A stretch of 64,000 nucleotides of DNA, taken from positions 496,001-560,000 of the forward strand of contig JACDTU010000001.1 in the NCBI GenBank assembly GCA_022376465.1, read 5' to 3'. The number at the start of each line of letters is the position of its first letter. Positions within the stretch are counted from its first letter, which is position 1. Origin of the DNA: Cubamyces lactineus (taxonomy: Eukaryota > Basidiomycota > Agaricomycetes > Polyporales > Polyporaceae). The notes under the pieces are model-generated. The model made no database searches. It worked only from the letters and a program-made list of their open reading frames with translations, and was not told the DNA's origin. Position numbers and translations under genes: made by a program. This document shows positions 1-64,000 of this stretch, piece after piece.

Positions 1-824
1 ATGGTGTGGTACGCGGCAGGTTGTTCGCCGGACGGAGGTTCAAGCAGTGGAAGGAGATTGCGGGTGTACGGTTGGTGTCGAACGGTGAATGAAGGGGACT
101 CCATGTGTTGGATGAGGTTTCGCCGCCCTCGACCATTGCGAAGTCGGAATCGGCCGACAGATGCCTCGACGGAACGGGCGTACTCGGTGACCTCTTGTGC
201 CGATTCGAGGATGCGCTCGGCGTCGTCTTCATAGAGGTGGGTGATGTCGGAGACTTCATAGAGGTGGGTGATGTCGGAGACTTCATAGAGGTGGGTGATG
301 TCGGAGACTTCCTTCCTTATGTCGTTGACAACCTCTTCGACATGATCCAGCGCTTCTGCGACAGTTTTCATGCTCCTCTGTATTCTGCCGAGTTGGCCGC
401 GGGCGTCTTCCCTGATCAGAGACGCCGACCCTCGCAGGTTGACCAGATGCCCGCCTATGTGGCCGAACTCCCGTGCGTCATTGAACATGTCCCGATATCT
501 GGCGAGCGGGTTGACTAGCTCGGGATCGGCGCGCACCGCGCTGATGAGGGGTCCTGGATTCGTGAGGAGAGCATTGACGAGCCATCGTACTTCTCGTGAA
601 TTGGGTTGGTCGACGAGGGAGTCATTCGTAGCGAGCGACTCTAGATCAGACGTTTCGTCCGGTTCCTCGGGGTCGCTGTCCGCTTCGTCCGCCGCATCGT
701 CATACGGAGGAGGAGGAGCCGCAGGAGGGGGAATATTTTCTTGGTCGCTCGGGTTTAGCGACTGCGCGGAGGTGACTGAGAAGCTTTCCGGGGTTAGGTT
801 CTCCGTAAACTCGAAGTTAGGCAT
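1..824 (-). CDS. Retroelement accessory ORF D, coiled-coil protein (C-terminus outside window)
   Basis: The frame is open from ATG 824 to position 1, at least 274 residues. It has a Pro- and acid-rich N-terminus (IPPPAAPPPPYDD), a middle part with a predicted helical region, and a heptad-like segment (IREDARGQLGRIQRSMKTV). A nine-residue repeat, YEVSDITHL, occurs in near-perfect tandem copies. No stop is reached in the window. It could be a structural or virion-associated protein of the element; the function is unknown. Confidence 0.55.
   Translation of the reverse strand, partial: MPNFEFTENLTPESFSVTSAQSLNPSDQENIPPPAAPPPPYDDAADEADSDPEEPDETSDLESLATNDSLVDQPNSREVRWLVNALLTNPGPLISAVRADPELVNPLARYRDMFNDAREFGHIGGHLVNLRGSASLIREDARGQLGRIQRSMKTVAEALDHVEEVVNDIRKEVSDITHLYEVSDITHLYEVSDITHLYEDDAERILESAQEVTEYARSVEASVGRFRLRNGRGRRNLIQHMESPSFTVRHQPYTRNLLPLLEPPSGEQPAAYHT
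234..311 (-). repeat. 27-bp in-frame tandem repeat in accessory ORF D
   Basis: Two complete and one partial copy of a 27-bp unit (234..260, 261..287, 288..311) encode YEVSDITHL copies within a coiled-coil-like region. The copies are identical, so the expansion is recent or maintained by slippage. Confidence 0.85.
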
Positions 825-969
825 GGTTAGGATAGATGGGGAGGCTGTCGGCAGGGATGTCGCGGTGTTCGATGGTGAACTCGATGATGCGAAGGTAAAG
901 GACGGCGTAGGCGAGAATCCAGAGGAGGGCGAGTAGGAAAGTGATGGTCATGCACATGACAACGATCAT
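817..969 (-). CDS. Retroelement accessory ORF C, 50-residue membrane peptide
   Basis: The ATG at 969 overlaps the preceding TGA as ATGA. The 50 residues start with a strongly hydrophobic stretch (MTITFLLALLWILAYAVLYL) and end in a polar tail. Its TAA (817..819) lies inside ORF D, giving an 8-base overlap. The peptide looks like a small viral membrane protein in form, but no homology is claimed. Confidence 0.48.
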   Translation of the reverse strand: MIVVMCMTITFLLALLWILAYAVLYLRIIEFTIEHRDIPADSLPIYPNHA

Positions 970-1190
970 AGAGTTCGTTCGTCGTCAGACGCGTTGGAGC
1001 GAGCAGGGATTCTTATCGGAAGTGGAGGTGATCGGTTGTCGGTGTGATGGAGCTCGCGCTCGAGAGAGTCGTGGGTGAGGCACGATGCAACACAGAGGAT
1101 TGGAAGGCAAACGGTAGCCACGATGGTAGCGACGATGATTGCGGGAACAGCGATAATGGCGTGAGCAACTCGTCCGACGAAATGGGGCAT
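966..1190 (-). CDS. Retroelement accessory ORF B, single-pass membrane protein
   Basis: A 74-residue ORF starts on the base after the previous stop. Residues about 9-37 form a long hydrophobic, Val/Ile/Ala-rich segment followed by a basic, polar tail (RSNASDDERTL). Its last codons contain ATGA, in which the stop TGA overlaps the ATG of ORF C. The family is unknown. Coding status rests on its place in a tightly packed same-strand array. Confidence 0.5.
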   Translation of the reverse strand: MPHFVGRVAHAIIAVPAIIVATIVATVCLPILCVASCLTHDSLERELHHTDNRSPPLPIRIPARSNASDDERTL

Positions 1191-1424
1191 TCACCAGGTG
1201 CTAGAGGGGTCGCGGTTCTTAAGTGTTCGCTCCGCGATGCGAGTGTGGAGATCGGAGAGGTTGAAGTGTAGGAAGGTGAGGATGGAGGCGAGGACAAGGG
1301 TACAGTAGAGGGCGAAGAGGAGTGTGGGGGATGGTTGGTCTCGAAGGGTGAAGTGGAGGAAGGCAAGTGTGGCGGAAACGAGGATGGCACAGTAGAGGAT
1401 GTGGAGTGATTCAAGAGAGGGCAT
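1191..1424 (-). CDS. Retroelement accessory ORF A, small membrane protein
   Basis: A 77-residue ORF begins 10 bases after the pol stop with a good context (CACC ATG). It holds two hydrophobic segments (about residues 8-25 and 34-52, e.g. TLLFALYCTLVLASILTFL) and a polar C-terminus, so a two-pass membrane protein is likely. Its TGA is immediately followed by the ATG of the next ORF (TGAATG). I recognise no family. The position corresponds to env in retroviruses, but nothing shows env homology. Confidence 0.55.
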   Translation of the reverse strand: MPSLESLHILYCAILVSATLAFLHFTLRDQPSPTLLFALYCTLVLASILTFLHFNLSDLHTRIAERTLKNRDPSSTW

Positions 1425-1434
1425 GGTGAGAGAT

Positions 1435-2898
1435 TCAGGCGAGTTTCCTCACCTTTTTATACCTCTCGAGGATCTCGGCAGCATTCGGCAGAAGCGCTGA
1501 CTCAGGTTCTCATGTGTTTTCCGCTGATGAGTAACCCCGCCACTTGATTTGAAATCGGGGTTTCCCTCGGATCATCTTGTGTCCCACAATAGCTTCGACC
1601 TCGTATTCTTCTTCTCCATCAACCAGGTCAGGTGGGGGTCTTGTGTGATTGGGTCCGTGGGTGTCGTTTTCCTTATAGGGTGTCAGGAAACATGCATGAA
1701 ACACGGGGTGGATTTTCCACGACTTCGGCAGTTCTAGACGGTATGTGACCGGTCCGATGACTTCGGTGATGCGGAATGGCCCTTCTCGTTTGGGTGCCAG
1801 CTTCCTCGAGGCGTAAGCAAGGTGCAGGTTCTTCCCTTCTAGCCAGACCTTCTGTCCTTTAGCAAATTGAGCGAACTTCCCTCGATACCGGTTGGTCATG
1901 ACGTTCCGTGCCAGTTCGTGTGCTGCTAGTGCTTCGTCCCTTGCTTTCTGTAGGTTCGTAAGTCGCTCTTGTACTGCTAGGACATTGGTTCGGGGGTACG
2001 CCAACGGTATCAGTGGAGGGTCGTAGCCCATCATGAGGTAGAATGGCGACGCATTTTGGGCCGAGTGTAGGCGTTGATTGTGCGTGACTTCTGCATCGGT
2101 GAGATGTTCTACCCATTCGTCGGGTCTTCCTTCGCAGAATATTCGGAGGTAGACTTCAAGTTCCTGGTTAACTCTTTCTGTCTGTCCATCGGTCTGCGGA
2201 TGATAGGCTGTGGAGGGTGACAATGTGATTCCAAGGAGTCGTCCTAATTCCTTGGTGACGTTGGATACGAATTGGGGTCCTCGATCCGAGATGATTTTGC
2301 CGGGTAATCCAAATTTTCTGTAAACGTGTCGATGATAGAGTTCCGCCGTTCCAATTGTGTCCACCGTCTTCTTGCAGGGTGCAAAAATCACCCCCTTTGT
2401 AAGGCCTTGGTCGACCACGACCAGAATACTGTCATAGCCATGCGATATCGGGAGATCCGTGATGAGGTCCATGGTGACGTTTTCGAATGGTCGGGTGACG
2501 CCTGTGGCAGGAATTGCTTGTGGCGGCGGTGTCGTGGGATGTGTGTTCGGTTTTGCTTGCTGACAGATGGCGCAGCCTTCTACGTATTTGGATACCATGG
2601 TGTACATTCCCGGCCACCAGTAGGATCTTCGCAAAAGTTCTAACGTCTTGAATTTGCCTGGGTGTCCAGCGGCGGGTAAGTCGTGATGCTGTCGCACGAG
2701 ATCGGTTCGGAGAGTTTCGTCTGCAGGGACATAACAGTGATTCTTGTAAAAGACCAGTCCTTCCCTTTCGGACCAATCCATCAGGGTGCTTCGTATTGGC
2801 GGAGGTCCGTAGTTCCGTAGCACTGCCAGTGCGTCGCAAAACAGGCGGTCTTGTTTTGCTAGTTCTTGAAACCTCGGTACGACGGCTAGGTCGACCAT
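1435..2898 (-). pseudogene. Integrase with C-terminal chromodomain
   Basis: An HHCC zinc domain ([19 protein letters not shown]) is followed by the DDE core: [17 protein letters not shown] and [18 protein letters not shown]-like region ([19 protein letters not shown]) and a chromodomain ([19 protein letters not shown]) follow. The chromodomain is cut by TGA at 1510..1512, where the family has Trp (ENT-W-EPE). Reading through restores 24 more codons of chromodomain helix, ending at TGA 1435..1437. This is the last pol domain, and it normally targets integration to heterochromatin. Confidence 0.9.
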
Positions 2899-2958
2899 TC
2901 AAACGAAGAGGTTATCTGGGAGCATTGTGCGTTCTACATTGTCATTGTCGGTTCCTTG

Positions 2959-5049
2959 TCAGTGGTCCGGTCGTCGTGATAGGGCATCAGATTGGACCAT
3001 GGCTGTTCCAGGGGTATGTACTAATGTCATGTCGAATTGGGACAGGAAGAGCGCCCATCGCGCTTGGCGTCGGTTCAACTGTTGTGGATTTCGCCAGTAG
3101 GTCAAGTTCTTGTGGTCGGAGAGTATCGTTACTGGATGCCCTGATCCTTCTAGGTAGTGTCGCCATGCTTTGAGCGCTCGAATGATCCCCAATAGTTCTC
3201 GGTCGTAGATTTCGTAATTCCGTTCCGCTTCAGTGAATCCTTCTGATAGGTATGCGCAGGGCCGCATGTTGCCATTGATGTCGCGCTGTCGCAAGACCGC
3301 CCCAGTTGCCCATTGTGATGCGTCCGATTCTACTAGGAATGGTTTGGTGACGTCCGGCATCTGTAGCACAGGGGCCGTGGCGAAGCGGGTCTTGAGTTGG
3401 TCAAATGCTTTCTGGCATTCTGCGGACCATTCCCATTTGGTGTTCTTCTTGGTGAGTGCGTTCAGTGGTTGCGCGATCTCGGAAAAGTGGTCAATGAAGC
3501 ATCGATAGAAGTTTCCAAAACCCAGGAATGATCGGACGTCCTTTACGGTCGTTGGTTCCGGCCAATCGAGAATTCCTTTTAGTTTGACTGGGTCCATCGC
3601 AACGCTATTTTCCCGAATGATCATTCCTAAGTATTCCACTTCTTCTGCGTCGAAGGTGCACTTTTTGAGTTTGAGGTGAAGGTCGTGTTCCTGTAAACGT
3701 TCCAGTACTCGAAGTGTTCGTCGTCGATGGGTTTCCTCGTCTCCCGAGAATATGAGGATGTCGTCCATATAGATTACCACCCATCCTTCATTGATCATGT
3801 CTTTGAATATGGAGTTCATCATGGCTTGAAAGGCGGCTGGTGAGTTGCGGAGGCCAAAGAACATGACCATCGGCTCGTATAGGCCCGAACTGGTTCGGAA
3901 TGCAGCTTTCCATTGATCGCCATCCTTGATTCGTACGTTGTTGTATCCCGATCGTAGGTCCAATTTCGAAAATATCTTGGCTCCTCGAAGTTTGTCAATT
4001 AACTTCGGGATCAGCGGTAAAGGATACTTGTTTGGAATGGTCCCTTCGTTCAGGTAGCGATAGTCTTGACAGGGTCGCAGTGATCCGTCTTTCTTCCCTA
4101 CAAAGAAGAATGGTGATGACATAGGGGACTTCGAGGTTCTGATGTATCCTTTTCGCAGGTTTTCTCGTACGAATTCTTCTTCAGCTTCCAGTTCCTTGGG
4201 CGTTAGTTGATACCGCTTGAAGTCCTTCGGTACAAAGCCTTCCTTCAGTTCAATAGCGAGATCCCATGGTCTGGCCAGTGGAAATCGTTCTGAGGCTTTC
4301 TTCTCGAAGACACTGGCGAATTCCTGATACGCCGCCGGTAGCATCTCTTCGAATGTCTTCGGCTTCTCCTGCGCCTGTTGCTGCTGTGCCATTGCCATGG
4401 CGGGGTTGACTTTTGCTCGTATCCAAACATTGTTGGCTATTGCAAAGCGTATTCCTGTTGGTGCTTTTCGAATTCGTCCGATGCTGGGTCCTGGTCCTAT
4501 ACGTGCGTCATCATTGTGCTGGTGTTCACCGGTCAGGGGGTTTCCCGGTCTGGGAGCGTCTCCATGCCATTCAACCGCGTGCGGATGGTTCGTTTTGTCC
4601 ATTTCGTCTCGTAGATATGCGATCACAAGTTCCTGGTCATCTGGTTCTTCCTCTGGCTTGATGTCTGATGTGGTAACTCGTCCGATGTCTTCGTATAGGG
4701 GTTCTTCGTCTTTGTCTTCTTCCGATTCTGTTTCGTTCGCGGGGTCTTCTTCTTTTTCTATTTTCCTGGGTCGTCCTGTGAATGGATCTTGATCTGGGAA
4801 CCACATTTCTCTGAGGTGCTCGACGACCGTCTTGACTACCTTGCCAGGGTCGATATCCAGTGTCCCTGCTGTGAAGTCGATGTTTGCATTGACTCGTTGA
4901 AGCCAGGGGAGTCCTAGAATGATTGGCTCCTTTCCTAGCGATGTGATGAGGAATCGGATGATGTGTCGATGTCCTCCTGCTTCAACTTCGATCGAAGTGC
5001 ACTTCTTGATATCGCCTGCCTTGTTTCGGGTTCCGTCCGCATTAAAGAC
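2959..5049 (-). pseudogene. Reverse transcriptase and RNase H region of pol
   Basis: Same frame as the protease. The RT domain shows the catalytic YMDD box (VIYMDDILIFSGD), the upstream FFVGKKDGSLRPCQDYR motif and the connection region (FLGFGNFYRCFIDHFS). RNase H follows with FLVESDASQWATGAVL, YEIYDRELLG and the closing SDALSRRP. The segment ends at TGA 2959..2961, 19 codons before another TGA at 2899..2901, both in frame with integrase. The domains look full-length apart from the nonsense codons. A 4806 start codon lies inside the linker and is unlikely to be a true start. Confidence 0.9.
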
Positions 5050-5274
5050 TCAAATGGGCTTCTTCAGTTCCGTGAGCTTCAAATTCTGCTCCTTCGCGAA
5101 TCGGTAGTCCATGAAGGTTTCTCCAGCTCCTGTGTCGATTAGGGCTTTCGTTTCGACGCTTCGATCCGTATGAATAAATAGCGGTATTCTCATAGACTGC
5201 TTCGAAGTCTGCGCTACTATTACATTACGGATCGTCGTTCGCGGTCGTGACGTCGATGCACGCCGGTTCCTCAA
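5050..5274 (-). pseudogene. Retroviral-type aspartic protease segment of pol
   Basis: The translation carries the aspartic protease signature LIDTGAGETF, the DTG active site of retropepsins. It begins in the -1 frame at the gag stop, with no start codon of its own, and would be made by frameshifting. It ends at TGA 5050..5052, after which the same frame continues as VFNADGT and on into the RT domain. The TGA is therefore a nonsense change inside pol; CGA to TGA is the simplest origin. Confidence 0.85.
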
Positions 5275-6741
5275 AAACCCTCGTTCAGGAGGTCGGATAC
5301 TACGTCCTTGCGATCTTCTTTGTCATCGAGGTCTTTGAGAGCAAGGCGGATACGTGCAGTGATGAGCTTCTTAGAGGAGTTAGATGCTCGAGTGGAGGTG
5401 GACTTGGAGTCGTCGTCACTGTCCTCTTCTTTGGCTACCTCCGTGATTCGGGCTTTCGTCTTCCCCTTCCGGTCTCCGTTCTTCCCCTTCTTGAGGGGGC
5501 ATTGGCGTGCCAAGTGTCCCACTTGATGGCAATTGAAGCATTGTCCTTCTTTGTAGTGCTTCTCGCGCTCTTCTGGGAGCATTCGGTCGACGTCCATGGT
5601 GTCGGGGTCTCGTTCGCGCATCCTGTGTTGATGCGGCTTGTAGGTAGGGTTGTACGTGGTCTTTCCCTTCCCATTGTATGTCTTGCTGAGCAACCATTGC
5701 TGCTCCAGTGTCGCGGCTCTCATGTAGAGGGTGTTCGTGTCGTTAGGCATGGGGTACATCCCGAAGATCTTCTCGCACAGCGGCCTATTCAATCCTTCGT
5801 AGGAGAAGTCGGCAATGATGCGATAGTCGGTGATACCGCAGCGCGAGATCAGGGATTTGAACTTGGTGATGTACTCCTCCACTGGTCGTTTGCCCTGGCG
5901 GACGCTTCGCAGCAGTACTCTTGCACTGGCCTGAGCATCGGCGTTATCGAAGGCTTCAGTGAGTTGTTTGGAGAAGTCTCGCCACGTGCCCCAGTTTAGA
6001 GGTGTTCCTGGTCCTTGTTTCTCCGCTTGTGCCTGTGTGTCTTCGATAAACGACCTCGCCCATGCTCCGAATGTCCCTCCGTTCATCAGCATGAGGCAGA
6101 AGATGATCTTCTTCTGATTGGTGTTGTAGGCCGCTTCGTTGATAGAGAGGTACAGCATGCATTTCTGCAGCCATTCAATGACCTCTCCTCGCCTCCCTTC
6201 AAACTCCGGGGGCATCTTCAGTTTCATCTCGGGGGTCCGCTCATATCGCGGTTCGACGAGTGGTGCGGGGGCCACTGCCTGGGGTTCCTGCTGCCCTTGT
6301 TCGGCCATATCTTCTGATTCGTCTGAGGTGTCTTCCTCGGTTCCTGGTGCGGCGATCAGTTCTTCCGATTCTTCTGTCGAGCTCTCGCCTTGCTGAGAGG
6401 TGTCTTCTGATTCGCTGCTGCTCACTACTTCTACTCGAGAAGTTCGTGGAGTGGTGAAGTCGACTGGGGATGTCGGCAGCGAGTTCGGTTCTGTTCGGGT
6501 TTCTGTCTCCGCAGGTGCCACTGGTTCCTCCGGGAGTTCTTCTTCAGCTAGTTCGTTGTACTTGACACGGTATTCAGGGGAGATTCGAAGGCACTCTTGC
6601 CAGGTGAGTGGATGGGGAGCGAAGTGCCACGATTTGTCCTCCCAGTAGACTTGGTCTTCTCTGTAGTATACTAGCTTGGTCTCCTTGTTCGCCGAGTAAA
6701 CTGTCGGCGGTTCTTCTGTTTCGTCGGGTTCAGGCGCACTC
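5271..6741 (-). CDS. gag: Gag polyprotein of the chromovirus (5' limit uncertain)
   Basis: The reading frame is open from 6741 to the TGA at 5271. It contains an acidic Ser/Glu-rich N-terminal part, a capsid-like central region and one CCHC zinc knuckle (CFNCHQVGHLARQC) near the C-terminus. The first AUG is at 6308, giving about 345 residues. The frame upstream to 6741 still looks coding (for example WQECLRISPEYRVKY), but contains no AUG; GTG and other near-cognate codons are present. An in-frame TAG lies at 6742..6744, and a coding-like stretch just upstream is in another frame, so a small indel is possible. The stop overlaps a -1 slippery heptamer leading into protease. Confidence 0.82.
5274..5280 (-). 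promoter_or_regulatory. Candidate -1 ribosomal frameshift site between gag and pol
   Basis: The minus strand reads G GGT TTT TGA in the gag frame: a GGGTTTT heptamer of the X XXY YYZ type directly before the gag stop. A one-base slip back makes the next codon TTG and enters exactly the frame in which protease is encoded. The related heptamer GGGUUUA is used by the yeast L-A virus. Confidence 0.65.
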
Positions 6742-6801
6742 TATTTCAGAGCTGCGCCGATCGGTGTCGTCTGAATCTGGGTAGATTGACGGCGATTCGT
6801 G

Positions 6802-6811
6802 AGCTCGATCT
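6802..6811 (-). promoter_or_regulatory. Self-primer-type primer-binding site
   Basis: Two bases inside the LTR edge the minus strand reads AGATCGAGCT. This is a perfect 10-base complement of the segment at 6955..6964, which lies at the predicted 5' end of the element's own transcript. No tRNA-type PBS beginning TGG is seen here. The arrangement matches the self-priming used by Tf1/sushi chromoviruses. Confidence 0.6.
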
Positions 6812-6990
6812 AATGTTATGACGAGCCTAGATCTGTCACGCGGTGGCTGAGCTAGGGGTCACGTCGCCTCAAAGGGTAACGTAGAGGCGGGTCAGGGGTC
6901 AAGATCTTCTGAGAAGAGGCGAGTCGGGGTTTGGTGAATAGGCAATAGATAACCAGATCGAGCTGAGGTTCTTCGAAGAAGATCCTCGGC

Positions 6991-7002
6991 TTATATATAT
7001 AT
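6991..7002 (-). promoter_or_regulatory. TATA box of the retroelement LTR
   Basis: An alternating TA run within the LTR, read on the minus strand, is the only clear core-promoter element there. A start site about 30 bp downstream would fall near 6964, the edge of the segment complementary to the primer-binding site. Confidence 0.6.
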
Positions 7003-7075
7003 GGCCGAGACTAATAATAGACCGGATCGGTAAGCGAATGTTCAGTACGGCTAAGTATAGCTGGGGCTGACTGTA

Positions 7076-7119
7076 CATGGGAATAGGGGTGACGTGTCAT
7101 GGGAATAGGGGTGACGTGT
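7076..7119 (-). repeat. 22-bp tandem repeat in LTR U3
   Basis: Two exact 22-bp units (7076..7097 and 7098..7119) are followed by a degenerate third. Each unit carries a TGACGTG core, which resembles an ATF/CREB-type bZIP half site. Position upstream of the TATA run fits a U3 enhancer; the regulatory role is inference. Confidence 0.6.
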
Positions 7120-7316
7120 CATGGGAATAACTGACGTGGCATGGGAGAATAGAGCTAAGTATACAACACATGAGTAAGCCGCAGCAGGCTCGGCCTCCGG
7201 AACGTAAGCACGATACATAAGCATAGGACAAGTCACGAGACCAAGACGTAACCGTAACAGTGGCCGTGTCACGCACCGTCGTAACAAGTTTTGTTGCTGG
7301 CCCTGCTTCAGCAACA

Positions 7317-7732
7317 AATGTCCCCTTAGACAGGCCATTATCACATGACTGATAGAGGAGTATCATATGACATCATCCTAGTTGATCTCCCATCAAAATC
7401 TGCCAGCTCATCACTTGAATCTCTACCACCACCACCATGCAACCTCTCCCTCAGCAAACTGTGAATGATATTCTCTCTCTGCTTGACCAAGGCCTTTCCT
7501 TGAGTCAAATCTCTACCCAAACTGGTGTCCACACCTCTACAATCAGCAAGATTCATTCCAAACTCCGTTTCTACCTTCTTGAGGGCAAGATGGACGCCAA
7601 CCTCTATGTTAGCATCCTGGAGGATGCTGCAGGATAGCCTTGAGTAATCATGGTCATTGAGTCAGCGATGGTGGAGATACAGCCTTCCCATTCAAAAAGT
7701 GCGAAACATGACAATAGTTTTGTAAGTCACTG
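7317..7732 (+). mobile_element. Internally deleted Tc1/mariner element, left part cut by the chromovirus
   Basis: The right end reads GTCACTG then TA (7733..7734), matching the Tc1 terminus of the intact copy nearby (CAGTGACTT read inward). The left end is missing because the LTR boundary at 7316 abuts it, so the chromovirus appears to have inserted into this copy. Its other half should lie left of the window. Confidence 0.55.
7437..7637 (+). pseudogene. Tc1 transposase fragment with internal deletion
   Basis: The 66-residue ORF has the N-terminal helix-turn-helix region (VNDILSLLDQGLSLSQISTQTGV) typical of Tc1 transposases. It then jumps to GKMDANLYVSILED, which in the intact neighbour lies about 160 residues further on. 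The catalytic core (DD) and the C-terminal E are absent. It can encode at most a DNA-binding remnant. The sequence differs a good deal from the intact element, so it belongs to another Tc1 subfamily. Confidence 0.7.
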
Positions 7733-7734
7733 TA

Positions 7735-7895
7735 TCTAAAAAGAACACCTGCTTCTGCTCTTCTACTGTCCAGTTAATGTGTTCCATAGCCCATATGTTC
7801 CTTTCTTGAATGTGACTTTGCTTTTATAGAGGCTTCACACAGCATATATGGCCATAGAAACCCCTTTTTATGAGGTTCCAATGGACAGTAAAGGC
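7735..7895 (-). pseudogene. Decayed Tc1-type transposase relic
   Basis: The minus strand, with a stop codon, still reads TVHWNLIKRGFYGH and AMEHINWTVEEQKQVFF. These match the region of Tc1 transposases before the first catalytic Asp (usual form NWTVEQW..VLFSDE). It breaks off exactly at the TA where the deleted element above is inserted, suggesting that insertion split it. It belongs to a different lineage from the intact transposase at 9435. Confidence 0.6.
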
Positions 7896-9077
7896 CCTTA
7901 CATCCTGCAGAAGCAACTCTTAGACATCAGCAGCTTGTGCACTTCATTTGTTTTGAGCTAACACTCAAAGCAAGAAAGTGTTCTCGAATTAGGGTAAAAA
8001 GAACAATCTACATAATCTGGTGTGGCATAAAAATCAGATAATATTAGCAGTTTTGCAAAGTTGTAACACATAATAGAGAGGTCAGCATATAAACTTTAGC
8101 AACAATTTTACAAGTTCTATGGCTCTGTGTTGAACTTCTAGGTTATTAGCTGTGCTAGACAGAGTATGTGGACTTTGTGGCTGTGGCACCTACAATGTGC
8201 ACAGCATGGACTTTCTTCCTTCCTTTTACAGACTGCTTAGTGTATATACTGTACATAGTTGGACATTTGGACATTTCCTCCATCTTTTCATTGTGCTCTA
8301 CACTGCTATGGGTCCTTCCAAAGGGTTCTCTAGCTATAATACCATATGTTGTGATACTTGCACCATCATCTTACTTAGGTTATGCTCAGCACTTACTTAT
8401 TGTACATAGGGATCACATGCCTCCTTTCTTTGCTTACTCATGGCACTCCTCTCTCAGTATATAAGAAGGACATTCTTCACTTCTGCTCTTCAGTCATTTG
8501 CTCACAGACTGAGGAGTAAGTTCCTTCATTACTCATGCCTAGATATGTTGAGCAGGGCTTGTTACGCAGTGGAAAGCCCCACTAGCTCATTTACCTGTAG
8601 AGCTCTGAATAGAGGCACATGTAGGGATTGAAGATTAAGAGCGACTTGTTGTACTGCTCCTACAGAGCAGTCTTATATACCTGTACATGGAGGCCATAAT
8701 GTAATACTGTAGAGTACAATATCATACTATGTAGTACCTCAGCCACAGTATCCGGAACTTTCTCCAGGAGACTGGTAGCTTCGTATCCATTCCTGCTTAC
8801 TAGCCTGCTATTAGTCAGTGCCTAATGCACATCTAGTTCAACAACATATGCAGCCACTTACCAAGTACTGATAGCTCTCTTTGTGTTGCTTACAGGTACT
8901 TATATTATGCAACATAGTAGTTCACTCACAAATTGAAGACTTTCTTTGTGTTGCTCACAGGTTGCTCCCAGCCTTTGAGGTTCAGCAGTTTGACACTCTG
9001 TTGGTAAATCAAATTCCTTGGTTGGCATAAGCTCAGCCATTGCTCAAAGGATTATCAGAAGTTTTGGTGAGCATCTA
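7896..9077. other. AT-rich interval without a recognised gene
   Basis: Several short hydrophobic ORFs occur on the plus strand near 8150-8460, but they show no recognisable motif, no clear splice pattern and overlap in different frames. Short motifs such as tctttgtgttgctcacagg recur near 8880 and 8945. The most likely content is old transposon debris between the Tc1 copies. Confidence 0.5.
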
Positions 9078-9287
9078 CAATGACTTCCAAAACTGTTTCC
9101 AGAAATCATAGATTTGCATCATTTTTTGAATATCTCTGCAACGGCTCAATGAAAGATAATGATTTAAATTATGTTCAGTAGCTATACTTCACAGCTTTCT
9201 AATGTCATATGTTTCATGATATTTGAGCCAGAACTGCCTGCTCAATGTGGCATTCTTTGACCTCAACTCCTGGAAACAGTTTTGTAA
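9078..9287 (+). repeat. Left terminal inverted repeat of the Tc1 element
   Basis: It starts CAATGACTTCC and ends CAGTTTTGTAA. The outer CAAAACTGTTTCCAG motif recurs at the inner end as its exact reverse complement, so each arm has inverted outer and inner motifs that could be transposase sites. Confidence 0.9.
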
Positions 9288-9434
9288 TGGGCATTTTTGG
9301 GGCTAATTGCTAGGCTACTATTAAACTGTTCTCCTTCAGAAGTCATGTGAGATGGTGGGAATATATTATGTAATGTTTACTGAAGCCAATTCACATCATT
9401 CCTGCAAGATTGCTCCTGCAGACCAGCTACCATC

Positions 9435-10454
9435 ATGCCTCCAGCCCTCTCTAACTCCATGGTCAACGATATAATCCATCTATCCAATCAAAAACTCTCC
9501 ATCTCTCTCATACAGGCTAAAACTGGTGTTAGTAGGAGCCAAATCAGCCAGATTTGCTCTGCTCACTGCCCTGGAGTCCAAAAATCCAAGGGAGGTCGCC
9601 CACCCCTCCTGTCTCCCACCCACATTCACCGTGCTACATGTTTTGTTGAGACTGGCCAAACCGATACAGCAACCCAGATGCATGCTGCTCTGAAGGACAC
9701 CTTCCTTGAATGTGTCTTTGTCCAAACCATCTGCAGAGCATTGAAGGTTTCTGGTATGCAGGCCGTGACGAAGAAGAAATGGCCTCAATTGACCAAGCAC
9801 CACCAGGACAAGTGTTACACCTTCGCTTTGTCAAAGAAAGACTGGACTGTGGAAGACTGGAAAAGGGTGGTCTGGTCAGATGAAACTAAGATCAACAGGA
9901 TTGGGTCAGATGGGAGGAAGTGGGTGTGGAAGAAGCAAGGCGAGGGCCTCAGTGATCAGATGGTGGAGGGAATGCTTAAGTTTGGTGGTGGAAGCTTGAT
10001 GTTCTGGGGGTATTTTGGGTGGAAGGGGACAGGCCATTCTTGTAAGATCACTGGGAAGATGGATGCCAACCTCTACGTGGAGATCATTGAGGACAAGCTT
10101 TACCATTCCTTTTTTCATTGGGATTATAATACGGATGACATTATATTTCAGCAAGACAATGATCCCAAGCATACCAGCAAAAAGGCCACACACTGCTTCA
10201 AAGAGAACAAAATCAATGTCATGGAGTGGCCGCCACAATCTCCAGACCTCAACCCCATCGAGCATCTCTGGGGTGTCCTCAAACGCAAGCTTGCCGCCTA
10301 TCCGAAGCCACCAACATCAATGCAGGAACTATGGGAGAGAGTGCAAGTTGAGTTGGAGGCGATTTCAGTGGAGGAGTGCCAGAAACTGGTGGAGAGCATG
10401 CCAAGCAGGATTGCAGCTGTGTTGAAGGCCAAGGGAGGTTATACCAAGTACTAG
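9435..10454 (+). CDS. Tc1-family DD34E transposase
   Basis: The 339-residue intact ORF cuts and pastes the element at TA sites. The N-terminal paired HTH region spans residues about 10-60 (MVNDIIHLSNQKLSISLIQ). The catalytic triad is visible: VVWSDET, FQQDNDPKHTS and SPDLNPIEHLW, with 34 residues between the second Asp and the Glu. A Gly-rich loop (FGGGSLMFWGYFGWKG) sits between the first two. Length is normal for the family, and no stop or frameshift is seen. The ATG at 9435 is the first in frame after the left TIR. Confidence 0.93.
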   Translation: MPPALSNSMVNDIIHLSNQKLSISLIQAKTGVSRSQISQICSAHCPGVQKSKGGRPPLLSPTHIHRATCFVETGQTDTATQMHAALKDTFLECVFVQTICRALKVSGMQAVTKKKWPQLTKHHQDKCYTFALSKKDWTVEDWKRVVWSDETKINRIGSDGRKWVWKKQGEGLSDQMVEGMLKFGGGSLMFWGYFGWKGTGHSCKITGKMDANLYVEIIEDKLYHSFFHWDYNTDDIIFQQDNDPKHTSKKATHCFKENKINVMEWPPQSPDLNPIEHLWGVLKRKLAAYPKPPTSMQELWERVQVELEAISVEECQKLVESMPSRIAAVLKAKGGYTKY

Positions 10455-10484
10455 ATCATGTATTCCAGCATGCCAAACTGCCTG

Positions 10485-10694
10485 TTACAAAACTGTCTCC
10501 AGGAGTTGAGGTCAAAGAATGCCACATTGAGCAAGTAGTTCTGGCTCAAATATTATGAAACATATGACATTAGAAAGCTGTGAAGTACAGCTACTGAACA
10601 TAATTTAAATCATTATTTTTCATCAAGCCGTTGCAGAGATATTCAAAAAATGATGCAAATTTATGATTTCTGAAAACAGTTTTGGAAGTCACTG
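10485..10694 (-). repeat. Right terminal inverted repeat of the Tc1 element
   Basis: This is the reverse complement of the left arm over its full 210 bp, with 11 differences counted by eye, all transitions. It ends GTCACTG before the TA target duplicate. Confidence 0.9.
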
Positions 10695-10894
10695 TATGAA
10701 GTGGTTTGTAAAAAATGTGAAGACTTGGTAATCACGCACACCACACGGAGACATCATTGGCAATACTTTAGGCACTCATTCTAAGACAGTGACAGATTGT
10801 TTACTTCAGAACACATGTAATTTACCACACCATTCAACAATTTTTGGCTCAACGGTAGCATCTGGACTAGTACACATGCACAGTATTACAAGGT

Positions 10895-10979
10895 GTTCCA
10901 TGAAAAGTGCCTACAGCACGCAATCTCTCATTTCAGAGAGGTGAAAGGGACCCACGTGCAGCACTTTTGAGTGCCACTG
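10895..10979. repeat. Solo Tc1-like terminus
   Basis: Read inward from the TA at 10980..10981 the sequence is CAGTGGCACTCAAAAGTGC, a typical Tc1/mariner end. Inside it AAAAGTGC recurs as an inverted copy near 10898. No partner end was found, so this is probably a remnant. Confidence 0.4.
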
Positions 10980-11187
10980 TATATGAGATTGCCAAAGGGG
11001 CAACATATACAGAAGTGGGCCTGACGAAAGCACAACCAGATACGGTCCAAAATAGCAGATAGAATGAGAGAATATCCAACAAGGTCTCGGGCGATTGTTG
11101 AGATTAAACCCTACGAGCAGCATTCACCCCATCAATTGAGTGACATCTTCTGGCGGATACTTGGTTTGAGCAAACGTTAGAATTCTG

Positions 11188-12504
11188 TCAACAGTAGACA
11201 CAATGCTTTAGTATCGCATCGGCGTAGCGGCGCCACGAGACTGACCGTTTGAGGCTTTGGATGTACTTGCGACTAACTTCGTCATTAAGTACGTGGGCTA
11301 CCTGGTCCGCGGAAATCTTCTCACGAGCGGAACGTTCATGGATACTATGTACCGAACAGTTAGCCGTCAATAGCAATACGGAACATAGCTTACTTACCCA
11401 ACCATGGTAACGCCGATTGGCCACGGCGCATTGCCAATGGACAGACGTAAGTACGAGTCGTTTGCTTTCTGATACTGCCGTTTCTGCATGTAGTGGACAA
11501 TCTCGGCAATTCTTGCAAGCATGTCCGGGGGCAAGTTCTGCAAGAATGTCAGTACCATAGCATGGCACAAACGATACGACATACGCGTGCACGAAGGAGC
11601 TTGAACAGAGGCTTCAAGTACTCTGCCGATTGTCGCTGCGTTGCTGCAGCCAGTTTGCCCTGAGTAGTACGTTTGACATGCTCTAGACGCAACAATCAGC
11701 CTCACCAAACCGAAAGTCTGGCTGCGTCAAAGGACTTACCAGGACGATCGTCCATCCACTGTTCCCATTCCTTCAAAGCCCTCTTCAGAGCATAATAGAT
11801 GATCGGGTACAACTTGTCGGGGTCGGTCTTGACAAGTTCCAGATCTAGGATCTCGCTGACCAGCGAAGATTCTGTGTCTTTCTTCTTTCCCTTGTCGCGA
11901 CCGGCGTCATCTTGGACCTGCCTGTCCTTCATCTGCCTCTCGACATTCTCCACGTCCTCGAGCGCCTTCTTGAAGTCATTCTGCCCACCATGTCGTTCCA
12001 AGTCCTTCTCCTCGATGAGCTCCAGCGCGCGTAGACGGAGGCGGCGCTCCTTATCGGACTCCCCGAAGAGCCGTATGGGTTGGCCTTTGGCACGAAGGCG
12101 GCGGATGGTTTCCTCGTTGGATATATTGAACGAAGTTGAAGAGTCGGGAGCAGGAGAACCGGAGGGGGTATTAACCTCAGGGAAAGGAGATTTCGTCGAC
12201 CTACGACTGCTACTTGCCTGCTCTCCAAAACAACCTTGAGTGCCTGGCCTCCGAGGAACAGTTATGGCAGGGGACTCACTCTTGCGGCAGCCTTCTCTCG
12301 CCTGCGCTCCTCCCGCTCACGTTCTTCGCGCTCGCGTTCTTCCCTGAGCTTGGCCTCTCGCTCTTCTCTTTCTTTGCGTTCTTGTTCTTCTCTCAAGCGT
12401 TCGAGTTCGCCTCTGCGCATATATTTGGTAGGACGCGCGCCTTCAGGGATGGGGATGTCGAGCGCCTTGCGCTTCTGGGCGATCTCGGCTTTGAGAGCGT
12501 CCAT
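11188..12504 (-). CDS. PRP18: Pre-mRNA splicing factor Prp18
   Basis: Prp18 joins the U5 snRNP and stabilises the spliceosome for the second transesterification. Five exons fit: 12280..12504, 11740..12217, 11585..11682, 11398..11537 and 11188..11344. The N-terminus ([30 protein letters not shown]) matches the SFM/PRP4-like start. Next come [19 protein letters not shown] and the Prp18 core: [47 protein letters not shown] and [19 protein letters not shown]. The last 20 residues ([14 protein letters not shown]..) do not resemble the family tail, so an unseen intron is possible. COX12 diverges from it across 283 bp. Confidence 0.92.
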
Positions 12505-12787
12505 TTGAATTGCGTGGTAGATAAGCAGAGATAATGGTACAGAAAAACACGGCGAGTAATGGAAAAGCGAGCGGAGAGCGAGGACTGTGGCGGACGGAGA
12601 GAGTGGAACGGTCGAGAGTTGGCGAGGACGGGGCTATGGACATTGGCGCCCGTAGGCTCGGCTGGATCGGGCGAGTCCGCGTGCGCGCATTCCAACGCAA
12701 CAACATCCCTCTCCTTCGCTTTCTACGCCCACCATCCCCTCAAGCCCTCTTCCCCCTTTCCCCGCACTGCGTCCCTAGCCTTGCGCC

Positions 12788-13381
12788 ATGTCTGACCTCT
12801 CCAGGTCCGTCGCAGTCTATGAGCTACCGTTCTCTCAAATTTTGACGTTCTTTCCGTAGCAAATACGTCCTCCAGACCGCCGGCTTCGACGGTGAGCTCG
12901 CCTCTACTTGCCTAGCTCATTCCAACGCTTCTAAACTTTGTCGTCGCTCCCAGCCCGTTTCCCCAACACCAACCAGACGAGGCACTGGTCAGTCGTCCTG
13001 CCCTCCGTCTCATTGTCCTTCGGAAGTCTCACTGGCGTCCTGCCCACCTACCCACCTTCGTCTCTTCCTCTTCGCCCTCGGCAGCTTCCAGAACTACACG
13101 GACTACTTCAAGTGCATCGCCGCCAAGGGCGAGGACTACGCTCCCTGCAAGCAGTTCAAGCGCGCCTACAACTCTCTTTGCCCCAGTGCGTTCTCCTCGT
13201 CGTTGTCTTGTTCACCACTCTAACCGGGCCTCGCCCCTGTCTCGCCTTGCCTCGATCAGACGAATGGGTACGTCATTACACCTCCTTGCCCGTCCAGTCT
13301 TCTTATCCTTGTGCTCTGCAGATCACCAAGTGGGATGAGCAGCGCGAGAACGGCACCTTCCCCGCTTCGCTCGAGCCTTGA
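12788..13381 (+). CDS. COX12: Cytochrome c oxidase subunit VIb (Cox12)
   Basis: This is a small intermembrane-space subunit of complex IV that helps hold the dimer. Exons inferred are 12788..12804, 12860..12891, 12954..12987, 13085..13185, 13260..13267 and 13322..13381. They give MSDLSKYVLQTAGFDARFPN, then the twin-cysteine helices CFQNYTDYFKC (CX9C) and CKQFKRAYNSLC (CX10C), and end WDEQRENGTFPASLEP. The fifth exon is only 8 nt. Length, about 83 residues, is normal. The reading needs all five introns, each with GT..AG ends. Confidence 0.93.
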
Positions 13382-13726
13382 GGCCTGAGGCCTAAATCCG
13401 TAGATGTACTGGACATCTTTACATGTGGACCAGAAAGCCCGTAATGTAATCAACATTCTCCGCGTGCGCCAAACCTATAGGCCGAGCAATGGCTTTTATA
13501 ACCCCCTGTGCGCGACAAGGCAACAGGCGATCTACATCATGCAAAGATGAAGACCTGGGTACATATATTCAAGCTATCGACGATCGTTCCGCTCCGGCAC
13601 GTCCGTGGATGGTATATGATTAGTACAAACGTCCGATAGCGATGTCACATAGGTGTCGAAAAGGAACGAGGTAAGGTATATGTACTGCAAGTATGGACGC
13701 TTGCCAATAGCTCGTACGTACTCTAT
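13382..13726. other. Tail-to-tail spacer between COX12 and the 5-phosphatase gene
   Basis: About 345 bp between two stop codons. It must hold both 3' UTRs; no coding motif, repeat or RNA gene was recognised. Confidence 0.6.
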
Positions 13727-16700
13727 CTAGATATACAACGCATATGATCCAATGACGGGTCTATGGTCACTACGACCCTCAAGACGTCGCATCGCACGGT
13801 CGTCTAGTGTGTCGTATCCCAGGCAAATGACTTCACCTCTCCGAGGGGGCGGTGGGGGCGGAGCTCGAGGCGTAGCCATAATATCCACCGAAGGATGAGC
13901 AACTGTCTGCTGTGAGCCGTCGCGGTACAGGAATGGTAGGAGCCAGCGGAAGACAGGCCCGCCGGAAGGGGAAGCGTTGGACGCCGTAGTAAGTTCCGAT
14001 GGGCTGTCCTGGCCAGATGCTGGTGCCGTGAGAGGTCCGGACGAAGTGGAATCGCCAACGGTGATGACAGGGGATATCGTATTTGCTAAACGCATCGGCA
14101 CACCACTCCCAACCTTCAACGATGGTGCTTTCCCTTCATGAGATTGCGTACGCGCGAGCGCACGCTCTTCAGACGTCCTCGGTAGAGAGTCTGCTGATCG
14201 TACATGGGTCAATCTCCTCAAGGCGTGACCTCTCGCGCGGGTAGGAGAGGGTACGGATGTAGCGGATGGTTGCCTTTTGTCAAGGCTTAGGCGTGGAGGA
14301 AGCTGAGTTTGTGTCTGGTCACCCGTCGGATTTTGAGAGAGATCGGGGTGATGGAGCGACCAGGTGGAGTCTCTGCGAGTTCGGAGGGAAGATGGCCGAA
14401 GGGCATGGAAGATCTGACCCATCTTGGCACGAAGAGGCATGAAGCGCTGCGACTCGCCATCTTCCGTATCGGATTCAGGCTCGGGCTTGATGGTACTCTT
14501 CCACAAAATACGATCGCACCTGCGAGGCCGTAAGCCGCTCAGTATATATCGCGTATAGAAATGAGAAGGAAGCGTGCTCACCAGCTTGGCACTCGCTGCT
14601 TGTGAGATGAATCATATACACCTTTCTCCTCCTCCTCTTCCTCTAGGTCAACATTACTCTCGCTGAGCGCAAGGTGCCTATGTGGCCGCGCGTTTGCTGC
14701 ATCAAGAAGCGCTGCCTGGAATTCTTTATTCCTACCCGCTCTTGTTTGCCTCGGGTCAGCTGGGTCAACGGGAGTCTGTGGAGGCATCTCCTCTGATGTA
14801 TGCTGGCTGCCACGACGGGATGGTGCAGCAGACTTCGCAGATGCCCAGCTCTGCCGCCACTTGTGGTGCTTCTTCTCCCTAGGGGAGCTCGGATGTGCTG
14901 CAGCCGACCAAAGCGCAACCCATTTCTCCTTCGCCTTGTGCGCAGCCGTGGCTGACCACACCTTATGAACCAGGTTCGCGGTGCTAGCGCTGGCTGGTGG
15001 AGACTGCAAAAATCCCGCCGATGGTGGGGAGTTCTCAATGTCCTCGTCCTGGTCCGGATCGGTAGTGCGACGAGAGCGAACGGAAGTCCAAGCAGACGAG
15101 ACCACAGAAGCTGCTTCGCCGTCAGGTTCAGCCTCGTCATCACCATTGTGATCTTGTTCGTGCTGAGAGGCTCGATCGTCCGGGATAGGTGTCCCTTCTT
15201 GCTCTTGTTCCGTAACTTCCGTGAGTAGCTTCTCGTGTCGCACAGCGCTGCTAATAGGCTTGGGTGGAGGCCGTTTGAAGGAACGGTGTCGTGAGCGTTT
15301 ATATACATCGTACTTGAATGTAGGGGGAAAGCGTATAGGTGCCTCTTGGAAGCCAGCAAAGGAGTCGCCTGTATCCATGACCTTTCGAAGTTGGTCGAAC
15401 TCAAGGGCCTGCTCGTAATCTACAAAACCGTCAGTAATGAAGAGGACACCACCGCGATTCATTCGTTACCTTTGCGAGAGATGAGCCAGTCGGCATGCAA
15501 ACGGGTGATGTCCAGCCTGAAGTTCAGATCGCCAAAAATGAACGTGAAGTCGAACCGGTCGGTGATGTCTGTGTTTACATGAGCAACACCCCTACGTTCA
15601 GTAACAGTTTAGCTACCTTCAGCTAGGAAGCGTGGGTCATTAGGTGAGAGATAATCGTCGACAGACAGCTCTGCCTATGGCATAGTCAGTACAGTCCTCT
15701 ACACTTGGAATGCAACAAGATTACCTTAATCTTTGCCAAGTCCGCAAGCCGATGGTGTACCCTCCCTTCGTGCGCTAAGAGCACAGGTCAGTACAGTTAA
15801 TGGCGGACAATAGCAGCGGGGATGCCTCACCAGCAAGATGCGCGTTGATGAAGAGAAGGGTAGTGCCAGCAAGATTCACGCTCACCCCGACGCCACCCTT
15901 GTTTCCGACGCGGCCGCCAATGAGGCCAGTCGTCACAGCCGATTTGCTAGTGCCTACGGTGGATTATCAAACACAACATCACCGCGACTCGCATAATCTC
16001 TCACCTCGGACGAGAGGTTTCGCATCGCGGTGCACGAAAACGGCTAAATAGAGGCCCATCATTCGTTCCTTGGCCAGTAGTTCATAAGGCCCTATTCGTT
16101 GTGTCTCATGCTGGGTCTTGACGTTAGGATCGGACGTTATGGGACCATTGGCGCCTTGTACAGACGGGTGACAGTACCAACTCTCAAGCACGGAGGACCA
16201 GCTGGAGGGAGGGTGGTGATGTTCATGCGGTTTCTCGCTGGGGGTACTATCGACCTCTGCACTCTTGCGATGTACGGATTCGTCTGCATCCTGGGGGAGC
16301 AAGGAGTGCCGAGAGCGGGAGTTATCCTTGCTGTTGAGTTTGAAGCCAGCACCGAGGGCCATTGGGATACCTGAGACATGATTGGTCAGTTGGAGATCAA
16401 GCATGCATCGAGCAAGTGATGTACCAGATGCACTAGGGCATTCTTGACCAGCACTGTGGAATAGTTGCGAATGAGGTGCAATGAGCGGGAGTTGACTGTG
16501 CGAAGTCGCTTACACGATCACAATGTGGTACGGGTGCTCAGCGTTGAGCGGGAAGGCGGGTAAAGAAGGGGGAGCAGAAGCGTCTTTGGGAGGAAGGGCA
16601 GGATTGGAGAGGGGCACAGAACCGAGCAGCTCCTCGACGTCACCCTGGAGGAGTTGTGAGAGCGATGTTGAGAGACGGCAGGAAAGCTTCAAACCTTTGG

Positions 16701-17058
16701 GAGAGAGTCGTGCATATTCCATGTAAGTATCCTGACCTTGAGAAACTTTGGAGGTTCCGGCACAGGGGAGGGTAGGGTAGCGGGCGCATCGGCGGATGGA
16801 GGGAGCGTGTTGGATTGAGGATGCGAAGGAAAGAGTGCTTGGAGACGAGCGAGAACGTTCGTATGTGCTATATGACGTTCAACCTGTTAAGTTCAAGCAG
16901 ACGTGAAGGGGTATTTGCACGGACCTGGACGAGGAGGGCGGGGTGTAGGCTCCCTTGAGATGTCTGGGCTGTGAGCGGGTGTGGCCGTACTAAGAGCGGG
17001 GATCTCAAGCGGAGGCGGGGACTGGATGGGAGGGAGGACGATCTGAGAGGCGGCCATC
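13727..17058 (-). CDS. Inositol polyphosphate 5-phosphatase with two large catalytic-domain insertions
   Basis: It should remove the 5-phosphate of inositol phosphates or phosphoinositides. About eleven exons are inferred. Motifs in order: ILTWNMHDSLPKGDVEELLG, GQECPS, GLIGGRVGNKGGVGVSV, LLFINAHLA, FIFGDLNFRLDITR, ADWLISRK, FAGFQEAPIRFPPTFKYD, RVPSWCDRILW and SDHRPVIGSY; these cover the metal- and phosphate-binding motifs of the DNase I-like fold. Roughly 225 residues of Ser/Pro/charged linker separate KYD from PSWCDRILW, and a similar stretch separates CDRILW from SDHRPV. Normal enzymes have about 10-30 residues at each place. The start at 17058 (MAASQIVLPP) is the first ATG of the spliced frame. 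NUP159 diverges from it over 321 bp. Confidence 0.9.
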
Positions 17059-17379
17059 GCTGAGTACGACGGCGACGACAAGCATGAAGACGGTGAGGAC
17101 GGCGGAGACCAGAGCAAGCTTTCTGTCCGAGTCCGAGTCCAAGTCCGAGGCCGGATCCACTCAACTGCAGCCTGAGCAGGAGGACCGCTGCAGGTCCACA
17201 CAAGCGCCCAAGACGCGTCCACGCGCGCCGCGTTCCTTCCTCTCCTCCTCCCTCCTCCTCCCTCCAACGCCTCTTCTCCTCTCCTAGGCTCTCCATCCTG
17301 TCCCCGGGCTACGACGCATCTCACGCTTTTCTCCTTTACTTTCATGTCCATATCTTGCTAGGCAGCAGTCATACGCACC

Positions 17380-20300
17380 ATGAACGTCAACCAGCTACAG
17401 CCTCCGCCACAAACACAACTCCAGCGGGTGTCCAAGGAGGCCTCCGAGAAAGAAGCAGACGTACGTACCCCTCGTCGTTTAACACTGTGCTCAACTGACC
17501 TTTTTGTCCTCACAGTTCCTCGCGCTGAGGTTGTTGAACAAGCGTTCCCGTTTGCGCCTTTCTCCCCAACCCCTCGACCTCGACTCGTACCCTACCAAGG
17601 CCCGTCTTTTTGCCGTCGCGAATCGTGCAGGCTGGTTCGCTGTTGCGACCAGGAACTCAGACGGCTCATATGGTATGTCCCAATCCCTCCTGATTACGTT
17701 CTACCCCATCTTACTCTGCTTGCAGCGCTTGTGGTTTCTCCCCTCGCAGACCTGCGCTCAGTGTTCTCGTCCTCCTCGTCTGACGGCCCTCTGTCCATTC
17801 AACCGCACATCACGTTGCCGTTTCCCGCAACTCCACACATCGTCGTGTTCACCCAGGACGATGCTCGACTCCTCGTCGCCTTCACCAACGGTTCAATAAG
17901 CGTGTATGATTCCCAGGCCGTATTCCGAAACTCCACGAATGCCGCACTTCTGCACACTTTCCCCTCCTCAACAGGGAAGCCCGTCCGAGATCTACTGCCT
18001 AGCCCTGGTGACATGGAGTTGGTGGTCGTGCTGCGCGAGGCGGGGGACGGGACGCCTGTTGAAATCTTGGACACACAGAAAATGCTTTCTGTCGGTGGCT
18101 GGAATGGTAGCGGGTCGCCTGCGACGAATCCCATCTCAGGTGAGGCCACCATCCCATCCTTTCAAGCAAAATCTCACACTCGTGGCTAGTATCGTGGTCA
18201 CCGAAGGGCAAACAGATTGCAATAGGCCTCGAAAGCGGAGACATCCTCACCTTCAGCCCCACTGATACAGCGTCCATCAAGAGCGTCGTCCCCCGGCCAT
18301 CAGGCGCGGATGGTCAGAGTGTCATTTCCGCACTTTGGCTGTCGAACCCGGAGTTCCACGCTATATACGTCCCGGCGGGTCAAATCAGTCCAGATGTAGA
18401 GCAGTCACACTACATTCTCTCGCTAGACTCTAGGGCAAACATGGCAGGGGACGTCAAGCTGAGCTCTCCTTATTTACCGTTCCCCGGCCTCAAGCCTCCT
18501 GGATCGTTCGTGGTCGTGTTGCGGAACTGGGAGCCCTCTCGGCTATTGCTCTTTGTTGGTGATAGCACCTCTTCCGACATCGGACTGGTCGGTAGTCTAT
18601 CTGGATCTGGGAGCCAACTAGACTCTTGGTACAATTTCACGCTTGAGGAGACATCTACTCCCTCGGTACCTCTGGATTCTGACATGAATGAGACTGTGCT
18701 ACTTGGACTGGAGCTGGATCTGACAAACAACAAGCCATACACGTACACTGGCCCATCAGGAGAAGAGACAGACGTGCCTCCTCCGCCAATCATGTACCTG
18801 TATGCAAGCGACGGAACTTTGACTGGTTGGCATGTCATACAAACCCAAGGCATAGCTTATCCTGGAATGGTGGCCGCTTCCTCCATCCCCGCAATTACCT
18901 CCCCTGCCGCTGCTACCCAGACCACTACTCCAGGCGACTTCGCGTCTCCTGCTGCACCAAGTACCAGTCCATCCCAGCCGCGCGCTTTCGACTCTACATC
19001 TGCAACGCCAGGGACGAACCTTGGTTTTAGTGCATTCTCTGGTGCGCCTTCGGCGTTCGGGAGCACTGGCTTTGGCTTTGGAAAGCCGGCATCGCCCACA
19101 CAATCCTTGCAGGCTCCACCACTCACCACGCCCTCAATGTCCGTAGAGATGGCATCCGTTGTGGAGGATTCGATGGTCTCCGAGACAGATACAGGCCTCG
19201 GAGGTATGTCCCTTGGAGGCGCGAGCGACAACTCTCAGTCCAAGTCCGGGACGGGTACCAACTCCATGTTCGGCACGTTTGGCGGCCAACAGCAGAACAA
19301 CACTTCGATTTCACCGTTCGGCGCCGGTGCAACCGCAAGTCCGGCATTTTCTGCTTTTGGTTCAGGCCCGGTCAAGCCTGGAACCGGATTCGGGGCGTTC
19401 GCAGGAAGCGGTAACTCTGCCTTTGGTTCTTCGAGCGCGTTCGGGAGTAACGGCTCGTTCGGTGGCGGTAGTGCGTTCGGTAGCGGCGCGTCTAGTGGTA
19501 CTGGTGCTTTTGGCAGTGGGACATCCGCCTTTGCGTCCAAACCCGCGTCGGACAGTGACAAGTCGGCCAAGCCTGATTCCAAACCTACATCTGCCTTCGG
19601 ACAATCCGCATTCGGGCAGTCAAGCTTCGGAGCTCCCGCGACTAAACCAGCCTTTGGTCAGTCAGCGTTCGGGCAGTCCAACTTTGGGCAGTCTAGTTTC
19701 GGGCAACCATCGTTTGGTAAATCCGCCTTTGGTCAGTCTGCCTTTGGTAGCTCCTCATTTGGAAGCGGAACGACGACACCAGCCAAACCCGTCACCACCA
19801 GTGCATTCGGAAGTAGCAGCAGCGGAGGAGGATTTGCCGCCTTCGCATCTGCTCCTACGTCCTTCGCGAGCGCAGCCCAGCAGAAGACGCCCGATGCCAA
19901 GCCCGTCTGGGCAAGTGGTTCTCAACAGACAGAGCAGAAACCTGCAGAAAGCTCCTTGACGACTACGAGTACTCCTGATGGGCCCAGCGCGTTCGCTGCT
20001 GCGAAGCCAGCCGATACTACGTCGTCAGCACCTGCTGCAGGAGGAGCTTTCGCGAATCTGGGGCAATCGAGCCAAGGCAGCACATTTGGCAAACCTTCCT
20101 TCGGACAAACGACTTTCGGACAGTCATCTTTCGGCCAATCATCGTTTGGGCAGCCCTCTTTCGGCAAGTCTACCTTTGGCCAGCCTGCAACGCCAACATC
20201 GACCCCACCAAAGCCAGTATCGGCCACCCCCGCGAGCGGCGGTTTCGCCAGCTTTGCAACCGCTGGGCCGAGTGCGTTCAGTACGGCTGCGGCGCAAGCC

Positions 20301-23300
20301 TCGCCGTCCGGCGAAACAAAGCCTATCTGGGCTACTCCTGCTACAGCAGACAAACTCAAGCAAGAGGAACAACAACAGTCCAAATCACCCTTGGGGTCCG
20401 CAACGGGCGGTTCAAGCGTTTTTGGCTCCACGCAGGCCGCTACCAGCTCTTCCGCGACACCAACCACAACAACTCCGGCTAGTTCACCAGAAAAGCCCGC
20501 GGCCCCCGCAACACCCATCGCAACGCCCCCCGCCACTCCCGACACAAAACCTACCACGAGTGAAGCTACGAGCACAACTCCTGCTACACCCGCTCCCGGT
20601 GGTGCTTTCGCTAGTTTGACTACGTCTACAACCGGTTTCGCCAAGCTACAGTCCGGATTTGGCGCGTTTGGTACCACAACACCTACCTCCTCTCCATTCC
20701 TTCAGAAGCGTACCACTCAGTCGAATAGCGTATTCGGACAGACCTCCTTCGGCGCAGTCAAGGCGGAAGACAGGGACGGTACAGCGAAGCCTACATCCGC
20801 CTTTGGTTCGCCGTCACCACTGGGTCAATCATCCTTCTTCGGCAAGTCGAGCTTCGCATCCGCCCCATCGCCTTTTGCAAAACCAGCGGTCTCCACCTCC
20901 ACCAGCACGAGCGCCTTCAGTGCCTTTAGCAGTGCCCCAAGTCCATTTGCAGCAGCCGCGAACGGTGCGAAGAAGAGCTTCGGAGATATGCTTCGTGAGA
21001 AGGAGGGCGACAAGGCCGAGGAGACTAAGAGCCAAGGTACGAGCAAGACCGCGGAGGAGTGGAAGAAGCCCGTCTCTGTGTTTGCTTCTTTGAAGCAGGC
21101 CGCTGCCGAGCGAGGTAAGTCCTTGACAGGGTTGCCCCAACCTCTACGACTATCCGGTTGACAGTCTGCTTGCAATTAGATGCGAGAGACGAGGAGGAGG
21201 AAGAAGTCGGTAATGTGTCGTTCCGGTCGCACGGTGAAGACGAAGAAGGCGAAGGCGACGAGGGAAGCGACCCAGGCGACGACGGGATCGACGATTTCCT
21301 CAAGTCGGATGAAGAGGATGTCGTTAGCGAAGAAGAGGAAGCGGAGGAGGAGGAGGAGGAGGAGGAGGAGGAAGCAGAAGGCGTGGCCATTCAATCTCAG
21401 ACGCCTCCGGAATCTCCAACAGCTAAACAGCCAGCTTCCCAAAAGAGTCCGGCGACGCCATTTGTTGGTGGGGTCTTCCTTTCGAAAGATACCCGAGCCC
21501 GGAGTACATCCCCCACTAGGTCACCAGTACCCGTCGTGAAGGTCGAGCCCGAGAGCCCCCCGTCTGTCCCACCTCGCCAAGGGAGCGCAACACCCCCAGG
21601 GTCTCCTTCAGACCGTACCTCTCCTACCCCGGCTGACGGTGAAGCACGCGATATAAAGGGCAAAGCTCCCGCCCGTGAGGGGAGTACGACCCCTCCCGGG
21701 TCCCCAGCTGCAGCACCTCCCGCGCGTGCTGCATCAGCGCCACCAGCATCATCCTCGTCTTCAGCCCCCGCCTCGGGCCTGCTTGGTGTTGGCAGACCGT
21801 CCACACGACCTGCACGGAGCTCTCCTCTGGCAAGTCAACCGATCAGTGGTGATGATCTATCCGACGAGGAAGAAGAACGGGATGGAGAGCTCGAGTCTTC
21901 CCCTAAGAAAGCTCGATCGGCCTCCCCGGCGATGGCTACCCCCACGTCAAAGAGTGTAGCCCAAGAACCGACTTCCAGACCAAAGACCCCGCCACTGCTC
22001 TTTGGTGCCGCGGCGAAACCACCAACGCCGTCTCCTTTCTCGCTCTCTCCTACTGCCCCTCCTCTCTTCGGACCAAAATCGACAACGCCAACATCAGAGA
22101 AAGTGGCAGAACCTACGAAGCCTGCTACACCCGTACCTACACCGTCGCTCAAGGGGCCCGGTACCCCGGGATCGTCCTCCATCTTCAGTGCTCCTCCAGT
22201 GTTTTCCCCACCCACTCCTCCGCAGAGTGGACTCTTTGGACAGAAAACCGCTACTCCTACTGCTGGAGGTTCAGGATTCTTTGGCGAAAAGCTCGCTGCA
22301 CCAGCGAGTGGTCTGTTCGGGCAAAAGCCTAGCGCAGCGTCGCCTGGATCTGTGTTCTCTTCTCCTTCTTCCACGTCGGCTACGAAGCCGTCTGCTTTCC
22401 CTCCGGCACCGGCCGATCCTGCAGCAGCCCCTCCGACTGCGCCTCGACCGAGTTCGATATTTGGCGGTGGTTTTGGTAGCTTCAACGCTCCCGGACAATC
22501 AGCCAAACCGTCTATGTTCGGTACTTTCGGCACGCCCTCTGCTCTCCCTGCAAAGCCAGATCCATCGCTATCCGCCCCTGCACCCGCTCCGCCCGCTACA
22601 GCGACACCGCAGCCGTCTGTTGCGGAGGGTATGCAGACCGAATGCTTGTACCTTTTCTCCAGCCTAGCTAAGGAACTCGAGGATGTACGCCCCTCCTCGC
22701 TTACATGACTGTTCGATCTCTGACCAGAGAAATCACAGCTCAAATCTCTTGCCAACCGTGCCAGTGCTCGTACGGCTCAACTAGGTAAACCAGGTAGCGG
22801 CAACAAGACGGTGGAGGACCTCGCCAACCCTACCAAGTGGGTCCTGGGTGACCTTCCCCAATTCAAGCTCATAATGAAGGAGGTCGAGCGAGAGCTCGAA
22901 AGCTGGGAAAAGGAGAAGGCCACATGCATTTCCTACGTACGCGAGCTTGAGAGCGACTTGCTGAAAGGTACGCGTATGACGTAGAGCCTATGTTCAGTTA
23001 TACTGACAAGTGCTTCAGCGACCACCCGGAAAGAGGAGATTGAGCGATTCAGTAGGGCATCCCGCGATACGGAATTCGCGCGCATGCTTAAGGCTAGGAC
23101 GCTGAACCCTGAACACTTGGAGACGCAAGCACAGCTGCGCAGGGAGATTCGCGTAAGTGCCTGATATATCATGTCTAAGTACAGCAGCTGAGTATCCTCA
23201 TCTTCAGACCATTCGAGGACGAATCCAGCAGTTGGAGGATCATATCCAGGCGTCCAAGAAAAAGCTGAATAGCCTCAAGAATGGCAAGCCTACCTTGAAG

Positions 23301-24192
23301 TAAGCTCTGCTTTCCTGATTCAAGGCACACTAGATTTACACCAATTGGTAGGCCTCCATCGTTGGACACAATCAATCGCACGTACCGGAATATCGATCGT
23401 GCGATCGAACAAGAGGAGGAAGACGTATCCAATCTTGCAGATCGCGTCGCGCAGCTGGACATGAACTCGCACTCCCGCAGTATCCTTGGCTTCTCAGCTT
23501 CAACGGCAAGGGACAAACGTCTGCCTGACCGGACAGATCGTGTTGGCCGCGAGGTCACCCCGAACATCGCTGCGTCCACTGCGGCGGCCCTCAACGCGGA
23601 GCGCAGTGCGCAGAAGCTGAAGCGAGCACTTCTCAGCGCAAGGAAGGAGCCTCTACTCAACACGAAGGCCGTCGATGCGCTCCCTCCGAAAAGGGAAGCG
23701 CGCATCTCGCGCAAGCCGTTGCTCGCACCCGACTCCGGACTAGGTGTTGGTGCCGCGTTCGCTGCAGGCTTGAACAACGGGTTCCCACCTTTAACCCCAA
23801 GCCCTACCCCCAGCTTCGCACCTCCGCTGTGGAATCCTCCCCCTCCGGGCGCATTCGGGACGTCGCTTGCGTGGTCAGTACCCTCCCCGCCCCAAGACTC
23901 TCCTGGGTCTCGGTTAGGAGCAATGCGTGGGGCAAAGGAGAAGAAGCACGGTAGCCCAATTCATGCTTCCGGGCTAGGGCAGGCTGCGAAGCCAGCGTCG
24001 CTGGCTCCGCCATCTGGCTTCAGCTGGGGCCCGGTGCCCAAGATCGAGCCGAAGAAGACCATTTCTGTATTCACCGAGCTAGGCAGTCGGCGTAGGTTTA
24101 AGGAGGAGGAACCTGAGATCACAATCAAGGAAGAGGAGAAAGAGCTAGAATCGTCTTGGGTAGCAGACGGGTTCGGTACGTCGAAGTCATAA
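17380..24192 (+). CDS. NUP159: FG nucleoporin Nup159/Nup214
   Basis: This is a cytoplasmic-face nucleoporin that recruits the mRNA export helicase Dbp5. The spliced product has three parts. An N-terminal beta-propeller-like region (17380 to about 18850; FLALRLLNKRSRLRL, VFTQDDARLLVAFTNGSISVYD, FVVVLRNWEPSRLLLF) is followed by a long FG region (about 18900-22660) with many SAFGQSSFG-type repeats, broken by a Glu-rich acidic block near 21190-21390. The C-terminal coiled coil (about 22670-24190; LPQFKLIMKEVERELESWEK, TINRTYRNIDRAIEQEEEDV) matches the Nup82-binding helices. At least nine introns are needed. The acidic block lies where Nup159 relatives carry variable linkers. Confidence 0.9.
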
Positions 24193-24342
24193 GCCATTGG
24201 TCTTTCGTGAACGATGTGACCGGTCTATATTGTTGTGTATTACATGTCTACGGCTACAATCTCATGACCTATGATCGGACATTACGGCACAAGCTAACTC
24301 CGCTGGCTGTTGGTTTTTCTTCTCCGTCCCACTGAGACCTGG

Positions 24343-25264
24343 TCATTGATTCGTCTCGGATTTCTGAGCAGAGGATTGATCTCCATCTTCTGGGGCATCT
24401 TCGTATTGTTCAGCGGATTCGTTTGTCTCGAACGGGTTGTAGACGATGCTCTCGAGATGCGCAAGCGCGGCCTGGATGGGTATCAGGAAAAAAGGGAAAG
24501 AGAGAGCGCAGGTTGGCGGGGTATGTCTAGTACGGAGCGAAACGGCTATTATTGAGGAAATCGCTGCGCACCCTCCCTACTTCGCTGAGCTCCTGGTCGT
24601 GATCACCGTTGAACGTCTCGAACTCGTTGGGGTCGACGAACGCGTCGTCGTCGTCGTCCATCTCGTCTTCCGCGCCCGGATCGGGATGAAGCGATGCACA
24701 GTACGACAGCGCTTCAAAGATCGGCTCGACTGGACAAGAAATGGACGTCAGGATATCGTCGGCAAAATGAGAAGCGAGATTGGACTTACGCGCAGAGGGG
24801 TCCTTGGGCAAGATGGAGAGTTCGCGCATATCGGATACTTCGTCCTCGTCGTTTTGCGGTTCCGCGTTCGCGTTCGCATCCACGGTGTCATCGAGTTGGC
24901 AGTAGATTGACGGGCCCTTCTCCCCGCGAGATATCGCGTGAAGGGTGATACGGGGATATTCGACTTGGAATCCGCGACCGGTCGCGGACATGAAGACGAG
25001 GTGGCTGAGGAGGAGGAGTGAGCGCGTTTCTGAGAGTTGTGTGACTTTATCTCGCGTACCTTTCAATCACATATAGTGTTCCATTCGCCGCATCCTCTGC
25101 AGAGAACGTGTCGAGTGCAGGGTCGAGAGTTACAGAGACGTTTTCCTCCTTGTGGCGGAGGACGGGCGGGATGTCGGAGAAGGACGCGGGGGTCGACGCG
25201 ACGAGGTTCCTGTGTTCCTCGGCGGATATGTACTTCGGAAGCGCGTCGATGAGAACGACTGCCA
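24343..25264 (-). CDS. ICLN: Methylosome subunit pICln
   Basis: pICln binds Sm proteins and, with PRMT5, feeds them to snRNP assembly. The spliced product starts MAVVLIDALPKYISAEEHR and has the PH-like fold motifs GTLYVIESHLVFMS and GFQVEYPRITLHAISR. An acidic loop and LSYCASLHPDPGAEDEMDDD follow, close to the family's CQALHPDP, and the protein ends in an acidic tail. Three to four introns are used; one joins GTLYVIE-S to HLVFMS. The C-terminus (ALAHLESIVYNPFETNES) resolves the stop at 24343..24345. It diverges from the SH3 gene by 213 bp. Confidence 0.87.
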
Positions 25265-25477
25265 TTTTTTCGCGTTTTGTTTGGAACAGAGTCCTGCGGG
25301 GAGGTTTGTTCTGTGTTTTTGTAGAGGAGGTCGAGAGGAGGTCAAGGAACAGACAAGCGCCGGGCGATGGACGATCGAGATTGGGCCAAATGCGGAGATG
25401 GATGCAGTGCTCAGCGTCCGCATATCTCAGCAGCTGCCCTCCCTCTTGTCTCCTCCCACTCACATCTTTCCCCAACC

Positions 25478-26366
25478 ATGCCAATCACAACGCCCTCAGA
25501 CCCTCAAGCGGCAGCGCTGCTATCCCATGTTCTCTCGCAGACGCAGCAGAACATATCGTTTCTTGCCTCGCAGAACTACATCTCCTCGACCGAGGCTTCC
25601 GAACTCATCGCTCGCCTCTCTCAGAGCCCTCAGGCAGACTCCCTCGCTGCTAGCATGAACAACCTAGCAGTCACTCCAGCGCGCGCACCTTCACCCGTTA
25701 GGCGTGGTGTTCCCCCTCCGCCGCCGCGCAACACCACCAAGAGAGCTCGCGCCCTTTGGGCATACAACGAGGACGGCCGGGTCAGTCCGATTACTCTTCG
25801 TTGCTTACTCCCGCGCTCCGCGTTACTAACCACCCTGCTATGCCTCCCGTACAGGAGCCAAACGATCTCTCATTCTCTGCTGGAGAGACCGTAGAGATTA
25901 TTGAAGAGACTAATGCCGACTGGTGGACCGGCAAGTGCAGGGGCAGGCAGGGTCTCTTCCCCTCCAACTACGTCGAGATCCTCGATGCAAGCCGCGGCGC
26001 TATCTCGCCTCCACCACCCGCCCCTATGATGCCAACGCCTGCCTCGTCCTACTACCAACCCCCTCAGCCATATGGCATGCCCAATGAACCGGAGAAGTCC
26101 GCGATGTACCAGCAGCAGCCGTACGCCCCTCCCCCTGGGCCTATGCAGCCTGCTGCACCTGTCCAAGTTGTCACAGTACAGCAGCAAGAGCCACCCAAGA
26201 AGAACAAGTTTGGAAAGCTTGGTAACACTATGGCTACCTCGGCTGCAGGTGGTGTCGGATTCGGTGCTGGTCAGTCGCATTGATCTTTACTCCAATGAAC
26301 TCCGCTGACCCGTACAATTCGACAGGCGCCGCCATTGGTAGCGGTATAATCAACGCCATCTTCTGA
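25478..26366 (+). CDS. SH3-domain protein of the Lsb1/Pin3 type
   Basis: Three exons: 25478..25780, 25855..26269 and 26326..26366. The N-terminus is helical (LLSHVLSQTQQNISFLASQN). A Pro-rich linker precedes one SH3 domain (ARALWAYNEDGREPNDLSFS, ETNADWWTGKCRGRQGLFPS, NYVEIL). The tail is rich in Pro, Tyr and Gln and ends AAIGSGIINAIF. The layout matches fungal Las17/WASP-binding proteins Lsb1 and Pin3, which act in actin and endocytosis; exact orthology is not certain. Confidence 0.85.
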
Positions 26367-26576
26367 GCTGTAGACAATCGTTGCTCCTCACACACCTTCA
26401 CTTCTATCCGGACTTTGGCTAGTTAGGATCTCTCAGCTGTACACCTAATTGACACCTCTGCATGTTCAAACTCATACTGACGGACATGACTGTCAAGGTT
26501 TTCTATCAACTCACGGGTACGGATACAGATGGTATCAACCACTTCCTTTTAGACCACTCTCTATATGCCAGACATT

Positions 26577-28396
26577 CTAGTGAATTACTTCATCCTTGTC
26601 GGTGATAGGGATTCCGAAAATCCCTTTGACCAGGCGAACAGTAGCTGGATCCCCAGTGTTCTGCACACCATTTACATCCTGAGTAGCTGTCCATGAACGA
26701 CTCGATGTCAGGTTCCTCACCTTCGTGATCTCGTCACTGATCTTCACCGTAGGCTTGCCGTCCACTGACGAAAGTTTGATTACCATGTTGAGTGCACGGC
26801 TCTTCTCCTTGCCGCCATCGGACACTCGTTTGAAGTCGTTGGATAGCGATGTTCCAATGCCAAATGCGCCTTTGACACGGAAGCACTATGAGTCCCAATC
26901 CCACACGCATGACTCGCGAACATACATTTGAACCCGATCTCATCGCATTGTTTCTTCAACTTGAGAGCCTTCTCCACATTTAGCGAGTCCGAGAAGATTA
27001 TCGTCTTCGTAGTATGGTCCACGCCCAGTTGCTGGTAAATCTCCTTGGCACGAGGGGCGAAGATGAACGGGTCACCCGAATCTTGACGCAGCCCTGTCCA
27101 TTGTCTCGCATAGTGGGGATCCGCGAGGAAGTCCTGGTAAGGTTCTATGAGCCTTCGAAATGAGCTGGAGCGAAGGGAATGCACCTTGTAGAATGCCTCC
27201 GTCGAGAACGTGTCCGTCAATGCGATCTGCAGTACGTTCGGATACACATCCTCCCATAACTTAAGAGCCGTCCCGTTGGCGTGCTCGTACCCTTTCAAGG
27301 CACCAACCTATCGCGAATTTAAGCTCATTCCGAACAATCATGGAGAAGCAAGATCACATACACCCATAAACCACTCGCTAACGCGGTCAATCAGTATAGT
27401 ATAGTAATATTTGTTACACAGCAGGGGACTTACTGAGCGATCGTCCCGACCGGCACGACGTTGTACTTCATCGCGAAGTGCATCTATGAGTAGATGAGTA
27501 TCCTTCCCACAAGCTCTATCCCATTGGAAATCACTCACATTACTTGTCCCAGTTACCTTGCCTGGCGCGTTCGAGACATCGCTCTGGGCACGTAGAATCG
27601 CTTTCATGATCACGTCCTGTGTATGATACGATCGTCGCCTCCGCGTTCCGAATTCGCTGAACGTGCAACCAGCCTCGAGGAGCATCTTCGCCTTCTCATA
27701 CGCCTGCTCTATACCGTATGGGTCTCATAAGCTGCGTTCGATATGAACGGACGGCATGGCAAACAGCGCACCTTCTTGCCCGTCGTAACTCCAGTCCTTG
27801 TCGACGGTGGTGAAGTAGATTTCACTGAGGCAGGCCATGAGCGGGACTTCCCATAGGATAGTCTCCTGCCACGGCCCCTCGGCATCAATTCTGATATGAC
27901 CACGAGTAGACGGTTCCCTTCGCGCATCCTTGTCTGCATCCTCCGGGATGGGCTCGAAGCGGAGGCGGAGCTGCTCAGGCTTGAAGCGGTACGAAGACAA
28001 GTAATCGAGATAATTTGGTTTTAAATAGGGACAAGCCTTTGAGAGCCATTCGCGCTCCTCTGGTTTTAGCTGCAGCTTGTCGAACTCTACGAAGACAAAG
28101 TGAGACTGTGTCTACTAGGCAGGGGAAGGATGCACTCACGCGAGGCGGAGCGCTCGAAGCGCTCGAAGCATTCCCTGGTGAAGAATACGTCTTTGTCGCG
28201 GTGAGTGAACCTGTAGGTTCCCTCAACGCCAGGGAAGTGGTGCAATACCGCCTGTTGCATAGTGAACTGGCATGGCGCGTGAGGGACGATTTAGCACGGT
28301 TGCCGTAAAGAGATGATCGACAGATGCGCGTACTTTATAGAGATCGGTGTCCAGTAGGGACGCAGGTAATACTACATCGCTGGTTTGAGTCGACAT
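26577..28396 (-). CDS. NPT1: Nicotinate phosphoribosyltransferase (Npt1)
   Basis: It makes nicotinate mononucleotide from nicotinate and PRPP with ATP, in NAD salvage. The start is MSTQTSDVVLPASLLDTDLY. Motifs in order are LTMQQAVLHHFPGVEGTYRF, EVPLMACLSEIYF, AGCTFSEFGTRRRRSYHTQD, GTSNV, HEWFMG (the family's catalytic His region), ALTDTFSTEAFY, GLRQDSGDPFIFAPRA, FSDSLNVEKALKL and GIGTSLSNDF. About nine introns are needed; several exons are short. End at TAG 26577..26579 after IPITDKDEVIH. It shares a 257-bp promoter with RRP41. Confidence 0.93.
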
Positions 28397-28653
28397 CTTT
28401 GCGGACTAATAACCTGTCTATGCTCCCAAAGGAGCGGGGTTGATGGTGGTAGGGAGCAGAGAATATATGCTGCGAGCGAGCGCTGTGGCTGACTAGGAGA
28501 ACGGCCGGCAAGATATGATAATGTGCGATGGAGTCATTGACCCTAACCCCAGTCACCGAGTCGGGATCGGAGATCTCAAGAACGGTCCTCTGCTCAATTT
28601 CGCAATTGCGTCGCAGTGGCTACTCTGCACATACAGCTTATTCGCAGTCCACC

Positions 28654-29566
28654 ATGGTAAGTGCCGGTATGAGACTACACATGCAGCACAGTAGCGAACT
28701 CACATCAATACATTCACCCAGAGCTCAAGAGTAGAAATTTTGAACGACGGAGGCTTCCGTTCGGACGGCCGCAAACAATACGAGCTACGGGATATCAGCA
28801 TAGACCTCTCCCAACAAGGCACCGCGGACGGCTCTGCAACCATTACACACGGCCTAACCCAAGTGATGGTCACCGTATTTGGGCCACGAGAAGCGAAGAT
28901 GCGCTCGCAAACACTCCATGACCGCGCCGTCCTCAATGTCGAGATCAACGTCGCGCCCTTCAGCACCGGAGAGAGGAGAAAACGTTCGCGTGCAGACAGG
29001 TGAGCCTCCCAGCACAATCTCAGCGCGCCAAAGACCAGCGTACCCATGCAGTCCAAGCACACAGACGAATACTTGAGCTCGCCGCAGCAATCGAATCCAC
29101 CTTTGAGCCCGTCGTACAAACCTCGCTCTATCCCCGCTCCCAGATCGACATCTACGTCCAAGTCCTCCAACAAGACGGTGGTCTGCTACAAGCGTGTATA
29201 AACGCGACCACGCTCGCCCTTATCACCGCCGGCGTCCCATTAGTCGACTTTGTCTGCGCCGTGTCGGGCGGGGTGCACTCCACCGAGCCCCTGCTCGACC
29301 TCACCACCCTCGAGGAGAACGACCTCCCGAACCTCACCGTCGCCGTCATGCCGCGCACACGCAAGGTCACGCTCGTGACGATGGAGACGCGCCTGCACGT
29401 CGACCGGTTCCGGGACATCTTCGAGCTCGCGTGCGCAGCGGGTCAGACGATCCACAAGGAAATGAAACGGGCGGTCAAGGATCGGACAGTCGCCCTCGTC
29501 GGTGCGATGGACGCGGGAGCCAAGCACCCCCTGGCGGATCCCGATGCCATGATGGAAGACAGATGA
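28654..29566 (+). CDS. RRP41: Exosome core subunit Rrp41 (Ski6), RNase PH family
   Basis: This is a ring subunit of the RNA exosome, the inactive RNase PH-like partner of Rrp45. The first coding exon is only the ATG (28654..28656). A 65-bp intron follows, then SSRVEILNDGGFRSDGRK, GSATITHGLTQVMVTVFGPR, the Arg-rich RKRSRADR, RRILELAAAIESTFEPVV, LQQDGGLLQACINATTLAL, VDFVCAVSGGV and LTVAVMPRTRKVTLVTMET. A second intron lies at about 29000..29062. Length, about 260 residues, is normal. Confidence 0.92.
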
Positions 29567-29629
29567 TATTCCGTTCTCTTCGCTCACGGTCTCTTACGGA
29601 CTAGCACGCATTCCCTCGTATGATTCTTT

Positions 29630-30630
<1,001 letters not shown>

Positions 30631-30801
30631 GATGATGGTGGACGGAGGAGGAGGACGGTCGGGAGAGAGTCGGAAGGAGGACCGACGATGTCCGAGTTGC
30701 CACGTGGGGCTCGCGCGCTCTGAGCTCATATGAAGCCTCGCCAGCACGCTCTCCTCTTTTCTCTATCTCCCACTCCTCCTCCATCCCCTCCGCCGTGCGC
30801 C

Positions 30802-32617
30802 ATGTCCTCCGCCCTTCGCTCTGCCATCCAGCAGGTAACGTCCTCGCTGCCTGCACAACGCGTACACCACTCACACGTCGCTCTCTAGTCTCGCCGTTCC
30901 GCCTTTGCGCGTTCGGCCCGATTTGCATCCACCTCTGCAAAGGCACCCACGCTCAAGGAGCGTCTCGCCGACCTCATCCCTGCTGAGATTGAGAATGTAT
31001 GCATCGCGTTCCCTACGCCTCGCACATGCCATTCTAACACTTCCACCAGGTAAAAGCGACGCGTGCAGCGCACGGCAAAAAGTCGTTCGGCCCTGTCCTC
31101 GTCGACCAGCTCTACGGGTACGTGCGGCTCCCGTGTATTGCGCACCTTCTTGCTTCTCGCGTTGCTGAACCGGTATTCTAGCGGCATGCGTGGTCTCCCT
31201 GCCCTCATCTGGGATGGCTCCGTTCTCGATGCTGGTACGTGGATTGTGTTTAGCCGCCCCAATCAAGTGCAACCGACGCTTACACTTCCCGACCCCCAAC
31301 TCAACAGAGGAGGGTATCCGCTTCCGTGGCATGACCATCCCCGACATCCAGAAGGCACTCCCCAAGGCCCCTGGTGGGTCTGAGCCCCTCCCCGAGGGTC
31401 TCTTCTGGCTCCTCGTCACCGGCGAGGTCCCCACGCAGGAGCAGGTTAACGCGCTCTCCCGCGACTGGGCCGCTCGCTCGTCGATCCCCTCGTTCGTTGA
31501 GGAGATCCTCGACCGCTGCCCTCCCACGCTGCACCCCATGTCCCAGTTCTCTCTTGCTGTGACCGCGGTATGTCGCTTGACGTCATCCCACATAGGGTGA
31601 ATAAGGTTTCTGATGACGCCTGTTTGGCAATTTAGCTCAACCACGACTCGGCATTTGCCAAGGCCTACGCTGAGGGCATCTCCAAGAAGGATTACTGGCA
31701 GCCCACCTTCGAGGATGCTATGGACCTGTACGTCGCTTCTACCGTTGTGTTTCCATCTTCTGACCTATTTGTCGTAGCATTGCCAAGCTCCCCAACATTG
31801 CCGGCCGCATCTTCCGCAACGTCTACGGTGGCGGCAAGCTCCCTGCCATCGAGGCTGACAAGGACTACTCGTACAACCTTGCCAAGCTCCTCGGCTATGC
31901 CGACAAGCCCGAATTCGTTGAGCTCCTTCGTCTCTACATCACCATCCACTCCGACCACGAGGGTGGCAACGTCTCCGCGCACACTGGCAAGCTCGTCGGC
32001 TCCGCGCTCTCTGACCCCTTCCTCGCGTTCGGTGCCTCTTTGAACGGTCTTGCTGGTCCCCTTCACGGTCTCGCGAACCAGGAGGTGCTCGTCTGGCTCC
32101 GCAAGATGCAGTCCAAGCTCGGCGAGAACCCGACCGACGAGGCTGTCCGTGAGTACGTCTGGTCGACCCTCAAGGCTGGCCAGGTCGTGCCCGGATACGG
32201 CCACGCCGTCCTTCGCAAGACCGACCCGCGCTACATGGCTCAGCGCGAGTTCGCTCTCAAGCACCTGCCTGAGGACCCCATGTTCAAGCTCGTCAGCCAG
32301 GTCTACAACATTGTGCCCAACGTCCTCCTGGAGGCCGGCAAGGCGAAGAACCCCTGGCCGAATGTTGACGCGCACTCTGGCGTGCTTCTCACGCACTACG
32401 GTCTCGACCAGATGAACTTCTACACCGTTCTCTTCGGTGTCTCGCGTGCCTTTGGTGTCGTTTCTCAGCTCATCTGGGACCGTGCTCTCGGTGCTCGTAT
32501 GTCACTTCATACTCACTCCATGCATTCGTGTCGCTCACCTTCTGATTTACAGCCATCGAGCGCCCCAAGTCCTACTCGACCGCGGCCATCAACAAGATGT
32601 TCCAGGACAAGCAGTAA
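30802..32617 (+). CDS. CIT1: Mitochondrial citrate synthase
   Basis: It condenses acetyl-CoA and oxaloacetate in the TCA cycle. A mitochondrial presequence ([20 protein letters not shown]) precedes the enzyme. Active-site regions are [20 protein letters not shown] (His), [18 protein letters not shown] (His) and [13 protein letters not shown] (Asp). CoA and oxaloacetate contacts also match the family ([18 protein letters not shown]). About seven introns are used; the last splits GALGA from [11 protein letters not shown]. It ends DKQ, with no peroxisomal SKL. Confidence 0.95.
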
Positions 32618-32885
32618 ATGCGTGTCCGTCCGTCTGGAAAACTCTAGCGACCATTATGCCTTGCATGAGATCTCGGATCGAGTTTGTCGTCGCTGGGAGA
32701 GCATTTGTTAGCGTAGTCTGCTGTGAACACTGTTAGTGCTTGCATAATCGAGTATGTTAAACCTGTAGATTGTCAGAAGCGCCCGTCACCGTCATGAGCG
32801 TCAAGATGCAAGTTAACCGTCACTTGCTCACTGCAGCCACCAGCCTTCACTCTCACCTATACTGTTTCTCTTCTAATCTCTTCTC

Positions 32886-33806
32886 ATGGCCGACGCTCGT
32901 GCTCTCCTCCGAGCTAAAAGACAAGAAGCCCGCATCGAGCATCCTCTTGCTTCATACAACGCTGCCGGGCAGCTGCGTTGTATCGCCTGCGGGACCATCG
33001 TCAAACACGCCACAGCTTGGGAAGGTCACATCGGAAGCAAGACCCACCGTACGAATGCAGCGCGTCTCCGCGAAGAGCGCGCACGCGAGGAGCAGCGGCT
33101 GGCAGAAGAGCGGGAGAAGCTGAAGAGAAAGGCGATGGAGGTGGACGAAGAGGACGAGGAAGGAGGAGGGGATCAGGACGGGGTGGAGGGCGAAGGGTTG
33201 GGTGGACACGAGCCCTCGTCCAAACGGCCAAGGGTCGAGAGCACGGAGGGAGGAGAGGACACCCGAGACGGAGAGCCGCGACCTGCCTCGACCCGTGCCT
33301 CTTCCACCGTCCCCGCACGTTCCGCCCTGCCTGCAGATTTCTTCTCTGATCCCTCCCAGGCGCCTCCACCACCAGAGGAGGACGAGGAAGGCGAGGATAG
33401 CGCTGGGGCGTCTAACGCTAACGCGCCGCAAGACGTGCTCGACCTCGAATGGCAGCAATTCCAGGCATCGGTCGTGAACGCGCCGGATCTCCAAGAGACG
33501 TACGAACGCGCGACGATCGTCGCTGAGCCCGTGCTCGCGCCCGAAGTCCCGCAGGGCTTCCCTGGGTCTACCGTAGCTGGGGCGGAGGAACCCGCAGAAG
33601 AGGAACCAGCGGTGCTGGACGAGGAGGCTCTGCGGAGGAAGAAGGAGCAGGAGGAACGGGAGCTCATCATGGACCGACTGTTGGAGGAGGAGCAGGCGCA
33701 GGAAGAGGCGGACGCACGCGTCACGCAGCTCAAGAGCAAGCTCGAGGCGTTGAAGAAGAAACGCGAGGCCGCGCGGGCAGCGAAGAAGGGCGCAAAGGCA
33801 CTCTGA
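32886..33806 (+). CDS. ZNF830/CCDC16-like zinc finger coiled-coil protein
   Basis: This is a single-exon gene of 306 residues. The start MADARALLRAKRQEARIEHP matches the family. One U1-type C2H2 zinc finger follows (LRCIACGTIVKHATAWEGH..SKTHR). Then come long charged helices and an acidic/Pro-rich middle (PPPPEEDEEGEDS), and a coiled-coil C-terminus (LKSKLEALKKKREAARAAKK). Family members act in splicing and the DNA-damage response. It is the only intronless gene here other than COX10 and the transposase. Confidence 0.85.
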   Translation: MADARALLRAKRQEARIEHPLASYNAAGQLRCIACGTIVKHATAWEGHIGSKTHRTNAARLREERAREEQRLAEEREKLKRKAMEVDEEDEEGGGDQDGVEGEGLGGHEPSSKRPRVESTEGGEDTRDGEPRPASTRASSTVPARSALPADFFSDPSQAPPPPEEDEEGEDSAGASNANAPQDVLDLEWQQFQASVVNAPDLQETYERATIVAEPVLAPEVPQGFPGSTVAGAEEPAEEEPAVLDEEALRRKKEQEERELIMDRLLEEEQAQEEADARVTQLKSKLEALKKKREAARAAKKGAKAL

Positions 33807-33896
33807 ACCTCTATCGCGATAGTCGCATGTATATCCCCATGGAATATATTGTATCATATATAGTACAGTACTAGGACTAGGAGACTCGATGGACCT

Positions 33897-35207
33897 CTAC
33901 GCGGACGTTGTAGTCGACTCGTTCTCCGTGGAATTAGAGCCAAAGCTGAACCATGAGCCCCAGTCCATCCCTCGCTTGTGGAACATCATGAGTCCAAGGA
34001 GGACGGGAAGATACCACAGACTGTGCTGAAACACCTTTCGTGCCTGCTTTTCTCCGCCGTGCTTCCAAAACCTGTACGCTGCCTCGACGCAGATTGCATG
34101 CGGGACCAGGCTTGTAAGAGCGAAGGCCCAAGTCGTGAGGCCAGAAAGCGGCATGAGGATCGACGTCGCAGGCACCAGGAGAAGTGCATGCCTCAGTGCT
34201 ACGGTGGCGTTCTTGTGAGGGTCCAGCACGCAGAGCATGCGGTACCCCGCCTGCGCGTAAGACTCGCGGACGAGATAGGATAGGCCGTTGAAATGGGGGA
34301 ATTGCCAACTATACAGCAGCAGGAAGAGTGCGAGCGGTGCAAGAGGGTTGTCTGCCAGGGCGAGGTCGGTGGGTATCGAGGCAAGCGATGTCATAAATGA
34401 GGGGAGAACGAGCTCGAAAGACTGTGCTGATGAAGGGAGGAGCGAGCCGCCGCAGGCTGTCCAACCCATGAGCGGAGGAATGCCCCCTACGACGGAGCCT
34501 ATCCAGGTATTGACGGTGCTCTTCCGCTTCAAATATGTGTATGCACCTGCATATAGCGCGATGTTGGCAGCACCGAGCAGAGCCGTAGTGGGATTAACCA
34601 TCGTCCATAGCAGGGCTGGACCAGCGATACCGGTGACCACCGCGAAGCCCGTTGCGTGGAGTGGACTGATGGCACGCCGTACGAGAGGTCTATTCCTTGT
34701 CCGGGCCATCTGTGCATCATAAGGAACCTCTTGTATCTGGTTGAATGCGTTTGCTGAGGCGGAACAGAACGCTGTGCCAAGGGCGGTGGACAGGAGGACG
34801 GGGACAGTGGTAGGGAGGGGAGAGAGGGCGACACCAGACATGGCAGTGAGTACGACGAGGACAGTCAGGCTGGACTTGGATAGCTGCCAGTAGATCTTGG
34901 CCAACCGTCGTGGTGTGAGGACCTGTGCCTCGCGGAAGGACCTAACGGAAGTCTCCGCAGGAGGTGAATAAACTGCGTCGGCCGAGTGACCGCGTACGGA
35001 TTGGACTGGTGAGACGCCAGAGGGAGATGCAGTCTTGGACGCTGGTAACCACCTGAGATTGTCGAAGAAGAAGGCAGAGAACCTGGTCGACTTGCGATCC
35101 GCAAAGGAGGAGGCCAGACGGATCTGAAGGGGTTTTCGGGGATTGCGGATGCTGGCTGCGCAGCTCCTGCAGACGTAGCCCGCAAAGGGAGTGACTCCGC
35201 CCCTCAT
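33897..35207 (-). CDS. COX10: Protoheme IX farnesyltransferase Cox10
   Basis: It converts protoheme IX to heme O for cytochrome oxidase in the inner mitochondrial membrane. One uninterrupted 436-residue ORF is present. A basic presequence region precedes the UbiA-type core: NAFNQIQEVPYDAQMARTRN contains the first Asp-rich prenyl-binding motif, PLVRRAISPLHATGF follows, and VNTWIGSVVGGIPPLMGW and SWQFPHFNGLSYLVRESY are heme-O-synthase hallmarks. About eight hydrophobic segments are visible. It shares a 337-bp head-to-head promoter with U1-70K. Confidence 0.94.
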   Translation of the reverse strand: MRGGVTPFAGYVCRSCAASIRNPRKPLQIRLASSFADRKSTRFSAFFFDNLRWLPASKTASPSGVSPVQSVRGHSADAVYSPPAETSVRSFREAQVLTPRRLAKIYWQLSKSSLTVLVVLTAMSGVALSPLPTTVPVLLSTALGTAFCSASANAFNQIQEVPYDAQMARTRNRPLVRRAISPLHATGFAVVTGIAGPALLWTMVNPTTALLGAANIALYAGAYTYLKRKSTVNTWIGSVVGGIPPLMGWTACGGSLLPSSAQSFELVLPSFMTSLASIPTDLALADNPLAPLALFLLLYSWQFPHFNGLSYLVRESYAQAGYRMLCVLDPHKNATVALRHALLLVPATSILMPLSGLTTWAFALTSLVPHAICVEAAYRFWKHGGEKQARKVFQHSLWYLPVLLGLMMFHKRGMDWGSWFSFGSNSTENESTTTSA

Positions 35208-35544
35208 CCTGGCTGTACACCCGTGTTAGCTGATGCCGTGTGTGCGAGGAGAAGACTACGGACCTCACTGGCAGGGGCTGTTGGGACGAGGAGGAGAGGA
35301 GGAGAGGCGCCGGTCGGAGAAGAGGACGAGTGTGCGGGCGCCTGTTTCAGTCGCTCTCTCTTCTCACCACCAACAACGACGAGGACGAGGCTCGACGCGG
35401 CGGCAGAGGCTCATCCAAGCTCGGGGCGACCGGGCTCTGTCCATACTTTCTCTCTCAAATACCGCTCTATTTATCCTCTCTTCTACTCTCTCATCCCAAC
35501 TACTACTTTACGCGCCAACTCCTGATATTTGACGACTCTCCAAC

Positions 35545-36977
35545 ATGCCTGGCACCCACCTTCTCCCGCCAAACCTCCTCAAGCTCTTCGCCCCTCGGCC
35601 GCCCCTACCCTACACTCGTCCGCTTGACAAGGACATTGACCGTGTACGCCCCAAAAATATCGATGGCGTCGGTCCCATTCTCGCCCAGCTGCGCGAGGCT
35701 AGGACCCAGGGCATGATAGACTCCGGAAGCACCGGCGAGAGAGATGGCATGGAGGAGGGCGAGGAGCCCACCTTCACCTATGCTGAGGAGACGAAGCGGC
35801 AGATCCGTAGGGAGGAGAGGAAGAAAAAGAAGGCCGAGGAGTTCCAGAGAGCTAAGGAGAATTGTGCGTGACGTTGTCAGTTCATGCTCGTTGGTCGGCT
35901 CATACTCACGTTCTCCGCAGACAAGCCCTCTGAGGACCCAGAAGCCATTGGTGACCCCTACAAGACCCTTTTCATCTCCCGTCTGGTACGTTGTGTGCCA
36001 TAGTTGTACACATGCCACGTCTAACGATTCTCACAGCACAAGAACGCCACGGAGAACGACCTCAGGCGAGAGTTCGAGAGCTTCGGCAGTATTGAACGTG
36101 TGAGAATCGTGCGCGACAAGAATGGGCGCAGCAGGGGCTACGCGTTCATCGTTTTCGAACGCGAACGCGATATGAAAGGTAACATACCTGCTATCTGCGC
36201 CATACTCACTTACCCAGCATACCCCCTTCGCTCCTGCGTTGTCGGTATGACGTTTTGTCTCTTCTAGCTGCTTACAAGGAATCGGACCGCCTCCACATCA
36301 TGGGCAAGCGTGTCCTCGTAGACGTCGAGCGTGGTCGCACTGTTAGGGGATGGAAGCCTCGTCGTCTGGGTGGCGGTTTGGGCGGCAGGCCCAAACCAGA
36401 GCCGCCTGCTTTTGTGGGTGGAAGTGGAAGTGGAGGTGGCCGTGGTGGCTTCCGAGGTGGTTTCCGCGGAGGCGATCGCGGCGGCTTCCGTGGTGGACGC
36501 GGCGGTGGCTTCCGCGGCGGACGAGGAGGTGGGTTTGGCGGTGACAGATTCGGTGGGCCTCGCGACGATTTCGGAGGAGGAGGGGGCGGTGGACGTGGTG
36601 GCTTCGGGGGTGGATACAGGTATGAGTGTAATCCACTTGCTGCAGATGTAGGCAGCTCACAAAGCGATCCTAGGGGACGTGGCGGCGGAATTGGCTATCA
36701 AGGCGGAGGAGGCTTCGGTGGCCCCGACCATGGCTCAAACAACTACGTCGGTGGCCCTCCAGGCGGTGGACACGGACCGGGTGGGTATGGTGGTGGTCCG
36801 GGAGGACCTGGCGGGCCCGGCGGATTTGGGCCTCCCGGTGGAGGTCCTGGCGGTCCTGGTGGGTATGGCCCGCCTGGCGGTGGGTTCGGTGGCGGCGGAG
36901 GAGGATATCGCGGGGACCTCAAGCGTGAAGGTCCTGGTGGGTATGATGATCGCGACTCCAAGCGTCCGCGCTACTAG
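35545..36977 (+). CDS. SNP1: U1 snRNP 70-kDa protein
   Basis: It binds stem-loop I of U1 snRNA and helps define 5' splice sites. The N-terminus ([19 protein letters not shown]) and the [20 protein letters not shown] helix match the family. The RRM has RNP2 (TLFISRL) and RNP1 (SRGYAFIVF), followed by the conserved [20 protein letters not shown]. The C-terminus is Gly/Arg/Pro-rich instead of the animal RS domain, as seen in many fungi. Three introns interrupt the first half (near 35860, 35985 and 36180). Confidence 0.93.
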
Positions 36978-39668
36978 TCTTTTCTCTCCCTTTCTCGCAC
37001 CGCTCTTGCGGACGCTCTCTCAGCATATGCATTGGCAATGCTGGAAGGACCGGTGGTTTGTCTCCCTCTCCAGTCTCCGTCTTCCGTTTATGTTTCACCG
37101 ATTTGCTGCTTTGCTTGCGTAAGTATTGTAACTCCCACTGTACCCCTCTTCTCCGTCGCGCAAGCACAGGTAATAGCTGAGGCAAGTATGTATGAAATTG
37201 CGAACATCCCCTCATAGATTACCGAAGGCGGGCTTCTTGCGGGTGCGGTCGTGGTCGTGTGGTGGGCATGGACCGTTGGGTGTGCAGGGTGCTCAGTGCG
37301 TAAGTAAGACCGCACATCCAGGTCGGCGAAGGATGTTCAACGTCTACGCGGATGGTCGACCTGCTCGACGCGTACGGCTTCGACGAGGCAGTTGCTGCGA
37401 AGGCTCGGAATGGCTCGTGCGGACGTAGGCGCGGTGACCATTGGGTCTCTTCTGCCGTATAGCAGTGACTGATTGCCTACGCAGGTGACATTCGTGCAGA
37501 TGGAATGCTCGCCCTCCATGCAGCCCAAAGTTCGGTGCGTTTCTTGTTACATATATCCAGATCATCCAGATCTACTCGCTAGGGAAGCAGTTGCACTTCT
37601 CCACGACTGTCCCGAATTCATTCATCCCTCCAGCGTCTCACCTCGCCCGGTAGGAGTCACTTTGGCTCAGACCATCTCTCGTTCAAATCCGCTGGTCTCG
37701 GTATTCGCACACTCTTACCTTTCATGCTATTCAAGATCTCGGCCTCTTGAATCAATCTGGTCACGCCTGGCAGAACCCCTCGCTATTAACCCCACCCATG
37801 CACTCGACTTCCGTCATTCTGAGCTTGCAGCACTGGGACGGTCGCTTACCGCAGGACTTCTGCCCAAAACGTTTACGTCTCGACACACAAGATGTTGGTT
37901 TGGATCTCACCACGCATTGCATGTGCACATCCATGTCCTTGCTGCCCACAATCCCCTGTCAAAATATATCCATGTTGCCGACCCACAATGAAATACTCTC
38001 AGTACCAGCAACATGGCGTGAGGGTTTCTGTCGTCGTCACATCAAACTTGACGACAGCATAGGCGATCCGACACCGCTGAAACGCGTGCCTGGGACACTC
38101 GTCAGAGTCAGAACGTCCAAGGCTCCAAACTTAAGGGCCTCAGGTCTACGACCCACGGACATCCGTTGACCAGCAGACGCGGTCCGGAGCTCGGGTGATT
38201 GTCGAGCGTTGGAGGCGCATCACGTAGCAACCAGATTTCGACGTCAGCCCAGCGCGACGGGAAAAGACCGAGGTCGACGACCCTGCAAGCTGCCAACTGT
38301 TCGACAGCATGCGCGCAAGGTACTCGCGCTCGACTTCTGTTGATAACCTCATCGTCGCCAGCCCCGCTCGACCCACGTTGGTCAATTTTGCCGACCCTTT
38401 GCAGACAGCCTATCGCTCCTATCAACACTAGCGTGCTGCGCTGCGAGATGGCTCTAGCAACCTTTGTCAGCTCAAACAGCTGCGGTGGTATAGAATTCAA
38501 GCCGAGAGTCCATGAGATCTGCGAATTCTTCACAGACTTTACATGCAGTCCCCTCGCTTCGACGCAGACCTGAAGCACGGGTAAGATGATGGACGGATCT
38601 GTCTGGGGACCAATTGAACTCATGCCGTCGTCCGGGGACAAACGGCGGCCCCGTTCCCAACGGTTCCGCTTTCGCGCCAGCGTCGGCCTACGCCGCCCTT
38701 ACCATGTCGGCTGCAGTCCTGACGGCTATACTCTTAGCTCTACGTGGCAATATCGCGCAAGGAACTCTCTGGACGCGCACACATTCCGGCAAGCTATACT
38801 TTGTTTGCCATTTCCCAACCTGGCCTATTCCGCAACGGAGACAAAAACGCACGGCGGGCATGTGTACAGTTGCGCCCTTCAATCTGGCCCCTGCGTGCGA
38901 AAGCTCGACGAACTAAAGTGGTTAATGTCAGTTTACGCAGTTTGTGGCGACATCAACGCCGTCCATCTACGCCCCTGGAGGCGCACCCCCACTCCTGAAT
39001 CTCGTCCAACGCATGTCCATCTCGAGGCGCGTAGGCCGAACGGCGCGAAGAGCTTCGCACGGCGCACCGCGACCGAGGTCGCCGTCTGTGGGCAGATGCA
39101 AACGGACCCCACGCAAGGAGATCTCGATTGAAATATGAAACCGCCCGATGGGCCCAACCTCTTCGGCTTGATGGCTTCTTGGCCCCCAGTTCCCGACCGC
39201 GTCCCGCCCTTTTTCGTCCTAGCTGCCCAGGATGCGGTGTCCTCCTCACTCCGTGAACCCTTCGCGGGCCCCCAACCTCGCTCGCGGGAACGTGTGCGTT
39301 GTGCCTGCCTCGCCTGCCTTGTCCTGAAAGGCCAACAGCACTTCCACGCTGGCTTTCCCTCCTACCATCCCTTCACTGCTCATCCATACTTTGTCCTCGG
39401 ATCCGCACTCGTTCCTTCACCCGCATATTTATACACAACGTCTGGTTGTCCACCTGTGACGACTCGGCAATTTCGTCAACTTGGCGCCTATACTGCGTCT
39501 TTTGAGCGTTACGGCAGCAGGCGCCCCGCTTCTTGGAGTCTCTTGGGTTTTGTCATAGTATGCAGCACGAAGGTCAGTTGTCCTTCGTTCGTTCTTGGGG
39601 GTGACTTTGCCTTGCTGATATCCGGTATAGGACAATATGCGGACCACAAGCCCCATAGTCCCAGAGCC
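36978..39668. other. 2.7-kb stretch without a clear gene
   Basis: It holds the U1-70K 3' UTR and the homeodomain gene promoter (TATA-like tatttataca near 39424). Between 37200 and 37560 on the plus strand fragments such as EGGLLAGAVVVVWWAW, MVDLLDAYGFDEAVAAKA and DIRADGMLALHAA are bounded by plausible splice sites, so a small or decayed spliced gene is possible but not shown. From 37600 to 39100 I see no motif, repeat or RNA gene. Confidence 0.5.
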
Positions 39669-41360
39669 ATGCTGCCGCCACTCACCATTCGTGACTTGCC
39701 CCCAAACCGGCCCACAGCGGTCGCAGCGGACACACCAACGTCCTGCGTCTCCTCGCCATTCTCACCCGCTCCATCGCCCGCTTGTTCAGACGTGGGATCC
39801 GTGGCAGAGGGCACAGAGCAACTCGAGGACGTCATTCCTCCCACTCTCCGCCGTGCCATGTCGATGTCTTCACTAGCCGCCAATGGCAAGCAACGGCGCA
39901 AGCGTTCCCGCACGACGCCGGAGCAGCTCGCTCGTTTGGAGGAGTACTTCGCGGCGGACCAAAGTCCCACATCCGCTCGGCGGCGAGACATCGCTCGCGA
40001 GCTCGGCCTGGACGAGAGGCAAACTCAGATCTGGTTTCAGAACAGGTTTGTCTCATGCTTCTCCGACGCTACCGTGTCCTAGTGTATTGACAAACCCCTC
40101 CAAGACGTGCAAAGCTCAAGCTACAAGCGAAGATGAAGGCGCGAGCGGTAGAGAAGCTCGAGCCTCCTCCGGAAAGCCCACCGGCTCTCACCAACGGCTT
40201 CGATGCGGACGTGTACAACCTCATCCACGAGGACGACGGTTCGTAGCGCTGATCTTACGTCTATTCGTCTAATTTGTCTTGACCGACATCTCGCCTGCGC
40301 AGAAGTCACCATCGTGCCTTGCACGGATCTCACCATCGGCAATTGGCGTCGCGTAGCGTCTTCTCAGCATGACCTGATTGCCTACACATGCGAAGCACGG
40401 CGTTCCATCACCTGGTTCATCCGCTCAGGAGGGCTCAGCTTCAAAATCGAAGTCCCCTACGACATAATAGCAGAATCGCGCTTCACAAACGTTTCGCCCG
40501 GGGTGGGCTCTGCGACATTCGTGCTGGATCGGCCCCCAACATTTTACGTCGAGAAGCACATGGAACCAGCCCCCGGTGCAGAGGCCGTTCGATACTGGCA
40601 GGTCTCTGGGGATTGGACGGAAGACCGACAGGCTTCCCTGGTTCTGAGGCATTGTCTCATGGGCCCTGCGTATCAGCTTTCGCACCTCGTGAACAACATA
40701 TCGCCCTCTGGTGCATCGTCCGAAGTCTCGCTGTACACTCCCACACTCTCGCTTTCCGACGCGGGTTCTTCGCCTGAGGTGTACTCCAGGTCCTGTGACT
40801 CCCCAGTAGACTCACATCCCCAGGCTCACTCTTCTACCATGGTTCTGCGCAAGCCCAGCTCTCTAAGCAGCCTGCGGATGCTCCATCATCCATCCCTAGA
40901 GCGTCTTCGCCCGAGTCGGCATGCCAGTGTCCCCATGTTCCATTCGCCTCTCAGCAGCATGTCCACACCGAACTCGCCGCACTCTCCTAGCGATGCTCAC
41001 GGGATGTCTCCGATGTTGCTCTACATGGACGGCAGTGGGGCGCAGCAATACACGGTGGCGACACGCACCGGGATGCCTGATCAGCTGCCCCACCTCCCAC
41101 TCGGAGTGCCCAACCTGCCCCGTCTCAACTATGACTATAGCTCGCGCTCGGCCTCACCGCACGAGTGTACGAGCGAACCTCCCTCGGCAGTGTCCACGCC
41201 GGGCTACTATGGCGCTCCATCGCCAGCTTGGGATGGTGGTGCCTCGCCTTTCGTCTCGCAGGGCATGTCTGCGCCCGAGCGACCGCAAGAACCCTACAAT
41301 CCTCAAGCATACGGGTACACTCCCGGGTCCGTGTACGATCACGGCGGCAGGACGTTCTAA
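39669..41360 (+). CDS. Homeodomain transcription factor
   Basis: Three exons: 39669..40045, 40105..40238 and 40303..41360. The homeodomain (KRSRTTPEQLARLEEYFAAD, RRRDIARELGLDERQTQIWF, QNRRAKLK) lies near residues 80-140, and one intron falls inside helix 3 between WFQNR and RAK. The C-terminal part (WRRVASSQHDLIAYTCEAR) is conserved-looking up to about residue 310, then Ser/Pro/Tyr-rich. The frame is open back to 39135, but MLPPLTIRDLPPNRP is preferred because a TATA-like box lies about 240 bp upstream of it. It is not of the HD1/HD2 mating-type kind by appearance. Confidence 0.88.
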
Positions 41361-41856
41361 GCTATTCTTTCACTGGACAGACCTTGATTCTATTATCGTA
41401 TCTTTGCCCTCGTCACGCTTTCCGGTATCATACGTCGTCTTCGCTCTCGTATACTCCTGTCATCACCATTATCTAACCTATATCTCAGTTTCGCCGTCGT
41501 CTCATTACCACCGTCGCTGTCGTATGTATGTACCGCTAGTCCTTGCGCATTCCTCTGTCCATATTGCATGCTTCATTCATCCCGTCACATAGTCTCACAC
41601 TTCCCAGTAGATAGTTAGCATTCGCATCGCATCTCGCCGTATACGTATACTTGCGTTAATGACCCCAGTGTATCACATCGCAGTACATAGCATATAATTA
41701 TTCAAACTCGCCGATTTGCCCATACAGATCCTGCTACCGAATTGCCCTGATTGAATGATACCGAGTCGCATGCGCGAATACGATATGGTCCTGCTCATCG
41801 AGTGATCATTCCATGGTATGTAATACAAAGCTTCTCCATCCTTCAATCTATCTACT
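41361..41856. other. Tail-to-tail spacer, homeodomain gene and ARPC2
   Basis: About 500 bp, pyrimidine-rich on the plus strand. It should contain both 3' UTRs. Nothing else was recognised. Confidence 0.6.
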
Positions 41857-43047
41857 TCACCGCGTCGACATGGTACGACCACTAGGTAATTTGATGAGAA
41901 TGGCCATTAAGAGTCATCGAGGGACTACTCACGATACTGTCTTCCGATCGACCACAGCCGCTTCCGTCTTCGCTCTGTTGAGCACCTTTTGGAACTCACT
42001 GACACGGTAACGCATGCGCGAATGCATGTACGCCTTTGAGCACTTGATATGATAATGCAGGTAGTCACGGAAGAGTTGGATGTGAGTGATCGTCGAGTTC
42101 GCAACGTCGGCGTTCGCGAAGTGACGAGGGAAGAGAACGAAGGTAACATAGCCAACGTCCTCGGAATCGTTCAGGCCCTGGAGGTGCCTGATTTCTAGCG
42201 GGGGCTCGCGAGTCGTGTAGAGGACTTGAGGTGCACTTTGAATGGTTGGCAGCCTCCGGGCATCAACAAATTCCTGCATAGTCGCTATCGTTCAGTAGAT
42301 GATGCTAGGCAGGTTAAGCCCGTTACGAACCTGCAAGAAGACTTTGCCGAACACACGATCTGTTTCTTCGCGGAACACGGTGGAGAAGATGACAGTGACA
42401 CGGTCGGAAGATGCTTGGACATAGATGACCTCCTCATCGCGGTAATGCAGGGCCATCAGCTCGCCTTGACCACTGGCTGCTGCTTCCAATTGCTTCTGTG
42501 TCTGGAAACCGAGCTCAAAAGGAGCGGCCAGCGCATTCCGCTTGAGCAGGGCCAGAGACTTGATGTACGTATCGCGTTCATCTATGCACGTTGAGAGGGT
42601 GTATGTGACATGCGAAGACTCTTGTACTTACCGCCCTCTGGGGGAATCTGTTCCAAATTGATGTCCAGCGTAACATTGTATCCGAACTCGGGTTCCGCTC
42701 GCAGCGCAGCGCCGTATTCGCGTTTCAAGATATCGTTCACACCGTAGCGTACGAGCTCATCCCAGCAACGAATACTCATAGATAGAACGAGAGCAGTTGG
42801 TACCTTGCGGTCGGGTGTGGTGAGGCGGAAGCGGACACCGTCAAAGTCGACGAACTGGACATCGAGAGCCGACGGTCTGATATCGGATACATTCGTGATG
42901 AGCACACAAGGACACTGGTATTGCATACGTACTGCGAAGCCTTCTCCGCGAGCGTGGTCTGGATGATGTGGTTATGAGGCTACGGTGCGACGGTTTAGCC
43001 GACGTCAAAGGCAGGAAAAGGAACGAAGCTACCTCGAGCAAGATCAT
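41857..43047 (-). CDS. ARC35: Arp2/3 complex subunit 2 (p34-Arc, Arc35)
   Basis: It is a scaffold subunit that anchors the Arp2/3 branch on the mother actin filament. The first exon encodes MILLE only. Later exons give [111 protein letters not shown] and [20 protein letters not shown]. The last intron joins VVDRKTVS to GRTMSTR and the stop at 41857..41859, matching the family C-terminus. Confidence 0.94.
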
Positions 43048-43330
43048 GATATACCGACGATGTTGTGTGTGCGTGCGTCGGCGTCGTCGATGGCGATGAG
43101 GAGAGAGAGGAGTGCGGCGGAGGCGCGAGGCTGCGCGCGCGGTGCGATGGAGGGAGGGCCAGGTCCCGTGACGGGGGCGGGGGAGCGTGAGAAAGCCGGA
43201 ATGCTGGGCCAGTCGATGAATTCGGATCTGTGAAATATTTCAGAGTTCTGACTGCAACCAGCATCTACAGCTCACTTACCCCGCTCCTCGCTCCCCGCAT
43301 CGGCTCAGATACATTGAGGAGATTCTCAAA

Positions 43331-45184
43331 ATGGGTGAGTACTGCTCGCACAGAGATCCCACAACTTTCTGACCATGTCTGCTTTCTCTAGCACCCAAGA
43401 AACAGCAGAAAATGTCCCTGAACGAATTCCTGGGGGATAGTAGTGCGTGCTCAATCTGCTCACGCTGCAAGTCATAGCGGGCCTCATGTATCGCTTTCTG
43501 TAGCCCTGGGATCGTGGGCGGACGAAATGGATGCACTCCCCACCGCTCGTGAGTCTTGTCAGCGTGTGGGAATATACGGGAAGCCTGACAGCATTATTCA
43601 GCTGCGGCCAGAACCGACGAGGACCGCGCCAGAGGCGGTGATCGCAGACGCGATGATTTCTTGTCCTCTCGCCGTGAGTGTGGTCATGATCTTCGCAGTC
43701 CATATTGCATATCTGACCTCGTTCTGCCAGCGGATCGTGGTCCCCCGCGCGAGGACCTTCCTCTTCCCACCGAGCCGCCTTTCACCGCCTTCGTGGGCAA
43801 CTTGACTTTCGATATTACTGAGAGTGAGCTTGAGGAATTCTTTGGCGGCAAGGTAACTCCCTACGATATAGCCATCGACTTGTTGTTCATGTCCTGACCC
43901 TCGGTGCAGACCAAGTCCGTCAAAATCATCAAGGATAGGGATGACAAACCGAAGGGCTTCGGTTACGTGGAGTTCTCTGATCTAGAGGGCCTCAAGGAGG
44001 CACTCACCAAGACCGGCAACGTAGGCGCACATCTCAGCATTAACCCGACCGATTTGGCTGATTGCATATTGTAGACCCTTGCCGGACGTGCTGTTCGGGT
44101 CAGCGTTGCTGAACCTCCAAAAGAACGCTCCGGATTCGGCGGCGGTTCGTTCGAGGATGATCCCAAGTTTGCTGGCAACTGGCGCAGGGAAGGTCCTCTC
44201 CCCGACCTGCCCTCCCGCGATGGATCCCGCCGTCGTTTCGACGGCCCCCGTGAACCTCCTGCTCCCTCTGTGTCCGACGGCGCGTCTGATTGGCGTTCAT
44301 CTTCTCGTGCTCCTGTGCGTCCTCCTCCCTCTGAATCCGAGGGGGGCTTCAAGCGGCGTGGTCCTGGTTCTCGCGAACCTGCGCCGGTGGGCCCTGCCGA
44401 TACTGAAGATACCTGGCACATCGGCAGCAAGTTTAAGCCGAGCGGTCCCCCGGAGGGCGAGCGCCCTGGTAGCCGTTTTGGTAGCCTCCGCTCGCGGGGA
44501 GAGATGGGTCCTCCCCCACCTGCTGGTGTTGCTGACGAGGGTGACTGGCGGCGGCCGCGTACTTTGTCTCGCAACAGCACATCACGTATGCACCGTTCAC
44601 CTCATTCGCCGTTGCGTAAAGTAACTGGGTTACGTGTTTACAGCAAGCAGCTCGACTCCCCCGACTCCCCAAATGGGCCGCCGTAAGCTCGAGCTCCTTC
44701 CCCGGTCATCATCTTCAACCTCTGCGACTCCATCCCCCCTTGCCTCTCCCAACCCCTCCGCTACCAGCTCGAGATCCAACCCCTTCGGCGCCGCAAAGTA
44801 AGTCACCCTCCTCAGTAATCGAAGTCCCACGTTCAACATATATTACACAGGCCTGTTGATGTCACTGCTCGCGAAAACGAGGTCCTCCAAAAGATCGAGC
44901 GTGAACGCGAAGAAGTCCGTGAGAAAGTTGCGCAAACGACACACTCCATGTCTCGCACCTCTTCCCGTACGGGTTCGCAACGGCCTACGCCTCCCGCCTC
45001 AGCAGTCCAAAGCCCTACGACGCCCCAACATGAGCCTCACAAGCTTCCACCCGCGAACGTCCGTCCATCGTTCAGTTTTGCTAGCGCGGCGGCCGGCAAG
45101 AAGGATGCTGAACCTGCGAAGGACGATGTGAAGAAGATCACCGAGAAAATCGAAGAAGTCGAACTGGAGTCGTCCGAGCAGTGA
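43331..45184 (+). CDS. TIF3: Translation initiation factor eIF4B
   Basis: It stimulates eIF4A helicase activity and scanning. The first coding exon is 4 nt (ATGG), then APKKQQKMSLNEFLGDS, a conserved fungal eIF4B opening. Next come ALGSWADEMDALPTA and an RRM with RNP2 (TAFVGNLTFD) and RNP1 (KGFGYVEFSD). A long Arg/Ser/Pro/Gly region follows with FGGGSFEDDPKFAGNWRREG-type repeats. The C-terminus is a coiled, charged segment (ENEVLQKIEREREEVREKV). About eight introns. It diverges from ARPC2 by 283 bp. Confidence 0.88.
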
Positions 45185-45612
45185 GCGGAGATGCAAGCGT
45201 CCCGCGTATTATCGTCCGGGATCCTGACTTGGGACAACCTCATGAGAAATTTTTGCCGCAGCGATCGCGTCGAAATGCTGTTATCTGTTCTCGTTTCCTT
45301 TCGTCGCATGTGTCTATCTTATGTGTTTCAATATGTCGCTATGACTTGTCTATTAGTTCGCCCGATCCAGTCACCTTGTCTGGTAGATGTACACGAATTG
45401 TAAGGCATGTAGCCTGGTGGCTGCGTATGTAGATGCAATGCCATGATATCCGTTTCAAACGAAGTTGTTCCGTGTCTCAAGACATCCACCGCGAACGTCT
45501 CTAACTGTGCAGCACACAAGGACACACGTAGGCATAACAGCGTCATGGGACATGAATCGTATACAGCCTAAGACATACAGGAGTACGTATGGCGTGAGGG
45601 AGTATCTACAGC

Positions 45613-46152
45613 TCAGGCGGAGATGGTAACCTCGACCTCAACGCCGGGCTCGAGGCTGATGCTCGTCTGTGGCGAATGGGTCAACATTGAATTGATGGCA
45701 CGATTTCTGTCTACTTACGATCTGCTTGACGATCTCGCTGGAGGAGTGGAGGTCGATCAGGCGCTTGTGGATCTTGAGCTCGTAGCGGTCCCAGGTCTTA
45801 GAACCCTCACCGCAAGGCTATAACAACCGCGTTAGACCATCTTCATCACTGCATCTGGAAGAAGAACGCTCTACTCACAGACTTGCGGGTGGTGACCTTG
45901 AGGACCTTGGTAGGAAGGCGGACGGGGCCCTTGACACGGAGCTGCTTGTCCTTAGCCCGGTTGATCAAGTCCGTCGAGACTGCGGTCCATGAATGAGTCC
46001 TCAATTCCCAAGTGGCTCGCAAAAGACATACACTTCTCGAGGTTCTTGACGTTGCTGCTCGTGAGCGTGATACGGATTTTGTGGATCTTGGCGGCGGGCA
46101 CGGGGGCACCAGTCGCATCGTATTCCTTTTCACCCTTAGCGACGTAACTCAT
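45613..46152 (-). CDS. RPS20: 40S ribosomal protein uS10 (Rps20)
   Basis: Four exons give [105 protein letters not shown] and [17 protein letters not shown]. This is the complete uS10 domain, about 120 residues. It lies in the small-subunit head. It shares a 318-bp promoter with SAF4 on the other strand. Confidence 0.95.
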
Positions 46153-46470
46153 CCTGAATTCTTGATTGGAGAGTCAGAAGGTGACTGTTTGGGTGAACGG
46201 TGAGCTTTTGCTGTGTCGAATGCGACGGTGGAGGGGGAGCACAGTACCTGAGGGTTGTGTTGATAGAGTAGAAAAATAAGGTTCACACAAGCGCGTGGGC
46301 GGAATGCAGCTCTCGGCATTTGCCGCAAGAGTTTATGGAAGAGTTAATTTCTACCATCCAAATGTGGTCGCTATTCCTCAGATATTAAATAGGAATTACC
46401 TCATACCAACCGCTGTGGCTGAAGCTCAGCCTGAGGCAGCATCTCTTACTGTTCACTTTCACTCACTGCT

Positions 46471-47725
46471 ATGCAAGGTCCGCACATCTCTCAATTTTTC
46501 GTCATGCAATCGTTTCCGACGACTGTCTATACACAGGGTTCAACAAGTATTATCCTCCGGACTTTGACCCTCAGAAACATGGCAGCCTCAATGCATACCA
46601 AGGCATGTTTCCCATGCTAACCTTTACCTCTTCTACTCCTCACCCCCTGGGATCCTCACAGGCAAACATGCTCTTGGTGACAGAGCGCGGAAGCTAGACA
46701 AGGGGATTCTCATCGTTCGCTTCGAGCTCCCGTTCAACATCTGGTGGTGCGTACGACTTGCGCGTCCGACCTCGTAGTTTCCAAGGCTCATCTTCGTGCA
46801 GCGGGACATGTAACAACCACATTGGCATGGGTGTTCGGTACAACGCGGAGAAGAAGAAGATTGGGAACTATTATTCTACCCCCATCTACTCCTTCCGCTG
46901 CAAGTGCCACCTCTGCGATGGCTGGTTCGAGATACAGACAGACCCCAAGGTAAGTCAGTCGGCAGATTGTCAACGTATCTCCGAGCCTTACACCCCTTGT
47001 TCTAGAACACGAGATACGTCGTAGTCTCCGGCGCGCGACAGAAGGATGAGGAATGGGACCCGGCAGAGAATGGGGGTTTTGCCGTCCATGGTACGCACGC
47101 ACCATGTCCCCTACGCAAACTTCGTACCTAACCGACGTTTGCAGAAACCGACCCAAATCAGGGTCCTGTAGACCCTCTTGCCGCTCTTGAGAAGTCGACC
47201 GAGGCACAGAACCACATGAACAACGTCCAGATACCCCGCATCGAGGCGCTCCAGAACCTCTCAGACCACTATAGTTCCGACCCGTACGCCCATTCCCTTC
47301 GAGTGCGAAAGCGCTTCCGCGAACAGAAGAAGCTCGACAAGGCGCGTGAAGAAGCTGACGAGCACATCAAGAGCGTATACGGCCTTCCAGAAACCCTCGC
47401 TCTGACCGCTGAAGATGAAGATTCCAAGGCGAAGGCAAAGGAGCAGTGGGAGCAGGCGCGACAAGCGATGGCGGAGCGCGAAAGTGCGAAGCGACGAAGG
47501 ATCGGTGCAGAGATCGCTGTGGTCCCCAGCGCAAGTTCGTCCAGGTTGTCAGCGCGAGCTGCATCATCCCGCGCGGGAGGCAGCAGTAGTGGGGACCCCG
47601 TCAGTACGTTGCGGGCGAAGATCCTGGGAAACACCGCACGACAGTCGGGATCAATAGGAGGCCTGGGCCGACTGAAGCCACCGGACGCGAAATCGTTGAA
47701 GAGTGGGTTGGTCAAACGGGTCTAA
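46471..47725 (+). CDS. SAF4: Splicing factor of the CCDC130/Saf4 (Yju2-related) family
   Basis: The first exon is 7 nt (MQG split), then FNKYYPPDFDPQKHGSLNAY, GDRARKLDKGILIVRFELPF and NIWC/GTCNNHIGMGVRYNAEKKKI. A second Cys pair follows in SFRCKCHLCDGWFEIQTDP. These two pairs form the Zn-binding site of the CWC16 family, which includes Yju2 and acts in the spliceosome. The C-terminal half is charged and helical (RVRKRFREQKKLDKAREEAD) and ends SLKSGLVKRV. Four or five introns are needed. Confidence 0.9.
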
Positions 47726-48044
47726 CGAACCGGAACCGGATGTTTGTCTACTGTATTCATAATAGTTCGATGTGTAGCATATTCACTACTCTAGTACTGC
47801 TGGGTCTGGATCTCTTACATATATTGCTTGCGCATACCCAACAAATTTACATCTGCGAACACACGAGAATGTCGAATTCGTTGTGGCGCTACGTTGAAGC
47901 GATGAACTTGTTTACCAAATTGACCTACCTGCGAAAACTCCCGGTCTGCACAGCATCGCTCCTCGTATTCTTGCGACTCACAAGGTCAAGATAAGTTCAA
48001 GAGCATATAGTGTGGGGTCTGGCATCACTGCCGACTAGAATACC
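47726..48044. other. Spacer between SAF4 and the ZNG1-like gene
   Basis: 319 bp holding the SAF4 3' end and the promoter of the next gene on the same strand. No other feature was seen. Confidence 0.5.
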
Positions 48045-48994
48045 ATGCCATCCAAGAACATACCCATCACAGTCTTCATCGGATTTCTGGGCGCAGGAAA
48101 GACGTCGATCATCCTCTCTCTCCTCCCACGCTTGCCCAAAGACTACAAAGTCGTCCTACTCAAGAATGAGTTCGGAGATGTCGAAGGTAGCGGTCTCAAC
48201 TACCACTATTTCATCACGGTCGCTGACACGGAACGGTTCAATGTTTCCAGTGGACAGCCAGCTCGCAAAGCAGTCGAGCTTGGCCGCAGTGAGCGAGATC
48301 CTTAACGGCTGCATGTCAGGCTATCTTGCCTTCTTCATGGTTTTTTGCGCTGTAGTGCTCAATATCCCGCATCTTCTTTATGTAGGTGCTGCGTCCTCGT
48401 CGGCCAGATGAAGAACGCCCTCCTGGAGATCCGAGGTAATCACGACCCCGTCAGACCTCTCTAGCCTGCACTCACACATACCCTCAGAGAAATACAGACC
48501 AGACCGCATCATCATCGAATGCTCGTCAGTTCTCCACCAACCCCACTACTTACGGCCAATCCTATGCTAAGAGCACTATCATTCTCGCCTCAACAGCGGT
48601 TCAGCGTTCCCCGCAACGCTCGCCTTCCAGATCCGCGAGCTCGAGCGCGAAACGGCCAACGACCTCGAGCTCGACGCGATCGTCACTGTCATCGACGCCG
48701 AGAACTTCGCCGGGTACGAAGACAACTCGCCCACCGCCAAAATGCAAGCGAGCTACACCGACGTTATCCTCATCGTACGCCCCGCATCCGACCTAATCTG
48801 ACTTGACCATCCACCCGTTTCGACAGAACAAATGGGAACACATCTCCGAGCGCCAGCTCGACATCCTCATCGACCACCTCAACACGCTCAACGACACCAC
48901 GCCTAAGATCAAGTGCCAAGGCCGCGCCGGGGTCGACCCCGCGCTCGTCTTCGGGCTCGATTCTACGCTCTTCCGGCTGGAAGACCGCGACCCC

Positions 48995-49035
<41 letters not shown>

Positions 49036-49471
49036 CGTCGTCGATGTCCGGCACCACGACGAGGTCGAGACCGTCACGCTTCTCAGGGGATACAGCGCTG
49101 CGGATGCGAGTGCTCAGCATGGGCATGGAGGGTGTGGACATGCGGACCACGCGCATTGCGACCATTCGCATGAGGATACGAAGGCTCAAGACGCCCCGAC
49201 GGACGACGTGCCCGTCGTAGAAGAGGACCTCATCAGCGGACTCTCGTCTCTATCCAAAGAAATTGTCTGGCGCGTGAAAGGCTTCGTCCGCCTCGAGCGC
49301 GGGCTACACATCCTCAATTGGGCCTTCGGGCGGCATGAGCTGACGCCGTTCGACGATCCCGCGGAAGAGCACAAGGGGTCCGTGAAGCTGACCGTCATGG
49401 GCGAGCGAGGTGAGGTGAAGCGGGCTGCACGGAGGTTAGCGGAGAGGATAGGTGCGCAGGTTACAGCATGA
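48045..49471 (+). CDS. ZNG1: CobW/COG0523 GTPase, ZNG1-type zinc chaperone
   Basis: This family delivers zinc to methionine aminopeptidase and is GTP-driven. The P-loop is FIGFLGAGKTS. Splicing with a GTCAGG donor restores the diagnostic metal motif ILNGCMCC, followed by VLVGQMKNALLEIR. IIECSGSA (Walker B), TVIDAENF and ILINKWE (NKxD-like) follow. A His/Cys-rich loop (HGHGGCGHADHAHCDHSHED) near the C-terminal domain should bind metal. A run of Ala-Glu-Ser repeats sits just before it. The C-terminal CobW domain ends VKGFVRLERGLHILNWAFG. Confidence 0.9.
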
Positions 49472-49738
49472 TCGTCTGAACAGAGAAAGGTGTACCCATT
49501 AGATTGTATTGGCTGTACGATCAAGTCCAGTGTAGTCCTATATACAGGGTCCATATGCTTCCAAAGATGTCCAAGAGAGTCGGTCACCAAAGTCAATATC
49601 CCATTGTTCGATGTCCAGTAAGTATCAGGATGAGTAGGGGTAGCAGCAATTACACCAAATCTAGTGGAATTCTCCTTTCGGGGTATATGCGCACGTTCAG
49701 CGGTGCATATCGCTTCTAAGGGGGTATGTATGACAACC
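49472..49738. other. Tail-to-tail spacer, ZNG1 and F-box gene
   Basis: About 270 bp between two stop codons. Nothing else seen. Confidence 0.6.
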
Positions 49739-51365
49739 TCACAGACGGAGGTTCGCTGTGAAAGTACCACAATTAGCACCACAATCCTCCCACTCGCAGA
49801 ACATAAACAGAAAGTACACACCGTCCATATCCGTGATAGCCTCCAGGTCCGATTCGAGCAGGAACCGGCGCACGCGCTCGCCCTCACTGGCAGAAATAGG
49901 CTTCAACGACTTCGCGCTCTCACCCTCGATCTTCTCCACCTGGTACCAAGTATACTCCGCAGCTGCGCAGTCGTATTCGTTCTCATACCACGCATAGTCA
50001 TCTGGCTGAGTTCTTAGCACGCGGCGCCTGGCGGCCCAGGCGATATAGCGCAGGGTAGGAATGACCTGCGCGATCCTGTCCGGGAGCTCGGCGAGAGTCT
50101 GGATGTCGTCCTCGTGCCACGGGGCGTCCAACGAGTCGGGTGTCGGGGGCGGGGGAGCCACAATCCGCAAGCACACGAGCGAATACCGGCGGAGGCTCTG
50201 GACGAAGTCGTTCTAATCCCGTCTCGTCAGTCATTGACATCCTGCGTGGACTAGTCAAAAGGCGGAGTCTCACCACCCATCCTTGTTCATGACGCCGTTC
50301 CCACGTATGGCAATGAACGTCCATGAAGCGCAACCGCGGGGCCATGCGGGGGAGCTGCTGCCAATACTTGAGCCAGCCAGGCGTGTCAATGAAGCAATGC
50401 AACGCAATGCCGACAGGGTTCGCCTCATATATCGTCCGGCGGAATGACCGCAGTTCGCGTGGGTAGCGGCGGAAGTGCAGCAGGTGGACCGGGTACCGCG
50501 CCGCCTCAAACGTCTGCATTTCCGCGACGGAGAGGCGTCGCAGCTGTGGCTGCTGCGCGGAGCGCTTCAGTAGGGTACTGTTGACGTGCTGTTCGTACAC
50601 CTCGAGGTTCGGGAACACCTGGGCGACATCAATTTGGGCGTGCCACCAGTGCACTGACAAGTGACGGATCTGCGGCAGCGAGACACTAGAAATTAGAGAT
50701 TGTGGAGGGCTCGGTATATTCTTCAAGTCCAAGTCGAGGGCGTGTAGGTCGTTGAAAGCAGATATAGCCGCCAAAGTCTCGTGTACCAAGGCGAAGACTC
50801 GTTTCGCGTCCGCGGAGGACTCGACCTTGACGGGAGATAGATGGAGTACGCGCGGTCTACTATGGAGTTGGGCAAGCAGAGGGAGCACGTTGGTATCAAC
50901 ATCGCGTAGTTCGAGTCGCACAAGCTTGTGCATGGCGGCTATAGCGCTACCGACGCGTGGGTCGTGCTGGAGTAGCGGGGCAGTGTGCTCAAGCAGAACG
51001 TGTGACAGGTTCGGGGAGTGCTCAAGGACGTCACCAATGAGGCCAGCCTGTGAATACTCGTAGGTGTTCTTTGGGAAGATCCAGTTGGGGTCTTCTTGCC
51101 ATGGTCGCTCAATGAAGGTTGAAGCGAGGATGGTAAGGCTGCGGAGGTAGACTGCACGCTTGGGGCTGCCGGAAAGCAGGTGGTGGTGAATGCGGACAAG
51201 ATCTGTGCGGTTGCGACAAATGAACGTGACGGCGATGCGGTGAACAGCAAAGTCATAGATGCGACGTGCGGTGAGGGCTAAGTTGAGGGCGTCCCAGCCG
51301 GAGAGGTAAGAAGCGAGCTCGGCAAGGACATCACCGTTGAGAGAGGCAAGGGTGAGAGGGGACAT
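49739..51365 (-). CDS. F-box protein with leucine-rich-like C-terminal region
   Basis: The start MSPLTLASLNGDVLAELASY and the Leu/Trp helix that follows (LSGWDALNLALTARRIYDFA) fit an F-box, which binds Skp1 in SCF ubiquitin ligases. The rest has irregular Leu-rich segments (LHALDLDLKNIPSPPQSLIS, LPQIRHLSVHWWH) as in the large mushroom F-box families. At least one intron joins the long first exon (to HEQGW) to NDFVQSLRRYSLVCLRIVAP; another probably precedes the last four codons. The substrate is unknown. Confidence 0.78.
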
Positions 51366-53740
51366 GGGACGCTGTGTGGGCTTTCGAGGGACCGAGGGCT
51401 GCTGGGTTGGATGAGCAGCTGAGGAGGGTAAGAGCGTGTAGATTGACGCGAGGCTGCCAGCAGAGCGAGGTTATCGGACCAGTCGGTTAGAACTCCCACA
51501 AGGGATGATGCGTACCCATGATTGTGAGAGGAGGTTTGGAAGAGAGCGTTGCATGGCGCATATAGGACGAGCTGGAGACGCTGGAGGGCGGCGGAAGAAG
51601 AGGGGGAGAGTGTAGCAGAAGATAGGAAGCGGTTGTCTGCGGTGGACTGCTCGACTGAGCGCAGGGGTGGATGACAGCCCGTTGCAAAACGATAGACCGC
51701 GGGGGCTCGCCGCGAGCGCGCGTGTCTTGTTTGGCCGCCTGCCTGATATAGTAGGTCTTGGCGCCTGTGTATGCCTCCCTCGGAGATCGTTGAGACACAT
51801 TTTCCGTCTGCTGTCGTCGTATAATCGCGGCATTCTATGCACTAATGCCATACTTGAGCAGCCGGTAGTCATCGACGCTGAATTATGAAGACCCGGGTGG
51901 TCAGTGTCAAGCTATCGGTGTCACTTGGAAATAGCAAGTTGCGTCGTGGGATTATGGCTAGTAGTGGTCAGTGCATAAGACCAACATTGTGACCGGATTA
52001 TCCCGTGTTCATCAGCATATCCTACAAATGCAATAATTTACCCATAGGTCATCCCCTGGGCACACGCAGCAGGCATACAAGGAGATCTATGACGATGTGC
52101 AAGAGGGATGTATTCAGCGCGGCAGTTCCCCAAGAATTGAGCTAGGCGCTCAGATATACCGTATTGGGAAACTGTGCCAAACAAGGCACGCGCGTGCGCG
52201 GCGAGCCCCCGCGGTCTATGGTTTTGCAACGGGCTGGAATGCGTGCTGGGTGCTGCTGCATGACACTGACAGTCCTCGTGTGGGCGGCGTGCCAGCTCAT
52301 CTAATCTGATAAGATGCACAACAGGCGTTGAGTTCAAAGGCGCTTATGTACTCCTTCTGGCGCTTATCCGTTTCCCCCAAGCCAGCGCTTGTCTACTGCA
52401 ACATGCCAACAGCTCGAGTCAGGGTGGGTGATTCTATTGACTGCCCCAAGCAATACAAGAATCATGAACGATAGTCGTGTTTGTAGGAACTTAGGCGGGT
52501 ATATCTATGAATCCCTACACTCACAGGACTGAAGCGATGGTTTGCCATTTACGCCTTCATTAGTATACACTACGTCCGACAGTGTCCGTTATGACATTCG
52601 GCTGCTTAACTCTTGCATGGGTACTTGGCTCTCGTAGGATGGCGAGTCTACCCGTCTGTACGAGTGCCAGGTGACACCAAGCACGAGGATTTGACAATGG
52701 TCCGCCGGCTCGAGCAAGTGGTCAACTCCGAGAAATCATGTGGGACGATTAGGACAACATGCTAGAGCTTCAGGCTCTTCTAAGCTCGAGGGACAAGGCG
52801 GGGCCCGACCTTTCCCCTCGTAAGGCATCCTTGTGCATAACACCGCGTTGTGTTCGTCGACGGCAGGTATGGACGGGCGCGCGTTTACTTCAAGTCTCTC
52901 TCAGGTTTGCTGACCTCCCTAGTGCAGCCCGCTTCCGGTCCTTCATCGCCACAAGCCCTCCGTTTTGTGATTGTGGGACGTCAACGTTTGGCATGGCCTG
53001 CAACCTCACGGTCATGGTATCGAGCTAGAAACACTGTTACCGTTCATCGTAAGTCGTTTTGTACGGCGGAGACAGTGGCCCATGCCGCACCAGTTTCACA
53101 GCACAGCCATGCACCAGGAAATCTAACCTGAATGTGCAGCGGACATTGTCCAGGTTACATGCAATGGCTGAAGCATCAACTGCGCTACCTCGCATGCACC
53201 CTTTTGCACCGCCACTTGCCAGCTACGCCGCTTCGGAAACGCGCAGTCTTGGGCCCAAGTACGCAGTCTCGGACCTCTCATATGAGCCTTCTGGGATCGC
53301 CCCCTCCCCTCCCGGTTCCGTCAAAGGGCCCGCAGCCATCACCGCCCTCACAGCGGTATTCCCAAGGGCGTCATAGCACGGCGTCGATGACCGCGATTTA
53401 GAACGCCCCGGTCACCCGATGTGGTCGCAAGAAGCGTTGAAGACTGCCGAACGGAGACAAATTATACGCTACCCACTACACGATTCCCTCTGTAGGACGG
53501 ACACACGCGGGCTCAACCAACACTTCGTATGCACCGCTTCCACGTCCAGAGTGGCGATGACCAGGACGCCTGCGCACGTCAAAGCGAAAGGTCAATCGCA
53601 ATGGCGGCTGCGGGTAAAGTACACGACTTGCTGCTGAGACCCGCCCCAGTCTTCCATAAAGCCTGGCGCATTTGAATCTCAGAGTCTGCGTGGGGCTCCT
53701 CACACACCCGAGTGCTCACAGCGATCGCAGGATCCACAGG
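51366..53740. other. 2.4-kb gene-poor stretch
   Basis: No gene was recognised on either strand. The ORFs here are short, overlap each other and show no motif. The only structure is the pair of inverted repeats at 51676..51735 and 52176..52235. The rightmost part holds the promoter of the sedolisin gene. Confidence 0.6.
51676..52235. repeat. Foldback repeat, two 60-bp arms in inverted orientation
   Basis: The arms at 51676..51735 and 52176..52235 are reverse complements with 56 of 60 matches counted by eye (one mismatch cluster in the GC-rich core). Weaker similarity continues into the spacer. The 560-bp whole could be a MITE or foldback element, or form a long hairpin in RNA. Confidence 0.7.
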
Positions 53741-56159
53741 ATGTTACTCTCATCGCGTCTTCTACTGGCCCTCGTACTCGGACTGACGTCCATCGGCACC
53801 TTCGCCTCCCCCCTCGTTCCCCGTGTACCCCACGAGTCGCGTAGCATCCTCCCTCGCGGGTGGGCCCCCGTTCGTCGCGCGGAGAGCGACTTTATCCTCC
53901 CGCTCCGCATCGCGCTCGCCCAGTCCAACCTCGAGTCGCTCGAATCGTTCCTCCTCGATGTCTCGGATCCCTCTTCTCCCAATTATGGCGACCACTGGCA
54001 CCCCGCCAAGGTCGCCACGACATTCCGCCCATCCTCCGAGTCCGTCGACGCCGTCCGTGATTGGCTTTCCGAGAGTGGCATCGACGCAGAGCGCGTCAAG
54101 CTGAACCCGGGCGCGAGCTGGCTCGTCGCTAACGTGACCGTCGCCGAGGCAGAGGAGCTGCTCGGGACGGAGTACTACGTGTACGAACACGCCGACAGCG
54201 GCCATGTACAGGTCCGATGCGATAAGGCATACCACCTGCCTGAGCACGTCTCGAAGCACGTCGATCTAATCACACCGACGATCCACTTCGACAAGCAAGT
54301 GCGCCGGTCGGTCGAGAGCCGGAGCGCGAATAGCAAGCCGGGCAGCCTGGGCACGCGCCCCGTGTCCCCTAAGACAAAGGGTGCCATCAAGGTTAGTGGG
54401 CCGATACAATAGAACCGGGGGGACGGGCGACTGGCCCGGCTGCAGAAGGAGGCTAACTAGCGGATGTTCCTGCGCAATAGACTATCTACAACGACCTGGA
54501 CAAGTGCGACGTGCAGATCACCCCCGATTGCCTGCGCGCGTTGTACAACTTCCACTACGACCCAGTCGCGACCGACAAGAACAGTATCGGTGTTGGTCAG
54601 TCGAGGTCTTCGTGGTTCAGCAGCACGGGTACTAAACACAACATCTGAAGGCGAGAACACGCCACAGTTCTACGTCCCGTCCGACCTGGACATATTCTTC
54701 AGCAACTTCTCCAAGTCTCAGGTTGGCCAGCGCCCGGTCCTGATCAGCATCGACGGAGGTCAGTGACATTGCCGCTCTTGTAAGCCTGTTGGATCTCCCA
54801 AATTCTCCCTGTGTACGGGTTAGGAACTATCGACATCCCGACCGGCATCGGTGACAGTGTCGAGTCCAACCTCGACCTCCAATATGCCATGGCTTTGGTG
54901 GGAAAGAAGCAGCCCGTGACTCTCTATCAGACCGGGGATTACATCGAAGGTCTGTCTCTCTACCTTGTCCTCGTCGGGGCACTTTCTCAGCAAGATTACA
55001 GGGGCCTCATTCAACACCTTCCTCGATGCGCTCGATGGCTCCTATTGTACCTATGAGGGCGGCGACGACCCCACATTTGATCCCGCTTACCCGGACCCCT
55101 CCGATGGCGGCTACAAAGGTCGGTCTCCAGTGAGCGGTATGATAGTCTGCGCTGCCATGCTGACGTCTTTGCCAGGTTCCCTGGATTGCGGTATAGTGAC
55201 CCCGGCCAATGTTATCTCGATCTCGTACTCTTATGATGAGTGGGAGTTGAGCCCGGCCTACATGCAGCGCCAATGCAACGAGTATGCCAAGGTAAAGTTC
55301 CGCCTTCCTTCTCCTTTCGCAGTCGCTTACCCGCCTGACAGCTCGGTTTAATGGGCGTGACGATCCTGATCTCGTCGGGTGACTTCGGTGTGTCCGGCAG
55401 GGCTGGCGTCTGCCTCGACCCGACCGGCCAACCTACGTCCAACGGTACCGGCAGCTTCGCCCCATCCTTCCCTTGTGGATGTCCATACGTGACTAGTGTC
55501 GGCGCAACACAGATCAACCCTGGGGCGAAGGTGACAGACCCCGAGAGCGCGTGCATGCAGGAGATCTACTCCGGCGGTGGCTTCTCGAACGTGTTCGCGA
55601 TGCCGTCGTGGCAGAAGAGCGCGGTCGAGAAGTACCTGTCCAAGTACTCGCCTGGGTACCCGGCGGGCACGTACAACACCAGCGGCTCTCGCGCGTATCC
55701 TGACCTGTCCGCGAACGGGTGCGTGTGTTTGACCATGACGTCCGGCTTACACATGGAATCGTTATGTGCTGATATGGGTGATACTCAGCGCGAACTACGT
55801 CGTGGCCGTCGATGGCTCATTTCAGCTAGTATACGGCACGTCGGCCTCTGCACCCGTGACGGCATCTATGCTTTCCGCCGTGAACGACGCTCGACTCGCG
55901 ATTGGGAAGAAGCCAATTGGCTTCATCAACCCCACGGTACGCTTTACGTTGCGTTTGCTGCCCGCGGAGGGCGCGAACTGACTTCGGCATACAGCTCTAC
56001 TCAGCGGCGTTCCAGCACGCGTTCAATGACATCACCAGCGGTTCTAACCCGGGATGCGGCACCAATGGCTTCACCGCTGAGCCTGGATGGGACCCTGTCA
56101 CCGGCGTTGGCACTCCTAACTTTACGCTGCTATTGGCCGCTTATCAGTCGTTGCCGTGA
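53741..56159 (+). CDS. Secreted sedolisin (S53, tripeptidyl-peptidase-like) protease
   Basis: An acid serine-carboxyl peptidase that degrades external protein. A signal peptide (LLSSRLLLALVLGLTSIGTF) precedes a pro-domain (LPLRIALAQSNLESLESFLL, NYGDHWHPAKVATTFRPSSE). The catalytic domain has the Glu/Asp pair in VESNLDLQYAMAL, the oxyanion region VTILISSGDFGVSG, and the nucleophile in YGTSASAPVTASML. A late GCGTNGFTAEPGWDPVTGVG and PNF close the fold. About seven introns are needed. The calcium-site Asp region near the C-terminus is present. Length is about 590 residues, normal for the family. Confidence 0.92.
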
Positions 56160-56474
56160 GGTTGTAGTATGAGACGGACTATAGAACAATTGACTCCAAT
56201 ACAGTCTGGACATGAAGCATTTGGATACCTCATGCTGCTTGTTGCACGTCTGTACACAAGCTTCAATTGGGTATGAACCCTTGTGTGTCGCAACTTGCAG
56301 TGGGCGTTGAGTTGTGCAAGGCACACGATTCCCACGCTAAGCGAGTGGGCGATCGGGGAGTTGAGCGCGTGTGATGGGAAGAGAAGGAGGGAATCACATG
56401 CGCATAGTCTTGGACTGAACAACGAGCGATCGGCTGGGACATGACTACTCTACCAACCACTACCACTGCTCGCC

Positions 56475-57805
56475 ATGTTCTCCTATGTACTCAGCTCAGG
56501 CAAGCTCATCCCTTCCCCACACACTGCCAGCCGTGCTCACACCTCCACAGCGAGCTCATATTTCCACCTTCCCATCGACGAGGACGAAGAGCTCCCCGCA
56601 GAAGATCACCCTCCTTACACAAAACACCTTCCCTGGATTTCTCCCGATGCTACCGACTCTGACGACTCGGACGCTTCCTCCTCTTCTCCCTCTGGCTCTT
56701 CCACGCCTACCCAAACACAGCGGCCTCTCCCCCCGCACTCGCCACCGCCCCTGAAGCGAAGCAAGGCCGTTATCAACGAGATTCTCGCACAAAACGACTG
56801 CTATGCCGTCCTCGGCATATCTCGCGCTGCTCGAATAGACAAGGCCTCTCTCAGACGCGCCTACCTCGCTCGGAGCAAAGCCTGCCACCCAGAGTGCGTC
56901 TCTCCTTCCATGCATCACGTCTCGCTCATATCATACTCAACCTTAACGACTAATCACAGCAAGTTCCCCGATAACCCAGAAGCCACCCGCGCTTTCCAAA
57001 AAGTGTCTGTCGCGTACGACATCCTCAGCAAACCCTCCTCCAAGCGCTCCTACGACTCGCGCTCCCAGCACGCCCCCTTCGACTTCTTTGCCTCCCGCTC
57101 CTTTCCTCAGGCTGAAGAGACCTTCCGGAGCGTCGTGATCGGCGTCTTTAATGACCTGCTCGATGGCGACCTCGAAATGGTCCGCACCCTTCTCTGTCAG
57201 TGCCTGAAGCAATCAAACATCCACACGTCCAACATCCTCACTGACACAATCTATTCGCCAGGCGCCGTTAATAATATGAATCCGTCCCTGCAGCTTGGCG
57301 AGGACGGGATCAACTCCGTGCTCGTGACCCTCCAAGCCATCCGCACCCGCGCTCTCAGTGAGTCCTCTCCTCTACAAGTGTAAATCACATGTCTCACCTT
57401 TCCTTTTCACAATTCACCCTATCTCGTTGTGTCACTATAGCCTGTCGAACGTGCATCCTCGCGCTACACCACGAGCTCACCTGCCTGCTCGAGGTCCAGC
57501 GCACGTTCCGCCAGCTTTCTTACTTTGACCTCCGCCGCCGCTCGCACCTCACTATCCGCATCGCCCGCCTCACCATTGGTCTCCCCATTGCGCTCGAGGA
57601 CGCGCTTCGGCGCGAGCGACAGGACGAGTACGGGGAAGACCCCAAGCGAGAGCGCGCTGGGGTCGGAGCCGAGAAAGGTGCAGAGAAAGGAGCGAACGAC
57701 GCAGTAAGCGATGCGGCGACGCTCCTGCTGAACCGCCGAGTGTATGGTCTCCTGCGGACAGTCGTCTCGGTGCTCGAGCGCATGGAGCGCTTGGTGGAGA
57801 AGTAG
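56475..57805 (+). CDS. J-domain (DnaJ) protein
   Basis: The J domain (about residues 105-165) reads NDCYAVLGISRAARIDKASL then RRAYLARSKACH, and splicing at CCCAGA/GTGCGT restores HPDK, the motif that activates Hsp70. It continues FPDNPEATRAFQKVSVAYDI and LSKPSSKRSYD. The rest of the protein is a helical region of unknown fold (LHHELTCLLEVQRTFRQLSY, VLERMERLVEK). The N-terminus is Ser/Pro-rich. No Zn-finger region is present, so it is a class C J-protein. Two or three introns. Confidence 0.86.
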
Positions 57806-58646
57806 TGCACGCCCCGCCTCGCCCTGTCGAGCCTCAGTCTCACCCCCATCGAGCCTCTCGTTCCCTCGCATATGTGCTTCTCTCCGCCTCGTGTCTCGCG
57901 CACGGTTTGCCGTACATGCATATCTTATTTGCCCCCTGCTACTACCCTGCAGGAACGCTGGCTTCTTGCATATGGCCGTCCGTTCCTCCCATATAGCCTC
58001 CGACGTTCTGCTCACTTCGCCGTCTAGCATATCCACCGCCGCCGCCCCCCCCCCCATCATAGAACACACGGGTGCTTCCCACACCCAAGACACGAGACCC
58101 AAGCATAGTTTATTTTTTACTTTCTGCCGATGTACTTGCTCCCTCGCCTTAAGCTTGCTCCCTCATTGCCGGCTCCCACCCATCATAGAGTTTGACTTTT
58201 GTCACAGTGTACGCATAGCGGGATGATTTATATGTAGCCACCCAGTACTCACGCATACTCGATTTTATATGCAACATCGAGACCGCATTCAAGACTAGAC
58301 TTCATATTGAGGAATCCGTGCCGTCGACTTCGATGTCGATGTCAGAAGGGGCAACATGGATGAAGGGTCCTCAGGATCTGGAACTGCTCTGGACGATATG
58401 CGCTGAACGTAAAGTTCCTCGTGGTCGCGGAAGCCCGACATACACCACCCAAGTTCGCGTAGGTTTGATAGGATATCTCGCCCCTGTACAAGGCATCGTC
58501 TTCGCTTCTCGCGGCCATCGTTACGGTACTAGACCACTAGAGTATTCAGAGATTTGAGGTACACGGTGGAATCGCATCGGGGACACCAGCATAGAACAAC
58601 AGTCCAGCCAGTAGGAAAATTCAGTATACGGAGTACTACGTAAGTC
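57806..58646. other. Gene-free spacer
   Basis: About 840 bp with a long poly-C run (near 58047) and no recognised motif. Confidence 0.5.
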
Positions 58647-59077
58647 TTACAACAAAAGCAGCTGGATCTCGCTCATGAGGTGCTGGCTGTTCTGCGAGAC
58701 CTTCTCCCGGATCGTTTCGCGCACTTGGGCGTAAACGTTCTCGTTCAGGATCATGTTGCGGTTGCCCACTATAGCACAGACATCAATGAGGAGTGCCTGT
58801 AAAGTACTCAACTAGAGCGAAAACAAATATGCGCATACTACCATCGTAAAACCGGACCGTCTCAGAAGGCCCGAATGCGTGGAACAGAGCGGAGGTGATG
58901 ACCTCAGACGAGTTGTAATGATACTCGCCCTGTCGCTCAGACTTGCTCTCCGCGTCTCGCTCCCCACGGCCGCGACTTCTTCTGGCCCTCGATATCAGTG
59001 TAGGTCTGTATGGGCGTCGCTCTATCCAGATGCCTATCTGGGAAGTGGCGGTGAAATGCTTACCCTTGGACGGCCAT
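58647..59077 (-). CDS. Small hypothetical protein, 93 residues
   Basis: Three exons are inferred. The first is ATG GCC GTC CAA GG before GTAAGC; the second gives ARRSRGRGERDAESKSERQG and EYHYNSSEVITSALFHAFGP; the last gives VGNRNMILNENVYAQVRETI and REKVSQNSQHLMSEIQLLLL. It is basic at the start and amphipathic at the end. No family is recognised. Clean splice sites and a conserved-looking C-terminus support it as a gene. Confidence 0.55.
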
Positions 59078-60046
59078 GTTAGGAAGGATTAGTGTTGGGA
59101 TGATTGAGTAGCGAGAGCTGCATTTTCTCCGAGCATTGAGTTGCCGATGCCGATGGCCATGATTGCAATGAGGGTTATCCCGAGGTTGAGCCCGAATCGG
59201 TAGGCCGACTCACCCGGATGCTGGAAAATGGCCACTGATGCGGTGTTGAGATTTCGTTTCAAAGTGTTAGGGCCGTTCCTCGTAGCTAATTCTGAGCTCC
59301 GAATGGATACAGCTTCTGTCAGACACAGCGGTCTGCACCCTCATGATGTTCGTGGCGAGTAAAGTACCTCCTCCGCCTTGATAGATTCGCTTGTGATCGC
59401 GGGAAGCCGATGGCCTTCCTGAGCTGGTTCGTACAGGGCTTCTGCCGGCACCATTTCCCCCCCTCAGCAAAAATGGGAACAAATAACCTTGAACGGCGGG
59501 GGAGGGGGGGTTCATCCCCTCTATCTTGACATGATTTGTGTGTTATAAGAGCCTAAGCGAGGTTGAGATATTACGCGACGGGGACTCGTAGCTCGTTTGC
59601 AGCGCAGGGAAAGTCGGTGAATCGGAGCCGAGACAAGTGGTTGCCTCTTCTTCAGCAGAGAAAAATCGACGAAACGTCTTTGGGTAGGTAGTCGTATAGC
59701 ACCTTCAATGCGAGCTTCCAATGCATTTTCTGCGCTATCCTCTTTTGCAGCCATTTTTCTACGACTTGCCAGTGCTGTACAAATGCAATGCCCGCCGTGC
59801 GATTGAGCTTGAACACTGAACAGTGAACACTGCTTGACCCCAACTAAAGCCCTCCCAGACATAATAACATCACGTGATTCTACGCGAACCACACAGCCAC
59901 CGAGACGCGTCCGTTCATGGTTGCTTCGAGTCACTTGCTACTTGCTATATAGGTGGGACAACAACGCCTCGAGGGTGCAGCCAGTGCCAGTCACACCACC
60001 GCCTTCCAGCTCGAACGCAGATATCATCAGCTTATCGCCCATCAAC
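59078..60046. other. Divergent promoter region with a possible coding trace
   Basis: About 970 bp between the small minus-strand gene and the plus-strand coiled-coil gene. The plus strand has a TATA-like run (ctatatagg) near 59945. The minus strand near 59125-59220 reads AYRFGLNLGITLIAIMAIGI, hydrophobic, but with no clear gene context. Confidence 0.45.
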
Positions 60047-60196
60047 ATGAACGAGGGCCCGGGGCCTATAAATCCTGCGTGTGCAGCCCACCCCGACTGC
60101 CCCTCGCCCAACATCCACCTCACCGTCCTCAGACTACGTGTCCCCCATGTGTTCGGCTCTCGTCGTCGTCCCTCCAGCACACGCAAGCCTAGAATC

Positions 60197-61750
60197 ATGT
60201 CCACTGTCGACAAGCCCTCCAACCGCCCTGCCAATCTCAGCGCGGCCCTGCATATCATCGTCCAGGATCTCAGCGAGAAACCCTCACGCGAAGATTCCGA
60301 TGTCAGGCAGTCTCGCTCTCGATTCGCCAAGAAGCTGGAATGCTACGAGTTTGCCATTCTGTCCCGACACCTCCTCACTGTCTCGCGGTCCGATCAGGAG
60401 TTTCAGCAGCGCTGGGAAGGCCTCCTGGACAAAGTGGAGGCAGCATTTGCGGCAGTGAATCCTGAGCATGCGTCGTCTGCAGAAGAGACCCATAGGGAGC
60501 GTCGCCCCAGCATTGACCAATGGATCAAGGACATCGTCCCTAGGCACCTCGAGCTTATCCGCGCCGTCTACGGCAGGGAGACAAAGAAGTATGAGCAGCT
60601 AATGGGGCTCGTCGGTTCTCTCCGGCAGATCCAGAAGAATCTTCTATTGCTTTCCGATACCGTCCCCACCCGACAGAAAGATCGACGTAGGCAGCTGTAC
60701 GACCTCCTGCAGACTATCTTGACGGGTCTAGAGCGCCAGCAGGTGGCCTTACAGTCTCGCATTGAGGAGGGGCACCTCTCACAGGCGGAAGATCTTGCTG
60801 ATGCGGGCGACTTCAACGATTTCTCTGTTGCTTATGATGCACTGGATCTTCCTCCCGACCCGGTGATGCAGTCTGCCCCTGACCTCCTAGGTATGTGTAC
60901 ATGCTACACGCATCTTCGCCTGCTAATGCAGCATGGCTACGTAGGTCAAGGCGTGAACAACCTCGACGAGTCTCTGACCACTTCCATGGGGCATATCACC
61001 ACCCAAGGCGTAGGCGAAGTCTCCCAAGGTCGGGTCGGTGAGTCGGTCTATCTTGTGCTCACGCGCTTGCGACTGACCTATCGCTTGTTTTGTTTCATAG
61101 ACGATACCGGCACGTCGCAAGCGGCCCAAGACGAGGTGCAGCCTGTCGCTGCTCTCGGCTTGGAGCGTCACCCGTCCGAGTCTTCCGAGAAATCGATGAG
61201 GACTCGTACATCCGAATCGGCGCGCTCTCGGTCCTCGTCGCCTCGCGGCCATGCCCTCCCCCTTGGCACGCGCGCCATCGGCGGTGCATTCCCCACGTCG
61301 ACCCCCAAGACGAAGATGCGCGACGAAAGCCGCAAGACATCTGGATGTAAGCTCTTATCGTTCTCGCCCTTCGGTTAGCACGTCGCTGACCCCACACCTG
61401 CAGCGTCGGGACACTTCTCGAACCTCTCTATCCCCGCGATCCTGCCGTACCAAGTGTCGCAGGAATTCTTACAGTGGCAGGCCTCTGAGAGGGACTTCTA
61501 CGAGCGCAAGATTGCAGAAGCTGTTGCAAGGGAGAAGGAAGCGAGGAAGCGCGAGGTCGAGTTGGTGATGCAGCAGGTCGACATGGTGAAGCGGCAGGTC
61601 GAGAACGAGAAGGCAGAGAGGAAGTGCGAGGTCGACTTGGTGAAGCAGCAGGTCAATATGTGGATGTCTCTTGCTGCAAAATACGAGGACGAGGCCAAAG
61701 AGCTGAAAGCACGCAACAATGAGCTCTTGGATCGCCTCCTCAAAGCCTAA
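60197..61750 (+). CDS. Hypothetical coiled-coil protein
   Basis: The frame is open from 59834, but MSTVDKPSNRPANLSAALHI at 60197 is a plausible start; MNEGPGPINPACAAHPDCPS at 60047 is the alternative and follows the TATA run by about 100 bp. The body is helical (IVPRHLELIRAVYGRETKKY, LQTILTGLERQQVALQSRIE), followed by a Ser-rich linker. Three introns (near 60891, 61037 and 61347) lead to a C-terminal coiled coil (FYERKIAEAVAREKEARKRE) with a near-duplicated 24-residue unit (EVELVMQQVDM, EVDLVKQQVNM). No family is recognised; a cytoskeletal or trafficking role would be guesswork. Confidence 0.62.
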
Positions 61751-63578
61751 ACGTCACTCCAGAAGTGGTAGCCGCGCACGGCTCACGAATACGGCTCAAT
61801 CCCCTGCTCTTCTGCCAACGCTAACCTGCTCGCTCCGTTATGCTGTCATCCTCCAAATGTGTTGTTCGTGTATTGCTCTGTATCACCGTGTCAATGATCT
61901 ATATGCATGTCCATTTGCCAGTGTATCGACGCCCGCACACCTCAAACTAGGCAAGTGAGCAATGCAAGTCAACAGAATCAATGCCTGGCTATCGTCACTG
62001 ACTGTGCCAGTAAGTGACAACCAATGGGGTACTTGTCATTTCTCGCGATCGTACCGGGTTGGAGCCAATGTTTCCCTAGTAGCACATACGTACATACAAC
62101 ACATACATTGCCTCGTCCTTCCGAAAGGATAGACGTCCTGCACCTCGCTAGCCTGAGCACCACGGCAGTATAGCCAATGGGTAACGACGATCATCTACCA
62201 AGAGTAGGAACTTCGATACCTATGCCTCTGACGTAGGCTACGCGTTGCTCGGCGGTGAGAGGCGTAGTCATGTTGAGCGTGGCGTTTTCCAGGTCTGACG
62301 ACTGCGAGATGACGGGAGGAGGGGGGGGGGCGAAATTGTGAGTCGGATGGCCTGGCCATCGCACCATGCACAGATGACCGCTTTATATGAATGGCCCTAC
62401 GATGTACAAGTGAGCGTCGCTACAGACATTCAGCGCCGCTGCGGGTCGGTGTCAACCTCGGGCATCAGAGAAGGTGTCAAACTCTTTCGACCGAACACGA
62501 ATACGAGCAAGAAATGCGCGAGGGAGGCGAATGTCCCTCCCCGAGAGTGCCTAGAACCAATCCTTGTAAGCATCCATGCGCGTATGGAACAAGGAACCGT
62601 GGTTAGTGCAAGATAGTGTGCTGACCGCTATGGCAATTTGGTATCGAGAGGTCTTTTTATGGTAATCCGCGCGTACCGTGCATAGCTGTGGCAAGCGGGG
62701 AACGCCAGCTCGGTGAGGCGGGCGCGCCAATGTGAACAATATCGCAGTGGCGGTGATGCGGTGCCCGATAGTACATCACCCCGAGTAGAGAGGTACCTCA
62801 GGCTTAGAGTTGAAGTTGAGTACTCCCGATGTATTGTTCTAAACGAAACGTACTATCATAGTGGACGGAGCTAGGAGGAGTGGAGAAAATAAGTCTCGGA
62901 TTAGTTACAGGTACTTGTACTTACTGTAGTCTCGTCCACGGGCAGATCCAGGATGCACCAATAAGGTGATAAGCCACCTTCTTCTGCACCTTTCTTGCAA
63001 CGAAGTTGTGAACGCCGCACTAGATTGTACTGCAAGGGGACCGAGCTTCGTCGGAGCGGTACTCAACCGATGAATACGTCGGTATGTACAGTATCGCATC
63101 GAGATTGCGTTGTCAGCAGCTATAGCCGATCCAGCGATAGATCTATACACCACAATCCTGACAAACACGCATTCTCGTGGTCAACAAAGCACGAAAAGAG
63201 GGAGCTCAAGAGAGAAAGTGTAGGTGATAAGCTAGACAACAAGCGAACAGACCCGGAGAACGAGCTCGAGCACGCGCGCAGAGAAGTAGTACCGTAAGGG
63301 CTATTATACACAGGTAGCGAAGCAACGAATCCACCACGGCATACGGGAGCAACGAACAAGAGCATGGGAACGGAGATTTAGGGCGAAAGGGGGAGATAAC
63401 TGGAGAGTGGGAGAGAGAGCAGGAGAGAGAAGCGGAGCAGATAGGACGGTAGAGGAGCATATAGTATGAGACAAGGGGGCAGAGACACAACACTAGAACA
63501 TACAGTCGATAATACACAGTCCGGCATCACATCTAGGTGCCGTCATCGTCGTCGTCGACGTCTCACACATACATCCGC
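61751..63578. other. 1.8-kb gene-poor stretch
   Basis: Apart from the 58-codon ORF at 62191..62367 nothing coding is recognised. The plus strand has a poly-G run near 62320 (a poly-Pro run in that ORF). From 62800 to 63500 the sequence has A/G-rich runs and no motif. It should include the 3' end of the coiled-coil gene and of the right-edge gene. Confidence 0.5.
62191..62367 (-). CDS. Possible 58-codon ORF
   Basis: ATG 62367 opens a frame with a poly-Pro stretch (NFAPPPPPVISQ), ending MTTPLTAEQRVAYVRGIGIE and a stop at 62191..62193. A TATAAAG-like box is about 30 bp upstream on the minus strand. The C-terminal half looks coding by amino-acid use. It could instead be the last exon of a spliced gene with an acceptor at the CTCGCAG inside. 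Confidence 0.35.
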   Translation of the reverse strand: MVRWPGHPTHNFAPPPPPVISQSSDLENATLNMTTPLTAEQRVAYVRGIGIEVPTLGR

Positions 63579-64000
63579 TCACGGCTGCGGTTGCGGGCCA
63601 TACTGCGGCGACTGCCCCGAAGCAGGCGGCCTCTGCATCATCGAACGCGGCCAAATCAGTCCTCTCCTTCCAAGCGATCAGCACTGGCTGAGCAACTACT
63701 CACCCCGTTAGCCCACTGCATCTGCATCGTGTTCACCGTCGGCGAGATCGACTCCTTCTCCTCGAGCACGAACTGGTCGTGCGACGCCTGGTACACATAC
63801 GACGAGGTCATGTTCGGCGGGTTCCCGTTCTGCACCCCGTTTTCCAGGTAGAACGGGTAGAAGTAGTACTGCGGCAGCTCCGGCATCTTCTGCCCCGTCC
63901 CGTTCGTCTCCCCGTTCCCGTGCGCGTTGCCGCCCGCACCATTCGCGCCACCGTGTTGCGATGCAGGGCTGCCGCTCTTGACCGTGACACCCGCGCCGCC
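63579..64000 (-). CDS. Partial gene at the right edge, C-terminal part
   Basis: Two exons, 63705..64000 (open to the edge; the 5' end lies outside) and 63579..63632, joined by a GTGAGT..CAG intron (63633..63703 with adjacent G's). The product contains a Gly/Asn/His-rich stretch, then KMPELPQYYFYPFYLENGVQ, MTSSYVYQASHDQFVLEEKE and a Gln/Pro-rich tail (PPASGQSPQYGPQPQP). The family is not recognised; composition resembles a transcription or RNA-binding factor's disordered tail. Confidence 0.55.

Follow-up and report, generated by a model that had tools for sequence, protein, structure and literature searches.

The window, the whole stretch of 64,000 nucleotides analysed here (C1:496001-560000 of the Cubamyces lactineus genome, 36.3 Mb in 43 contigs), carries near its left edge an LTR retrotransposon on the reverse strand (Table 1), whose family we refer to as F1. 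The 3' LTR, for which the preliminary description had pointed to the left flank, was found there, and the LTR pair is 93.2% identical in a 473-column match between the window and its left flank. Directly inside the 5' LTR is a putative primer-binding site; in copy L021, a 10-nt stretch at this site is complementary to an LTR site that closely follows the TATA box, in which F1 resembles self-priming elements. The domain content of pol was taken from the 987-aa pol of a related family, F2 (copy L024), which comprises RVT_1 (residues 101-261), RT_RNaseH (349-455), rve (635-734) and Chromo (932-982), the last being a full chromodomain at the end of pol (54.9 bits against a cut-off of 25.1), and the window pol (C1:497441-498898) is 83% identical to the last 487 residues of this protein. 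With reverse transcriptase, RNase H and integrase in order, a C-terminal chromodomain, and LTRs flanking gag and pol, the element is a chromovirus (Ty3/gypsy). The window's own copy is dead: its pol contains three in-frame TGA codons, one of them within the chromodomain, and its ORF D, the end of which had been left to be located, terminates after 316 aa, compared with 433-434 aa for intact D.

Table 1. Features of the F1 element at the window (window positions unless contig coordinates are given; omega from seven disjoint pairs of F1 copies).
Feature	Position	Strand	Remarks
5' LTR, window copy	6814..7286	-	starts TGTTACGA, ends CATAACA; from LTR-pair alignment
Putative primer-binding site, directly inside 5' LTR	6801..6813	-	computed on copy L021, position read in window
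gag: Retrotrans_gag and one CCHC zinc knuckle	5271..6521	-	start codon mechanical
pol, RT part to chromodomain	1435..4806	-	start codon mechanical; in-frame TGA in window copy
ORF A, 77 aa, two membrane segments	1191..1424	-	start 10 nt past pol stop; omega 0.12
ORF B, 74 aa, one membrane segment	966..1190	-	ATG abuts A stop; omega 0.42
ORF C, 50 aa, one membrane segment	817..969	-	ATG overlaps B stop (ATGA); omega 0.18
ORF D, cytosolic-type coiled-coil, almost without lysine	1..824, continues left of window	-	omega 0.20
PPxY motif of D (PPPY)	702..713	-	position from window sequence and ORF list
27-nt in-frame triplication inside D	227..311	-	window copy
3' LTR partner, window copy	C1:494971-495432, left of window	-	from the same LTR-pair alignment

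Between pol and a purine-rich stretch that precedes the 3' LTR lie four ORFs, A to D, all on one strand. The preliminary description had reported them as two-pass, single-pass and single-pass membrane proteins followed by a coiled-coil protein of at least 274 aa, in the position of env in a chromovirus, and this account holds in its essentials. The ORFs have the reported sizes and places, with D overlapping C by 8 nt and extending over 274 aa within the window, and as LTRs were found on both sides, the array is inside the element. Kyte-Doolittle profiles of copy L013 have two peaks in A, a single peak each in B and C, and none in D, and no hydrophobic segment was found in D or in its F2 counterpart D' (maximum 0.56 and 0.71, respectively). 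None of the module ORFs matched a Pfam family above the cut-off, in agreement with the earlier statement that they belong to no recognised family. The 27-nt triplication within D of the window copy is absent from the other examined copies that span that site.

A genome search with ORF C (E ≤ 0.001) returned 52 places, 14 at 84-100% identity (F1) and 38 at 44-46%. We examined 14 F1 copies, the window's own and 13 others. ORF B was found at 15 places in the genome (78-100% identity), all of which are taken to be F1, with B confined to this family; 14 of the 15 F1 places listed by the B search were examined, all except C12:387706. All 14 copies share the order A, B, C and start of D. A and C are stop-free throughout the set, A being frame-shifted near its end in L019, and B has a stop in two copies (L016 and L019). 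D is open at full length in four (L013, L015, L016 and L021) and broken in the other ten, among them L012, L014, L017 and L018, where it is interrupted or cut. Every one of the 14 copies is damaged by one or more stops or breaks in gag, pol or D. LTR repeats occur at both ends in five of the 13 other copies (L011, L013, L015, L021 and L022), and the remaining examined F1 stretches contain no LTR repeat pair within the stretch. The expectation that other copies keep all four ORFs in the same order is therefore borne out for F1 as far as order is concerned, but D is often broken, and B was not found in two further families, F2 and F3.

Selection was assessed as omega, in which the observed synonymous and non-synonymous differences are set against the number that mutations of the same types would produce in that DNA, with CpG sites kept apart. 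Omega here comes from counting, restricted to codons that differ at one position and adjusted for type of mutation and CpG context, and not from a likelihood model. Across seven disjoint pairs of the 14 F1 copies, omega was 0.27 for gag and 0.18 and 0.23 for pol, alongside the values for A to D in Table 1, and across all F1 pairs it was 0.28 for gag, 0.18 and 0.19 for pol, 0.12 for A, 0.36 for B, 0.22 for C and 0.19 for D, B being the least constrained ORF. In ORF A, 52 of 67 differences fall at third positions. Shifted frames of A, B and C, calculated for six of the seven pairs (L019 left out; D not included), gave values from 1.57 to 8.9, so that the signal in these three ORFs is frame-specific. 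Between F2 and F3, omega was 0.14 for D', 0.18 for the last part of pol, and 0.17 for A' and 0.20 for C', the last two on small counts of 16 and 24 differences. A, B, C and D are under purifying selection comparable to that on gag and pol, and the ratio below 1 that had been anticipated for functional ORFs was found for all four. The possibility that they are chance ORFs is rejected on the basis of this purifying selection together with the shifted-frame control, which covers A, B and C.

The array is also present, in modified form, in related elements. In F2, represented by five stretches (L023-L027), pol is followed by A' (52 aa) and C' (62 aa), each with one membrane segment, and by D' (344 aa), which L023 and L027 have in truncated form or with stops. 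A' is 49-53% identical to the second half of A, C' is 47% identical to C, and D' is 28-30% identical to D, compared with approximately 78-88% between the longer pol pieces of F1 and F2 and 52% for gag. Since A' matches A, C' matches C, and C weakly matches A' in sequence, both A and C seem to derive from a single ancestral membrane microprotein by duplication. The genome search with D' gave 87 places, 44 of which span at least residues 1-343 at ≥97% identity, and 42 of these 44 are stop-free. In the F2 copy on contig C23, the one LTR pair compared for this family, the LTRs align over 423 columns with zero mismatches and one 11-column gap. With near-identical, stop-free copies of D' and a mismatch-free LTR pair, F2 looks young.

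The third family, F3, is represented by L036, in which identity to F2 falls from 97.6% in pol to 88% in A', 77% in C' and 65% in D'. In L038, a damaged copy, pol has the same identity as in L036, and the values are 98% for A', 78% for C' and 62-72% for D'. When L024 and L036 are compared at the DNA level in bins of 150 nt, identity is 0.96-0.99 in pol except for its two final bins (0.93 and 0.86), lies between 0.89 and 0.73 across A' and C', stands at 0.59-0.73 in D', and is back at 0.91-0.98 in the LTR. The simplest reading is that the accessory block was exchanged by recombination between F2 and F3, as pol is so alike in the two that mutation alone hardly explains the divergence of the block. 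A pol search, in which 88 of 354 candidates were scored, also gave a more distant family, F4 (52%). The two F4 3' ends examined carry an unrelated 431-aa ORF in the position of the array, with no convincing match to A', C' or D', and the array is thus not general to chromoviruses in this genome.

Relatives were also found among 5.8 billion public proteins, namely three for D, four for C', and ten for the A/C profile (including those four), amounting to 13 in all: 11 ENA entries, one protein of Trametes cubensis and one from a different source. Gene predictors often leave out transposons, and 8000 candidates were scored in the D search, so that these counts represent a lower bound. Two of the relatives are close to F1, P0008 being 96% identical to A and P0012 88% identical to C, and the D protein of F3 is 92% identical to P0002 over 269 residues and 90% identical to P0003 over 175 residues. 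When the genome was searched with A', B, C, D and D', none of the matches listed resembled a separate host gene, the examined loci having been inspected and the rest judged by identity alone. Overall, the array is almost certainly a true accessory module shared by a fungal chromovirus clade, located between pol and the 3' LTR and kept by selection.

In an alignment of ten D sequences, the P, P and Y of a PPxY motif are invariant in all ten rows, with P, E, N or S at position x, and the motif is present in all three families. This N-terminal PPxY was found in 11 of the 13 F1 copies scanned, plus the window copy, and is missing in L012 and L014, where D is disrupted upstream of the motif. A second motif, PPPPY, lies near the C-terminus of F1 D in nine of the 13 copies scanned, the other four being interrupted, and the D proteins of F3, P0002 and P0003 have a second PPxY (PPLY) at their start. 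The scan of gag and pol, which covered F1 and, for F2, the parts outside the protease, gave no PPxY. When D is shuffled with its composition kept, at least one PPxY arises in 9-16% of cases and at least two in 0.4-1.2%; as a single motif is thus common by composition, the case for PPxY rests on its conservation at one place amid divergence. These motifs may give a footing to the role in budding or movement that had been proposed for the array.

The D profile matches coiled-coil chains, and a helical hairpin was modelled in D at a pLDDT of about 67-80. This hairpin is the ordered part of both models, and the PPxY motifs fall in low-confidence segments that are probably disordered. Structure searches gave no significant match. 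At the C-terminus of F2 and F3 D, a zinc-knuckle-like pattern (C-x2-C-x4-H-x4-C) can be read by eye; D' had no Pfam match to zf-CCHC at E up to 1, and F1 D, with one cysteine, is without the pattern. The host genome encodes a candidate ligase for PPxY binding, with three WW domains followed by a HECT domain on one strand (C5:1087550-1089410).

D is a lysine desert that is kept in its relatives. Lysine and arginine number 0 and 42 in F2 D' (344 aa), 0 and 34 in F3 (347 aa), 2 and 41 in L013 (433 aa), and 4 and 42 in L021 (434 aa), and the public relatives P0001-P0003 have 0, 0 and 1 lysines. Counted in one copy per family, the lysines, asparagines and arginines of the module number 3/28/53 in F1, 1/17/49 in F2 and 0/19/41 in F3, compared with 95/55/103, 91/45/103 and 53/33/69 for gag and pol (part of pol only in F3). 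The depletion is significant by Fisher's test on these single copies both against asparagine (p = 4e-8, 5e-7 and 2e-7 for F1, F2 and F3) and against arginine (4e-10, 7e-11 and 1e-8). Asparagine, which has the other AA-starting codon pair, is used normally in the module. The DNA of D' does not forbid lysine, since its other two sense frames encode 12 and 10 lysines and its antisense frames 6, 5 and 2, nor is the avoidance a property of the 3' position as such, since the F4 ORF in the same position has 11 and 12. Lysine deserts are enriched in proteins of the ubiquitin system, and yeast San1 and Slx5/8 are described as thereby avoiding self-ubiquitylation (PMC10169902). Lysine depletion can, however, have causes other than ubiquitin.

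The ORFs of the array are tightly packed. In F1, the gaps are +10 nt (pol-A), 0 (A-B), -4 (B-C, the ATGA overlap) and -8 (C-D). The 10 nt from a TGA to the ATG of A are found in all 13 F1 copies compared, with the pol frame of L010 broken upstream of this TGA, and the 0/-4/-8 spacing is found in 11 of 13, with which the window copy agrees and from which L016 and L019 deviate. The corresponding gaps are 6/5/1 in L024 and L025 and 7/5/1 in L027 for F2, and 6/4/1 for F3, so that exact spacing varies between families and tightness is kept. The tight spacing, with abutting or overlapping stop and start codons, suggests that the ORFs are probably translated in turn from one RNA by termination-reinitiation. 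Precedents include caliciviruses, in which an AUGA overlap is accompanied by an upstream TURBS, some non-LTR elements, which use UAAUG, and Caulimoviridae, which reinitiate after long ORFs with a transactivator, while Gag-Pol of LTR retrotransposons is attributed to frameshifting (PMC5902531). The TURBS core UGGGA is not consistently present: in one copy per family, and without a chance level, it occurs within 120 nt upstream of A in F1, F2 and F3 and of D in F2 and F3, whereas the same distance ahead of B, C and D in F1, and ahead of C in F2 and F3, does not contain it, so that reinitiation in F1 would need another signal. Leaky scanning, or a separate RNA for D, is possible, as in F1 the start codons of A and D, but not those of B or C, have an A at -3.

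The explanation that we prefer, tentatively and at somewhat less than an even chance, is that the module brings a NEDD4/Rsp5-type ligase to a membrane, perhaps for the egress of particles. A to D would be translated one after another from one RNA, as their spacing suggests. A, B and C are predicted to insert in a membrane, where A and C would expose a short, conserved charged tail. D would be a cytosolic helical-hairpin protein that offers the PPxY motifs of its disordered segments to the WW domains of a host NEDD4/Rsp5-type ligase, and with almost no lysine it could sit beside the ligase without being ubiquitylated itself. The outcome might be ubiquitin- and ESCRT-dependent remodelling at the membrane marked by A to C, which might serve to move or release particles, or to remove a hindering host membrane protein; these last steps are the least certain. 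This explanation is supported by the location of the array inside the LTRs, the constant order in F1, purifying selection, the conserved PPxY and the avoidance of lysine, and further by the tight gaps between ORFs, the young F2 family and the WW-WW-WW-HECT candidate of the host. That the module is exchangeable is supported by the comparison of F2 and F3, in which the D segment differs far more than pol. Several points count against it: the length of pol disfavours reinitiation; C' keeps one lysine in F2 and in four external relatives; and, contrary to what a lysine-free partner would show, several yeast arrestin-related Rsp5 adaptors are described as being activated through their own ubiquitylation by Rsp5 (PMC9282857). 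As no PPxY was found in gag, the link of D to the particle is only assumed. In its most specific form, in which a polycistronic, coupled and exchangeable membrane module recruits the host NEDD4/Rsp5-ESCRT machinery through a nearly lysine-free PPxY protein, as a fungal exit or trafficking system without env whose late-domain function resides in its own gene, we regard the proposal as unlikely.

Several of the same observations could be read differently. One possible though doubtful reading, modelled on viral accessory proteins that redirect ubiquitin ligases, is that D and the membrane proteins together make up a split Rsp5 adaptor bound to the membrane, by which a membrane or antiviral protein of the host would be routed to the vacuole. 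The combination of PPxY with a lysine desert is typical of a ligase partner; lysine deserts are described for yeast San1 and Slx5 (PMC10169902). D diverges much faster than pol between families. However, D as a whole is under purifying selection, and its overall, as distinct from site-wise, omega gives no hint of an arms race in the F1 set; the target is hypothetical, and known ART adaptors are themselves ubiquitylated (PMC9282857). It is rather improbable that the membrane proteins and D act on other copies or relatives of the element, by interference or control of copy number akin to superinfection exclusion, and not in particle release. The strong difference of the accessory block, but not of pol, between F2 and F3 would be expected if specificity matters, and the Gag-derived p22 is a known self-limiting factor of Ty1 (PMC4599808), but F2 has reached dozens of near-identical copies with the module intact, and PPxY and the loss of lysine have no obvious role in simple interference.

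The array could also be a remnant or miniature of an envelope glycoprotein system for cell-to-cell infection, as its 3' position and membrane segments might suggest, but this we consider very improbable. Fungal cell walls make fusion from outside unlikely, and an env-like protein is not supported, as no ORF combines an ectodomain with an anchor, A, B and C are only 50-77 aa long, and D is without a hydrophobic segment. Small ORFs with TM domains in bdelloid rotifers have been suggested to act like env (PMC5408684). D itself has a sub-threshold match to CoV_S2 (20.8 bits against a cut-off of 40), and its profile matches a solved spike S2' construct (E = 0.00054), but these matches span a heptad-repeat stretch and appear alongside unrelated coiled coils. 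It is scarcely credible, despite the shortness of A, B and C and the dead window copy, that the ORFs arose by chance or were captured from the host and do nothing for the element, in view of purifying selection, conserved order, occurrence in three families and public relatives, and as no listed match resembled a separate host gene, with the examined loci inspected and the rest judged by identity alone.

Fungal LTR retrotransposons are usually seen as gag-pol elements confined to one cell lineage. A module of membrane microproteins that is kept under selection and includes a docking protein for a ubiquitin ligase would suggest that some of them, like retroviruses, interfere with membranes and ubiquitin, and it would open to testing a route by which particles could pass between fused hyphae or enter vesicles. 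The tight arrangement of the ORFs would also be an unusual example of operon-like expression in a eukaryotic element. The many stop-free module copies of F2 in one genome make expression studies of native copies possible.

Viral late-domain proteins with PPxY and yeast Rsp5 adaptors, which are among the closest known analogues, likewise carry the motif in disordered, proline-rich stretches. Unlike in the viral late-domain proteins, PPxY is located here in a separate 3' protein and not in gag, and no sequence homology to them was found. In their close spacing and AUGA- or UAAUG-type overlaps of stop and start, the ORFs resemble those of Caulimoviridae, caliciviruses and non-LTR elements, but the array sits in an LTR retrotransposon, none of which is named with such coupling in the relevant passages of PMC5902531.

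Additional 3' ORFs are known in LTR elements, and a packed microprotein cluster with a nearly lysine-free PPxY protein appears to be new within the open-access literature searched, in which none of the listed papers describes a packed membrane-microprotein cluster in a fungal element in its title or the beginning of its abstract. The earlier statement that chromoviruses usually end after the chromodomain needs qualifying, as a Figure 3 legend covering fungal elements and one spikemoss element gives an additional ORF of unknown function, its bearer unspecified (PMC2864245). The same study reports dUTPase domains in Postia placenta elements (Novikova et al., 2010; PMC2864245), and fungal chromoviruses with additional genes are mentioned elsewhere with reference to a general review and the dUTPase report (PMC2774666). 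The elements of Novikova et al. (2010) thus share an additional ORF with ours, whereas the text, by which they were compared, describes no cluster of small membrane ORFs, PPxY or tight packing; some overlap between the two sets of elements is possible. The LTR elements of bdelloid rotifers share varied 3' ORFs, some of them small and with transmembrane domains, and at the level of the abstract their ORF3 is described without operon-like packing or a lysine-poor PPxY protein (PMC5408684). Plant LTR retrotransposons share a sense aORF between pol and the 3' LTR, in some cases with transmembrane domains (PMC7264820); the plant aORFs are compared there with one env-like protein and with splicing, whereas the array described here consists of three or four packed ORFs that include a soluble PPxY protein.

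Two families, F2 and F3, are related to the chromovirus family of the window element (F1), and a probable exchange of the accessory block between them bears on a damaged F3-like copy, L038, in which A' is 98% identical to that of family F2, yet ORF D is F3-like. Because this pairing differs from that in the F3 copy L036, the exchange points may not be the same in every copy. An external 60-aa protein from the public record (P0013) is a relative of A', with the membrane segment kept and a different tail; it is possibly a fusion or a member of another family.

In the more distant chromovirus family F4 (pol 52% identical), the 3' end carries one unrelated ORF after pol in both of the two copies fetched. 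In these two copies, no Pfam match above the cut-off was found for this ORF, and it has neither PPxY nor lysine depletion.

Table. Coordinates of the features discussed.
Feature	Location	Remark
L038, damaged F3-like copy	G000:C40:753500-758800	
2346-nt stretch, opposite orientation	fetched F1 copy L009, oriented 2531-4876 (about C1:492625-494970)	directly beyond 3' LTR
Putative primer-binding site	window 6801-6813	
F4 post-pol ORF, 431 aa	L045:1765-3060 (G000:C7); L046:1720-3015 (G000:C14)	both fetched copies
Inverted repeat, arms 222 nt	window 9076-9297 and 10475-10696	
Degenerate tandem units	window 19586-19762	15-nt register

The inverted stretch beside the 3' LTR matches the 5' LTR of the window element itself, together with the sequence after it, at 99.8% identity. 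It would reflect either an insertion beside or inside a copy that is nearly the same, or else a rearrangement of the DNA. Within the window, the inverted repeat (arms 94% complementary, 1177 nt apart) is possibly a MITE-like or foldback element, and the tandem units, judged on their nucleotide sequence, could encode nucleoporin-like FG-type repeats.

Among the compared gag and pol parts of the F1 copies (L009-L022), 26 of the 30 stop sites are TGA, most of them accounted for by a C-to-T change, and the family therefore looks decayed by deamination. The putative primer-binding site has 10 nt complementary to an LTR site directly after the TATA box, as computed on F1 copy L021. This complementarity suggests self-priming, as in the element Tf1.
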